From Candidatus Limicola stercorigallinarum (GTDB lineage: Bacteria; Actinomycetota; Coriobacteriia; Coriobacteriales; Coriobacteriaceae), in NCBI GenBank assembly GCA_018711625.1, contig DVID01000049.1:1-43294 (forward strand): a DNA stretch of 43,294 nucleotides. Direction: 5' to 3'. Below the pieces are notes generated by a model. That model worked only from the letters and a program-made list of their open reading frames with translations. It was not told the DNA's origin and made no database searches. The translations under genes and the position numbers were made by a program. Numbering within the stretch: the first letter of the stretch is position 1; every line of letters starts with the position of its first letter. Below, piece after piece: positions 1 to 43,294 of the stretch.

Positions 1-34
1 CGGTGGACGGCACCGTCCGCCGATCCGAGAACAG

Positions 35-64
35 AGGCCCCCGGGGTGACCCGGGGGCCTTTTG
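35..64 (+). terminator. Intrinsic terminator of an upstream gene
   Basis: An 11-bp perfect stem (35-45 with 50-60) closes a GTGA loop and is followed by a short T run (60-63). The gene it serves lies left of the window. The T tract is short, so strength is uncertain. Nothing can be assigned in bases 1-34. Confidence 0.7.
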
Positions 65-206
65 CCGTTCCGGGGCGTCCCCGGGGCCGGCCCCGCCCGG
101 GCCCTTTCTGCGCACTTTGCGGCCGGGGCGCCTGTATTCTTACTTCCCTGTACAATATGATGCGGCATAGTATGTACTGCGCATATGCTTGTTTGGGAGG
201 TGGCGT

Positions 207-773
207 ATGGCGGAAGCTGGCATTGGCGTGGATATCGTTGAGATTCCGCGTATGGAAGAGATTCTTAGGCGCACTCCTTCGTTTGCATCGCGAATGTTTA
301 CCGATGAAGAGCGCACATATTGTGATGCCAAGGCGCGCCCTGCAGCCCATTACGCTTGTCGATTTGCGGCCCGTGAGGCAGTTCTCAAGGCGCTTGGGAC
401 GGGTTTTGGCGAAGGTATTGGCCGAAAGGACGTTTCGGTTTCTCGTAACCAACAAGGGCGGCCGTCGGTTGTGCTTGCTGGTCGTGCCCGTGAAGTTGCC
501 GATGAGCTCGGTGTTGTTGAAGTGGCCCTCTCGCTCTCTCATACCAATCAACTTGCTGTTGCGAATGCGCTTGCCATCACCCAGGAGGCTCGTCCTAAGC
601 CTAAGGCGCGTCAGCGTGACGAGCGTTCTTTGATTGCTCAATCTTTTAAGGAAGCACGTGCTGTTCTTGATGAACTTGATGAGCTAGAACGTGTACAAGT
701 AGATGCTGATGCGTCCTCTAAGGACGTTGTGGATACGACGGGAGGCACAGATGAAACCCGTTCTGAGCACTGA
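207..773 (+). CDS. acpS: Holo-[acyl-carrier-protein] synthase with C-terminal extension
   Basis: It transfers 4'-phosphopantetheine from CoA to the serine of acyl carrier protein, activating it for fatty acid synthesis in the cytoplasm. The N-terminal GIGVDIVEIPRM carries the Mg-binding Asp (D9). RFAAREAVLKALG (from residue 52) carries the conserved Glu and Lys, and LSLSHTNQLAVANALA closes the fold. ATG 207 is preferred because GGGAGG (195-200) lies 6 nt upstream; an in-frame TTG at 189 lies upstream of that site. The enzyme core ends near residue 128, as is usual for AcpS. About 60 further charged residues follow with no recognisable domain. The last 23 bases overlap nnr, so the two are probably translationally coupled. 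A -10-like TACAAT lies at 151-156 without a clear -35. Confidence 0.93.
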   Translation: MAEAGIGVDIVEIPRMEEILRRTPSFASRMFTDEERTYCDAKARPAAHYACRFAAREAVLKALGTGFGEGIGRKDVSVSRNQQGRPSVVLAGRAREVADELGVVEVALSLSHTNQLAVANALAITQEARPKPKARQRDERSLIAQSFKEARAVLDELDELERVQVDADASSKDVVDTTGGTDETRSEH

Positions 774-2364
774 GGAAGTAGTCCGTCTCGAAGATATTAT
801 TGAGCGGGCTGGAACCTCAAAGGCGGAACTCATGGAGTTTGCTGGCGAATTTGTTGCCCAAGAGGTTGAAAAGCTACATCCTAAGCGCGTGCTCATTCTC
901 ACCGGATTTGGCAATAACGGCGGAGACGGCTGGGTTGCGGCCGACCTGCTGAAGCAAAAAGGTATAGAGGTTGCTGTCGTTTCGCCTGTTGAACCGGATG
1001 AGATTCCGGCAAGTCTCGCGCGGCATGTGGCTCGTCGGACGGCGGGGCGCGAGGTAACCGTGCATGTGGGCCCTTCGTGCGATGAGCTTGCGGCTTTGGT
1101 GGAAGTGTCCGACGTTGTGGTAGATGCCATTCTGGGCACAGGCTTCCATGGCGCTCTACGAGCTCCGTTTTCCATCTGGGTTAAAACTATCAATGAGCTG
1201 GGACCTGTGGTGGTTTCGGTTGATACGCCCTCTGGCCTCGATGCGCAAACAGGCAAGGTGGAAGATGCCTGCATTCATGCGGACCGAACGGTCACCATGC
1301 TTGCGCCCAAGATTGGTCTGTACAGCGGTGATGGCCCCGAGTATGTAGGTGAGCTGGTTTGCGGCGAGCTGTATGACAAGCTCGACGAGGTTATTGGTGA
1401 CGTCGATCATGCCGCAGAGATCGTTGAACCTGAGGACATTATCGATTTTCTGCAGCATCTGCCGGCTAGCGTAAACAAGTATTCTCGTGGCTCTGTATTG
1501 GTTGTGGCAGGGTCTGCTCAGTATCCCGGAGCGGCCATTATGGCGGCCAAGGCTGCTGCCCGCGCTGGTGCGGGCTATGTAGCCGTTGCGACGCCCGAGC
1601 CGTGCGCAAATCTCATTCGCATGGCGCTGCCCTCGGTGCCAGTTTTTGGCATCCCTTCCGATTCCCGCGGCACCTTTGGTGCCGCGGCGCGCACGGCCGT
1701 AAACGAGTTGGCGCAGAAGTATTCATGCGTGCTCTGCGGGCCCGGCATGGGTGTTTCGGCCGGAAGTATGGACGTGGTGATGGGGCTTCTCGAGCTCAAT
1801 GTTCCGCTTGTGCTTGATGCAGATGCCCTTAACTGCTTGGCGAAGGTTTCCATTGGCGGTATCGACGCCACGCCCGATCTGTATCGTCGAGAGGCTCCGC
1901 TTATCCTCACGCCGCATCATCGCGAACTCTCGCGCTTGGTTGCCGGTGACGATGTAAACGACCTTCTGAGCGCCATTGAGGCGGCCCAGAAGATCGTTTG
2001 GGCTTGTGGGTCTGACAACCTAGTTGTTGTCGCCAAAGGGCCCACTACGGCCATTGTGGGCGTTGAGAAGGTGCTTCTGCCCATGGCGGGACCGGCCTCG
2101 CTTGCCACGGCGGGATCGGGTGACGTGCTTGCGGGCATTATTGCCGGAACGGTGGCGCTCAACGTCAAACAAGTGGAGCTGTGGGAGCTGCTGTGTGCGT
2201 ATGCGGTGGCCATCCACTCCTATACCGGCTTTGCGGCGGCGGAGCGCTTTGGCGAAAAGAGCGTGATCGCTACGGACCTCATTGATTTCATTGGGCCTGC
2301 CATGCAGCTCGCTGCTGACGAGGCACTGCGCAGCATGGGGCTTATTGATTCTGAGGGGGCGTGA
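751..2364 (+). CDS. nnr: Bifunctional NAD(P)HX epimerase / ADP-dependent NAD(P)HX dehydratase
   Basis: It repairs hydrated NADH and NADPH. The N-terminal YjeF_N/NnrE domain epimerises the R and S forms, and the C-terminal ribokinase-like NnrD domain dehydrates S-NAD(P)HX using ADP. The epimerase half shows FGNNGGDGWVAADLL near residue 53, VVVDAILGTGFHG and TPSGLDAQTG. The dehydratase half begins near residue 235 with RGSVLVVAGSAQYPGAA, then LDADALNCLAK, LILTPHHRELSRL and the nucleotide-binding TAGSGDVLAGIIAG near residue 455. The 537-residue length fits the two-domain family. ATG 751 has GGGAGG at 740-745; an upstream in-frame TTG at 703 lacks support. It overlaps acpS upstream and touches alr downstream, forming one operon. 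Confidence 0.95.
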   Translation: MKPVLSTEEVVRLEDIIERAGTSKAELMEFAGEFVAQEVEKLHPKRVLILTGFGNNGGDGWVAADLLKQKGIEVAVVSPVEPDEIPASLARHVARRTAGREVTVHVGPSCDELAALVEVSDVVVDAILGTGFHGALRAPFSIWVKTINELGPVVVSVDTPSGLDAQTGKVEDACIHADRTVTMLAPKIGLYSGDGPEYVGELVCGELYDKLDEVIGDVDHAAEIVEPEDIIDFLQHLPASVNKYSRGSVLVVAGSAQYPGAAIMAAKAAARAGAGYVAVATPEPCANLIRMALPSVPVFGIPSDSRGTFGAAARTAVNELAQKYSCVLCGPGMGVSAGSMDVVMGLLELNVPLVLDADALNCLAKVSIGGIDATPDLYRREAPLILTPHHRELSRLVAGDDVNDLLSAIEAAQKIVWACGSDNLVVVAKGPTTAIVGVEKVLLPMAGPASLATAGSGDVLAGIIAGTVALNVKQVELWELLCAYAVAIHSYTGFAAAERFGEKSVIATDLIDFIGPAMQLAADEALRSMGLIDSEGA

Positions 2365-3521
2365 GCGTCATGTTGGTTGAGAAGTGTCCGCAACATCGCT
2401 GGGCGTGGGTGGAAATAGACCGCGGAGCGCTCCGTAGGAATACGCGTGCGTTCAAGAACCTCCTGCGGCCTGGTCAGCGTCTTTGCTGCGTAGTTAAAGC
2501 CGATGCCTACGGCCACGGCGCCCTTGAGTGCGCGAAAGTGATGCACTCTACGGGTGCGGATATGTTTGCCGTGGCCACCGTGGATGAGGGCGTTGAGCTG
2601 CGTACGGGCGGTATCACCACGCCAATCCTCGTGCTCAGCGAGCCGCCGCTCGAAGCCATTCCAACGCTTTTGGCGTACCGCATCATGCCTTCGGTATACA
2701 CCACGGAGTTTGCTTTGGCTTATGGCGAATGTGCGGTTCAGGCGGGCACCGTGGGCAAATACCACCTGGCTATTGAGACGGGTATGAATCGCATTGGCGT
2801 GCACTACACCGAGGTGCTCGACTTTCGCCGTGGCATTGATTTTCATCGCGGTATTCAGTGCGATGGCGTGTTCACGCATTTTGCCACAGCCGATGAGATT
2901 GATGGCTGGGACTACAAACTGCAGCGTCGCCGCTTTGACGAGGCGGTGGCAGCTCTGCGCGAAGCGGGCTTGGAAACGGGTATTGTCCACTGTGACAATA
3001 CCCCGGCATCGATTCTTGATCCCGAGTCGCATTACGACATGATTCGCGCGGGCATTGGGCTCTATGGCCTGCAACCATGTGAGGCCACGCGTCCGCGTAT
3101 CCAGCTGGAGCCGGTGATGAGCGTGAAGGCTCGGGTAACACGTACCACGCACCCTGCGATGGGCGAGGGTGTGGGCTATGGCTTTACATATCGCGTTCCG
3201 CGCGCGACGGTGCAAATCTGCACGCTGCCTATTGGATATGCAGACGGGCTTGCGCGCACGCTTTCCAATCGCATGGACGTGCTCTACTGTGGAGAGCGGT
3301 TCCGCCAGGTGGGCAATATCTGTATGGATCAATGCATGGTGGCTATCCAGCAAACGCCTATTCATCAGATTCGCGAGGCGGAATACGGCGATGTGATGAC
3401 CATCATTGGCCGCGATGGCGATGCCGAGATCACCATGGACGAGATGGCCCAGCTGCGCGGCACCATCAACTATGAGGTTGCGTGCAACTTTGGTATGCGC
3501 CTCGAAAAAGTGTACCGATAA
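2361..3521 (+). CDS. alr: Alanine racemase
   Basis: PLP-dependent interconversion of L- and D-alanine, supplying D-Ala for peptidoglycan. The PLP lysine lies in VVKADAYGHGA near residue 46, and the second catalytic residue is a Tyr in GVGYGFTYR near residue 271. VDEGVELRTGGI and HCDNTPAS are also typical. Length (386) is normal. The GTG at 2361 overlaps the nnr stop (GTGA). An ATG at 2370, ten bases after the GAGGGGG at 2353-2359, is an equally good start, so the first three residues are uncertain. It sits in the acpS-nnr-alr-udg-tsaE run. Confidence 0.95.
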   Translation: MSVMLVEKCPQHRWAWVEIDRGALRRNTRAFKNLLRPGQRLCCVVKADAYGHGALECAKVMHSTGADMFAVATVDEGVELRTGGITTPILVLSEPPLEAIPTLLAYRIMPSVYTTEFALAYGECAVQAGTVGKYHLAIETGMNRIGVHYTEVLDFRRGIDFHRGIQCDGVFTHFATADEIDGWDYKLQRRRFDEAVAALREAGLETGIVHCDNTPASILDPESHYDMIRAGIGLYGLQPCEATRPRIQLEPVMSVKARVTRTTHPAMGEGVGYGFTYRVPRATVQICTLPIGYADGLARTLSNRMDVLYCGERFRQVGNICMDQCMVAIQQTPIHQIREAEYGDVMTIIGRDGDAEITMDEMAQLRGTINYEVACNFGMRLEKVYR

Positions 3522-3530
3522 GGAGACGCC

Positions 3531-4202
3531 ATGGGTGTCATGCATATTCCGGGCCACACGCATCAAGCTCCGCGCGAGGTGACGCTCGAAGAGATTCGCG
3601 CGGTGCTGGGTGATTGCCGGCAGTGCCCGCTTGCCGAGACGCGCACAAATATCGTGTTTGGCGTGGGCAATCCGCACGCACGCGTGATGTTTGTGGGTGA
3701 AGCGCCGGGCCGTAACGAAGACCTAACGGGCGAGCCTTTTGTGGGCCGTGCCGGCGAGAACCTCAACCAGATTCTCTCGCTTGCCGGTCTTACGCGCGAC
3801 GAGATTTATATCGCCAACGTGTTGAAATGTCGCCCTCCGCAAAACCGCAATCCGCGGCCCGATGAGGTGCTTGCCTGCTCACCTTATCTGCGCGAACAGA
3901 TTCGGAGCATTTGGCCCGACATGATTGTGACGCTAGGTAACCCCGCCACGCATTTTGTGCTTAAAACTGAGACGGGCATCACGCGACTTAGGGGGCGTTT
4001 CCATCAGATGGGGCACTTCACCGTGATGCCCACGTTCCATCCTGCGGCGGCGCTGCGCAATCCCGCTTGGCAGACGCTTTTGGAAGAAGACTTTAAGATG
4101 CTGGGCGATTGGCTCGAGCGCCATCCTGCTCAGGCGGTCCCGGCTGTGGGTGAGCGCCCTGCAGGCGCCCCCACCGATGCCCTGCCTACCTGGGAGGCGT
4201 GA
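3531..4202 (+). CDS. Type 4 (Fe-S) uracil-DNA glycosylase
   Basis: It excises uracil from DNA as the first step of base excision repair. Type 4 signatures are visible: GEAPGRNEDLTGEPFVGRAG near residue 57, and the FHPAAALRNP block near residue 172. Four cysteines sit where the 4Fe-4S ligands are expected: the CRQC pair (29 and 32), KCRPP and ACSPYL. The Glu in GEAPG separates it from type 5 enzymes, which have Ala or Leu there. Start ATG 3531 follows AAGGAG (3520-3525). About 25 C-terminal residues (Pro/Ala-rich) extend past the usual end. It lies 9 bp after alr and 4 bp before tsaE. Confidence 0.9.
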   Translation: MGVMHIPGHTHQAPREVTLEEIRAVLGDCRQCPLAETRTNIVFGVGNPHARVMFVGEAPGRNEDLTGEPFVGRAGENLNQILSLAGLTRDEIYIANVLKCRPPQNRNPRPDEVLACSPYLREQIRSIWPDMIVTLGNPATHFVLKTETGITRLRGRFHQMGHFTVMPTFHPAAALRNPAWQTLLEEDFKMLGDWLERHPAQAVPAVGERPAGAPTDALPTWEA

Positions 4203-4206
4203 GCAT

Positions 4207-4725
4207 ATGGCGTTGGTCCGAGAGGGAGCGAGGCGCTACGGCAGCGCGAGCCAAGCGGATACAGAGCATTTGGGCGAGCTTATAGCCCCGGTGCTTGCCG
4301 ATGGTGACGTGATTGTGCTCACGGGTGGCCTGGGCGTAGGCAAGACGCATCTTACCAAGGGGCTCGCGCGCGGCCTAGGCGATGCGCATCCTGTAACAAG
4401 CCCCACCTTTGCTTTGATGGCGGTGCACGATGGGGGGCGCATCCCGCTTTTCCACTTTGACCTTTACCGCTTGGAGCACGCCTATGAGCTGGAGGATACG
4501 GGCATCTTTGATGTGCTGGGGTACGAAGGCGCCTGCGTGCTGGAGTGGGGCGAGCAGTTTCAAGATGAGCTCACCGATGAGTTCCTTTCGGTGGTGATCG
4601 AGCGCGTGGCGGATGCTCCTGAGGAGCGCGTTGTTTCGCTTGAGGCGCATGGTGCTCGTGCGGAGGAGCTGGCGCAGGCGATTGACGAGGCGGTTATTGC
4701 CGATAGCGCTGCCCACGTGGCATGA
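4207..4725 (+). CDS. tsaE: tRNA t6A synthesis ATPase TsaE
   Basis: P-loop ATPase that drives turnover of the TsaB-TsaD complex making N6-threonylcarbamoyladenosine at position 37 of ANN-decoding tRNAs. Walker A is GGLGVGKTHLTKG (residues 40-52). The TsaE-specific TSPTFALM, HFDLYRLE, EDTGIFD and VLEWGE follow in order. At 172 residues it is slightly longer than usual because of an acidic C-terminus. ATG 4207 is chosen because GGGAGG at 4192-4197 lies 9 nt upstream; an in-frame GTG at 4150 lies inside udg. The partner proteins TsaB and TsaD are encoded by the next gene. Confidence 0.95.
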   Translation: MALVREGARRYGSASQADTEHLGELIAPVLADGDVIVLTGGLGVGKTHLTKGLARGLGDAHPVTSPTFALMAVHDGGRIPLFHFDLYRLEHAYELEDTGIFDVLGYEGACVLEWGEQFQDELTDEFLSVVIERVADAPEERVVSLEAHGARAEELAQAIDEAVIADSAAHVA

Positions 4726-4809
4726 GATGCCACGTGGATAGGATCGAGCTGGTGCGAACGTGCCGTACGTGTGCGCGACGAGAGTAATGAAGGCATCCGA
4801 GGGGGCCTT

Positions 4810-7257
4810 ATGGAGATGACAGAGCAACAGAGCGTTGCGACGAGCATGCTGGTGGTTGCTATCGATACATCAACCGATATGCTTGCCTGCGCGGTGGCGC
4901 AGTGGACGCCTGTGGCAGCGAGCGATGGCGTGCCCGCACATGCCCAGGTTGAGGTTTTGACGCATGCCGACCATCTATGTAGGCGCCGCGCAAACGTGGA
5001 GCTGGTAGGTACGATCGAGCAGGCGCTTGAGCAGGCTCATAAGCGCTGGGAAGATGTGGACGCGGTTCTTGTGGGCCGTGGGCCGGGGTCGTTCACCGGT
5101 GTGCGCATCGGCATCTCCACCGCCAAGGGTCTTGCGCGTGGCGCAAACATTCCTCTACATGGGACCTCAACGCTCGATGCCTGTGCCTGGGTCTCTTGGG
5201 CAGCAGGCGTGCGTGGGCGCGTGGGCGTGGTGGCAGATGCCATGCGTGGCGAGGTGTATCCAGGCTTATATGACCTGGATGACGCGGGGGCGCACCGCCT
5301 GTTTGATCGGGAGCGTGTGGTGAAGGCGGCGGAGGCCGCAGCCGCTTGGGCGGCAGAGCCCTATGCAGGCGAGCTGGTGCTTACAGGCGATGGCCTTAAG
5401 CGCCATGGGAAGCTCTTTGATGAGGCGGGCCTGGCTCGCCGCGTGGACGAGGCTCTATGGCATCCCACAGGCGAGGGCCTTTTGCTGGCCGCCGCAAGCC
5501 CCGAGCGCTATGGGGAGGACGAGGCGGGCGACCCCGCGCTTGTGCTGCCTATCTACACGCGGCTTTCTGATGCGGAAGAAAACGAGCGCCGTCGCCTGGG
5601 TTTGCAGCAAAGCCCTGCAAGTGAGATTACCGGTGTTGCCGAAGAGCTCTCAGGCCGTCATCTGCAGCTACGTCCTATGGGTCCTGCCGATGCCGAGGCG
5701 GCTGCAGCGCTTGAGACGCGCTGCTTTGAGGGAACGGGCCACACGGCATGGTCGCCGGCTCAGTTTCTTTCGGAGTTTGGTGAAGATGCGGCAGTGCCCC
5801 GCTCATGGTGGGTGGCGCACGACAACGGCGAGCTTGTGGGGCTCGCGGGCGGCATGATGGTTGAGCACGACCTGCAGGTGCTCGATGTTGCCGTGGCACC
5901 CGAGCGTCGCCGTGCGGGAATTGCTCGCAAGTTGCTTTCTCATGTGAGCTACGACGCGCAGATGCTTGGATGCACCACAGCATCGCTTGAGGTGGAGGAC
6001 GGCAATGCTGCCGCCATCGCTCTGTACCAAGCACTGGGATTCGAGCAGGCGGGTGTGCGCCGTGGTTACTATGGGCCGGGGGCGGACGCGCTCGTGATGA
6101 CGGCGTCACTGCCTTTGGTGCTGCCGGTGGACGCCACCTCTCCCGAGCCTACGGCGGCCGTCCATCGTGCATGGCCGCTACCGGCGGCCTCGCGCACGCC
6201 GGCTGAGCGCGATGAGCTTCGTCGCCGTAATCTGGTACTTGCCATTGAAAGCTCGTGCGACGAAACCGCTGTAGCCATCATGGACGAGGCGGGTAATCTG
6301 CTGGCCAACCAGGTGTCCACACAGATTGACTTCCACGCTCGCTTTGGTGGCGTGGTGCCTGAGATCGCCTCGCGCAAGCACGTTGAGGTGATGGTGGGTG
6401 TGGTTGAAGCCGCGTTGGAAGAGGCGGCGCAGGCGCTGGGACTTACAGACGGTGCCTTGGAACCCGAGGAGCTTGCCGCTGTAGCAGTGACGCAGGGGCC
6501 GGGGCTCGTAGGAGCGCTTGTGGTGGGTGTAGCCTTTGCCAAGGGTTTCGCCTTTGCAGCGGGAAAGCCTCTTATCTGCGTCAACCATCTGGAAGGGCAT
6601 CTTTACGCCAATCTGCTCAACACCCCCGACCTCAAACCGCCGTTCATCTTCACGCTGGTCTCAGGCGGGCATACGATGCTCGTGCACGTGCGCGACTGGG
6701 GCGATTATCGGGTGTTGGGCGAGACGCTCGACGACGCGGTGGGCGAAGCCTTCGATAAGGTGGCCAAAGCACTCGGCCTGGGCTATCCGGGTGGGCCGGT
6801 TATCTCGCGCTTGGCGGAGACGGGCAATCCGCATGCCATCGAGTTCCCGCGGGCGCTCAACCGTAAGGGCGACTACCGCTTCTCGCTCTCGGGCCTTAAA
6901 ACGGCCGTGGTGACCTATATTGAGCAGGAAACCGCGGCGGGGCACACCATCCACCTGCCCGACCTGGCGGCGTCGTTTGAGGCTGCTGTCTTTGACGTGC
7001 AGTACAAGAAGGCGTGGAGTGCTTTGCGCGAGACGGGCGCGCGTGAATACTGCATTGGCGGTGGTGTGGCTGCCAATCCTCACCTGCGCGCGATGCTCAC
7101 GCGCAAGCTGGGACGTCAGGGTGTGCGTGTGACGGTGCCGCCACAGAACGCCTGCACGGACAACGCGGCCATGATTGCCGAAGTGGCCCGCCGCAAGCTT
7201 GCTGAGGGCGAGTTTGCCCCCTTCGACGTGGACGCCGATCCCAATATGACGTTGTAG
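4810..7257 (+). CDS. tsaB-rimI-tsaD: TsaB-RimI-TsaD triple fusion (t6A synthesis plus protein N-acetyltransferase)
   Basis: One 815-residue reading frame holds three proteins that most bacteria encode separately. Residues about 15-235 are TsaB (VVAIDTSTD; GRGPGSFTGVRIGISTAKG). Residues about 280-435 are a GNAT acetyltransferase like RimI (LDVAVAPERRRAGIARKLL; LEVEDGNAAAIALYQALGF). Residues about 475-815 are TsaD (LAIESSCDETAVAI; the metal-binding NHLEGHLYAN near 592; SGGHTML near 618; GGGVAANPHLR). TsaD with TsaB makes t6A37; RimI acetylates N-terminal residues such as that of ribosomal protein S18. No frameshift or stop separates the parts and each keeps its key motifs, so the fusion looks functional. 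ATG 4810 follows GAGGGGG (4799-4805) by 4 nt; ATG 4816 or GTG 4771 are alternatives. Confidence 0.95.
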   Translation: MEMTEQQSVATSMLVVAIDTSTDMLACAVAQWTPVAASDGVPAHAQVEVLTHADHLCRRRANVELVGTIEQALEQAHKRWEDVDAVLVGRGPGSFTGVRIGISTAKGLARGANIPLHGTSTLDACAWVSWAAGVRGRVGVVADAMRGEVYPGLYDLDDAGAHRLFDRERVVKAAEAAAAWAAEPYAGELVLTGDGLKRHGKLFDEAGLARRVDEALWHPTGEGLLLAAASPERYGEDEAGDPALVLPIYTRLSDAEENERRRLGLQQSPASEITGVAEELSGRHLQLRPMGPADAEAAAALETRCFEGTGHTAWSPAQFLSEFGEDAAVPRSWWVAHDNGELVGLAGGMMVEHDLQVLDVAVAPERRRAGIARKLLSHVSYDAQMLGCTTASLEVEDGNAAAIALYQALGFEQAGVRRGYYGPGADALVMTASLPLVLPVDATSPEPTAAVHRAWPLPAASRTPAERDELRRRNLVLAIESSCDETAVAIMDEAGNLLANQVSTQIDFHARFGGVVPEIASRKHVEVMVGVVEAALEEAAQALGLTDGALEPEELAAVAVTQGPGLVGALVVGVAFAKGFAFAAGKPLICVNHLEGHLYANLLNTPDLKPPFIFTLVSGGHTMLVHVRDWGDYRVLGETLDDAVGEAFDKVAKALGLGYPGGPVISRLAETGNPHAIEFPRALNRKGDYRFSLSGLKTAVVTYIEQETAAGHTIHLPDLAASFEAAVFDVQYKKAWSALRETGAREYCIGGGVAANPHLRAMLTRKLGRQGVRVTVPPQNACTDNAAMIAEVARRKLAEGEFAPFDVDADPNMTL

Positions 7258-7260
7258 TTA

Positions 7261-7290
7261 CACCCCCGCTTGCTTGCGCAGGTGGGGGTG
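7261..7290 (+). terminator. Hairpin after the tsaBD fusion gene, weak terminator
   Basis: CACCCCC (7261-7267) can pair with GGGGGTG just downstream, a few bases after the TAG of the fusion gene. No T tract follows, so it may be only a 3'-end stabilising hairpin. Confidence 0.35.
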
Positions 7291-7349
7291 ACTTCGGCTT
7301 CATCCCTGTTGCGCATTTGCAATGCACTTGCAACATACCTTTAACAACA

Positions 7350-7378
7350 TTGACTGCATCAAGCTAAAGCGGCACAAT
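7350..7378 (+). promoter_or_regulatory. Sigma70-type promoter for the cstA leader
   Basis: TTGACT (7350-7355), a 17-nt spacer and CACAAT (7373-7378) form a near-consensus promoter. The predicted start near 7385 gives an untranslated leader of about 250 nt ahead of cstA. Confidence 0.7.
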
Positions 7379-7438
7379 GCCCCATGTCCAAACGGAAGAG
7401 CGGGCTTAGTCCTGCAAACAACGGGGGATGTTGAGACC

Positions 7439-7483
7439 ATGCGTACAGATCAGCTAGCCATTATCAGCGAGATTATTTCCTGA
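7439..7483 (+). CDS. Putative 14-residue leader peptide upstream of cstA
   Basis: ATG at 7439 opens MRTDQLAIISEIIS followed by TGA, with GGGGGA (7423-7428) ten bases upstream. Four of 14 residues are Ile, and one codon is CTA, which is uncommon in this GC-rich sequence. The stop codon abuts an inverted repeat (CACGGG 7484-7489 with CCCGTG 7506-7511) that competes with a second hairpin (7501-7526), and a terminator follows. This arrangement resembles ribosome-mediated attenuation. Translation is not proven, and a chance short ORF is the alternative. Confidence 0.35.
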   Translation: MRTDQLAIISEIIS

Positions 7484-7500
7484 CACGGGTTGGCTGTGTG

Positions 7501-7569
7501 AGCTGCCCGTGCACATGCGGGCGGCTGAATGACGAGGGCCGTCGGTTTATTCGATGGCCCTCGTTTTTT
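7501..7569 (+). terminator. Hairpin and intrinsic terminator in the cstA leader (candidate attenuator)
   Basis: A 9-bp stem (7501-7509 with 7518-7526) is followed by a stronger stem, ACGAGGGCC (7532-7540) with GGCCCTCGT (7556-7564), and then a run of six T (7564-7569). The terminator lies between the promoter and the cstA start, so it must be read through for cstA to be expressed. No protein or ligand partner is evident. Confidence 0.7.
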
Positions 7570-7638
7570 GTTGGACCGCAACGTACACAGCGGGCAAACG
7601 TGGACTTGGCATTTCTGGGAAAGGGGATGTTCATTTCG

Positions 7639-9477
7639 ATGAACGGTATGGTGATCGTAGCGGTTGCAGCGGTGGTGCTTGTTGCCGGCTACCTCGTGTA
7701 TGGCCGTTGGCTGGCCAAGACCTGGGGCGTTGATGCCCAGGCGCTTACACCGGCGAAGCGCATGGAAGATGGTAAGAATTTCTCGCCGGCGTCGTGCTTT
7801 ACGGCGTTCTCGCATCAGTTTAGCTCCATCTGCGGCGCCGGCCCTGTTACGGGCACCATTGCGGCCATGATGTTTGGTTGGCTGCCGGTGCTTCTGTGGG
7901 TGCTTGTGGGTGGCATTTTCTTTGGTGCCGTGCACGACTTTGGGGCGCTCTACGCAAGCGTCAAGAACAATGGTAAGTCGCTCGCCCAGTTGATCGAGAA
8001 GTACATTGGGCGCACGGGCCGCAAGCTCTTCTTGCTCTTCAGCTGGTTGTTTACCATCATTGTCATCGCTGCGTTTGTGGATATGGTTGCAGGCACGTTC
8101 CAGGCAACCTTTGATGCCGCGGGTGCTGTGGATGCTTCTACTTCGTATGCAGGCGGCGCGGCGGGCACTATCTCGATTCTCTTTACCTTTGTTGCCATTG
8201 CCTTTGGCTGGGCAAGTCGTCGGTTTCAGTTGACGGGATGGCGCGAGCTGGCTGTTGCCGTGGTGCTCTTTGTGCTTATGTTTGCCGTGGGTATGCAGTT
8301 CCCGGTGTACTTGAACAAGTTTGGTTGGTTTGCCGTAATCACGGTGTATCTGCTCTTTGCTGCCGCCATGCCCATTCAGACGCTCAAGCAGCCGCGCGAT
8401 TACCTTACGAGCATCATGATGCTCGTTATGATTGGTTGCGCTGTAGTGGGTATCTTTGTGCTTGGGGCGGCTGGTCAGGCCACGATGGAAGCGCCTATGG
8501 TGGCCGATATCTCTGCCCTGGCCGAGAACGGCAGCTATTTGTTCCCCCTGCTCTTTGTGTCGGTAGCATGTGGCGCGCTTTCCGGTTTCCACAGCTTGGT
8601 TTCCACCAATACCTCGTCTAAGCAGGTGGAGAAGGAGCAGGACATGCTTCCCGTGGGCTATGGCGCCATGGTTCTCGAGTCTTTTGTGGGTGTTCTCGCC
8701 ATCGTGGTCGCTGCGATCATGTACACGCAGATCAACAGCACGGGCGCAGCCGGCGCTCTTCAGGGCACGCCGTTCCAGATTTTCTCACAGGGTGTTGCCC
8801 GCGGCATGACGGCCTTTGGCGTTGACGGAACGCTTGCCACCGTGTTCATGACTATGTGCGTATCGGCGTTGGCGCTTACCTCGGTGGATGCCGTGGCGCG
8901 CATCGGACGTCTCTCGTTCCAGGAGTTCTTTGCCAAGGGCGATGACGCTGCTGAGGACGTTGAGGCTGAGAATACGGGCGCAGCGAAGGTGTTCTCCAAC
9001 ACCTGGGTTGCTACGGTACTCACGTTGGCGTTGGGTCTGGCCCTTGCCTTTGGTGGCTACAACAACATTTGGCCACTCTTTGGTGCATCTAACCAGCTGC
9101 TGGGTGGCATGACCATGATTACGCTGGCAGTCTTTTGCAAGTGCACAGGCCGCAAGGGATTCATGCTGTACGTGCCCGTGGCATTCTTGCTGGCTTCCAC
9201 TTTCACTTCATTGGTGCAGAGCACCTTGGGCTGCATTTCGGCGCTTGCTGCATCTGGTACGGCGGTGATTGCCACCTCTGGTTTGCAGCTGGTGTTTGCC
9301 ATCCTGCTTATGGTGCTGGGCGTGATTGTGGCATACAACTGCCTGAAGGAGCTCTTCACTAAGGAGGCTGGCTCGCTTCCCGACGAGGAGCCTGAGTGGA
9401 CGCAGATGGGCCGTGCGCACTACGGCCATGGCGATACCGCGGATGCTCCGGCCGACGGCGCGTGGGAGCGCAGCTAG
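7639..9477 (+). CDS. cstA: CstA-family carbon starvation / peptide or pyruvate transporter
   Basis: A polytopic inner-membrane protein of about 612 residues with many hydrophobic segments. The family signature near the N-terminus is present: YGRWLAKTWGVD, LTPAKRMEDG, FSHQFSSICGAGPVTGTIAA and FFGAVHDFGALYASVKNNGKS. CstA relatives take up peptides or pyruvate, often during carbon limitation; the substrate here cannot be told. ATG 7639 matches the usual short N-terminus of the Gram-positive-type members. ATG 7627, placed 6 nt after GGGA (7617-7620), is an alternative. The C-terminal ~35 residues are hydrophilic and acidic. It is transcribed alone between its leader terminator and a terminator at 9534. 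Confidence 0.92.
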   Translation: MNGMVIVAVAAVVLVAGYLVYGRWLAKTWGVDAQALTPAKRMEDGKNFSPASCFTAFSHQFSSICGAGPVTGTIAAMMFGWLPVLLWVLVGGIFFGAVHDFGALYASVKNNGKSLAQLIEKYIGRTGRKLFLLFSWLFTIIVIAAFVDMVAGTFQATFDAAGAVDASTSYAGGAAGTISILFTFVAIAFGWASRRFQLTGWRELAVAVVLFVLMFAVGMQFPVYLNKFGWFAVITVYLLFAAAMPIQTLKQPRDYLTSIMMLVMIGCAVVGIFVLGAAGQATMEAPMVADISALAENGSYLFPLLFVSVACGALSGFHSLVSTNTSSKQVEKEQDMLPVGYGAMVLESFVGVLAIVVAAIMYTQINSTGAAGALQGTPFQIFSQGVARGMTAFGVDGTLATVFMTMCVSALALTSVDAVARIGRLSFQEFFAKGDDAAEDVEAENTGAAKVFSNTWVATVLTLALGLALAFGGYNNIWPLFGASNQLLGGMTMITLAVFCKCTGRKGFMLYVPVAFLLASTFTSLVQSTLGCISALAASGTAVIATSGLQLVFAILLMVLGVIVAYNCLKELFTKEAGSLPDEEPEWTQMGRAHYGHGDTADAPADGAWERS

Positions 9478-9533
9478 CAGTTTTCTGAGCGCGTAAAGCG
9501 TTGCTATTTGATGTGGGGTTCTCACTATGCACG

Positions 9534-9590
9534 GCCCTCTCTGCTGTGCGGGCTTGTTTCCGCTTGTGGCAGAGAGGGCTGTTGTGTTCT
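9534..9590 (+). terminator. Terminator of cstA
   Basis: An 11-bp perfect stem (9534-9544 with 9569-9579) encloses a smaller GCGG/CCGC hairpin and is followed by a T-rich tail (TGTTGTGTTCTT). It lies 57 bases after the cstA stop. Confidence 0.6.
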
Positions 9591-9765
9591 TGGCGGATTG
9601 GCGGCGTTCTCCGTTTTACAGGTTGTTAGGCTATACAGGTTATTCGCTGGGAAGTCTGAAAAAGATCGCTCTGGGTTTTGGCGCTTCCGTTACTATTCCG
9701 AGTTTTATGGCGCTTTACATCGAGTAGCAAGTCTGCTGTTCAGACTTTTGAAACGATGCATGGAT
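9591..9765. other. Intergenic, no supported gene
   Basis: I see no convincing gene here. A small inverted repeat AAGTCTG/CAGACTT (9729-9735 with 9741-9747) is followed by TTTT and could be a minor terminator. The short open frames overlapping it have no family resemblance or good ribosome site. Confidence 0.4.
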
Positions 9766-9818
9766 GAAAACAGCAGGGAGGGTGCAGCACTTGGTTTGTT
9801 CCCCCTGCTGTTTTCTTT
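9766..9818. terminator. Bidirectional terminator-like hairpin
   Basis: A 13-bp perfect stem (9766-9778 with 9803-9815) has AAAA on the left and TTTTC followed by TTT on the right, so it can end transcripts from either side. On the minus strand it follows the repeated tRNA-Gln tail. Confidence 0.6.
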
Positions 9819-10001
9819 GGCTGGAGCAGAGGGATTCCGTGTGCGGCTCGCCGCCCGCACCCGCTACGGGGCCTACGGCCCCTTGCGGCCCATGCTGGCA
9901 AAGGCGTTCCACGCTTTGCGCACCATGGGGCCTTTTCGGGTTCGAATCCCGGAGCGGGGCCCAAATATGCCCGGGCAACGAGCCCGGGCATCAACAATTA
10001 A
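9818..10001 (-). repeat. tRNA-Gln trailer element with inverted T-arm and repeated tRNA tail
   Basis: Read on the minus strand after tRNA-Gln: a terminator hairpin; an inverted copy of the tRNA's T-arm (plus strand GGGTTCGAATCCC, 9938-9950, matching tRNA positions 10015-10027); a variable hairpin (about 9898-9925); a GGGGCC/GGCCCC hairpin (9868-9882); then a second copy of the tRNA 3' end. That copy (9818-9837) matches 19 of 20 bases of 10002-10021, a period of 184 nt. The same order of parts follows both tRNA-Leu genes in the window. No protein is encoded. Confidence 0.75.
9968..9990 (-). terminator. Terminator-like hairpin after tRNA-Gln
   Basis: TGCCCGGGC (9968-9976) pairs perfectly with GCCCGGGCA (9982-9990) around a 5-nt loop. 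On the minus strand it begins 11 nt after the CCA of tRNA-Gln and is followed by TATTTGG, a weak T tract. Confidence 0.5.
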
Positions 10002-10075
10002 TGGCTGGGGCAGAGGGATTCGAACCCCCGTAACCGGCACCAAAAACCGGGGTCCTGCCGCTGGACGATGCCCCA
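10002..10075 (-). tRNA. tRNA-Gln (anticodon TTG)
   Basis: The minus strand reads a full cloverleaf: acceptor TGGGGCA pairing with TGCCCCA, discriminator G and an encoded CCA (10002-10004). The anticodon loop is TTTTGGT with anticodon TTG. The T-arm is GGGGG, TTCGAAT, CCCTC. A TACACT box lies upstream on the minus strand. It is followed by a terminator hairpin and the trailer repeat described separately. Confidence 0.95.
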
Positions 10076-10123
10076 TTATCACATCGTTGCCGCATTACCG
10101 CGGCACGACAGCTCAAAGTGTAC

Positions 10124-11026
10124 CTAATCGCTCAGCGCATCGCAAACGCCATCGAGTAGCATAATCGCTAAACCCTGAGCATCGCTCGCGGTGAACGACC
10201 CGTACTGCGTCATGCCCGTTAGCTCAATGCGCAGATGTGCAGGGCGGCTAACTGCAGCCACAAGCGCGGTGTGAATGCGCTGTGACACGTTCACGCACTC
10301 GGCAAGCACAATGGTCGCACGAGGAGCAGCGTCCTCTGGCAGTGGCTCGCTTGCAATTTCCAAAACCACATCAACATCTCCGGGAACCTCGCGGTCGCAC
10401 AGCTGCATACCACTCGCATCGGTAGTGGCCGAAGCAATGTTCCACATGCGCGATGCCACATTGCGCGCGATGGGGTCCTCTCCCACCACGGCAATCCGAT
10501 AGCGCTCGAGCACGCTTGCTGCGCGCGCAAAGCCAGTACGCAGCTCAGAGCTGCTCACCGAGGGCTTGCCTTCCCATACGTGGCGCAGGCGATTGAAATA
10601 GCTAAAGGTGTCGTTGAAGGCCATGCCGTCGGCAAAAAGCCCCACATTTTCCTGGAACTGCTGTAGCGCCGCCTCGGTGTGCGGCCCAAAGTAACCATCT
10701 GCCTCACCGCAGGAAAAACCCAGCGCATTAAGGGCGTGCTGCAGCTCCAACACGTCGGCACCGTGGAAATTGGGCAGGCGCAGGTACAGCGTGCGATCGC
10801 CCAAATGATAAGAAGCGTCCACCAGCTTGCTCCAGCAGGCAATGTCCACCGCGTCATCCACGGCCAAGCCCTGGTCCACACGGAACCGACGCACAGCCGC
10901 AGTGGTCGATGCACCAAACTCCTGCTGCTCAAGTTCAGTGGCATCAATACCATATCCTAAGTTGGCCAAACGTGCCTGCACGTCCTCGACGGCCGGCCCC
11001 CGCATTCCTGCAACAATCGGCTCCAT
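10124..11026 (-). CDS. Peptidoglycan-binding-domain protein with degenerate amidase-like C-terminus
   Basis: A 300-residue cytoplasmic-looking protein with no signal peptide. Two PG_binding_1 repeats occupy the first half: GPAVEDVQARLANLGYGID with AVRRFRVDQGLAVDD, and ADVLELQHALNALGFSCG with YFGPHTEAALQQFQE. The second half (about 165-300) reads like a worn amidase_3 fold: NVASRMWNIAS, VVLEIASEP, RIHTALVAAV, LRIELTGMTQ, then SDAQGLAIMLLDG. The zinc-binding HGG and Glu of active amidases are absent. That overall plan recalls mycobacterial CwlM, a non-catalytic regulator of MurA; the comparison is inference from layout only. ATG 11026 follows a GGGAAGGGAA ribosome site. Confidence 0.75.
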   Translation of the reverse strand: MEPIVAGMRGPAVEDVQARLANLGYGIDATELEQQEFGASTTAAVRRFRVDQGLAVDDAVDIACWSKLVDASYHLGDRTLYLRLPNFHGADVLELQHALNALGFSCGEADGYFGPHTEAALQQFQENVGLFADGMAFNDTFSYFNRLRHVWEGKPSVSSSELRTGFARAASVLERYRIAVVGEDPIARNVASRMWNIASATTDASGMQLCDREVPGDVDVVLEIASEPLPEDAAPRATIVLAECVNVSQRIHTALVAAVSRPAHLRIELTGMTQYGSFTASDAQGLAIMLLDGVCDALSD

Positions 11027-11272
11027 GCGGTTCCCTTCCCTTATTGCATGCGCCGCACACGCAGCGCGCATCGTCGTTGATCCCTTATAGTCTAGCAAGA
11101 CACCCCACCAACGGTGCGAACGGTGCGTCTCGGGCCCAACAGTTCAAAGAAAGATTACGTTCGCATGGGGCTAGGAGTTGTTCACAAGGCGGGTCATAGG
11201 CAGCTGCTTGTTTATGCCCACGCGTGCTCAAGGAAATAGGTTAGGTTTGAAATGAGGTGTCCCAGGCGTTAA

Positions 11273-11346
11273 TGGGGTACCGCCCAGCGGCGGGACTCCG
11301 GTTTTTGGTGCCGGTGATAGGGGTTCGAATCCCTTTGTTCCAGTCA
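11273..11346 (+). tRNA. tRNA-Gln-like second copy (anticodon TTG), possibly degenerate
   Basis: 74 bases on the plus strand fold like the tRNA-Gln at 10002-10075. The acceptor TGGGGTA pairs with TGTTCCA using two G-T pairs and one T-G pair. The anticodon stem and loop are the same, with anticodon TTG. The T-arm AGGGG, TTCGAAT, CCCTT is intact. The 3' end reads TCA instead of CCA, and I see no clear promoter or terminator. It could need CCA repair, or be a decaying copy. It also lacks the trailer element found after the other tRNAs. Confidence 0.65.
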
Positions 11347-11383
11347 ATGGAAAGAGCGGCTCGGATACGCAATGCGATTTGGT

Positions 11384-11538
11384 CAACCAAAAACTATTCG
11401 ATTTGTTGCAGTTTGAGGCTGACCTTCAAAATACACGGCCAAAGCCTGACGCTGTGACCTGCGCTTATGTTCCACGCGAAGACCGGTCTACTCGGAGGGT
11501 GCACTTTAATCTGCAACTAATCGAAAAGTTTTTGGTTG
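11384..11538. repeat. Long-hairpin element, copy 1
   Basis: A 28-base left arm (11384-11411, starting CAACCAAAAACTATTCG) is the inverted complement of the right arm (11511-11538) at 26 of 28 positions, leaving a 99-nt centre. The centre aligns with that of the element at 37385-37527 (shared GACC..CAAAATAC, ACCTG.G.TT.TGTT and GACC.G.CTACT..GAGGGT-like blocks), while the arms of the two have unrelated sequence. Inside, ACCTTC can pair with GAGGGT. It lies 37 bp after the tRNA-Gln-like gene and encodes no protein. Confidence 0.75.
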
Positions 11539-12027
11539 GGTATGCGCCGAGGTGGTCCCGTCGTCCCCGGCGGCTTCTTGCGTCGCGTTTCGTAACAGTA
11601 TCTCTTGCTTTCTACGGGATGCATGACGCACCAAAGCGTGAGACAAGCTAAGGGCAAGTCTACCGGGAACGTCCTCGCAATGCTATCGACGCATTCTTCG
11701 TAGCGGCGTGCGCATCGCAGCCGACGTGGAATGCCTCAGTCCTAACTAAGGAACGTGGCAGGTCAGACGTGGTGAAATGTATTGTCTGCTTCTGTATGCT
11801 GCCGTCGACTGCATGATGTCGCGAACGACTCTGTTGTCCGGCGCATTCTGATTTTTCTTCTTATGCCCGAATCGAATCCATTCCGATCCTAGCCTGAACG
11901 GGGTCATATGGGACATTTTGGGCCGGGGTCGTACAAGACCGCGTTCACTCCAGACACCAACACGGCTTGAGGGCATAATCGCTCGCCACGGAACTGCTGG
12001 GAGCGGGTTACTCTGGCCAATGCTTCC
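11539..12027. other. Intergenic stretch, nothing recognised
   Basis: About 490 bases without a gene I can support. Open frames here are short, lack ribosome sites and show no family resemblance. A loose inverted repeat TTATGCCC (about 11862) with GGGCATAA (about 11972) is the only structure noted. With 11100-11270, which is also empty, it makes this the least coding part of the window. Confidence 0.5.
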
Positions 12028-13035
12028 CTAGCTCAACCGCTCCACGAAGAAATCGGCCATGGCAAGCAAAAGCTTGCGACATGTGGCATCAAGCTCAACA
12101 TGAGCGAGCGTGTTCTTGGCGCGCGTGACGAGCGTACACGCGTAGTTGTGAGCAAAGGCGAGCGACCCTGTTTGCTCAAAAAGCTCAAGCGTGCGGGCGA
12201 GTTGTGCGGGGTCGCTTGTGTGAGCGCCCAGCAGCCGCTCGACCTCGTCGTGTACCGCAGGGTTTTCAAGGGCATGTACCGCTACAAGCGTGCGCTTACC
12301 CTCGGTGATGTCGCTCAGGTGATCTTTATCGTGGGCGTCTCCCACCAGATTGAGCAGGTCGTCTTGGATCTGGAATGCCAGGCCGCAGTCGAGGCCAAAC
12401 GAGCGCAGGGCTTCAATCTGCTCCTCGCTACCACCGCCTGCAATGGCGCCACAGACAAGCGGCACTGCCCCCGAGTAGTGGGCAGTCTTGAGCGTGGCCA
12501 TGGCAAGATAATCGTTAACCGTGATGTCAAAGCGCCTGTCGCGCGCCCAGCCCAGATCAAGCGCTTGACCCTCCACGGTGCGCTGCATCATGGCAACCAG
12601 CTCAGAGAGTATACGCAGCTTGCGGGCATCATCGAGCGTGGCGTCGTCCAGCACGGCGGAGGTGACCAGGGTGAGTGCATAGTCGCCACAGTTAATTGCG
12701 GGCCCCACCGTCTCGGTTATGTGCAGACAGGGCTTACCGCGGCGCAGCTTGCCGTTGTCGGCAATGTCGTCGTGGATAAGCGCTGCGGACTGAAAGTGCT
12801 CAATCGCCGCCGCGGCACTTCGGGCTTGTTCTGCCGATCCGCCTACCGCACGCGCAGCCAGGAGGCATATGAGCGGCCGGTGGCGCTTGCCGCCATTGCT
12901 GGAGAAGGCCCGGAGCGGTGCATAGAGGTAGCTCTCAAGGTCGTCTCGGTCGGTTTTCTCACGGAAAAACGAGTCCAGATACTCCTCAAGGTCACCATGA
13001 TGTTCGGCAAGATACGCGGCAAAAAGATTGGCCAC
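12028..13035 (-). CDS. Polyprenyl (geranylgeranyl-type) diphosphate synthase
   Basis: Trans-isoprenyl diphosphate synthase that condenses IPP with allylic diphosphates. GKRHRP (residues 49-54) binds IPP, and the first Asp-rich motif is DDIAD (89-93). The second region reads FQIQDDLLNLVGD, with Asn where the last Asp of DDxxD usually stands; this occurs in some family members. KTAHYSG and the DITEGKRT segment are also typical. Product chain length cannot be fixed from sequence. GTG 13035 is chosen because AAAGGA lies 5 nt upstream on the minus strand (13041-13046); this gives 335 residues. It sits 151 bp downstream of galE on the same strand. Confidence 0.9.
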   Translation of the reverse strand: MANLFAAYLAEHHGDLEEYLDSFFREKTDRDDLESYLYAPLRAFSSNGGKRHRPLICLLAARAVGGSAEQARSAAAAIEHFQSAALIHDDIADNGKLRRGKPCLHITETVGPAINCGDYALTLVTSAVLDDATLDDARKLRILSELVAMMQRTVEGQALDLGWARDRRFDITVNDYLAMATLKTAHYSGAVPLVCGAIAGGGSEEQIEALRSFGLDCGLAFQIQDDLLNLVGDAHDKDHLSDITEGKRTLVAVHALENPAVHDEVERLLGAHTSDPAQLARTLELFEQTGSLAFAHNYACTLVTRAKNTLAHVELDATCRKLLLAMADFFVERLS

Positions 13036-13186
13036 AATAGTCCTTTCATAAGCAGCTGCGGGGCTTGCCGCTCGGTACGGCATTGCCCCGCAGTAATCGT
13101 AGCGTATGTGTTGCTGCGTTGTGCCAAACGCACGAATGTCACGCGAACATCGCAGGCAGCAGCGGCTATGCTACAACACCCAAGCG

Positions 13187-14281
13187 TTATGCATCGGCGC
13201 TCGTGTCTACAGCTTCTTCCTCATGGGCGGTGGCGAAGCCGTCCGGGTTCATGGACTGCCAGTTCCACGAGTCACGGCACATGTCTTCGATGGTGTACTC
13301 TGCAGTCCAGCCCATCTCTTCATGGGCCTTAGCGGCATCGCACCAGTTGGCCGCAATGTCACCGTCGCGGCGTGGACAAATCTTATACGGCAGCTCGTGG
13401 CCGCAGGCGCGTTCGAAAGCGTGGATCACGTCAAGCACTGAGGAGCCCGTGCCGGTGCCCAGGTTAAAGATGCCTACCTCTTCACGGCCGTTCATCCATT
13501 CAAGCGCCGAAACATGGCCGCGCGCCAGGTCGACAACATGGATGTAGTCGCGCACGCCTGTGCCATCGGGGGTGGGGTAGTCGTCGCCATACACGCTCAC
13601 AAACGGGCGCTTGCCCACGGCCACCTGCGCCACATAGGGCACGAGATTGTTGGGGATACCCTTGGGGTCTTCGCCAATCAGGCCCGAAGGATGGGCACCG
13701 ATGGGGTTGAAGTAGCGCAGCAGCACAACGTTCCACGACGGGTCGGCCGTGTGCAGGTCCATAAGAATCTGCTCGATCATCCACTTGGTCCAGCCATACG
13801 GATTGGTGGCGGGCTTTTTGGGATCTTGCTCCGTTACAGGCGGATGGTCCGGGTCGCCGTACACGGTTGAGGAGCTCGAGAAGATGATCGAGGTGCAACC
13901 GTGCTCGCGCATAACGTCGCAGAGCGTGAGGGTGCTGCCGATGTTGTTGTGGTAATACTCGAGCGGTTTGTGCACGCTTTCACCCACGGCCTTAAAGCCG
14001 GCGAAGTGAATCACGCGGTCGATGTGGTGAGCATCAAAAATGCGCTCAAGGGCAGGGCGGTCGAGGATATTGGCCTCGTAGAAGGTGAGGTTGCGTGCTG
14101 CCTCATCGCCCACAATAAGCTTGATGCGGTCAATGGCGACGGGGCTCGAGTTTGAGAGGTCGTCTACCACAACAACTTGGTAGCCGCGGCTGAGCAGCTC
14201 AACTACGGTGTGAGAGCCAATAAAGCCGGCACCGCCGGTAACAAGTACGCAGGTTTCACTAGGGGAAAGTGCTTGTGACAT
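13187..14281 (-). CDS. galE: UDP-glucose 4-epimerase
   Basis: NAD-dependent short-chain dehydrogenase-type epimerase that interconverts UDP-glucose and UDP-galactose, for galactose use or surface polysaccharide. The NAD-binding TGGAGFIGSH is at residues 15-24. HFAGFKAVGESVHKP, SSSSTVYG, the catalytic NPYGWTK (YxxxK) and LLRYFNPIGAH follow as in GalE. The length of 364 includes a short acidic C-terminal tail. ATG 14281 follows AAAGGAG with 5-nt spacing. The -10-like box TATACT at 14319-14314 suggests its own promoter. Confidence 0.95.
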   Translation of the reverse strand: MSQALSPSETCVLVTGGAGFIGSHTVVELLSRGYQVVVVDDLSNSSPVAIDRIKLIVGDEAARNLTFYEANILDRPALERIFDAHHIDRVIHFAGFKAVGESVHKPLEYYHNNIGSTLTLCDVMREHGCTSIIFSSSSTVYGDPDHPPVTEQDPKKPATNPYGWTKWMIEQILMDLHTADPSWNVVLLRYFNPIGAHPSGLIGEDPKGIPNNLVPYVAQVAVGKRPFVSVYGDDYPTPDGTGVRDYIHVVDLARGHVSALEWMNGREEVGIFNLGTGTGSSVLDVIHAFERACGHELPYKICPRRDGDIAANWCDAAKAHEEMGWTAEYTIEDMCRDSWNWQSMNPDGFATAHEEEAVDTSADA

Positions 14282-14313
14282 AAGAGCTCCTTTCGGGAGG
14301 TTGAATCGCGACA

Positions 14314-14319
14314 AGTATA
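14314..14319 (-). promoter_or_regulatory. -10 box of the galE promoter
   Basis: TATACT on the minus strand lies 32 bp before the galE ATG. No good -35 is visible at the expected spacing, so this is tentative. Confidence 0.35.
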
Positions 14320-14590
14320 GCGCACGGGTTTTTTGGCCCAGGGGTGCTTCCCTGGAAGGTAACAGACGGCGGAGCAACGGCGGGAAGTGCTGGTTTTAGC
14401 CCGACCGAACCGTTTAGGGGCGCTTGGATCACGCTGGCATGTTGTTGTGGACGCGGCCTGGCGCTTGCTGCGCTTCAAATGATGCGTGCAAACCGATGTG
14501 GAAAATACGCCATGCGGCGTGAACTACGCTATTCTTATATCAACGACAGTCGGGCGACGACATATAACCACACACTAAACGGAGCCATGT

Positions 14591-15901
14591 ATGTCTCACA
14601 CCACACCGCGGCATTCAGCCGAAGCCCCTCAGCATACGCAGGGCACTTCTTCGCGTCAGCAGGATACCGTGCTGAGCGCACTGCACCAGATGGAACTTAC
14701 TCGCCGAGATGCTCTTAAGGCGCTGTTCGCAGCCGTGGGCGCGGCCACGCTGTTTGGCAGCCCCATTGCGGCGCTTGCCGAGCCGCAGGCAACGCAGGAG
14801 ACCCTGAATGCCCTGAGCGATGCTCAGGCCAAATACGACGAGGTCAAGCAGCAGCTTGACGATATCGCCGCTCAGTACCAAGAGCTGAGCAAAAAGCAGA
14901 GCGAGACGCTGAGCCAGATCGAAGACGTTCAGGACAAGATCGACGAGAAGCAAGAGCAGATCGACGATACCCAGGAAGAGATTGAGGCAAAGCAAGAGGA
15001 GCTTGAGGAGAAGCAAGAGTACCTTGCTGCGCGCGTGGCCTCAAACTACAAGGCGGGTGGCACGAGCGCGCTGTCGCTTTTGCTCTCGTCCACGTCGTTC
15101 AACGAGCTCATCTCTAATGCGTACTATCTCGATAAGATCAACGAGAGCGATCAGCGTGCCATCGAGGAAGTTCATCGCATCCAGGAGGAGCTGGCCGAGG
15201 AGAAGCGTGCGCTCGAAGATCAAAAGGCCGAGCTTGAGCAGCAGAAGTCGCAGCTTGAGACGCTGAAAGACCAGCAAGCTCAGCAGCTTTCGGACATGCA
15301 AGACAAGCAGGCCGAGGTCCAAGAAGTGCTGAACGGCCTTGATCAGGACGTGAAAGACCTCATGGCACAGCGCGATGCCGAGATTTTGGCAGCCGCCCAG
15401 GCAGAGGCTGAAGCGGCACGTGAGCGCGAGGAAGCGGCAAAGAAGCAGCAACAAACGGGCGGCGGTGCAACCAACATCCCCGAGGTGGGAAGCGGCCAGG
15501 ATTACAACGCGGCAAGTGCTGCCCAGAAGAAGATCGTGAATTCGTGCTACTACACCCCCTCGCCGGGTGCTAACTACTGCGCCGCGTGGGTGAGCCACGT
15601 GTTCCGCAATGCTGGTTTTGGCCGTGTGTACGGCAACGCGAACGATATGTACAACAATTGGTGCACCAGCTCGCGTAAGGCAGACCTGCAGGTGGGCATG
15701 ATCATTGCTGTGTCCACATACAGCAAAAACTACGCCGGGCGCGTGTGGGGCCATGTGGGCATCTACATTGGCGACAACAAGATCATGGAGAACATCGGCT
15801 TCATCAACACGAACAACCTGGATTCGTGGATTCGCTACTACGGTGATACCGTGTCTCCGCGTTGGGGCTGGGCAAACGGCATCAACCTAGCAAGTCAGTA
15901 G
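14591..15901 (+). CDS. Secreted coiled-coil peptidoglycan hydrolase (PcsB/CwlO-like) with CHAP/NlpC-type domain
   Basis: An exported cell-wall hydrolase of 436 residues. A Tat-like signal (LTRRDALKALFAAVGAA, Arg pair 38-39) ends at ALA near residue 63. Residues about 70-290 form two long Glu/Gln/Lys-rich coiled coils, as in PcsB and CwlO. After a Gly-rich linker the C-terminal domain holds the likely catalytic Cys in NYCAAWVSHVF (near 329) and His in VWGHVGIYIG (near 386). This resembles CHAP or NlpC/P60 cysteine peptidases; I cannot separate the two firmly. PcsB/CwlO-type enzymes are often controlled by FtsEX, which is not in the window. ATG 14591 follows GGAG by 6 nt; an internal ATG just before the Arg pair is an alternative. 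Confidence 0.85.
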   Translation: MSHTTPRHSAEAPQHTQGTSSRQQDTVLSALHQMELTRRDALKALFAAVGAATLFGSPIAALAEPQATQETLNALSDAQAKYDEVKQQLDDIAAQYQELSKKQSETLSQIEDVQDKIDEKQEQIDDTQEEIEAKQEELEEKQEYLAARVASNYKAGGTSALSLLLSSTSFNELISNAYYLDKINESDQRAIEEVHRIQEELAEEKRALEDQKAELEQQKSQLETLKDQQAQQLSDMQDKQAEVQEVLNGLDQDVKDLMAQRDAEILAAAQAEAEAAREREEAAKKQQQTGGGATNIPEVGSGQDYNAASAAQKKIVNSCYYTPSPGANYCAAWVSHVFRNAGFGRVYGNANDMYNNWCTSSRKADLQVGMIIAVSTYSKNYAGRVWGHVGIYIGDNKIMENIGFINTNNLDSWIRYYGDTVSPRWGWANGINLASQ

Positions 15902-16000
15902 CGGGCGACGCTGCTGGAATCATCTCACTTGAGGGTGAGCGGCGGGGTTGTTGAGTTGCGATGAGGCTGTTCCACGGTAGCGTTTGAGTAGTCGCTCGCG

Positions 16001-16807
16001 TTAGCCCATGATGGTAAGCGCCGCGAGCAGCACCAGGTAGAGCACGAGCGCGGCGATGAATATGCCGTCGTGGCGCGGATTGATGCGCAGCACATGATAG
16101 TGGGTTCGGCCGGTGCCTCCGGTGTAGCAGCGCGCATCCATGGCGCGCCCAAGATGTTCGGCATGACGTAGGGCGCTTGCGAACAGCGGGACAAGAAGCG
16201 GCACGCAGGCGCGTGCGTAGGCAATCGCACCCTTTTGTTCTAGGCGAGCTCCGCGTGCCGTTTGAGCAGCAATAATATTGTGCGCCTCCTGAGAAAGCGT
16301 GGGCACAAACCTGAGCGCTATCGAAAGAATGAGGGTTACCTGGCTCACGGGGGCGCCGAGGCGCTCGAGCGGAGAGAGCAGCTTCTCGGCGGCATCGGTA
16401 AGCGCCATGGGCTGCGTGGTGAGCATAAGAAGCGACCCGCCAACCAACAGCAGGAAGAAGCGAACCGTGTAGAGAATGGCCGCTTCAATGCCGCCCGTGT
16501 GTATGGTTATGGGCCCAAGATTAACGATGGCGCTGCCGGTTTGTACAAAGAACAGGTTGATGACCGAAGTTATCACCAAAAAGAGCACGATGGGGCGGAT
16601 CTGTGCCAGCAAACGCCCCAGGGGTACGCGAGCGCACAGCACGGCGGCGAACACCGCCACGGCGGCAAGGCCGAGCGTGGGCAGGCTGGATACAAAAAAG
16701 CAGCTCACCATATACACGATGGTGGCAATGAGCTTTACGCGGGCGTCAAGTGAGTGGATGGGCGAGGTTGCCGAGTAATACTGGCCAATGCTAACGCGTA
16801 GCGTCAT
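16001..16807 (-). CDS. ecfT: Energy-coupling factor transporter transmembrane protein EcfT
   Basis: The membrane scaffold linking ECF ATPases to a substrate-binding S component. It has 268 residues with several hydrophobic segments. Two EcfT coupling motifs are expected: the first is AQTARGARL (standard Ala-Arg-Gly), the second reads AMDARCYTG, with Cys in place of Gly. PIHSLDARVKL at the N-terminus is also a family hallmark. Its ATG at 16807 overlaps the end of ecfA by 17 bp. It is last in the riboswitch-ribU-ecfA-ecfT operon and so is probably controlled by FMN. Confidence 0.93.
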   Translation of the reverse strand: MTLRVSIGQYYSATSPIHSLDARVKLIATIVYMVSCFFVSSLPTLGLAAVAVFAAVLCARVPLGRLLAQIRPIVLFLVITSVINLFFVQTGSAIVNLGPITIHTGGIEAAILYTVRFFLLLVGGSLLMLTTQPMALTDAAEKLLSPLERLGAPVSQVTLILSIALRFVPTLSQEAHNIIAAQTARGARLEQKGAIAYARACVPLLVPLFASALRHAEHLGRAMDARCYTGGTGRTHYHVLRINPRHDGIFIAALVLYLVLLAALTIMG

Positions 16808-18695
16808 CGCGCACCTCCTCTACGAGGTCGGCAAGGGTAAGCGGGTCGTGCTGGAGGGGAGCGCCGTGTGCGGTTAGACGGCGCGCGAAGTCGAGCGCAG
16901 CGGGTGCGCCTGGAGCATGGCAGGGTGTGCGGTCAAACACCTCGGCGGGCGTGCCAGCGTCGGCGAGCGCACCCTTGTCGAGCACGACAACCTGGTCGGC
17001 AAGTTCGGCGACATCCTCCATGGCATGGGTTACCAACAAAAGTGTGGTGCCATTTTGTTTAAGCTGAGCGATGAGCGCACGCATGCGTGTGCGACCCTGG
17101 GGGTCCAAGCCCGCCATGGGCTCATCCAGCACCAAAACAGGTGTATTCATAGCAAGGATGCCCGCAATAGCAACGCTGCGCTGTTGCCCGCCCGAGAGGG
17201 CAAACGGCGAGCGCGTCAACAGGTCGCTCGTTGGCTCAAGCCCGGCCTCTCTGAGGGCGGCAAGTACGCGGCGCTTTACTTCGGCCTCATCAAGTTCGAG
17301 GTTGCGCGGGCCAAACGCCACATCGTCATAAACGGTTTCGGCGAACAGCTGGTGTTCGGGCAGTTGCGATACGTAGCCTACGCGCGAACGCAGCTCCAGG
17401 CGACGATTGATGTCGGTGGTGTCGATGCCGTCCACAAGAACACGTCCGCTTGTAGGCATTTTGAGGGCACAGGCGAGCTCTACCGTGGTTGACTTGCCTG
17501 AACCCGTGCAGCCAACGAGGGCAGTAAGCGTGCCATGCGGGCATGAGAAGCTGAGATTTTGCACGGCAAACGGCACGGAGCGCATGCGCTTGCCGCGCTT
17601 GAAGAAGCGCCGCTTGCGAGGAGTAGCGTCTGCGGCGTAGGAGAACGAAACCCGCTCGAATGCAATGGCGGCGTTTCTTTGTGCAGTGACCATGTTGCCG
17701 GCACGCTTTTGACCGTGTGCGTCTGTGGAGATGCGGACGTCTGCCGTACGGTCCGATTTTGCCTCGTTGTTCGCGCTCGGGATCGTGCCCTTCTGCACCT
17801 CCGAGTCTGCTTTGCCGTCTTTGCGCGCAAGCTTCGCAGCGAGCTCGCGTGCGGCTTCATCGATGTCGGCAGTAAGGGGAAGCCCGGGCAGAGTATCGTC
17901 CAAGGCATCTGCTAGTTGCACAGTAAAGGGCAGCTCCAGTCCCAGGCGGGCCACCGTATCGCGATGACGAAAGACCTCCAGGGGCGTTCCCTCAAGGGCG
18001 ATGCGCCCATGGTCCAGCACGATAACGCGCTGAGCTCGCAAAGCGTCGTCCATAAAATGGGTCACATGTACGATGGTGATGCCGCGGGCAACCAGGCGGT
18101 CGATGATGGCTTGAATGGCCTGGCGCCCGCTAACATCAAGCATGGCAGATGGCTCGTCGAGCAGAAGAACTTCGGGATGCATGGCTAGGGCGCCAGCAAT
18201 GGCGACGCGCTGTCGCTGGCCGCCCGAGAGATCGCTGGGGTCGGCCTGTGCCCACGGCCTCATGCCAACCGCCTCGAGCGCCTCGTCAACACGGCGCACC
18301 ATCTCGGGCTGAGGAACGCCTAGGTTCTCAGGACCAAACGCTACGTCATCGGCAACGATGCTGGTGACCATTTGGTCGTCGGGATGCTGGAAGACCATGG
18401 AGGCGCGTCGGCGGATTTGAGATGCCCCCTCCCATGTGCCCGCGTCAATGCCAAACACCTCAACGGTGCCCGAGCTTGCGGTGAGCAGGCCGTTCATGAG
18501 CTGGACCAGGGTTGATTTGCCCGACCCGTTACCACCGAGGATGCACACGTGTTCACCAGCATAAATATCAAGCGAGATGCCGGCGAGCGCCTCGGAAGAC
18601 GCGGTCTCCTCGCTGCTCGCAGGATAGGCATAGTGAACATCACTCAGGTGGATAACAGGCCGATCGAGCTGGCTAGGGGTGGGACGCGCCGTCAT
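16791..18695 (-). CDS. ecfA: Fused ECF transporter ATPase EcfA-EcfA'
   Basis: Two ABC ATPase domains in one 634-residue chain, replacing the usual EcfA1/EcfA2 pair. The first half has Walker A GGNGSGKSTLVQ (near residue 55), Q-loop FQHPDDQ, signature LSGGQRQRVAIAG and LLLDEPSAMLD. The second has Walker A GCTGSGKSTTVE (near residue 390), SQLPEHQLFAETV, LSGGQQRSVAIAG, LVLDEPMAGLDP and VTHAMED. A charged linker of about 80 residues separates them. All catalytic motifs are intact on both sides. ATG 18695 directly follows the ribU TAA (TAAATG), so translation is probably coupled. Confidence 0.95.
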   Translation of the reverse strand: MTARPTPSQLDRPVIHLSDVHYAYPASSEETASSEALAGISLDIYAGEHVCILGGNGSGKSTLVQLMNGLLTASSGTVEVFGIDAGTWEGASQIRRRASMVFQHPDDQMVTSIVADDVAFGPENLGVPQPEMVRRVDEALEAVGMRPWAQADPSDLSGGQRQRVAIAGALAMHPEVLLLDEPSAMLDVSGRQAIQAIIDRLVARGITIVHVTHFMDDALRAQRVIVLDHGRIALEGTPLEVFRHRDTVARLGLELPFTVQLADALDDTLPGLPLTADIDEAARELAAKLARKDGKADSEVQKGTIPSANNEAKSDRTADVRISTDAHGQKRAGNMVTAQRNAAIAFERVSFSYAADATPRKRRFFKRGKRMRSVPFAVQNLSFSCPHGTLTALVGCTGSGKSTTVELACALKMPTSGRVLVDGIDTTDINRRLELRSRVGYVSQLPEHQLFAETVYDDVAFGPRNLELDEAEVKRRVLAALREAGLEPTSDLLTRSPFALSGGQQRSVAIAGILAMNTPVLVLDEPMAGLDPQGRTRMRALIAQLKQNGTTLLLVTHAMEDVAELADQVVVLDKGALADAGTPAEVFDRTPCHAPGAPAALDFARRLTAHGAPLQHDPLTLADLVEEVRDDATR

Positions 18696-19241
18696 TTAGA
18701 CCGTGTCACCTCGACGTGTCTTGAGGGCATTCATGCACGGTGCGAGCAACACCTGGCCTGCCACCACATTGATGGCCATCTTCAAGGCGTTGAAAGGAAT
18801 GAGGATGGGCACAATCATGGCCACAACATCCATCATAGAAACGGCCGTGTAGAGTGGTGTCACAAAGAGATTGAGCACGCAGGTGACGGCGATGGAAAGG
18901 ATGGCCCCCACAAGCATGCCCACCGCCGATGCGGCGCGGCTTTCGTTCCCTTTAAGGTAGATGAGTGCGGCCGGGATAATAAACATGCAGGTAGATACCA
19001 TGCCCATGGGTGCTCCAAAGGGATCGAGGAACACGCGCGGCAACCACGAGATGATGGCTACGGCCGCTCCGAGCTTGGGCCCAAAAGCGAGAGCGGCGAT
19101 GAGGCACACAATGCCGGAGGGGTCGTACATCAGCCATGGTGCTGCCGGGAAAATGGGAATCTGGATAAAGCTCAACAGCAAGGATGCCGCCGTAAACAGC
19201 GCAGTGAGGGCGATTTTCTTAGTGTCGATAGATGCGTTCAT
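18696..19241 (-). CDS. ribU: Riboflavin ECF transporter S component
   Basis: A 181-residue integral membrane protein with about six hydrophobic segments (LTALFTAASLLLSFIQIPIF; GIVCLIAALAFGPKLGA; MVSTCMFIIPAALIYL; VLNLFVTPLYTAV). Size and pattern fit RibU. The FMN riboswitch directly upstream identifies the substrate as riboflavin or a related flavin much better than the protein sequence alone does. ATG 19241 has GGAGG at 19255-19251, 9 nt upstream. It leads the operon with the ECF ATPase and EcfT. Confidence 0.9.
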   Translation of the reverse strand: MNASIDTKKIALTALFTAASLLLSFIQIPIFPAAPWLMYDPSGIVCLIAALAFGPKLGAAVAIISWLPRVFLDPFGAPMGMVSTCMFIIPAALIYLKGNESRAASAVGMLVGAILSIAVTCVLNLFVTPLYTAVSMMDVVAMIVPILIPFNALKMAINVVAGQVLLAPCMNALKTRRGDTV

Positions 19242-19258
19242 ATGAAGAAGCCTCCGTT

Positions 19259-19400
19259 TCTTCCATCCGGACTGTACCGTCGGCCCCGGACTCTCACCGG
19301 GTCAGCCGCTTACGCGGGTCGCGGGCTTCTGATGCCGCTGCGCCTCAGCGCGCCTGCGCACATCAGTTACCGCCGGTAGGGAATTGCACCCAACCCTGAA
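19259..19400 (-). ncRNA. FMN riboswitch (RFN element)
   Basis: The minus strand contains the conserved RFN blocks in order: AGGGTTGGGTGCAATTCCC, ACCGGCGGTAACTG, AGCCCGCGA, GTGAGAGTCCGG, CCGACGGTACAGTCCGGATG and GGAAGA. A variable GC-rich hairpin sits between the first pair, as in the family. It ends about 20 nt before the ribU start, overlapping the ribosome-site region, so control may act on translation initiation. It should repress the uptake operon when FMN is plentiful. Confidence 0.97.
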
Positions 19401-19449
19401 ACTATGTTTAGTAACTATACTCCTTTTGTAGCGTGACGTGCGCGGATGT

Positions 19450-19480
19450 TTGCGTACGTATTGGCGGCATCGGGTATAGT
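19450..19480 (+). promoter_or_regulatory. Candidate murB promoter
   Basis: TTGCGT (19450-19455) and TATAGT (19475-19480) are separated by 19 nt. The -10 is good and the spacing long. The region faces the riboswitch promoter on the other strand. Confidence 0.4.
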
Positions 19481-19590
19481 GGCTTGCAAGGCGGAAGTAG
19501 TCGGGTGCGTTTGGTGCTCATCTCGCCGCTGAAAACGGGAAAGCGAATGTAGGCCGCGTTTGGTCGGCCGTTTGATACAAAGGAGTGCGC

Positions 19591-20550
19591 ATGCACGAAT
19601 TCGATGGCTTCAACGAGGACATCATCTGCGCAATCACCGAGGCGGTTGGCGAGGATAACGTTGCCCTGGTTGAACCTATGAGTGCACATACCACGTTTCA
19701 TATTGGTGGTCCCGCCGACGTGCTGGTGACCCCAACCACGCCTGAGGCGATTGTGCGCACGCTCGACCTTGCGGCTATTTCGGGCACGCCGGTAACTGTG
19801 GTGGGCAACGGAAGTGACCTTTTGGTGGGCGATCGCGGCATTCGTGGCCTTGTGCTCCTGCTGCGTGAGAATTACTCGGACATCCAGGTAGAGGGCGCAC
19901 GCGTTACGGCCGAGGCGGGGGCTCTGTTGGCCGATGTGGCCGAGGCAGCAGCAAATGCGGGCCTTACGGGTATGGAGCCCATCTCGGGCATCCCGGCATC
20001 GGTAGGCGGTGCCTGTTTCATGAACGCCGGCGCTTACGATGGCTCAACGGGCGAGGTCTTGGAATCGGTCGAAGTGTACGTACCAGGCGCGCTCGACGCG
20101 GACGGCACGCGCGTCAAGGGATCGGTTCGCACCATGCGGCGCGACGAGCTTGAGCTGGGGTATCGCAAGAGCCGTATTGCCGCGGAGGGGCTCGTGGTTT
20201 TGCGTGCAACCTTTGCGCTAGCACCGGGCAACAAGGCGCAGATTCGTGCCGCTATGGACGACTACCGCCGTCGCCGCGAGGAGAAGCAGCCGCTTGAGCT
20301 GCCTTCGGCAGGCTCGACCTTTAAGCGCCCAGAGGGTTATTTTGCCGGCAAGCTCATCATGGATGCGGGATTGCGCGGTGCGCGTGTGGGCGGAGCTCAG
20401 GTGTCTGAGAAACACTGCGGCTTTGTGGTGAACACCGGTGACGCCACCGCGGCCGATGTGTGCGCCCTTATCGAGCATGTGCAAGACGAGGTGCGTAAGC
20501 AGTTTGGTGTTGAGCTGGAGCCCGAAGTCCGCCGCGTAGGCGAGTTTTAG
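19591..20550 (+). CDS. murB: UDP-N-acetylenolpyruvoylglucosamine reductase
   Basis: FAD-dependent reduction of UDP-GlcNAc-enolpyruvate to UDP-MurNAc in peptidoglycan precursor synthesis. FAD-binding blocks are visible: TTFHIGGPADVLV, VVGNGSDLLVGDRGI, and GIPASVGGACFMNAGAYDG. The proton-donor Ser is in PSAGSTFKRP, followed by GKLIMDAGLRGARVGGAQVS and KHCGFVVN. The 319-residue length is normal. ATG 19591 follows AAGGAG (19580-19585); the in-frame GTG at 19585 overlaps that site. It is divergent from the riboflavin uptake operon and convergent with apbE, so its flavin cofactor fits the neighbourhood. Confidence 0.96.
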   Translation: MHEFDGFNEDIICAITEAVGEDNVALVEPMSAHTTFHIGGPADVLVTPTTPEAIVRTLDLAAISGTPVTVVGNGSDLLVGDRGIRGLVLLLRENYSDIQVEGARVTAEAGALLADVAEAAANAGLTGMEPISGIPASVGGACFMNAGAYDGSTGEVLESVEVYVPGALDADGTRVKGSVRTMRRDELELGYRKSRIAAEGLVVLRATFALAPGNKAQIRAAMDDYRRRREEKQPLELPSAGSTFKRPEGYFAGKLIMDAGLRGARVGGAQVSEKHCGFVVNTGDATAADVCALIEHVQDEVRKQFGVELEPEVRRVGEF

Positions 20551-20647
20551 TGACTTGCCGGAAACTGCATAAAATAGCCTGTAGACTGTATAGCTTTTTC
20601 AACAAAGCGGCGGTAAATCGACGGTTTTTCTGAAGGGCTCGTTCCAG

Positions 20648-20800
20648 GTGGACAAAATTCCGAGAAGTCGGCGATAAATCTTGGCTTTTGGCGGTGCAAA
20701 TCGCCCATCGGAGAGATTCGGGTAACGAAACCCCAGGATAGGTTTATGCACGGAGGCTTCAGACGGTTCAGAATCGCCGACTTCTCGGATTTTTGTCCAC
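20648..20800. repeat. Long-hairpin element, copy 2
   Basis: The left arm 20648-20675 (starts GTGGACAAAATTCCGAG) and right arm 20773-20800 are inverted complements at 27 of 28 positions, with a 97-nt centre. Read on the minus strand, the centre contains CCTGGGGTTTCGTTACC, matching CCTGGGGTTCTGTTGCC in the element at 37385-37527. Inner pairings are possible: CCTATC with GATGGG, GTGCA with TGCAC, GGGT with ACCC. It fills the gap between convergent murB and apbE and could also end transcription from both sides. No protein is encoded. Confidence 0.8.
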
Positions 20801-20878
20801 TTGAGCTCTTCGTCTTGGTTAACGTGCCGAGCCGTCCTCACTAATCAGGCCTGTTAGACGTTTCGGCAGCGTGCGGCA

Positions 20879-21973
20879 TCAGGCTGTCGTGAAATCTGTG
20901 AGCTCCTGCCAACGAGATGTCGAAACAGTTGAGCCGTCGTTCAAGATAAAGTAGGCAGCGGTATCCGGCAGCGCGTCGACAATGCGGACGCCCTCGGCGC
21001 TTCCCGCCACAAAGAGCGTGGTCGAGAGGGCATCTGCCTCGGTGGAGGAAGGGCATGCCACTGTGACGCTTACCACATCGGTTGCCACGGGCATGCCGGT
21101 GCGCGGATCGAGAATATGCCAGTAGGTAGTGCCGTCTTGGTCAAAGGTGCGCTCATACAGGCCGCTGGTAACAAGCGAACCGCCCGCAGTTTGTGCGGTG
21201 CCCACCACCGTTGAGCCGCCTGGATCGTTAGGATCGCGAATACCTGTTGTCCAGGGGCTGCCGTCGGGCTTGCGGCCCATGTAGGCGATGTTGCCGCCGA
21301 GCGATATCGCGGCTCCGGTTGCCGTGGTTTCTTGCTCAAGTAGATCACAGAGGCGGTCGGCAATATAACCCTTGGCAATGCCGCCCAAATCAAGCTTGGC
21401 TGCAAGGTCGGTGAGGGTGATGGTGGGGCTCTCGGGGTTGGAGGCGTCTACTGAGACGCCGCGCCAGTTTACGTGAGGAAGCGCCTGGGCTACGGCCTCA
21501 TCGCTGGGGCGTACGCCCTCATCGAAGTCCCACAGCGTTGACACGGCGCCGATGGTGATGTCGAAGCGGCCGTGGGCCTGTTCGCACCAGGCAAGTGCTT
21601 GGGAAACAAGATCTGCTGTGGCGGGGTCCACGGTGCAGGGCGCGCCTGCCGAAGCGTTCACGCGGGCAATGTCGCTTTCAGGGTTATACAGGTCAAAGAG
21701 GGCATCGTAGCGTGCGCAGGCTCGGGCAAGGCGAGCCGGGGCAGTATCGTCGCCATACACGCTAAAGGTGCAGTAGGTGTCGAATGCAAACGTTGAACTT
21801 GTGGCGGGCTGCGCGGAACCGCTGTTGTCATTCGAGCCGCCGAGAGCGCCTTCTCCGGAGCATCCGACAAGCGCAAAGGGGCTGCTTGCGAGGGCGGCTG
21901 CGCCCATCGCCCCCATAAGACGCAAGCTACCTGCGGCAAACGCGCGACGGCTGAGGACGATGCGCTCACTCAT
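20879..21973 (-). CDS. apbE: FAD:protein FMN transferase, Tat-type lipoprotein
   Basis: It attaches FMN covalently to a Thr or Ser of target proteins outside the membrane, as in RNF, NQR and other flavin-based electron-transfer systems. The N-terminus has an Arg pair (SRRAFAAG), a hydrophobic stretch and a lipobox LVGC (Cys 38), predicting a Tat-exported lipoprotein. ApbE motifs follow: SDIARVNASAG, LDLGGIAKGYIAD, ISLGGNIAYMG, GSLVTSGLYER, HILDPRTGMP and the metal/FAD region SSTEADALSTTLFV. ATG 21973 has GGAGG 5 nt upstream; longer frames start inside the preceding gene. It overlaps that Gx gene by 8 bp, so the two are co-expressed. No flavinylated target protein is visible in the window. Confidence 0.94.
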   Translation of the reverse strand: MSERIVLSRRAFAAGSLRLMGAMGAAALASSPFALVGCSGEGALGGSNDNSGSAQPATSSTFAFDTYCTFSVYGDDTAPARLARACARYDALFDLYNPESDIARVNASAGAPCTVDPATADLVSQALAWCEQAHGRFDITIGAVSTLWDFDEGVRPSDEAVAQALPHVNWRGVSVDASNPESPTITLTDLAAKLDLGGIAKGYIADRLCDLLEQETTATGAAISLGGNIAYMGRKPDGSPWTTGIRDPNDPGGSTVVGTAQTAGGSLVTSGLYERTFDQDGTTYWHILDPRTGMPVATDVVSVTVACPSSTEADALSTTLFVAGSAEGVRIVDALPDTAAYFILNDGSTVSTSRWQELTDFTTA

Positions 21974-22499
21974 GGATGCCTCCTTGGGGCACGGCGGCCA
22001 ACAACGCTTGCGTGAGCACGCCGGTAGCGGCTCCGCAGACAACTCCCGCCACGGCCAAAACAGGAAGGTTTACGGCTGCCACCTGCGGCGAAAGCACAAG
22101 CGCCACCGCAGCGAGCTGTCCGACATTGTGGGCAATGCCGCCTATAACAGACGTTGCGATGCAGGAGAACAGACCGCTTTTCCAAGCAAGAGCCATGAGC
22201 ACCCACGAAAGTACGCCGCCTGCGAGGCTGAACACAAAAGCCTGCGGATTTGCAAAAAGAATGGTGGTGCAGGCCACCTTGGCGGCCATAAGAGCAAGGG
22301 CGGGTCGCGCCCCCAAGCGCGCTATTGCAAACAGTACAACAATGTTTCCCAATCCTAGCTTGATGCCCGGCACGGTTACCGGGAGGGGCACGAGCATCTC
22401 AACGTATCCAGCAACCAGCGCGAGCGCAGTGAGCGCCCCATAGAGGGCGACGCGCTGAGCAGGTGTGCGGGATGGCGGTGTTGGCGAGTTATTTTTCAT
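21966..22499 (-). CDS. Gx transporter family membrane protein
   Basis: A polytopic protein of 177 residues with about five hydrophobic segments (VALYGALTALALVAGYVEML; LGLGNIVVLFAIARLGARPAL; AFVFSLAGGVLSWVLMAL; AVALVLSPQVAAVNLPVLAV). It resembles the family annotated as Gx transporter, historically 'heptaprenyl diphosphate synthase component I', often found beside apbE and thought to serve flavin or redox systems. The true substrate is unknown. ATG 22499 lies 7 nt after a TATACT box and has no ribosome site, which hints at a leaderless mRNA; ATG 22505 is an alternative. It overlaps apbE by 8 bp. Confidence 0.8.
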   Translation of the reverse strand: MKNNSPTPPSRTPAQRVALYGALTALALVAGYVEMLVPLPVTVPGIKLGLGNIVVLFAIARLGARPALALMAAKVACTTILFANPQAFVFSLAGGVLSWVLMALAWKSGLFSCIATSVIGGIAHNVGQLAAVALVLSPQVAAVNLPVLAVAGVVCGAATGVLTQALLAAVPQGGIHE

Positions 22500-22506
22500 G
22501 CGCATC

Positions 22507-22512
22507 AGTATA
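22507..22512 (-). promoter_or_regulatory. -10 box giving a possible leaderless Gx-apbE mRNA
   Basis: TATACT on the minus strand ends 7 nt before the A of ATG 22499. Transcription would begin at or next to the start codon. No clear -35 is visible in the GC-rich sequence upstream. Confidence 0.4.
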
Positions 22513-22776
22513 AACGAGCCGCCGCGCCTTCCGCCTCAGAGAGGCGGGAGAAGCGTGCCGCGGGAGAAAGTTCTCGTATGTGAGGCGAGTGCGGAGAGGT
22601 GGAGCGCCTGCCACATGGGCGGAGGCTTTCTGCGATCCCTCATGTAACGACTCTGCAAGCAACTTTCCGCGGGAATACTCCAGTGTGATAAAGTACACCA
22701 GATAAATGAGGCGTTAACGTGAGAACGTGTGCGGGCGCGTGCGGGGTACGGGCTCGCTGTGATGGAGGGGTTTGGC
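22513..22776. other. Divergent intergenic region between Gx and his operons
   Basis: No gene supported. The left part can fold into a hairpin around CGCCTC/GAGGCG. Further right, CCGCGGGAGAAAGTT can pair imperfectly with AACTTTCCGCGGG. Near 22690 a TAAAGT box follows TTCCGC at 18 nt and could be the his promoter. No T-box signature or His-codon run is present. Confidence 0.4.
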
Positions 22777-24498
22777 ATGAAAGCTACACCGTGGGGCTTT
22801 CGAGACATCATGCCCGAAGAGGCGCAGGCACGCGAAACCATTGCCGATACGGTAAAGGCGTGTTTTCGTGCTCATGGGTACCTGCCGGTAGAAACGCCGC
22901 TCTTGGAAGACAAGGCCGCCCTTGAAGGTGGTGGCCGCGTGGCAGATACGCCTTTCACGCTCTTCGACGACGACGGACGGCTGCTGGTGGTGCGTCCTGA
23001 CAACACCTTGTCCATCGTGCGCCTCGTGTCTTCGCGTCTCCGGAGCGCCGCTCTGCCGCTCCGCTTGCGCTATGAGGCGCCGGTCGTGCGCCATCAAGCC
23101 CGGTTTGCTGGTGCTAATCGTCAGTTTACGCAGCTGGGATTTGAGCTCATTGGTGCCGGGGGAGCTGCGGGCGATGTGGAGATGGTGGCGCTTGCGGCCG
23201 AGGTGCTGCGTGCGCTTAACCTTCCGGTGTGGAAGATTGTGTGCGGCAGCGCGAGACCCTTTATTGAACTGCTGAACCGCTGCGATGACGTTCGTCTTGC
23301 CCAGGACGCACTTGTGCTCATTCATGCCAACGACTTGGTGGGACTCGATGCCCGTGTGGCGGCTGCCTCGATGGTGCCCGAGGTGGCACACGCAATCTGT
23401 TTGCTGCCCCGGCTTCATGGCGGCCCCGAGGTGCTCGACCGGGTTGACGAGCTGCTTTCTGCAGCCGGTGTTGATGCCCAGGCAACCGACGAACTCAGGG
23501 CGCTTGTGGATGGTCTTACCGCGACAGACCGAGCGCTCCTGCCGGAGCTCTCCTTCGACTTCTCCATCATGAACTCGTTTGACTATTACACGGGCCTTGT
23601 CTTCAAGGCATACGCGGGCAACCTGTCTGATCCCGTTGGTTCAGGCGGCCGCTATGATGCCATTTTCGACGGAGTGTTTGACGGCGTACCGCATGTTCCG
23701 GCCGCAGGCTTTGCGTTTTCGCTTGAGCGTCTGGAGACGGCGCTCCAGGTGGCGGGGGAGCGCGCAGAAGCGTGCACGGGCGAGCCTTCGCAAACGCCTG
23801 GCGTGGAGCTGCCCGCCTCGCCTGAAAAGGCGCCCCTGCGCATCGCCGTGCCCAAGGGATCGCTTAATCCGGGCACGATTGACGTGCTCGAGCGCGCGGG
23901 CCTTGATGTCTCGGGCCTGCGCAACCCGGGCCGCCGTCTCATCATTCCCGCTCGCGACACCCATACGGGCGCTGATGCCATGGGCGACGTGGAGTTTGTT
24001 ATCGTGCGCGCTACCGATGCGCCCGCCTTTGTTGCCTGCGGCGGTGCCGATTGCGGTTTCTGCGGGCGCGACTCGCTCATTGAGGCCAATCTCGACCTGC
24101 TGCAGCTGGTTGATTTGGGGTATGGTGCGTGCCGGTTTATTGAGGCGGAGCCTGCGGGCCGCGCCGATGCGACGAAGCAGGCCTATGCCCGCCGCGGTGT
24201 TTTGCGTGTTGCGACCAAGTACCCGCGCATCGCGGCGGAGTGGTACGCGCGTCGCGGCATCGTGGCCGATATTGTTGCGCTCCACGGTAACATCGAGCTG
24301 GGCCCCATTGTGGGCATGACGGACCGTATTGTGGATATTACCGCCACAGGTACCACACTTCGCGAGAACAACCTGGTCATCACGGGTGAGATTATGACCT
24401 GTACGGCGCGTTTCTTTGTGAATCCCGGGCGTGCGCGCCTTGATGGGCGTGTTCGCGAGCTGGGCGACCGCCTGTCGGCGATTGCTGCTACCTCATAG
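22777..24498 (+). CDS. hisZG: HisZ-HisG fusion: ATP phosphoribosyltransferase regulatory plus catalytic subunit
   Basis: First step of histidine synthesis: ATP plus PRPP gives phosphoribosyl-ATP. Residues 1 to about 330 are HisZ, a histidyl-tRNA-synthetase-like regulatory protein (WGFRDIMPEEAQARE, FDYYTGLVFKAY, GSGGRYDAIFDG). After a linker of about 25 residues, HisG of the short, HisZ-dependent type runs from about 353 to 573 (LRIAVPKGSLNPG, GADCGFCGRDSL, LRVATKYPRIAAEW, HGNIELGPIVGMTDRIVDI, TGTTLRENNL). Short HisG normally needs a separate HisZ, so the fusion links partners at fixed 1:1 ratio. ATG 22777 follows GGAGGGG by 6 nt. A promoter and terminator between it and hisD allow separate control. 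Confidence 0.94.
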   Translation: MKATPWGFRDIMPEEAQARETIADTVKACFRAHGYLPVETPLLEDKAALEGGGRVADTPFTLFDDDGRLLVVRPDNTLSIVRLVSSRLRSAALPLRLRYEAPVVRHQARFAGANRQFTQLGFELIGAGGAAGDVEMVALAAEVLRALNLPVWKIVCGSARPFIELLNRCDDVRLAQDALVLIHANDLVGLDARVAAASMVPEVAHAICLLPRLHGGPEVLDRVDELLSAAGVDAQATDELRALVDGLTATDRALLPELSFDFSIMNSFDYYTGLVFKAYAGNLSDPVGSGGRYDAIFDGVFDGVPHVPAAGFAFSLERLETALQVAGERAEACTGEPSQTPGVELPASPEKAPLRIAVPKGSLNPGTIDVLERAGLDVSGLRNPGRRLIIPARDTHTGADAMGDVEFVIVRATDAPAFVACGGADCGFCGRDSLIEANLDLLQLVDLGYGACRFIEAEPAGRADATKQAYARRGVLRVATKYPRIAAEWYARRGIVADIVALHGNIELGPIVGMTDRIVDITATGTTLRENNLVITGEIMTCTARFFVNPGRARLDGRVRELGDRLSAIAATS

Positions 24499-24543
24499 GG
24501 AAGCGCTGCGGCGAAACATACAGGACACATGCGAGTACGCCGG

Positions 24544-24572
24544 TTGAGGGCGCAACTTTAGCATGATAAAGT
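24544..24572 (+). promoter_or_regulatory. Promoter upstream of hisD
   Basis: TTGAGG (24544-24549), 17-nt spacer, TAAAGT (24567-24572). Predicted start near 24579, about 10 nt before the terminator-like hairpin. Confidence 0.5.
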
Positions 24573-24588
24573 CATCTTGTGGACACGA

Positions 24589-24617
24589 GGGCGCACGGTG
24601 TAGGCCGTGCGCCCTTT
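24589..24617 (+). terminator. Terminator-like hairpin between hisZG and hisD
   Basis: A perfect 10-bp stem (24589-24598 with 24605-24614), 6-nt loop and TTT. It may end the hisZG message, or act as an attenuator for transcripts starting at the promoter just upstream. Another GC-rich inverted repeat (about 24630-24662) follows before the hisD ribosome site. Confidence 0.6.
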
Positions 24618-24686
24618 CCTGCTGAATCCTCGCGCCTCTCGCCCGCTTGGGGGTGCGGCGCGCTTTGTGTAAGAAGGGGCCGTACC

Positions 24687-26135
24687 ATGAAAACTATTAC
24701 GCTTGCCGCGGGGGAGCGGCTGCAGGCGTCGCAGCTTACGCGCAAGGGCGTGCTGCCCGCTCGCATTGTTGAGGCCGCGCACGGCATAGTGGACACCGTT
24801 CGGGCGGAGGGTGACGCTGCGCTGCGTCGGTACTGCCACGACTTTGATGGCGTGGAGCTTGAGCAATTCCGCCTGCCTTCCGAGGTGCTCGACGGTGCGC
24901 TTGGGCGCGTGGACGATGCCTTCTTGGCGGCGCTTACCAAGGCGGCTGCGCAGATTTACTCTTTCCATGAGCGTGAGGTGCAGCAAAGTTGGTTTACCAC
25001 GCGCCCCGATGGCACTATGCTTGGCGTGAAGGTCACGCCTGTGGCAGCGGCTGGAATATACGTGCCGGGCGGTCGTGCCCAGTACCCTTCCACCGTGCTC
25101 ATGAATGCGATTCCTGCCAAGGTTGCTGGTGTGGAGCGTATCGTCATGGTTACCCCTCCGCAAAAGGACGCCGATCCCGAGACGGGCGGCATCTCGCCCT
25201 ACACGCTTGCGGCAGCAAAGGTTGCCGGTGTGAATGAGGTGTATACCGTGGGCGGGGCGCAGGCAGTGGCGGCGCTTGCATATGGTACGGAGTCTATCCC
25301 CAAGGTGGATACAATCACTGGCCCGGGCAATGCATACGTGGCTGCGGCCAAACAGCTTGTTTCGGGTGATGTGGGCATTGACATGGTGGCGGGTCCCAGC
25401 GAGGTGTGCGTGCTTGCAGATGCCACGGCAAAGCCGCTGGTGGTTGCCGCCGACCTCATGGCCCAGGCAGAGCACGATCCACTGGCGGCGTGCTATCTGG
25501 TTACCTGCGATGCTGCTTTTGCGCGCGAGGTGGAGCAAGGCATCGAGCTTTTGCTGGCGCAAAGCCCCCGTGCAGAGATCACGGAAACATCGCTTGCCAA
25601 TGAGGGGGTCATCGTGGTGGCGTCCGATATGGCCGCCGCGGTTGACGCGGTGAACACCATCGCGCCCGAGCATCTCGAGCTGCACTGCGCGGACGCCCTG
25701 GGGCTCTTGGGTTCCATCAAAAACGCTGGGGCCATCTTTGTGGGCGCTTGGAGTTCCGAACCGCTGGGAGATTATGTGGCTGGACCCAACCATACGCTGC
25801 CAACAGGCGGTACGGCCGTGTTCTCAAGCCCGCTTTCGGTGGATGACTTCATCAAGAAGTCCTCGGTTATTTGCTACACCCCGCAAGGCCTGCTTGCCGA
25901 TGCCCCTGCCACCCAGACGCTCGCTCAGGGTGAGGGGCTGTGGGCCCATGCCCTTTCTGCCGGGTTGCGCCGCCGCGTGCTTACGGAAGGCGCCGAGGCG
26001 GTGACGTTCGAGGCGCTTGCCCAGGCAGATCTTACGGCTATTGCTTGGCCTGAGGATGATGCGGCTACGGTGGCAGCGGGCGCGCGGGCTATGACGGCTT
26101 CCGCGGCGGGCCCGGTGCCTTCTGTATCTGAGTAA
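24687..26135 (+). CDS. hisD: Histidinol dehydrogenase
   Basis: Zn- and NAD-dependent oxidation of L-histidinol to L-histidine, the last two steps of the pathway. Signature segments: PGGRAQYPSTVLMN, VGGAQAVAALAYGT, GPGNAYVAAAKQ, DMVAGPSEV, AQAEHDPLA, APEHLELH and AGPNHTLPTGGTA, including the Gln, His and Glu residues that bind zinc and do catalysis. The 482-residue length is about 50 more than typical, mostly an Ala-rich C-terminal tail after the ARAL-like end. ATG 24687 follows GAAGGGG by 7 nt; an upstream in-frame TTG at 24579 would run through the terminator hairpin and is rejected. Confidence 0.96.
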   Translation: MKTITLAAGERLQASQLTRKGVLPARIVEAAHGIVDTVRAEGDAALRRYCHDFDGVELEQFRLPSEVLDGALGRVDDAFLAALTKAAAQIYSFHEREVQQSWFTTRPDGTMLGVKVTPVAAAGIYVPGGRAQYPSTVLMNAIPAKVAGVERIVMVTPPQKDADPETGGISPYTLAAAKVAGVNEVYTVGGAQAVAALAYGTESIPKVDTITGPGNAYVAAAKQLVSGDVGIDMVAGPSEVCVLADATAKPLVVAADLMAQAEHDPLAACYLVTCDAAFAREVEQGIELLLAQSPRAEITETSLANEGVIVVASDMAAAVDAVNTIAPEHLELHCADALGLLGSIKNAGAIFVGAWSSEPLGDYVAGPNHTLPTGGTAVFSSPLSVDDFIKKSSVICYTPQGLLADAPATQTLAQGEGLWAHALSAGLRRRVLTEGAEAVTFEALAQADLTAIAWPEDDAATVAAGARAMTASAAGPVPSVSE

Positions 26136-26145
26136 GGGGCTTGAC

Positions 26146-27348
26146 ATGGCACAGCTTTCCGATCGTATGCGCGCGCTTGTGCAGCCGCATCTTGTAGACA
26201 TCGAGCCCTACGACCCGGCTTTCACGCCCACGCGCATCAACCTCTCGGCAAACGAGAACACCTACCCCATGCCCTATGTGGTTCGCGCTGCCATCAACGA
26301 TGCTTTGACGTCAACGCCGCTTAACCGCTACCCCGATCCCATGGCGAATGCCGTGCGCGATCGCTTGGCGGCGCAGCATGGCGTGTCACGCCGACAGGTA
26401 TGTGTGGGCAACGGCGGAGATGAGTTGCTCTACAACTTTTTGATGGCCTTCGGCGGCAAGGGTCGCACGCTGGTTAACTGTCCGCCTGCGTTTTCGGAGT
26501 ACGCGTTTTTCGCGGCGCTCACCGAAACGGCCGTGGTGGATGTGTGGCGCGACCTTACAACGTTCGAGCTTGATGTTCCACGTCTCGTTGAGGCGGCGGC
26601 CCATGCCAACTTGGTTATTGTGACCTCTCCCAACAACCCCACCGGAAACCTCGTGGATGCCGCAACGGTTGAGCAGGTGTGCGCTGCTTGTCCAGGTTTG
26701 GTGATGGTGGACGAGGCTTATAGCGAGTTTGCCGATCCGGGCACGTCCGTGGAGGCGCTCTTGGCACGCCACAGCAACCTCATTGTGCTCCGTACGCTTT
26801 CCAAGGCGTTTGGCGAGGCGGGTATACGGTGCGGCTATGTTTTGGCAGCGCCCGATGTGATTGACGTGTTCTGCGCGGTGCGTCAGATTTATTCCGTCAA
26901 TGTGCTCACCCAGGCGGCGGCCGAGCTTGCGGCGCGCAACCAGGCCATGTTCCGGCCGGTGGTGGAGCAGATTCGCGAGGAGCGCGAGCGCTTGCGGAAG
27001 GGTTTGTGCGCGCTGGGCGAAGCGCTAGAGCGGGAGGACAACGAAACGTCTAAGGTGGACATGTGTCCCGAGGGGCACCCTGAGGAGCACGCTGAGACTG
27101 CTGCCAGTGCCGGTGTTCCCGCACGCCAGGTGACCGTATGGCCAAGCCAGGGGAACTTCCTCCTGGTACGCCTGCCCCATGCGGCGCGGATTCGCCAGCG
27201 CTTGCGCGACGAGTACTCCATCTTGGTGCGCGATTTCTCGCAGACCCCTGGTCTGAACGGCTGCTTGAGGATTACCGTGGGCACACCTGAGGAGAACGAC
27301 GAGGTGCTCCACGCCCTCGAGATGCTGCTAAAGGAGGAGCGCTCATGA
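26146..27348 (+). CDS. hisC: Histidinol-phosphate aminotransferase
   Basis: PLP enzyme converting imidazole-acetol phosphate and glutamate to histidinol phosphate. Fold-type I motifs: LSANENTYPMP, NRYPDP, GNGGDELL, SPNNPTGN, VDEAYSEF and the PLP lysine in TLSKAFGEAGIRCGY (near residue 219). Near residues 285-325 it has an acidic insertion (about 35 residues, EREDNETSK...) before VTVWPSQGNFLLVRL, where most homologues go straight on. ATG 26146 has AAGGGG 6 nt upstream. The TGA overlaps the hisB ATG (ATGA), so they are translationally coupled. Confidence 0.95.
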   Translation: MAQLSDRMRALVQPHLVDIEPYDPAFTPTRINLSANENTYPMPYVVRAAINDALTSTPLNRYPDPMANAVRDRLAAQHGVSRRQVCVGNGGDELLYNFLMAFGGKGRTLVNCPPAFSEYAFFAALTETAVVDVWRDLTTFELDVPRLVEAAAHANLVIVTSPNNPTGNLVDAATVEQVCAACPGLVMVDEAYSEFADPGTSVEALLARHSNLIVLRTLSKAFGEAGIRCGYVLAAPDVIDVFCAVRQIYSVNVLTQAAAELAARNQAMFRPVVEQIREERERLRKGLCALGEALEREDNETSKVDMCPEGHPEEHAETAASAGVPARQVTVWPSQGNFLLVRLPHAARIRQRLRDEYSILVRDFSQTPGLNGCLRITVGTPEENDEVLHALEMLLKEERS

Positions 27349-28058
27349 CCATCTATAAAAAGCAACCTCGGACCCTTGCCGAGACCTCGGCCGCTACGGT
27401 CTCCGAAGCTTCGGCCCGCCAAAGCTCTGGTTTGACCTCGCTTTTTAAGGGGTCGACGCTTGCGGCGGATGCACCGCGCACCGCGAGCGTGCGTCGCACA
27501 ACGGGCGAGACGGATGTCCTGGTAACGCTCGGCCTTGATGGCACCGGTGCCTGCGCCATCAACACGGGCGTGCCCTTCTTCGATCATATGCTTAACGCGT
27601 TTGGACGCCATGGGATGTTTGACCTCAAGGTGGAGGTCGTGGGCGATGTTGAGGTGGATGCACACCATACCGTGGAGGACACCGGCATTGTGCTTGGCCA
27701 GGCGTTTTGTCAGGCGCTGGGCGACAAACGCGGTGTGACGCGTTTTGCCAACGTGGCCGTGCCGCTTGACGAGGCACTCGTCGAGGCTGTGGTTGACCTG
27801 TCGGGCCGCGGCCAGGCCTGGTGCACCCTGCCGCTTCCCACCGAGCGCGTGGGCATGTTCGATACCGAGCTTGCGGTTGAGTTTTTCTATTCGTTTGCGC
27901 GTGACGCCCGCCTGACGCTGCATGTGCGCGAGCTCGCCGGCGCAAACTCGCATCACATCATCGAGGCGGCGTTCAAGGCAACGGGGCGTGCTATGCGCGC
28001 GGCTTGCGAGCTTGATCCGCGCGTAACGGGCATTCCCTCTACCAAGGGTACCCTCTAG
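27345..28058 (+). CDS. hisB: Imidazoleglycerol-phosphate dehydratase
   Basis: Mn-dependent dehydration of imidazole glycerol phosphate. The paired His/Glu metal sites are visible: GVPFFDHMLNAFGRHG, DAHHTVEDTGI, FANVAVPLDEALVE and NSHHIIEAAFKA. A Ser/Ala/Thr-rich N-terminal extension of about 45 residues precedes the usual start (SVRRTTGETDV); the ATGA overlap with hisC supports the long start, but an unrecognised internal start cannot be excluded. No phosphatase domain is fused, as is normal outside enterobacteria. Confidence 0.95.
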   Translation: MTIYKKQPRTLAETSAATVSEASARQSSGLTSLFKGSTLAADAPRTASVRRTTGETDVLVTLGLDGTGACAINTGVPFFDHMLNAFGRHGMFDLKVEVVGDVEVDAHHTVEDTGIVLGQAFCQALGDKRGVTRFANVAVPLDEALVEAVVDLSGRGQAWCTLPLPTERVGMFDTELAVEFFYSFARDARLTLHVRELAGANSHHIIEAAFKATGRAMRAACELDPRVTGIPSTKGTL

Positions 28059-28111
28059 TGCCACGCGCGGAGGCGGAATCGTTTCATTCATGGAGGGCGG
28101 AAGGGGCGAAT

Positions 28112-28867
28112 ATGGCCGAAACGCCGCATATTGTGGTGGTTGACTACCACAAGGGAAACTTGTCGAGCGTGGTTCGCGGACTTGCTCGTGCGGGTGCAGA
28201 TGCCGTGGCGTCCGATGCGCCCGAAGATATTCTTGCGTCTGATGGCATTGTGCTCCCCGGGGTGGGGTCGTTTTTTGACGCGATAACATTCATGCGCGAG
28301 GCAGGTCAGGACCGTGCAATTATCGATGCGGTTGCTGGTGGCGCGGGCACTCCCTTCTTGGGAATCTGCCTGGGGCTCCAGCTGCTCTTTGAGCGCGGTG
28401 ACGAGGGCGTGCCTGCTGCGGACGCGGCCCATGCCGTCGCCTGCGACAATGCCCGAGGTGAGGGGCTTGAGCCCGGTACGGTCTTTGAAGTAGGGGGGCA
28501 GCGCTGGGTGCGCGGCCTTGGAATCTTGCCCGGCTCGTGCACGATGCTCCCGGCGCGACGTTTGAAGGTGCCCCATGTAGGGTGGGACCAGGTGCATCTT
28601 ACGCCTGAGGGGGGCGCATGCCCGCTGCTTGAGGGATTTCCCGAGGGCGCCAATGTGTACTTCACGCATTCGTATGCGCTCGATACCGATGTGCAGCCGC
28701 AGGATATCGCGGCGCTCACGCATTATGCACGGAACTTTGCCTCGGTGGTGTGGCATGGCTCTATCTTTGGCTGTCAATTTCACCCCGAGAAGTCATCTGC
28801 TCACGGTCACGAGATCCTTAAGAACTTCGTGGACGTGGCGCGCCGTTGCAAGGAGGAGGCCGCATGA
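28112..28867 (+). CDS. hisH: Imidazole glycerol phosphate synthase, glutaminase subunit
   Basis: Class I glutamine amidotransferase that feeds ammonia to HisF. VVVDYHKGNLSSV opens the domain, the nucleophile Cys is in FLGICLGLQLLFE (near residue 86), and the His-Glu pair is in CQFHPEKSS. An insertion of about 35-40 residues lies between LLFE and GLGILPG, giving 251 residues instead of about 200. ATG 28112 has GGAAGGGG 5 nt upstream and is preferred to GTG 28058, which would add 18 unsupported residues. Its TGA overlaps the hisA ATG. Confidence 0.94.
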   Translation: MAETPHIVVVDYHKGNLSSVVRGLARAGADAVASDAPEDILASDGIVLPGVGSFFDAITFMREAGQDRAIIDAVAGGAGTPFLGICLGLQLLFERGDEGVPAADAAHAVACDNARGEGLEPGTVFEVGGQRWVRGLGILPGSCTMLPARRLKVPHVGWDQVHLTPEGGACPLLEGFPEGANVYFTHSYALDTDVQPQDIAALTHYARNFASVVWHGSIFGCQFHPEKSSAHGHEILKNFVDVARRCKEEAA

Positions 28868-29613
28868 TTGTATTTCCTGCTATCGACCTCATTGCGGGTA
28901 AGGTGGTCCGCCTGGAACGGGGCGACCGCGCACATATGAAGATCTACTCCGACGATCCAGCGGCGCAGGCGCGGGCCTTTGCCGAGCAGGGTGCTACTTG
29001 GGTGCATGTGGTTGACCTTTCTGCTGCGCTTGAGGAGGACGAGGAGGCCTGCGCTGCCAACCGCGATGCAATCAAAGAAATCTGCGCGGTCGATGGGCTT
29101 TCGGTTGATGTGGGCGGCGGCGTGCGGTCGCTCGCGCGCATCGATGAGCTGGCTGCGCTGGGCTGCAAGCGTATCGCGCTCGGTACGGTGCTGGTGCTTG
29201 AGCCGGGTTTTGCCGAGGTGGCTGCGCAGGCCTTTGGCGATCTGCTTGTGGCCGACGTCGCGGCGCGCGACGGCATGGTCAAGGTAAACGGGTGGCGCGA
29301 CGGCGTCGCAGCAAGCATCGAAGATGTGGTGGGGCAGCTCACAAGCTTGGGCTTCAAGCATTTGGTGTTTACCGACATTGCCCGCGACGGCATGCAAACG
29401 GGCATTGACGTTGAAGGCTACCGGCGGGTAGCCCGCCTGGCGGGCTTTCCCGTGGTGGCATCGGGCGGCGTCTCGTCGCTTGACGATATTCGTGCGCTTG
29501 CACAGGCCGGCCCCGACGTGATTGAAGGTTGCATTACGGGCCGCGCCTTGTACGAGGGAGCCTTTACCGTCTCCGACGCGCTTGAGGCTGCAAGGGAGGG
29601 GTCGGCATGCTGA
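28864..29613 (+). CDS. hisA: ProFAR isomerase (phosphoribosylformimino-AICAR-P isomerase)
   Basis: TIM-barrel isomerase opening the ribose ring of ProFAR to PRFAR. The two catalytic Asp regions are [16 protein letters not shown] (N-terminus) and [12 protein letters not shown]. Phosphate-binding segments VDVGGGVRS and [12 protein letters not shown] are present. In actinobacteria this enzyme may be the dual-function PriA that also serves tryptophan synthesis. The length and LERGD-type loop fit either, and I cannot decide without knowing whether trpF exists in the genome. ATG 28864 overlaps hisH (ATGA) with AAGGAGGAG upstream. Confidence 0.94.
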
Positions 29614-30389
29614 CCAAGCGGGTGATTCCATGCCTTGACGTTAAAGACGGCCGTGTGGTTAAGGGTGTCAACTTTGTCTCGCTCCGCGACGCAGGCGACC
29701 CGGTGGAGCTGGCGGCTGCCTATGATTGTGCGGGCGCGGACGAGGTTATCTTTTTGGACATCACAGCAACAAGTGATAACCGTGCAACGACGATTGATAT
29801 GGCTGCGCGCGCTGCGTGCGAGCTGAGCATTCCTTACACGGTGGGCGGCGGTTTTCGCGACCTGGCGGGCATGCGGACGATGGTTGCCGCCGGGGCAGAC
29901 AAGGTCTCGCTCAACTCTGCTGCCGTGCGCAATCCAGACCTTATCAGCCAGGCGGCGGCTGCGTTTGGCAGCCAGGCGGTGATTTGCGCGATCGATGCCA
30001 AGCGCGTGGGGGCACCCGGCGCGCCGGGTGCCGACGTGTGGGAGGTATACACCGCAGGAGGCCGCACGCAGACGGGTATTGACGCGGTGGCATGGGCCGA
30101 AGAGGCGGCACGCCGTGGCGCGGGCGAGATCTTGCTGACCAGCATGGACCGCGATGGCACCAAGGAGGGCTTTGACCTGGCTCTTACGCGGGCGGTTGCG
30201 CGCGCCGTGCCCATTCCTGTCATTGCGTCGGGCGGCGTGGGCACGCTTGAGCATTTCGCCGAAGGCATTATCGAGGGTGAGGCCGATGCGGTGCTCGCGG
30301 CAAGCGTGTTCCACTTTGGCACGTACTCTATTCGTCAAGTGAAAGAGTACATGGCCGCACAGGGCATCCCGGTGCGGCTGGACTTCTGA
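29607..30389 (+). CDS. hisF: Imidazole glycerol phosphate synthase, cyclase subunit
   Basis: TIM-barrel cyclase joining PRFAR and ammonia from HisH into imidazole glycerol phosphate and AICAR. Catalytic Asp residues are in [18 protein letters not shown] (D11) and [38 protein letters not shown] and [12 protein letters not shown] are typical. About ten extra residues ([13 protein letters not shown]) widen one loop. ATG 29607 overlaps hisA by 7 bp and follows GGGAGGGG. Confidence 0.96.
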
Positions 30390-30420
30390 GGTGTGGGTCA
30401 TTTGGGGACGTGGAGCGGTT

Positions 30421-30744
30421 ATGGCGGTAGATATTGACATGCTGAAGTTCGATGCGCATGGGCTTATCCCGTGTGTGGTGCAGCAATACGATACGGGTGA
30501 GGTGCTCATGGTGGCCTGGATGAACGCCGAGTCGCTTGCCCTCACGTTCAAGACGGGCACCACGTGGTTTTGGAGCCGCAGCCGCCAGGAGCTATGGAAT
30601 AAGGGGGCTACCAGCGGAAATATGCAGCGCGTGCATGAGCTTTTTGCCGATTGCGACGGCGATACGCTGCTGGTAAAGGTGGATTCACCTGGCCCTGCTT
30701 GCCACACGGGCAGCCGAACCTGTTTTTTCAACCAGCTGGTATGA
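30421..30744 (+). CDS. hisI: Phosphoribosyl-AMP cyclohydrolase
   Basis: Zn-dependent hydrolysis opening the adenine ring of phosphoribosyl-AMP. It has 107 residues, the stand-alone size. Motifs: [44 protein letters not shown] and the Cys/His block [13 protein letters not shown], which supplies zinc ligands. ATG 30421 has GGAG 5 nt upstream; an in-frame GTG at 30391 is less likely. hisE is encoded separately downstream rather than fused. Confidence 0.96.
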
Positions 30745-30826
30745 GACGGGGAGACGGGGTCTAGCGCGACTGCCTCACACGGCGCGTGCATAAGGGCCCG
30801 TGCCGGCCGCGATTAAGGAGATTGCT

Positions 30827-31144
30827 ATGGGAGAACGCACGGCCAACGTGCACGATGGCGATATTGGAGCCACCATCACCGGGCTTGCCGCGGTGATTCA
30901 TGGCAGGAGGACGGCGGCGCCAGAGGAGAGCTACACGGCACGCCTCCTAATAGGCAAGGAGGACACGCTGCTCAAAAAAGTTACGGAGGAGGCCACCGAG
31001 GTGGTGCTCGCCTGCAAAGATCGCGATCACGATCACATTCGCTACGAAGCGGCCGACTTGGTGTATCACCTGCTGGTAACGCTTGAGCGCTACGGCGTGA
31101 CCGTTGAGGAGCTTGCCGGCGAGCTCGATGCACGCCACAAGTAG
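30827..31144 (+). CDS. hisE: Phosphoribosyl-ATP pyrophosphatase
   Basis: It converts phosphoribosyl-ATP to phosphoribosyl-AMP. This all-alpha MazG-like fold protein of 105 residues shows SYTARLLIGKEDTLLKKVTEEATEVVLA and RYEAADLVYHLLVTLERYG, with the Glu/Asp residues that bind Mg. ATG 30827 follows AAGGAG by 6 nt; an earlier in-frame start at 30800 lacks a site. It ends the his operon, 82 bp after hisI. Confidence 0.95.
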   Translation: MGERTANVHDGDIGATITGLAAVIHGRRTAAPEESYTARLLIGKEDTLLKKVTEEATEVVLACKDRDHDHIRYEAADLVYHLLVTLERYGVTVEELAGELDARHK

Positions 31145-31200
31145 GTGCGCATGCCCGCGCATGCTACAATCGCGGCGTATTCATCGGCCGAGGAGGCACC

Positions 31201-31560
31201 ATGTCTGTGTTGTTTATTGAATATCCCAAGTGCACGACCTGCAAAAAGGCAAAGAAGTGGCTGGATGAGCACGGTGTGGTCTACACCGATCGTCATATTG
31301 TGGAAGAGAACCCCACCGCCGAGGAGCTCGCCGCATGGCAGCAGCGCTCCGGCTTGCCCGTGCGTCGCTTTTTCAACACGAGCGGCATGAAATACCGCGA
31401 GCTTGGCGTTAAGGTAAAGCTTGATGCCGGTATGACGGATGAGGAGGCGTTTGAGCTTTTGGCAACCGACGGCATGCTTGTGAAGCGCCCGCTGGTTGTA
31501 ACCGACACCGCCATCCTGGTGGGATTTAAGGAGGCCGCCTGGGAGGAGACGCTGCTCTAA
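31201..31560 (+). CDS. ArsC/Spx-family thioredoxin-fold protein
   Basis: A 119-residue protein of the arsenate reductase-like (Spx/MgsR/YffB) family: YPKCTTCKKAKKWLDEHG with a CxxC pair, FFNTSGMKYRELG, and GMLVKRPLVV with the conserved Arg-Pro. Such proteins are thiol-redox enzymes or RNA-polymerase-binding regulators. The CTTC motif occurs in both groups, so arsenate reduction should not be assumed. No ars genes are nearby. GAGGAGG precedes ATG 31201, and TACAAT (31165-31170) is a plausible -10. A terminator follows. Confidence 0.9.
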   Translation: MSVLFIEYPKCTTCKKAKKWLDEHGVVYTDRHIVEENPTAEELAAWQQRSGLPVRRFFNTSGMKYRELGVKVKLDAGMTDEEAFELLATDGMLVKRPLVVTDTAILVGFKEAAWEETLL

Positions 31561-31584
31561 GGCAGAGTATTGCTGAACATGCCA

Positions 31585-31617
31585 CGCGCTCGGGTTCTTG
31601 GGCCCGAGCGCGTTTTG
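31585..31617 (+). terminator. Intrinsic terminator after the ArsC/Spx-like gene
   Basis: Perfect 10-bp stem CGCGCTCGGG/CCCGAGCGCG (31585-31594 with 31603-31612), 8-nt loop and TTTT. It separates this gene from the convergent membrane-protein gene. Confidence 0.85.
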
Positions 31618-31685
31618 CTTTCGATGAGGCAACGCGGTGCGTGTGGGCAACGCGGCGCGTGCTGGGGACACACGTGCTCGGCGTA

Positions 31686-32033
31686 TTAGCGCATGAGTGA
31701 AATGAACTGCCCGTAGTGATAGACAATGATGGCGATGGTGATGGCGTAGAACAGCACAACGCCCGCGCCAATCACAACACCAACGACGGCCGCGGGGCGA
31801 AGGCCCTCGTGGCGCTTGAGAGCGAGTATGCCTGTCACCACGGCAGCAACGGCGGCGATGAGCGCCGGCACCCAATGAACAAACCAGCCAAGGAGAAGGC
31901 AGACGATGCCCAAAACAACCGCGGCGATGGAAAGCCGAGGTTGCTCGGGGTGGGCATTTCGCCTCATATGCGTTCCTGCCGAGACATGCGGCGCCGTCTC
32001 GTTGTGCGATGCGCTGCGCAGATGTTCTCTCAT
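31686..32033 (-). CDS. Small two-TM membrane protein (DUF4190-like)
   Basis: A 115-residue protein: a polar N-terminus of about 40 residues with His and Arg, then two long hydrophobic helices (LSIAAVVLGIVCLLLGWFVH plus ALIAAVAAVVTGILAL; AAVVGVVIGAGVVLFYAITI). The pattern of GxxxxLxxxGxxxxGxLAL near the first hairpin resembles the DUF4190 group of small membrane proteins, which have no assigned function. ATG 32033 is preceded by GAAGGTG, a modest site. It is divergent from the phosphodiesterase gene. Confidence 0.7.
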   Translation of the reverse strand: MREHLRSASHNETAPHVSAGTHMRRNAHPEQPRLSIAAVVLGIVCLLLGWFVHWVPALIAAVAAVVTGILALKRHEGLRPAAVVGVVIGAGVVLFYAITIAIIVYHYGQFISLMR

Positions 32034-32266
32034 GACGACACCTTCTTTGCTCGTGTAATCGTTTAACCCTCTCTGAACGATATGACGGAAGGATAGCAGT
32101 CTTGACGCGGCAACGTAAGTCGTATGACCGTGGGGTAACGTAGCCTTGGTAAAATTACGCGGAATGAACGAGATTGCACTCGTAAGGGTGTGCTCCGTAC
32201 AACATGAAAAGGGCTTCAAAAGATGCGCTGCTTGCTGTGCCCAAGGTTTTGAAAGGAAGACGCGCT

Positions 32267-32836
32267 ATGAAATTGCTCATTGCTTCGGATATCCACGGTT
32301 CGGCTTACTGGGCGGGGCGCCTTATGGAGGCGATTGAGGCGGAGCAGCCTGACCGCATCGTGCTTACGGGCGACTTGCTCTACCACGGCCCGCGCAACGA
32401 CCTCCCGCGCGATTACGCGCCCAAACAGGTTATTCCCATGCTTAACAGCCTGGCGAAAACGGGCAACTTGGTGGCCGTGCGTGGTAACTGCGAGGCGGAG
32501 GTCGACCAGATGGTGCTCGACTTCCCGTGCATGGCAGACTATGCGGTAGTGTGCGACGACGCCGGTCGCGAACTTTTTGTGACACACGGGCATGTGTTTG
32601 GTGCGGGGTTCCATAACAGCGTGGATAACCTGCCCCAGCTGCCTGCGGGTTCGGCCATAGTGTATGGCCACACGCATATGAAGGTGAACGAGCCTGTTCC
32701 GGCACGTCCCGAGGTGTGGGCCTTCAATCCGGGTAGCGTCTCTATTCCCAAGGACGGCACGCACAGCTATGGCCTGTATGAGAGTGGCCTGCCCGTAGCC
32801 GAGGCGTTTCGTCACGTGGTGCTTGGGGAGGCGTAG
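32267..32836 (+). CDS. yfcE: YfcE/MJ0936-family metallophosphoesterase
   Basis: A 189-residue calcineurin-like phosphodiesterase. All metal-binding blocks are present: ASDIHGS, LTGDLLYHGPRN, VRGNCE (the Asn-Cys-Glu variant of GNCD), THGHVFG and YGHTHM, then NPGSVSIPK near the end. Family members hydrolyse artificial phosphodiesters; the natural substrate is uncertain. ATG 32267 follows AAGGAAG by 7 nt; the upstream in-frame ATG at 32204 is poorly supported. It ends 3 bp before mazG, and the two are co-transcribed. Confidence 0.9.
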   Translation: MKLLIASDIHGSAYWAGRLMEAIEAEQPDRIVLTGDLLYHGPRNDLPRDYAPKQVIPMLNSLAKTGNLVAVRGNCEAEVDQMVLDFPCMADYAVVCDDAGRELFVTHGHVFGAGFHNSVDNLPQLPAGSAIVYGHTHMKVNEPVPARPEVWAFNPGSVSIPKDGTHSYGLYESGLPVAEAFRHVVLGEA

Positions 32837-32839
32837 GCC

Positions 32840-33754
32840 ATGGCTGAGCAGAACGAGCGCAAAGGTTCCGCCTGCCGCGACCGCTCCACCCGTGCGGATG
32901 CGCGCGAGGCCTTTGATGAGCTGACGGAGGTTATCTGGCGGCTGCGTCAGCCGGATGGGTGCCCGTGGGATCGTGTACAGACGCACGAGAGCATCGCGCA
33001 GAACATGATTGAAGAGGCGTATGAAGCGCTTGGGTGCATTGAGGAACATGACGACGCGCACCTGCGTGAGGAGCTGGGCGACGTGCTGATGCAGGTGATG
33101 CTGCATGCGCAGATTGCCGCCGACGCGCACGAGTTCACCATTGCCGATGTGGTGCGGGAGCTCTCCGCCAAGCTCATTCGCCGGCATCCGCATGTGTTTG
33201 GGGAAGATCGCGCTGCAGCCAACGCTGCAGCTGATGCGGATGCGGTTTTAGACATTTGGGACCGGGTGAAAAAGGACGAGCGCGCCCAAGCGGGGGAGAG
33301 CGCCGGCGCGCCGGTTGGCTTGCTCGACAGTGTGCCCCAGGCGTTTCCGGCGCTTATGCAGGCGCAGAAGGTATCTAAGCGTGCGGCCAAGGCGGGGTTT
33401 GAATGGGATACCGTCGAGGACGTGTGGGAGCAGGTGGCTTCCGAGCGCGCGGAGTTTTTGGCCGAAGTTCCGGGCAGTACAGAGCGCGAGCTGGAGTTTG
33501 GCGATATGTTGTTTGCGCTCGTGAACGTCGCACGCAAAGAGGGCATTGATGCCGAGCGTGCCCTGCGCGCAAGCACGGCAAAGTTTCGGCGGCGCTGGCG
33601 TGCCGTGGAGGCGGCAGCACGAGACCGTGGTGTTGCGGTTGAGGAGCTATCCACCGCAGAGCTGAATGTGCTCTGGGATGCCGTGAAGACGCAGGAACAC
33701 GCGGCGATGAGCACGACGATCGCGGCGGATGCGAAGGACGCGAAGGACGCGTAG
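32840..33754 (+). CDS. mazG: Nucleoside triphosphate pyrophosphohydrolase MazG
   Basis: It hydrolyses (d)NTPs, including damaged ones, to monophosphate and pyrophosphate, cleaning the nucleotide pool. The N-terminal MazG domain shows RLRQPDGCPWDRVQTHESI and the metal motif MIEEAYEAL..EELGDVLMQVMLHA. A second MazG-like domain runs from about residue 160 (VSKRAAKAGFEWD, ELEFGDMLFALVNVARK). At 304 residues it is longer than the usual ~260, with an Ala/Asp-rich tail. GGGGAGG lies 7 nt before ATG 32840. Confidence 0.93.
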   Translation: MAEQNERKGSACRDRSTRADAREAFDELTEVIWRLRQPDGCPWDRVQTHESIAQNMIEEAYEALGCIEEHDDAHLREELGDVLMQVMLHAQIAADAHEFTIADVVRELSAKLIRRHPHVFGEDRAAANAAADADAVLDIWDRVKKDERAQAGESAGAPVGLLDSVPQAFPALMQAQKVSKRAAKAGFEWDTVEDVWEQVASERAEFLAEVPGSTERELEFGDMLFALVNVARKEGIDAERALRASTAKFRRRWRAVEAAARDRGVAVEELSTAELNVLWDAVKTQEHAAMSTTIAADAKDAKDA

Positions 33755-33875
33755 CCGCAGGTTCATCGGGTGGTTCGCACGGCCTGTTCCCCAGGCCTGC
33801 GCTGCACGGCAGATTCCTCTGAGCGAGACGGCGCTTTTGGGTTAGAAGTGTGCTCAATCGGGCATACTAAAAAAG

Positions 33876-33894
33876 TTTAGTAAGGCTAACCTCA
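33876..33894. promoter_or_regulatory. Candidate DtxR/IdeR-type operator upstream of eno
   Basis: This 19-bp site matches the DtxR/IdeR consensus (palindromic, core AGGCTAACCT) at 15 of 19 positions by eye, with the whole AGGCTAACCT core exact. It lies 58 bp before the eno start. A separate perfect inverted repeat, TACTAAA/TTTAGTA (33865-33871 with 33876-33882), overlaps its left edge. A metal-responsive regulator could act here; this is inference. Confidence 0.35.
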
Positions 33895-33949
33895 AGGCGT
33901 GTTGCTATGCGTTTTGAGATGGCCGCATATGTCTCGCAGAAAGGACTAG

Positions 33950-35242
<1,293 letters not shown>

Positions 35243-35263
35243 GTAGAGAGCGCCCTGTCACGA

Positions 35264-35301
35264 AAGCCCATCTCGAGCACACAAGCCCGAGATGGGCTTG
35301 T
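35264..35301 (+). terminator. Hairpin terminator after eno
   Basis: A perfect 12-bp stem (35264-35275 with 35288-35299) around a 12-nt loop, followed by TTGTGG. The tail is poor in T, so termination may be partial. CATAAT at 35304-35309 could be the -10 box for the next gene. Confidence 0.55.
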
Positions 35302-35351
35302 GGCATAATGGGCAAAGGAACGCAATCACACCTCAACCATACAAGGCGTCC

Positions 35352-36281
35352 ATGACTGATTTCTTGAACAACCGTCGTTCATATGCCACCGCGCGGGCGG
35401 GTGCGTATGCTTCTGCCGATGCGGGGCAAGCGGGCGGCCGCTCGGCTGCGAGACCGCGTGGCGCTTCTCGTGGAGGCCAGGGCGCCTACCGCTTTGCCCG
35501 CACCGAGCGCAGGGACGGCGGGGAGGATGCCCGCCGGCATCAAGACCGCAGGGCGACGCGTGGGAGCACGCATGCCGGGAGCAAGCGTTCGGGTGCATCC
35601 ACTCGCCAAAACAGCTTTATGCGCTACGCCACCGATAACCGGGTGGTGCGCGCCATTTACGCGCTCACCACCGGACCCTACAAGGTGCTTGTTATTGCCG
35701 TTGTGGTTATTGCCGCGGCACTGAGCATCTACTTCCCTGTGCGCGACTACTATGTAGCCTACCGCACAAGCGACATCTTGGCGCGGCAGCTTGAGCTCCG
35801 TGAAGAGTACAACAAGCGGCTCGAAGCTGATGTTGATCAGCTGCTTTCCACGGAGGGCATCGAGGCGGCTGCTCGCGAGAACCTGGGGCTCGTGAAGCCG
35901 GGCGAAAAGCGTATTGACGTGGTTGGTGGCGATGAAGTCGGCGACGATGCGGAATCGGTTGATGGGACCTCGGAGGATGGGGGGACCCAGGACGGCTCTT
36001 CAAGTGATGGCACTGACGGAAGCGCCGAAGCCGAAGATGGCGACGCGGACGCAGCAGATGGTTCTTCAGGACAGGATGCCGCAGATGGGTCGAGTGAAAC
36101 CGATGGTGCCGGAGATGCTGCAGCACAGGGCGTAACCACCCACGCGCCCACCAATGCCCAAGAGCTGGAGGATGCAGAGCGCGCTGTCGCGCTGGATGCT
36201 CCGTGGTATATCAATGTGCTCGATGCCGTGTTCTTTTACTCGGGCGCAGACGGTCAAACAGTTGCTTCGACAGGCGAATGA
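35352..36281 (+). CDS. FtsB/DivIC-family septum formation initiator protein
   Basis: A bitopic division protein of 309 residues. Residues 1-109 are a basic, Arg/Gly/Ala-rich cytoplasmic tail. One membrane helix follows (about 110-130, YKVLVIAVVVIAAALSIYF), then a short coiled coil (RQLELREEYNKRLEADVDQL) and IEAAARENLGLVKPGE, the FtsB/DivIC hallmark. From about 195 to 260 the chain is highly acidic (Asp/Glu/Ser/Gly repeats), ending with a short conserved-looking APWYINVLDAVFF. The family joins FtsL and FtsQ at the septum. Start ATG 35352 has only AAGG upstream. The following ppx gene lies 30 bp away. Confidence 0.85.
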   Translation: MTDFLNNRRSYATARAGAYASADAGQAGGRSAARPRGASRGGQGAYRFARTERRDGGEDARRHQDRRATRGSTHAGSKRSGASTRQNSFMRYATDNRVVRAIYALTTGPYKVLVIAVVVIAAALSIYFPVRDYYVAYRTSDILARQLELREEYNKRLEADVDQLLSTEGIEAAARENLGLVKPGEKRIDVVGGDEVGDDAESVDGTSEDGGTQDGSSSDGTDGSAEAEDGDADAADGSSGQDAADGSSETDGAGDAAAQGVTTHAPTNAQELEDAERAVALDAPWYINVLDAVFFYSGADGQTVASTGE

Positions 36282-36311
36282 GCCTGCGAGCATAACGCAG
36301 GGAGGTTCGTC

Positions 36312-37322
36312 ATGACGGAACAGTCGGAATGCCGAGATTGCGGCGCGCGGGTTGCCGCGATTGACCTGGGGACTGTTTCATCGCGCCTTTCCTTGGCGAC
36401 CGTTGAGGGCGACCGGGTGGTTTCGTCATGCAAACACACCGAGATCACCGACCTGGGGGCGGGTGTAGATGCCACAGGGCATCTTGATGATGCCGCCGTT
36501 GAGCGTGTGCTTACGGCATGTCGAGGCTTCGTTGAAGAGATTCGCGCCTTCGATGCCGCATGTGTGTGCACGACACTTACGAGTGCTGCCCGCGATGCCG
36601 ATAATGCTGCCAGCCTGCTTGACGGCTTGCGCTCCTTAGGTCTCGACCCGCAGGTGATTCCAGGAGAGCTTGAGGCGCGCTTGACGTTTTATGGGGTGGC
36701 GCGCGACTTTAAGGGCGAACGCATTGCGGTGGCGGATTCGGGCGGGGGTTCGACCGAGATTGCAGTGGGTGCGCTTACCGCGGCAGGCGCTGTTGAGCTG
36801 GAGCATGTGCAATCGCTTAACATCGGGTGCCGCAGGGTGACGGACCGCTTTTTACCCGGAGATCCACCTGCCGATGCCAGCATTCTGCATGCGGGCCGCT
36901 GGTCGCGCGAGCAGTTTGAAGCGTATTGGGACGCATTCGACGAACGTCCGGAGCGGCTTGTGGCCGTGGGCGGCACGGTGACCACGCTCGTGGCGCTAAC
37001 CCATAAGTTGGAGCCTTACGACTCGTCCTTCGTGCATCTACAGACGCTTTCGGCGCTTGAGATTGAGCAGGCGATTGGCCGCATGCGAGCGCTTTCGGCT
37101 ACAGAGATCGCCCGACTTCCGGGTATTCAGCCTAAACGTGCGCCCGTGATGCTCGCTGGCGCCGTGGTAATGCGCGAGCTCATGCGTACCGGTGGCTATG
37201 ACGAGCTCACGGTGAGCGAAAACAGTTTGCTCGCTGGCATGGCGTCTACCATGGGTGAGGTGCTTGCCGGTAAGGCACCGGCGATTGGCTGGGCACCTGC
37301 GCTGACCCATCTGCATCGATAG
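36312..37322 (+). CDS. Ppx/GppA-family exopolyphosphatase or pppGpp phosphatase
   Basis: An actin-like ATPase-fold phosphatase acting on polyphosphate or pppGpp. The first phosphate loop reads AAIDLGTVSSRLSLA, where most homologues have GTNSxRL; the second is DSGGGSTEIAVG. NIGCRRVTDRFL and VAVGGTVTTLVAL fit the family, and the length of 336 is that of the short Ppx2/GppA type without the C-terminal HD domain. Which substrate it prefers cannot be told. GGGAGG lies 6 nt before ATG 36312. Confidence 0.9.
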   Translation: MTEQSECRDCGARVAAIDLGTVSSRLSLATVEGDRVVSSCKHTEITDLGAGVDATGHLDDAAVERVLTACRGFVEEIRAFDAACVCTTLTSAARDADNAASLLDGLRSLGLDPQVIPGELEARLTFYGVARDFKGERIAVADSGGGSTEIAVGALTAAGAVELEHVQSLNIGCRRVTDRFLPGDPPADASILHAGRWSREQFEAYWDAFDERPERLVAVGGTVTTLVALTHKLEPYDSSFVHLQTLSALEIEQAIGRMRALSATEIARLPGIQPKRAPVMLAGAVVMRELMRTGGYDELTVSENSLLAGMASTMGEVLAGKAPAIGWAPALTHLHR

Positions 37323-37384
37323 TACAGGTGCCGCTTTCCGGCATGAGCCACCGCTATATCGCGTTCATTGTTGATACCGAGAGC

Positions 37385-37527
37385 AAATGGATGCGGTTTT
37401 CCGACGTTTAGCGATGGACCTCAAAATACCTGTCTATCCGGCACGGCTTCTACCTGGGGTTCTGTTGCCGACATAGGACCAGCTACTTGAGGGGTACGGC
37501 TAAAACGTCGGAAAACCGCATCCATTT
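37385..37527. repeat. Long-hairpin element, copy 3
   Basis: The left arm 37385-37410 (starts AAATGGATGCGGTTTTCCG) is the exact inverted complement of 37501-37527 apart from one bulged base. The 90-nt centre can fold further: CCTCAA with TTGAGG, and CTAT.CGGCA with TGCCG..ATAG. It shares central blocks with copy 1 (CAAAATAC, GACC.GCTACT) and copy 2 (CCTGGGGTT..GTT.CC). It lies 62 bp after ppx and next to the tRNA-Leu(TAA) trailer element. It could also terminate ppx. Confidence 0.8.
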
Positions 37528-37543
37528 TTCTTGAGGCATGCTG

Positions 37544-37668
37544 TTCGCGGCTACTGCGGAGCCTGCGGGGCTTCGGCCCCTCGCGCGCTCTGCGGCGGAC
37601 GCTCGCGCGCCCGCTCCGCTCCGCGCCCTTGCGGGTTCGAGTCTGCGCGCGATGCCCGCACATGAGAA
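37544..37668 (-). repeat. tRNA-Leu(TAA) trailer element with inverted T-arm
   Basis: Downstream of tRNA-Leu on the minus strand, beyond its terminator hairpin, lies a GC-rich module. It holds the inverted T-arm (plus strand GGGTTCGAGTC, 37633-37643, exact to the tRNA at 37712-37722), a hairpin around GCGC/GCGA, and GGGGC-TTCG-GCCCC (37567-37580). It aligns with the module after tRNA-Leu(CAG) over about 100 bases, sharing GGCGCGGAGCGGAGCG. No second copy of the tRNA tail is found; the long-hairpin element occupies the place where it would be expected. Confidence 0.7.
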
Positions 37669-37687
37669 GGGCCCCAAGTCGGGGCCC
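37669..37687 (-). terminator. Terminator-like hairpin after tRNA-Leu(TAA)
   Basis: GGGCCCC (37669-37675) pairs with GGGGCCC (37681-37687) around a 5-nt loop, about 10 nt after the tRNA CCA. On the minus strand it is followed by TTCTCAT, a weak T tract. Confidence 0.5.
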
Positions 37688-37696
37688 GGACAATCT

Positions 37697-37781
37697 TGGT
37701 AGGGGCAGGGGGACTCGAACCCCCAATCCTTGCGGCCGAAGATTTTAAGTCTCCTGCGTATGCCAATTCCGCCACGCCCCC
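37697..37781 (-). tRNA. tRNA-Leu (anticodon TAA)
   Basis: An 85-base class II tRNA on the minus strand with acceptor GGGGGCG/TGCCCCT, discriminator A and encoded CCA (37697-37699). The anticodon stem-loop GGAGACTTAAAATCTTC gives TAA. A variable arm (TCGGCCGCAAGGA region) and T-arm GGGGG, TTCGAGT, CCCCC are present. TAGAAT on the minus strand (37796-37791) is a good -10 a few bases upstream. Confidence 0.96.
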
Positions 37782-37822
37782 GTGGTCGTGATTCTAGCAG
37801 ACCGGGCGGGCGCATGTGGGGG

Positions 37823-38473
37823 TTAACGGGCGCTATCGCCATCTTCTGCGCGACGGGGCTCCGCGGCGCCAGAGACGCCATAATCGTCTTTTGCTTGGCT
37901 GAGGTAAGCTTCGCTGCGTTTTCTATCGCCACGGTAGTCGTATTGCAAGGCAAGCAGAAACGCCAGTTGGCCGCGACGCATGCGGCCGGCGTGCTTCAGC
38001 TCTTCTTCCATTTCGGTAATGTGGTTTGACTTCTTGCTGATAATCACGTCGTACATCTGGTGGCACTCGAGTTGAGCGCGCTCAAAGGCTTCGTCATAGG
38101 TGTCGATTTCAGTTAGAAGCTCTTTGGCGCGTTGTTTGTTGTTGATGCCCACAAAAAAGTTGAACGCTTTGAGCACCAGATCGGTGCGCTGGCGCTTGCT
38201 CAGCTTGCGCGCAAGCAGCTTGTCGAACAACTCGGCGGCGTGTTCGTCGTCGCTGTGCATAAGATAGCCGTTAAGCTTCATATAGGTAAGGTTGTATTCC
38301 GGGAAAAGCAAGCGTGTGCTCAGCGCGTCGACAAGTTTGAGGAAAGGCCCTAGATCCTCCTGCGCGATGAGATACTCCAGGCGGCGGTAGCGCAGGCGCT
38401 TGAAGATGACGGTTGCAAGCCAGATGACGGCAAGAATGGCAACGAGGATGAGCATGCGGGTTGAAGAGTCCAT
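37823..38473 (-). CDS. Membrane-anchored TPR-like hypothetical protein
   Basis: 216 residues with one N-terminal membrane helix (MLILVAILAVIWLATVIF), a basic stop (KRLRYRRLEY) and then an all-helical body. Paired helices such as YLIAQEDLGPFLKLVDAL, YMKLNGYLMHSDDEHAAELFDKLL and ALQYDYRGDRKRSEAYL suggest tetratricopeptide-like repeats. The C-terminus is charged and disordered. No family name can be assigned; a scaffold role at the membrane is a guess. It starts at ATG 38473 with AAAGG upstream. Confidence 0.75.
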   Translation of the reverse strand: MDSSTRMLILVAILAVIWLATVIFKRLRYRRLEYLIAQEDLGPFLKLVDALSTRLLFPEYNLTYMKLNGYLMHSDDEHAAELFDKLLARKLSKRQRTDLVLKAFNFFVGINNKQRAKELLTEIDTYDEAFERAQLECHQMYDVIISKKSNHITEMEEELKHAGRMRRGQLAFLLALQYDYRGDRKRSEAYLSQAKDDYGVSGAAEPRRAEDGDSAR

Positions 38474-38728
38474 GAGCGTGCCTTTGGGTAGAGTTTCTCA
38501 GTTGTTATGTAACGTATTATTGCGCAACTACAAGCGCAGCGCCAACTACGCACATGGATGTGGCGGTTAATGCTGGAGGCTGCCATGAGCATTCCAGGGC
38601 CAATGCGGTCGAAAAAGCATCCAACTTATCAGCTTACCTTTTGACGAATGCGGGCATTTTCTATTCAAACACGGGCAGTAAGGAAGTAAACTAGCAAGTA
38701 CCCCATATCTCGAAAGGAGATTTTCGCC
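38474..38728. other. Divergent intergenic region, no gene
   Basis: Nothing coding is supported. The sequence is less GC-rich than its surroundings and probably holds promoters for the flanking divergent genes; no clear -35/-10 pair stands out. Confidence 0.4.
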
Positions 38729-39013
38729 ATGAAGAAAATCGTTCTGGCTTGTGGTTCCGGTATTGCCACCTCGACGGCCGTCGCTCAGAAGGTCACCGAT
38801 CTGTTGAACTCCAACGGTTACACCGGTCAGTTCAACATCGTTCAGTGCGCCATTGCTGAGGCAAAGTCCCAGTGCGACGGTGCCGCGATGCTCATTTCCA
38901 CGACGGTTGCTCCGAATGACCTCCCCTGCCCCTATGTGAACGGCGTTCCGTTCCTCACGGGCGTTGGCCGTCCTGCGGCAGAGCAGCAGATCTTGGACCT
39001 CATGGCTCAGTAA
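38729..39013 (+). CDS. Orphan PTS EIIB component, galactitol (GatB) type
   Basis: A 94-residue EIIB phosphocarrier. The phosphorylated Cys is in VLACGSGIATSTAV (Cys 8), followed by a helix (KVTDLLNSNG) and the alternating beta/alpha pattern of GatB/UlaB-type domains. In a full system, EIIA passes phosphate to this Cys and EIIC carries the sugar. Neither EIIA nor EIIC, nor a sugar enzyme, is adjacent, so it either serves distant partners or has a regulatory role. AAAGGAGA precedes ATG 38729. It lies alone between a hypothetical gene and tRNA-Leu. Confidence 0.88.
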   Translation: MKKIVLACGSGIATSTAVAQKVTDLLNSNGYTGQFNIVQCAIAEAKSQCDGAAMLISTTVAPNDLPCPYVNGVPFLTGVGRPAAEQQILDLMAQ

Positions 39014-39031
39014 TCATCTATAAATTGCCGC

Positions 39032-39060
39032 TTGCAAGATGCTCCTTGCTACGGTAAGAT
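39032..39060 (+). promoter_or_regulatory. Promoter of tRNA-Leu(CAG)
   Basis: TTGCAA (39032-39037), 17 nt, TAAGAT (39055-39060). A small hairpin TTCGGC/GCCGAA (about 39071-39087) lies in the 5' leader before the mature tRNA. Confidence 0.6.
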
Positions 39061-39094
39061 GAACTGCGCTTTCGGCTTTACGCCGAATAGGCAC

Positions 39095-39181
39095 GCGGGC
39101 GTGGCGGAATTGGCAGACGCGTATGGTTCAGGTCCATATGAGCTCCGGCTCGTGAAGGTTCAAGTCCTTTCGCCCGCACCA
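39095..39181 (+). tRNA. tRNA-Leu (anticodon CAG)
   Basis: An 87-base class II tRNA with acceptor GCGGGCG/CGCCCGC, discriminator A and encoded CCA (39179-39181). The anticodon stem-loop TATGGTTCAGGTCCATA gives CAG. The variable arm is GAGCTCCGGCTC-like and the T-arm holds GGTTCAAGTCC. Its 3' end and terminator are repeated downstream at 39347-39414. Confidence 0.96.
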
Positions 39182-39414
39182 TGATTTGAAGAGGCCCCAG
39201 CGATGGGGCCTTTTTCATGTTCGGGCCCAGCGCACGGACTTGAACCTGAGAAGGCGCGGAGCGGAGCGAACGCGTGAGCGTTCGCCGCGTAGCGCGCAAG
39301 GGGCCGGAGGCCCCGCAGCGTCTGTGTTCGCGCCCGCGGACACACGCAAGTCCTTTCGCCCGCACCATGATTTGAAGAGGCTCCAGCGATGGGGCCTTTT
39401 TCATGTTCGGGCCC
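39161..39414 (+). repeat. tRNA-Leu(CAG) trailer element flanked by a 68-bp direct repeat
   Basis: Bases 39161-39228 (T-loop to just past the terminator) recur at 39347-39414 with one difference in 68, a period of 186 nt. Between them lie an inverted T-arm (GGACTTGAACCT, 39236-39247, exact complement of 39156-39167), a perfect hairpin GCGAACGC-GTGA-GCGTTCGC (39266-39285) and GGGGCC-GGA-GGCCCC (39300-39314). The same module follows the other two tRNAs. No coding capacity is evident; open frames across it are artefacts. Confidence 0.85.
39193..39215 (+). terminator. Terminator of tRNA-Leu(CAG)
   Basis: GGCCCC (39193-39198) with GGGGCC (39205-39210), 6-nt loop, then TTTTT (39211-39215). An identical hairpin, except for one base that makes GGCTCC, recurs at 39379-39401 in the repeated tail. 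Confidence 0.85.
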
Positions 39415-39506
39415 CGTACGCGCAACATGCTCGACCGGAATGTGCCATGTTGGGTATGCTAGGAACAACATGGCTTATGACGGCTTGCGTTGAAAGAAGG
39501 GTCATC

Positions 39507-39719
39507 GTGCCGTATCTCTATCTGTTGATTGTTGTGCTGGTTATTGCTGCGGTTATTTCGCTTGTTCTTTCGTTCTTCGGTATTCTGCTGGTGGGGGCGC
39601 TCAAGCTGCTGCCACTTGTGTTTGTGGTGCTCGTGCTGGCAATTGTTGTTGGCAGGCTCAAAATCACCGTGTTTCGCAAAGATAATTCTGATCGGGATGA
39701 CCGCTGGCTTCAGGGCTGA
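39507..39719 (+). CDS. Small two-TM membrane protein
   Basis: A 70-residue hydrophobic protein: two helices (LYLLIVVLVIAAVISLVLSF; LLVGALKLLPLVFVVLVLAI) and a charged tail rich in Arg and Asp (FRKDNSDRDD). GTG 39507 with GAAGGG 5 nt upstream is the best start. The open frame extends far upstream through the tRNA-tail repeat, but that part is not protein-like. Function unknown. It precedes glyA by 174 bp on the same strand. Confidence 0.6.
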   Translation: MPYLYLLIVVLVIAAVISLVLSFFGILLVGALKLLPLVFVVLVLAIVVGRLKITVFRKDNSDRDDRWLQG

Positions 39720-39893
39720 CGCGAGGCCCATGCCGTGACGCAGCTTCCATGGGCATGGGTTGCTCCTGTTCCTTATGGCGCTCGGAACCCTTTGTCCGTA
39801 GGGGATGGGCGTTTGGGCGAAACGCTACTGTGCGCTAAGCCAAAACCGGTTATGGTGGATAGCGTCGCTGTCCGCCAGAACAAAGGGGGCTAT

Positions 39894-41147
39894 ATGGCTT
39901 ACGCATCTCTTGCACAGGCAGATCCCGAGGTGGCTTCGGCCATCAACCAGGAGCTCGCGCGGCAGCGCGACACCATTGAGCTTATTGCGTCAGAAAACAT
40001 TGTTTCGCCCGCCGTGCTTGCTGCCGCGGGCAGCATTCTTACCAATAAATATGCCGAAGGGTACCCGCGTCGCCGCTACTACGGTGGGTGCGAGAAGGTT
40101 GACCTGGTGGAAGACCTTGCACGCGATCGCGCATGCCAGCTCTTTGGATGCGCCTTTGCCAATGTTCAGCCCCATTCGGGCGCAAATGCTAATCTTGCAG
40201 CATATGCCGCTCTTATCAAGCCGGGCGATACCGTGCTGGGCATGAGCCTTGACCAAGGCGGTCATCTCACCCATGGCTCACCGGTGAACTTCTCGGGCAA
40301 GCTTTATCGCTTCGTGCCGTACGGTCTTAACCCCGAAACCGAAACGATCGACTACGATGCTCTTGAGGAGCTGGCCCAACGCGAGCGTCCGGCGCTCATC
40401 GTGGGTGGCGCGTCTGCCTATCCGCGCATTATCGATTTCGAGCGACTTGCGGCGATTGCGCACGGTGTGGGCGCCCGTCTCATGATTGATATGGCGCATA
40501 TTGCCGGCCTGGTGGCGACGGGGGCGCATCCCTCGCCGGTGCCCTATGCCGATGCGGTGACCTCTACAAGCCATAAAACACTACGGGGCCCGCGCGGCGG
40601 CTTTATTCTCACCAACAACGAAGAGCTTGCGCGCGCTATTGACCAGGCAGTGTTTCCGGGCACGCAGGGTGGCCCGCTCATGCATGTGATCGCGGCAAAG
40701 GCGGTGGCGTTTGGCGAAGCGCTCAAGCCCTCCTTCGCTACGTATATCGAGCAGGTGGTTGCTAATTGCCATGCGATGGGCGAGGGGCTGGTTGAGGGCG
40801 GTTTGCGTCTTGTTTCGGGCGGAACCGATAACCATCTGTGCTTGGTCGACCTGACGGCCGCCGATGTAACGGGCAAGGATGCCGAGCGCCTGCTCGATCG
40901 CGTGGGTCTCACAGTCAACAAGAACGCCATTCCGGGCGAGCCGCGCTCGCCGTTTGTAACGAGCGGTATTCGCGTGGGGTCTGCTGCGGGCACCACGCGC
41001 GGGTTTTCCGAGGAAGAGTTTTACGAGATCGGCGGCCTTGTGGCGCGCACGGTGTTCCAGGCGGATAACGAGGCAGCGCTGAAGGAAATCAGTGCACGTG
41101 TTCGGGAGCTGCTTGAGGCACACCCCCTCTATCCCGACCTGGTGTAG
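39894..41147 (+). CDS. glyA: Serine hydroxymethyltransferase
   Basis: PLP enzyme interconverting serine and glycine with tetrahydrofolate, the main source of one-carbon units. Key segments: [71 protein letters not shown] and the PLP lysine in [14 protein letters not shown] (near residue 227); [16 protein letters not shown] closes the domain. The 417-residue length is normal. ATG 39894 follows AAAGGGGG by 4 nt; the open frame upstream of it (from 39735) is unlike any SHMT and is left out. Confidence 0.97.
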
Positions 41148-41316
41148 CACAAGGATGCGGCGGGGTGGGCGAGAGGCCTGCTCGTCTACCCCACGGCGCC
41201 ATTTGGGTGCGTCCGCGCTGCCTTGCTGTCCGTTTGGCCGCATTTGACGCTTCCCTGATATGGTCCTCGCATCATTTGGGTATGCTGTTGCCATGTTCCC
41301 AACCTAAGGAGCCATC

Positions 41317-42276
41317 ATGTTGCATGGGATTGGTCAGCTATTCGGAAGCCTACTGGGGCTCATCATTGTGGTCGTCATCGTGGTGTTTGTGCTGGCAAAC
41401 AGCTTGTTTGTGGTAAAGCAGCAGCATGCGGTGATTATCGAGCGCCTGGGCAAGTTCAACCGCATCGTGGGGGCGGGCTTTCATGCAAAGATCCCCATCA
41501 TCGATCGCAAGGCTGCGACGGTGTCACTGCGCACCATGAAAAACGGTTTTGACATCGATGCCAAAACCGAGGACAACGTGACCATTGGGCTTGAGGTGTC
41601 CGCGCAGTATCACGTTTCGTACGAGATGGGCTCCGGCCCCGCCGATTCGGGCGTGTATAAGAGCTACTACATGCTGCAGCAGCCGGTGGCGCAGATGCGC
41701 GACTTCATCACCGATGCCCTGCGCTCCTCGATCCCGGTCTACACCCTCGATGAGGTGTTCGCCAAAAAGGATGACATCGCCAAGGACGTTAACGCCACCG
41801 TGTCCGAGCAGATGGCCGCCTACGGCTTCACGCTCGTGTCGACGCTCATCACCCGCATTGCCTTGCCGGCCGAGGTTGAGGATTCCATGAACCAGATTAA
41901 CGCCGCGCAGCGTACTAAGGCGGCGGCGCAAGACCTGGCCGAGGCCGACCGCATCCGTCGAGTGACGGAGGCCAAAGCTGAGGCGGAGGCCATGGAGAAA
42001 GCGGGCGAGGGCATCGCCAACCAGCGTAAGGCTATCGCAATTGGTATCAAAGATTCGCTCGAGACCATCCAGGAGACGGGCGTGGGCAATGACGAGGCCA
42101 ACCAGCTCTTCATGTTCACGCAGTGGGCCGAGATGATGACGGAGTTTGCCAAGACGGGCAAGAGCTCCACGGTGGTGCTTCCGGCCGACTTCACACAGAC
42201 GGCGTCGATGTTCGAGCAGATGGTTGCAGCCACCGAGACGCACGAACAGGCGAATGTTCCTGCGCCGCGGGCGTAA
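41317..42276 (+). CDS. SPFH/band 7 (stomatin-prohibitin) membrane protein
   Basis: A 319-residue protein with one N-terminal membrane segment (LLGLIIVVVIVVFVLANSLF), then the band 7 domain (VVKQQHAVIIERLGKFNRIV, GFHAKIPIIDRKA, DAKTEDNVTIGLEVSAQYHV, VYTLDEVFAKKDDIAKDVNA, YGFTLVSTLITRIALPAEV). A charged coiled coil (AAAQDLAEADRIRRVTEAKAEAEAM) follows. Such proteins oligomerise into membrane microdomain scaffolds and often work with proteases; no NfeD-like or FtsH partner is adjacent. AAGGAG lies shortly before ATG 41317. Confidence 0.9.
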   Translation: MLHGIGQLFGSLLGLIIVVVIVVFVLANSLFVVKQQHAVIIERLGKFNRIVGAGFHAKIPIIDRKAATVSLRTMKNGFDIDAKTEDNVTIGLEVSAQYHVSYEMGSGPADSGVYKSYYMLQQPVAQMRDFITDALRSSIPVYTLDEVFAKKDDIAKDVNATVSEQMAAYGFTLVSTLITRIALPAEVEDSMNQINAAQRTKAAAQDLAEADRIRRVTEAKAEAEAMEKAGEGIANQRKAIAIGIKDSLETIQETGVGNDEANQLFMFTQWAEMMTEFAKTGKSSTVVLPADFTQTASMFEQMVAATETHEQANVPAPRA

Positions 42277-42320
42277 GCGGGACGAAGCCGCGCGCCAAGC
42301 TCACGCGTGCAATACGACGG

Positions 42321-42354
42321 GGCCGTCACAGTCAAGGCTGTGACGGCCTTCTTT
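42321..42354 (+). terminator. Terminator after the SPFH gene
   Basis: Perfect 11-bp stem GGCCGTCACAG/CTGTGACGGCC (42321-42331 with 42338-42348), 6-nt loop, then TTCTTT. Confidence 0.85.
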
Positions 42355-42412
42355 CACTGCTTGTTCCTCCATAGGCCGCCACCTGGGGCTGCTTCAGGCT
42401 ATCGCCGCGTGC

Positions 42413-43294
42413 CTACCACAGATGGAACATGCTCTGGATGTTGCTTTCCCAGTCATCCTCGTCGTGAGCGAGCTTGATGGTTGTTCCCGTGGCATCGCTG
42501 GTGCCCTGGTATTCCTGCATAAAGTAGTCGCGCGTTTCGGTTTCGGCGAGCGCGTTTTCTTCGGCTTGTGTAAGCGCCTCAGCAAGCTCGGCGCGCTGTG
42601 TCTCGTCAAAGACCATGCCGGTGCGGTAGGAGTCCGCAAAATGGTCGTAAACATACATGCTCAGTTCGTAGGCCACATCATCGACGTCAGGAACAAAAGC
42701 GTCAAAGTAGACCGAGCCGGTGAAGAAGAGGTCGTCGTAGGAGTCGGCCCACATGTTGGCGTCAGTTGCCTCGCAGTGCGTGGCGTTAAGCGCCCAACGT
42801 GCCACAGCGGTCGCATCGAGGCCGGCGTTTTCGACGCTTGTGTTGCAATAGAGGGAGAACGACTCAGAAAACTGTGCTGCCAGTCGCTGAATCATCGCGT
42901 TGTCTTCGTCGGCAAGCAACGCATCCATATCAAGTGCAAACTGGTCCATAGCTGCACCTTCAACCGCATCTTCGAGCGCATAAGCCTCTTCTGAGGTCAG
43001 ACCGCTGGTGTAGGTATAGGTGTCCGAGCTATACGAATCTGAGTTTGAGAAGGAGAAATCGCCGCTATAGAACAGCTCGCTCAGGATAGAGGAGCATGAT
43101 CCCAGCATGCTGAACGCGATGACAAGAAGGATGGCCACGGTAAGGCATCCGCGTCGGCTTGAGCGTCGCTCGTTGCCCTGAGTGCGCTTGGCCGCTGCTT
43201 TTGCGGCGCGCTTGGCGTTCTTGGCAGCTCGTTTGGCCTCGGCAGCAGCGTGGCGATCGCGCTCTGCGGCGACAGTTCCCGGCGTTCCGTCGGT
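42413..43294 (-). CDS. Membrane-anchored hypothetical protein, N-terminus beyond the window
   Basis: The frame stays open to the right edge, so the gene is 5'-truncated here; the internal GTG at 43138 falls inside the membrane helix and is not the start. Visible order: a Lys/Ala/Arg-rich cytoplasmic stretch (AAEAKRAAKNAKRAAKAAAK), a helix (VAILLVIAFSMLGSCSSIL), a Ser/Tyr/Asp-rich segment, and an acidic outer domain of about 180 residues with few Lys. The outer part resembles nothing I can name. It is convergent with the SPFH gene. Confidence 0.75.
   Translation of the reverse strand, partial: TDGTPGTVAAERDRHAAAEAKRAAKNAKRAAKAAAKRTQGNERRSSRRGCLTVAILLVIAFSMLGSCSSILSELFYSGDFSFSNSDSYSSDTYTYTSGLTSEEAYALEDAVEGAAMDQFALDMDALLADEDNAMIQRLAAQFSESFSLYCNTSVENAGLDATAVARWALNATHCEATDANMWADSYDDLFFTGSVYFDAFVPDVDDVAYELSMYVYDHFADSYRTGMVFDETQRAELAEALTQAEENALAETETRDYFMQEYQGTSDATGTTIKLAHDEDDWESNIQSMFHLW

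Follow-up and report, generated by a model that had tools for sequence, protein, structure and literature searches.

The window, by which is meant the whole 43,294-nucleotide stretch analysed here, carries three long hairpins, E1, E2 and E3, which are its three strongest inverted repeats (Table 1); their arms are complementary as claimed in the initial annotation, with a bulge in addition in E3. E3 is bordered by a Ppx/GppA-type phosphatase gene on one side and by a tRNA-Leu on the other. As single strands, the hairpins fold with z-scores of -7.1 to -8.7 relative to dinucleotide shuffles. Directly upstream of E1, a tRNA-Gln-like sequence at 11273-11343 (33.8 bits, anticodon ttg) may be a decayed duplicate; a normal tRNA-Gln occupies 10002-10075 on the opposite strand, ∼1.2 kb from the low-scoring copy. 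An FMN riboswitch (102 bits) is located at 19251-19407 on the minus strand.

Table 1. Coordinates of the three hairpins and their parts within the window; the strand of an element is that bearing the core as AACAAAASCSCAGGT.
Feature	Position	Strand	Observation
E1 (F1 family)	11384..11538	-	Inverted repeat; fold z -7.1; centre score 73.7
E1 left arm	11384..11411		26/28 complementary to right arm
E1 inner box CAAAATACAC	11427..11436		
E1 core GACCTGCGCTTATGTT	11456..11471	-	
E1 inner box GTCTACTCGG	11486..11495		
E1 right arm	11511..11538		
E2 (F2 family)	20645..20803	+	10 genome copies; centre z 1.2-5.3
E2 left arm	20648..20675		27/28 complementary to right arm
E2 core-like motif AACGAAACCCCAGGATAG	20724..20741	+	
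E2 right arm	20773..20800		
E3 (F3 family)	37385..37527	-	Inverted repeat; fold z -8.5; further F3 copies; centre score 49.9
E3 left arm AAATGGATGCGGTTTTCCGACGTTT	37385..37409		25/25 complementary to right arm
E3 inner box, degenerate partner of the GAGTAGAC/GTCTACTC inverted repeat	37419..37432		
E3 core CTACCTGGGGTTCTGTT, reverse complement of AACAGAACCCCAGGTAG	37450..37466	-	
E3 inner box CAGCTACTTGAGG	37480..37492		
E3 right arm AAACGTCGGAAAACCGCATCCATTT	37503..37527		

Dispersed families and the anatomy of their centre

BLAST searches against the host genome (G000, 1.96 Mb in 49 contigs, assembly completeness 95%) identified each hairpin of the window as one copy of a dispersed family, with E1 assigned to F1, E2 to F2 and E3 to F3. 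Fifteen full copies of F1 and ten copies of F2 are present in this genome, and two further arm families, F4 and F5, carry the same centre as F1 and F3, one centre being common to at least four host arm families. The core pattern ACAAAASCSCAG, with one mismatch allowed, occurs 86 times, compared with 18 occurrences of the reversed control. Within the families of a single genome the arms are 0.85-0.96 identical, and the centres are less conserved. F4 is nested within several F1 copies, forming composites of ∼315 bp in the host genome; several of these are near-identical (L041, L042, L047, L050, L051), indicating that the composite itself has been amplified. A degenerate F5-like arm at 37327-37349 (5 mismatches in 23 positions), ∼35 bp from E3, suggests that an older element may lie beside it.

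The logo of 96 oriented elements reads cCGAGTAGAc - ~18 - AACAAAAcCGCAGGTAGa.GcgtTG.g..TTTT..GtCTACTCGG, in which the inner blocks (cCGAGTAGAc ... GtCTACTCGG) constitute a conserved imperfect inverted repeat flanking the one-sided core AACAAAAcCGCAGGTAGa. The unit accordingly runs from one arm through ∼10–17 bp, the box GAGTAGAC, ∼20 bp, the core AACAAAAcCGCAGGTAGA, ∼25–30 bp, the box GTCTACTC and ∼10–15 bp to the inverted arm; the arms lie outside the inner boxes, and their inner ends are usually TTTT/AAAA. Length is identical in every recovered copy of F1 (15/15), F3 (11/11), F4 (14/14) and the family of genome G008 (12/12), although centres within these families differ by approximately one third, which argues for selection on the geometry of the element. 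In two further genomes, G002 and G034, arms are found essentially only as inverted pairs with near-fixed spacing (22 pairs at 115–118 bp and 33 at 107–109 bp, respectively; none with the reversed-pattern control), and neither these pairs nor the host arm hits listed by BLAST include one placed around a gene.

Against a profile built from 94 centres, E1 and E3 themselves among them, the centres of E1 and E3 score well above their shuffles (∼12–13), and the z-scores of F4 (7–11) and F5 (15–24) likewise contrast with those of the ten F2 members (Table 1). The relatedness of all three centres proposed at the outset thus survives statistical scrutiny for E1 and E3 and not clearly for E2, which shares only CAACAAAACCCCAGGaTAG with them; E2 and F2 are treated as a separate repeat family with a weakly similar centre, whose membership of the superfamily is doubtful. 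Most F2 copies (L056-L063; ∼20590–20645 in the window for E2) also retain a left extension, ATGCATAAAA..TGTATA..CAACAAA.., that is absent from the other families.

Distribution, arm diversity and the nature of the hairpin

At E<=0.01, a centre model, R1, built from the host genome alone as sequence only, with no base pairs, matched 35 of the 37 genomes of the host family; elsewhere in the order, 4 of 23 genomes had a match. Class-wide, across 248 genomes at E<=1e-4, family f1 accounted for 46 matching genomes and f5 for another 5, and none was found beyond the family and this one related family. E1 and E3 belong to a large superfamily in the Coriobacteriaceae (Collinsella and kin), the named carriers including Collinsella sp. 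An2 and C. provencensis, and the further copies with the same centre anticipated in the initial annotation are abundant, with copy numbers ranging between species from 0 to at least 30. Inverted arms scoring >=14 flank 61 of 62 sampled copies from relatives, all located via the centre with the arms unused, and the one exception is interrupted by a contig end; random anchors in the same loci attain this score in 1 of 300 cases, and samples of one copy per genome agree, with few armless exceptions (e.g. L169, L178, L360).

Searches beyond bacterial chromosomes gave no match of the centre consensus to plasmids and, for phage, just a marginal 33-nt match in one mycobacteriophage; four arm 19–22-mers were not matched exactly in any viral contig searched, and an origin of the arms by copying from phages was rejected. 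One viral contig (L300) matches the box-core pattern, with no obvious arms on inspection. The open-access literature (subscription papers being outside the scope of the search) yielded nothing relevant on repeats of this kind in Collinsella or the Coriobacteriaceae.

Comparison of 90 elements from many genomes places arm identity between genomes at 0.50, close to the shuffled value of 0.47, and centre identity at 0.49 compared with 0.25 for shuffled centres; for elements of the same genome and the same arm family this order is reversed (arms 0.93, centre 0.64). The description of unrelated arms around related centres thus stands at the scale of the bacterial family, with arm identity at chance and centre identity above it, and the centre is constant across the family with long arms that differ in nearly every lineage, the opposite of ordinary miniature transposons. 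The accompanying idea of a stem of any sequence is apt between lineages and fails within a genome, where the arms of each type are a dispersed, conserved repeat as opposed to arbitrary stems. Single-linkage clustering, generous in merging, distinguishes at least 22 arm types, and several unrelated types occur among four copies from C. provencensis alone.

The two arms of a copy change in concert: in 6 of 10 families, co-changed and still-paired arm positions exceed those of re-dealt arms, the observed value being attained by no more than 16 of 1000 shuffles, and in a seventh family (G007) by 67 of 1000. Arms conserved at each locus and devoid of covariation had been named as grounds for abandoning the initial reading; the arms are indeed conserved at orthologous loci of sister species, and they covary among the copies of one genome. 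Such co-change, together with the very stable single-strand folds and with runs of A/T in several arms, as would befit bidirectional terminators, could be accommodated by a structured RNA family with a long stem and specific loop, such as substrates of RNase III or regulators resembling terminators, a reading that we consider quite improbable. An RNA stem transcribed from one strand would tolerate G.U pairs and not A.C, and arm mismatches across the 96 elements show no such asymmetry (65 G.U, 71 A.C; p=0.67), which counts against an RNA hairpin. RNAalifold predicts no pairs in 28 aligned centres, leaving the proposed covarying inner helices unsupported as conserved RNA structure, Rfam yields no family on the elements at gathering or permissive thresholds, and the strand of the core has no visible bias relative to neighbouring genes on inspection. 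With a structured RNA disfavoured by the mismatches, the centre fold and the Rfam result, the elements are best understood at the DNA level, as a hairpin or an inverted binding unit, and the co-change of the arms is better explained by copying between arms or by constraint acting on DNA, whether hairpin or duplex.

Sites, insertion and turnover

Elements are intergenic, at 12 convergent and 3 divergent sites where genes were called with a simple codon-usage script. Downstream of the phosphatase gene, relatives with a readable site (e.g. G001, G006, G010, G014) lack an E3-type element, and presence at the E3 site is lineage-specific; the comparison covers fairly distant relatives, some with a different gene order, and the site in G003 did not permit a judgement. 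Neither excision nor insertion was observed between close strains. An unrelated hairpin of 141 bp with arms GTTCGGGCCTCAAATGGGCACCACAT lies downstream of the same phosphatase gene in G013 (L304). Elements of the sister species G011 and G015 are in places contained within longer repeats of ∼400–860 bp, the presence of which differs between the two (L321, L325, L330, L332, L333).

In 11 arm families, no target duplication was detected, direct repeats not clearly exceeding those of permuted pairs, and no empty palindrome, that is, arms lacking a centre, was found among the arm hits as an insertion target. This bears on the interpretation of the elements as ordinary MITEs, with every arm type representing the terminal repeat of a separate DDE-type insertion sequence and the centre surviving as a relic of one ancestor supplied with new ends, which would account for dispersed intergenic elements of ∼150 bp with long terminal inverted repeats and for the nesting of F4 in F1. 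That origin is improbable: besides the lack of target duplication, terminal inverted repeats are not conserved across the family, no autonomous partner with the same ends was found (arm pairs of G002 and G034, and the BLAST-listed host arm hits in the 95% complete assembly, contain no gene), one centre of 70–90 bp is kept by all of the 22 or more arm types, and exact length alongside divergence of a third of the centre is not the outcome expected of neutral decay within a MITE.

At three orthologous loci, arms carry 2/103 substitutions and boxes 5/113, compared with 45/148 for the remainder of the centre and 87/655 for the flanks, a contrast that is partly by construction, since the limits of boxes and arms were drawn by eye on the family logo. 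The low divergence of arms could reflect selection on resident copies for some function in the host, or gene conversion between copies, instead of transposition. Inverted binding sites of a regulatory or chromosome-organising protein, whose DNA-binding domain is species-specific and evolves together with the arms, would be consistent with these little-diverged arms and boxes, the fixed spacing, the conserved inner inverted repeat and the convergent intergenic placement; lineage-specific presence at the E3 site, the coexistence of several arm types in one genome, copy numbers that vary so widely between species, and nested and overwritten copies nevertheless render a host-functional DNA site of this kind unlikely.

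The variable part of the centre, diverged by 30% at orthologous loci, exceeds its flanks (13%), which hints at gene conversion between copies in addition to constraint. Sister species carry elements with different arms at one orthologous locus (L323/L331), and at another (L324/L333) a B copy has its left and right arm variants exchanged, with a centre differing by approximately one quarter. All three observations would be expected of modular repeats with no dedicated mobiliser, spread, homogenised and swapped via gene conversion and template switching; conversion, however, accounts for replacement at occupied sites and not for arrival at new ones, and leaves the family-wide persistence of the core unexplained, making recombination as the sole driver very improbable.

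Relation to REPINs and a model for spread

In REPINs, the inverted ends are conserved, the spacer is less conserved but of set length, and changes are compensatory (PMC3116915), and the REP doublets of REPIN/RAYT systems share with the present elements their short inverted conserved ends, less conserved set-length spacer, intergenic position and tens of copies, as well as class-specific palindromes that differ between species around a constant tag (PMC3116915, PMC3686654, PMC3733652). Co-varying sides and the lack of a detectable target duplication here extend the likeness, and the fixed lengths and highly identical arms of these families correspond to inverted conserved ends with a spacer of set length. 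The differences lie at the ends and in the partner enzyme. On reading the sequences, no GT(A/G)G-tagged palindrome end, and hence no GTAG-tagged REP hairpin, was seen; GTAG is present in the inner boxes and core in the wrong orientation for a 5′ tag on an arm, and the constant motif is internal, including a one-sided core of 15–18 nt. No cognate RAYT gene with the same flanking repeats was encountered: no arms lie beside the RAYT-like genes examined, and some genomes with elements have no detectable Y1. Correia/nemis and ERIC-type MITEs are similarly foldable, dispersed, intergenic imperfect palindromes of ∼130–200 bp, but keep their termini, whereas here the termini differ by lineage, the centre is kept and target duplication is not seen (PMC10969869). 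Integron attC sites, defined by conserved RYYYAAC/GTTRRRY ends and an integrase nearby, serve here only as an analogy, in that variable inverted arms accompany one conserved part.

A further parallel in the arms is offered by the TIR repeats of TIRYTs, which, in the part of the TIRYT account drawn on here, are long, unrelated between species, present as several families per genome and linked to Y1-type enzymes (PMC3733652). The single Y1 (RAYT-like) transposase of the host, of 264 aa, is likewise flanked by repeats of this sort (L285, contig C44), but these, GGTCAGTTGGGGACGTGTTCC, are not the arms described here, and a family-wide conserved centre does not feature in that part of the account (PMC3733652). 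The GGTCAGTTGGGGACGTGTTCC repeat also adjoins several elements in G008. None of 13 arm types probed was found near the Y1 genes at 20 loci; five genomes (G011, G014, G015, G021, G023) have elements and no Y1 match, and one (G017) has Y1 and no elements. RAYT/Y1 was rejected as the mobiliser on the grounds that the host Y1 has other flanking repeats and that Y1 presence does not track the elements, and the search found no mobilising enzyme for them. It is possible that a former RAYT has been lost, as in Pseudomonas REPs (PMC3686654). As the elements depart from REPs and REPINs in the tagged end and the cognate gene, and from DDE-type MITEs in partner, target duplication and termini, they are filed as a REPIN-like variant; REPINs are the nearest known kind, and the assignment is to elements that probably work like REPINs, not to REPINs themselves.

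The explanation that we judge somewhat more probable than the opposite is that E1 and E3 are REPIN-like non-autonomous DNA hairpins with a family-wide core and lineage-specific arms, the spread and overwriting of which depend on reading by two factors. As to the mode of movement, we infer that copies would spread and overwrite one another in the form of a DNA hairpin, cruciform or folded from a single strand, or else of a duplex that is bound at its two arms, with the arms read by a factor present in the given lineage and the core and inner boxes by one shared throughout the family. Were the arm-reading factor to change or to be displaced by a new one, a new arm type would spread with the core kept, which would produce unrelated arms around related centres. 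A stronger form, in which the elements constitute a new class of mobile DNA hairpin, with a family-wide enzyme reading core and boxes, arms serving as a replaceable address for a lineage-specific second factor, and whole arm pairs being exchanged even at the same site, is put forward only tentatively, as rather unlikely.

Conserved ends are the usual hallmark by which bacterial miniature elements are recognised. Ends that are lineage-specific, combined with a family-constant centre and a near base pair-exact length, provide a testable case of palindromic repeats and recognition factors changing partners, and the natural arm types, of which these common gut bacteria hold dozens, offer material for finding the factor that would read the arms.

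Follow-up and report, generated by a model that had tools for sequence, protein, structure and literature searches.

Units behind three tRNA genes of the window

ARAGORN identified four tRNAs in the window, which is the whole stretch of 43,294 nucleotides analysed here (Candidatus Limicola stercorigallinarum, contig DVID01000049.1), and three of them carry a gene-less unit of about 185 bp on their 3' side. The order of the unit is the 3' tail of the tRNA (from position 56 or 57 to CCA), a trailer which usually holds an intrinsic terminator, an inverted (antisense) copy of the T-arm, a core of three hairpins (H1 to H3), and a junction to a displaced tail of the tRNA; in some cases the units are arranged in tandem. 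The features of the three units are collected in Table 1.

The original prediction held that every CCA-encoding tRNA is followed by an inverted copy of its own T-arm and then by a GC-rich hairpin region. Both the inverted T-arm, with one mismatch for tRNA-Leu(TAA), and the GC-rich region after it were found at all three tRNAs of the window, whereas "every" does not hold genome-wide: nearly all of the about 45 tRNAs of the 1.96 Mb genome encode CCA, and modules were found behind only eight of them, the three in the window (Leu-TAA, Leu-CAG and Gln-TTG) and those behind Ala-TGC, Thr-TGT (truncated), Val-TAC, Gly-CCC and Glu-TTC. The tRNA genes without modules thus count against the word and not against the phenomenon. 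The hairpin described as a constant GGGGCC hairpin proved to be constant only in its shape; its sequence is not.

A direct copy of the tRNA tail, missed at first, closes the module (39347-39414 and 9818-9838). In a repeat search of the window, the two direct repeats of the tRNA-Leu(CAG) unit, 39161-39228 and 39347-39414, were 99% identical with a spacing of 186, and the tRNA-Gln tail at 10002-10021 recurred at 9818-9837 with a spacing of 184. Junction analysis of the Leu-TAA module found no distal tail copy.

Table 1. Features of the tRNA-linked units in the window
Feature	Position	Strand	Basis
tRNA-Gln(TTG), tail and terminator supplied by the unit	10002..10075	-	ARAGORN; comparison with empty congeners
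Gln unit, unit-borne terminator hairpin (GATGCCCGGGC...GCCCGGGCAT), missing in two empty congeners	9964..9993	-	Sequence, congener comparison
Gln unit, antisense own T-arm	9939..9949	-	Inverted T-arm search
Gln unit, core H1-H3	9839..9938	-	Fold, covariance-model rescoring
Gln unit, displaced original tRNA-Gln tail (GGAATCCCTCTGCTCCAGCCA), spacing 184	9818..9838	-	Repeat search, junction analysis
Ancestral tRNA-Gln terminator (AAGAAAACAGCAGGG...), 3' of the displaced tail	9766..9817	-	Match to empty loci L319, L320
tRNA-Leu(TAA)	37697..37781	-	ARAGORN
Leu-TAA unit, antisense own T-arm AGACTCGAACC, one mismatch	37634..37644	-	Inverted T-arm search
Leu-TAA module, covariance-model match; distal tail copy lost	37561..37650	-	Covariance model R1
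tRNA-Leu(CAG), unit host	39095..39181	+	ARAGORN, Rfam
tRNA-Leu(CAG), T-arm GGTTCAAGTCC	39157-39167	+	ARAGORN, Rfam
Leu-CAG unit, direct repeat copy 1: tRNA tail from C56 to CCA, terminator, element start (TTCGGGCCC)	39161..39228	+	Repeat search
Terminator hairpin with T-run, between tRNA-Leu(CAG) and module	39192..39214	+	Sequence
Leu-CAG unit, antisense (inverted) own T-arm GGACTTGAACC	39236..39246	+	Inverted-repeat pair
Leu-CAG unit, hairpin H1, GNRA tetraloop	39253..39297	+	Fold, covariation
Leu-CAG unit, hairpin H2 GGGGCC-GGA-GGCCCC, C-GNA-G triloop	39300..39314	+	Fold, covariation
Leu-CAG unit, hairpin H3, variable, stops at junction	39322..39346	+	Fold, junction analysis
Leu-CAG unit, direct repeat copy 2: tail CAAGTCC...CCA (to 39367), terminator, remnant TTCGGGCCC	39347..39414	+	Repeat search

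Several other elements were observed in the window. A second tRNA-Gln(TTG) at 11273-11343, with a low score of 33.8 bits and no CCA, is inverted and 84% complementary to the functional tRNA-Gln (10002-10078), and is probably a degenerate copy. A palindromic repeat (CCAAAAACTTTTCGATTTGTTGCAGTTTGAGG ... CAACAAATCGAAAAGTTTTTGG) at about 11380-11520, which also lies 3' of Thr-CGT (L003) and of Ala-GGC and Met (L005), seems to represent a MITE-type family of its own. A different palindromic repeat (AAAATGGATGCGGTTTTCCGACGTTTTAG and its inverse) is situated at 37500-37555 near the distal flank of the Leu-TAA unit, and also near that of the Glu-TTC unit (L027). An FMN riboswitch was found on the minus strand at 19251-19407 with 102 bits.

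Distribution, tRNA matching and fold of the units

A covariance model, R1, was built from an alignment of six modules of the genome itself. Judged by the matching named loci, the genome seems to be related to Collinsella and other members of the Coriobacteriaceae. At E<0.01 the model gave seven matches in this genome, every one behind a tRNA, and matches were obtained in 51 of 65 Coriobacteriaceae genomes, representing five of six genera, with 2 to 21 per matching genome. Loci were retrieved for most of the best matches and rescored, which yielded 141 matches; in 115 of them a same-strand tRNA ends 41 to 62 nt upstream (103 nt in one), and the remaining 26 are mostly second copies in tandem arrays, units behind truncated tRNA copies, and contig ends. 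As the 115 loci analysed are those with the best scores, many of them related, the counts given for them are not independent events; their host tRNAs span 22 isoacceptors. At L102, L154, L166 and L182 only the 3' part of a tRNA (anticodon stem to CCA) precedes the unit and no intact tRNA is present; these are truncated tRNA copies with the unit attached. The set of module-bearing tRNAs differs between congeners; no unit is present at the Leu-CAG locus of congener G001, and that of congener G002 holds a divergent one.

The tail copy closes the module in 106 of the 115 loci and starts exactly inside the T-loop, the first tRNA position shared by the copies being 56 in 64 loci, 57 in 21, 59 in 19 and 55 in 2. 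The spacing of the unit was 175 to 203 bp in all of these loci except one (243 bp). The trailer 3' of CCA is repeated in 77 of the 106, clearly different in 18 and intermediate in 11. The displaced tails are mostly perfect copies, and for this reason they may be functional rather than relics. Since 27 of the 115 spacers between tRNA and module have no TTTT run, the module is probably transcribed at those loci.

The claim that the inverted copy follows the sequence of its own tRNA was borne out across the family. The exact inverted 7-nt T-loop of the local tRNA is present in 107 of the 115 loci, in comparison to a mean of 22.6 and a maximum of 36 when modules were shuffled among loci (2000 shuffles). 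The matches are spread over the T-loop sequences, with 9 of 9 for TTCAAGT, 19 of 20 for TTCGAAC, 36 of 39 for TTCGAAT, 4 of 4 for TTCGACC, 18 of 21 for TTCGAGT, 3 of 4 for TTCGATC and 18 of 18 for TTCGATT. Among isoacceptors with several T-loop variants (Ala-TGC, Glu-TTC and Lys-CTT), 20 of 22 match, in comparison to 9.1 after shuffling. In Coriobacteriia and in other phyla alike the match reaches beyond the loop: in the 5' direction as far as position 51, which lies outside the tail copy, and in the 3' direction as far as 63-65/66. Cores found behind different tRNAs of the same genome can be up to 96% identical, and their antisense T-arms nevertheless vary with the tRNA, so the antisense segment follows the local tRNA and not the core. 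In G143, G148 and G216, as well as at L238 (4312) and L218, the antisense segment takes in nearly the whole tRNA tail including CCA (13-20 nt), so that it and the tail copy close the unit in a very long stem.

That the arrangement is unlikely to be chance also holds at the level of the genome. The pattern GGTTCRANYCC has 57 sites in the whole genome, nearly all of them in tRNA T-arms or modules with about seven loci elsewhere, and its reversed control pattern has four; these counts and the shuffles rule out chance inverted T-loops.

The core is conserved as a fold. Among 95 distinct sequences, 18 of 28 pairs change on both sides, and 229 double-change cells were counted in comparison to 68.8 after shuffling, in an alignment that had been fitted to the structure. 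The sense strand is stabler than the antisense strand in 101 of 102 and in 55 of 60 cores, G.U pairs outnumber A.C pairs by 291 to 21, and GNA triloops are frequent in the hairpins. Taken together, the strand-specific stability, the G.U excess and the covariation indicate that selection acts on the folded sense strand, either as RNA or as single-stranded DNA; the same strand-specific energy and strong excess of G.U over A.C disfavour selection on a double-stranded cruciform. The fold on this strand and the tracking of the T-arm at positions 51 and 63-65/66 are what an RNA co-directional with the tRNA would require, and the pairing of a read-through transcript with the T-arm, proposed in the original prediction, may occur.

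Gain at an empty tRNA gene and possible explanations

The tRNA-Gln locus is empty in both congeners (L319 and L320), in which a terminator containing AAACAGCAGG stands directly behind CCA. In the window, the tRNA-Gln is followed by another terminator, the antisense T-arm and the core, and the displaced tail is found 184 bp away with AAGAAAACAGCAGGG behind it. Because the congeners are empty and the ancestral terminator lies behind the displaced tail, the unit at tRNA-Gln is a gain: it inserted exactly in the T-loop and carried in a tail and a terminator of its own. A plain target-site duplication is contradicted at this locus by the different trailers.

On this basis we lean towards regarding the unit as a non-autonomous, gene-less T-loop insertion cassette of about 165-205 bp, with a folded core and mobilised in trans. 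In such a cassette the folded sense strand, as RNA or single-stranded DNA, would hold the antisense T-arm across the junction, where it would act as a splint or guide, GAACC pairing with GGTTC of the tRNA and GGANTY with RANTCC of the tail, and this alignment would serve a site-specific strand exchange between C56 and R57 by an enzyme supplied in trans. The cassette would then restore the tRNA by supplying the tail and terminator itself, in the manner of tRNA-targeting genomic islands. Several points weigh against the cassette: the tail shared at the distal junction usually begins only at 56 or 57 and does not include the whole T-loop, unlike an ordinary integrase overlap, the repetition of the trailer in 77 of the 106 loci is explicable by plain tandem duplication, the mostly perfect displaced tails may be functional, and no recombinase is tied to the units. 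The genome has four tyrosine recombinases, all on contigs other than that of the window, and from their sequences they look like two XerC/D-like proteins, a third Xer-like protein (G000:C19:9324-9809, L327; ORF of 451 aa) and one phage-type integrase; none of the four was tied to the units. A guide of the group I intron kind was rejected from the sequence, as the junction lacks a U.G pair and the guide comes after the tail. We think it rather unlikely that the antisense T-arm is, beyond this, a programmable guide that base-pairs with the T-arm of the tRNA gene and directs exact insertion at C56/R57, by a change of which the cassette would be retargeted to another isoacceptor, and that the units make up a cross-phylum class of mobile cassettes.

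The units could instead be a tRNA-linked family of structured small RNAs, like rtT of E. coli, kept for a function and moved only incidentally, with the antisense T-arm pairing with read-through pre-tRNA or with the distal tail and the direct repeats arising from unequal crossing-over and gene conversion. The covarying, sense-strand-specific fold would suit such a family, as would the mostly intact displaced tails, the 27 loci at which the module is probably transcribed, and the annotation of rtT as a processed sRNA. It leaves unexplained the gain at an empty tRNA-Gln together with a foreign trailer, the differing sets of tRNAs in congeners, and the near-identical cores behind different tRNAs, and we consider it a possible explanation, if not a likely one.

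Islands that target tRNA genes are mapped by the regenerated tRNA and the displaced fragment (PMC4383910). The regenerated tRNA and displaced tail, the hallmark of such islands, together with the junction within the T-loop, would be expected if the units were collapsed attachment sites (attL/attR with the interior lost) of phages or islands of this type. The fixed length and the conserved three-hairpin cores, seen across 22 isoacceptors and several phyla, and the tandem arrays would not be expected from random deletions, and this origin seems improbable.

An origin similar to that of a retroelement, in which the module RNA would be reverse-transcribed from a nick in the T-loop and the tail and trailer would be a long target-site duplication, could account for the constant 3' junction at R57 with a variable distal end and for an RNA fold on the sense strand. 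The two tails that flank the tRNA-Gln unit are followed by different trailers, so the tail copy is not a target-site duplication, and there is no linked reverse transcriptase; this origin, too, seems improbable.

Finally, the units are almost certainly not the worn 3' half of a convergent tRNA gene, which the original prediction had offered as one reading: antisense segments can run through the acceptor strand (L238, L218 and some genomes of the same order), but the opposite strand of the aligned modules has neither a 5' half nor an anticodon arm, the segment tracks the neighbouring tRNA in 107 of the 115 loci, ARAGORN found no opposite-strand tRNA at the modules, near-identical cores stand behind different tRNAs within a genome, the unit is bounded by direct tail copies, and opposite-strand tRNAs make up only 3 of the about 84 matches listed in the GTDB scan described below.

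Relation to E. coli tyrT, other phyla and known systems

The plan of the units is also that of the tyrT region of E. coli. In E. coli O157:H7 this region has 178-bp units, the tail copy begins in the T-loop, and the T-arm has an 86% complementary counterpart in a segment of 22 nt, with mismatches at the junction. An empty spacer between the two tRNA-Tyr genes measures 33 nt, and a filled one is about 176 nt longer. In strain SK1144 it is empty between the two tRNA-Tyr genes and the TCTCAAGCATTACC flank lies directly behind the tail, and in filled tyrT the same flank lies behind the second tail. Most of the filled region is present in 4679 of 5375 genomes with a match, and the empty allele could be either ancestral or a deletion.

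The units here thus resemble tyrT/rtT (RF00391) in their tandem arrangement behind a tRNA, a tail copy from the T-loop, an antisense segment to the own T-arm, natural empty alleles, and hairpins with GCA triloops; the repeat plan itself, in which a tandem unit of about 180 bp carries copies of the 3' tail of the tRNA, is found at 106 of the 115 loci and at 178 bp in E. coli. They differ in that the core is unrelated, many isoacceptors are involved per genome and the T-loop match is mostly perfect. R1 gave no match to the rtT core, RF00391 gave none in the window at the gathering score or in 39080-39420 at E up to 5, and no known Rfam family covers the units in the loci tested. Weak matches of sX4 (RF02223, a Xanthomonas sRNA), below the gathering score, were seen over Spirochaete tRNA-Ser and the start of its unit (L199 6869-7033 and 6038-6173; L250 5359-5487), and sX4 may need re-examination.

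About 85,000 GTDB species genomes were scanned for a T-arm, an antisense T-arm and a tail at the unit spacing. The scan gave at least 119 stretches, and 80 parsed loci yielded about 84 matches. Apart from the three with opposite-strand tRNAs, most of the matches listed have perfect or near-perfect 20-nt tail copies, and the taxa among them include Coriobacteriia, Clostridia, Spirochaetes, Saccharibacteria and other candidate-phyla bacteria, an acidobacterium, and Ancrocorticia. Between phyla the cores differ wholly; what they share is the plan, in which antisense T-arm and tail close off about three hairpins. Since R1 recognises no homologue of the Coriobacteriaceae core in other phyla, the wider class is one of architecture only, which need not reflect a common origin. 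A degenerate class-wide scan (99/246) also catches tandem and convergent tRNAs, so its figure is not a prevalence.

Each element of the plan has a known counterpart in rtT repeats, tRNA islands or cassettes. As in tRNA-integrating genomic islands, a regenerated tRNA and a displaced 3' fragment are found at tRNA-Gln; unlike these islands, the units are about 185 bp long and have tandem arrays and an antisense T-arm, with no genes and no tyrosine integrase. Integron cassettes are small and tandem, code for little or nothing and have a folded recombination site, and by analogy the units may be likened to them as small tandem cassettes with a folded site. In contrast to attC, the junction core GTTCRAN does not fit GTTRRRY and the units are anchored in tRNA genes; no integron integrase was recognised from the sequences of the four tyrosine recombinases. 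Like REP/BIME and MITE-type repeats, the units are short, GC-rich, palindromic and non-coding, and unlike them they occur only behind tRNAs in their own genome and have tRNA-specific ends. A literature search covering open-licence papers found no description of the cross-phylum class, or of the combination, its breadth and the tuned antisense T-arm, which is weak evidence of novelty.

The units join the long-known tyrT repeat of E. coli to a plan that is found in several phyla, often in many copies per genome. They raise the testable questions of how a cassette of about 185 bp without any gene can enter tRNA genes precisely and harmlessly, and why its antisense T-arm stays matched to each tRNA. 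Should the antisense segment act as a guide, the units would represent a small insertion system directed by base pairing.
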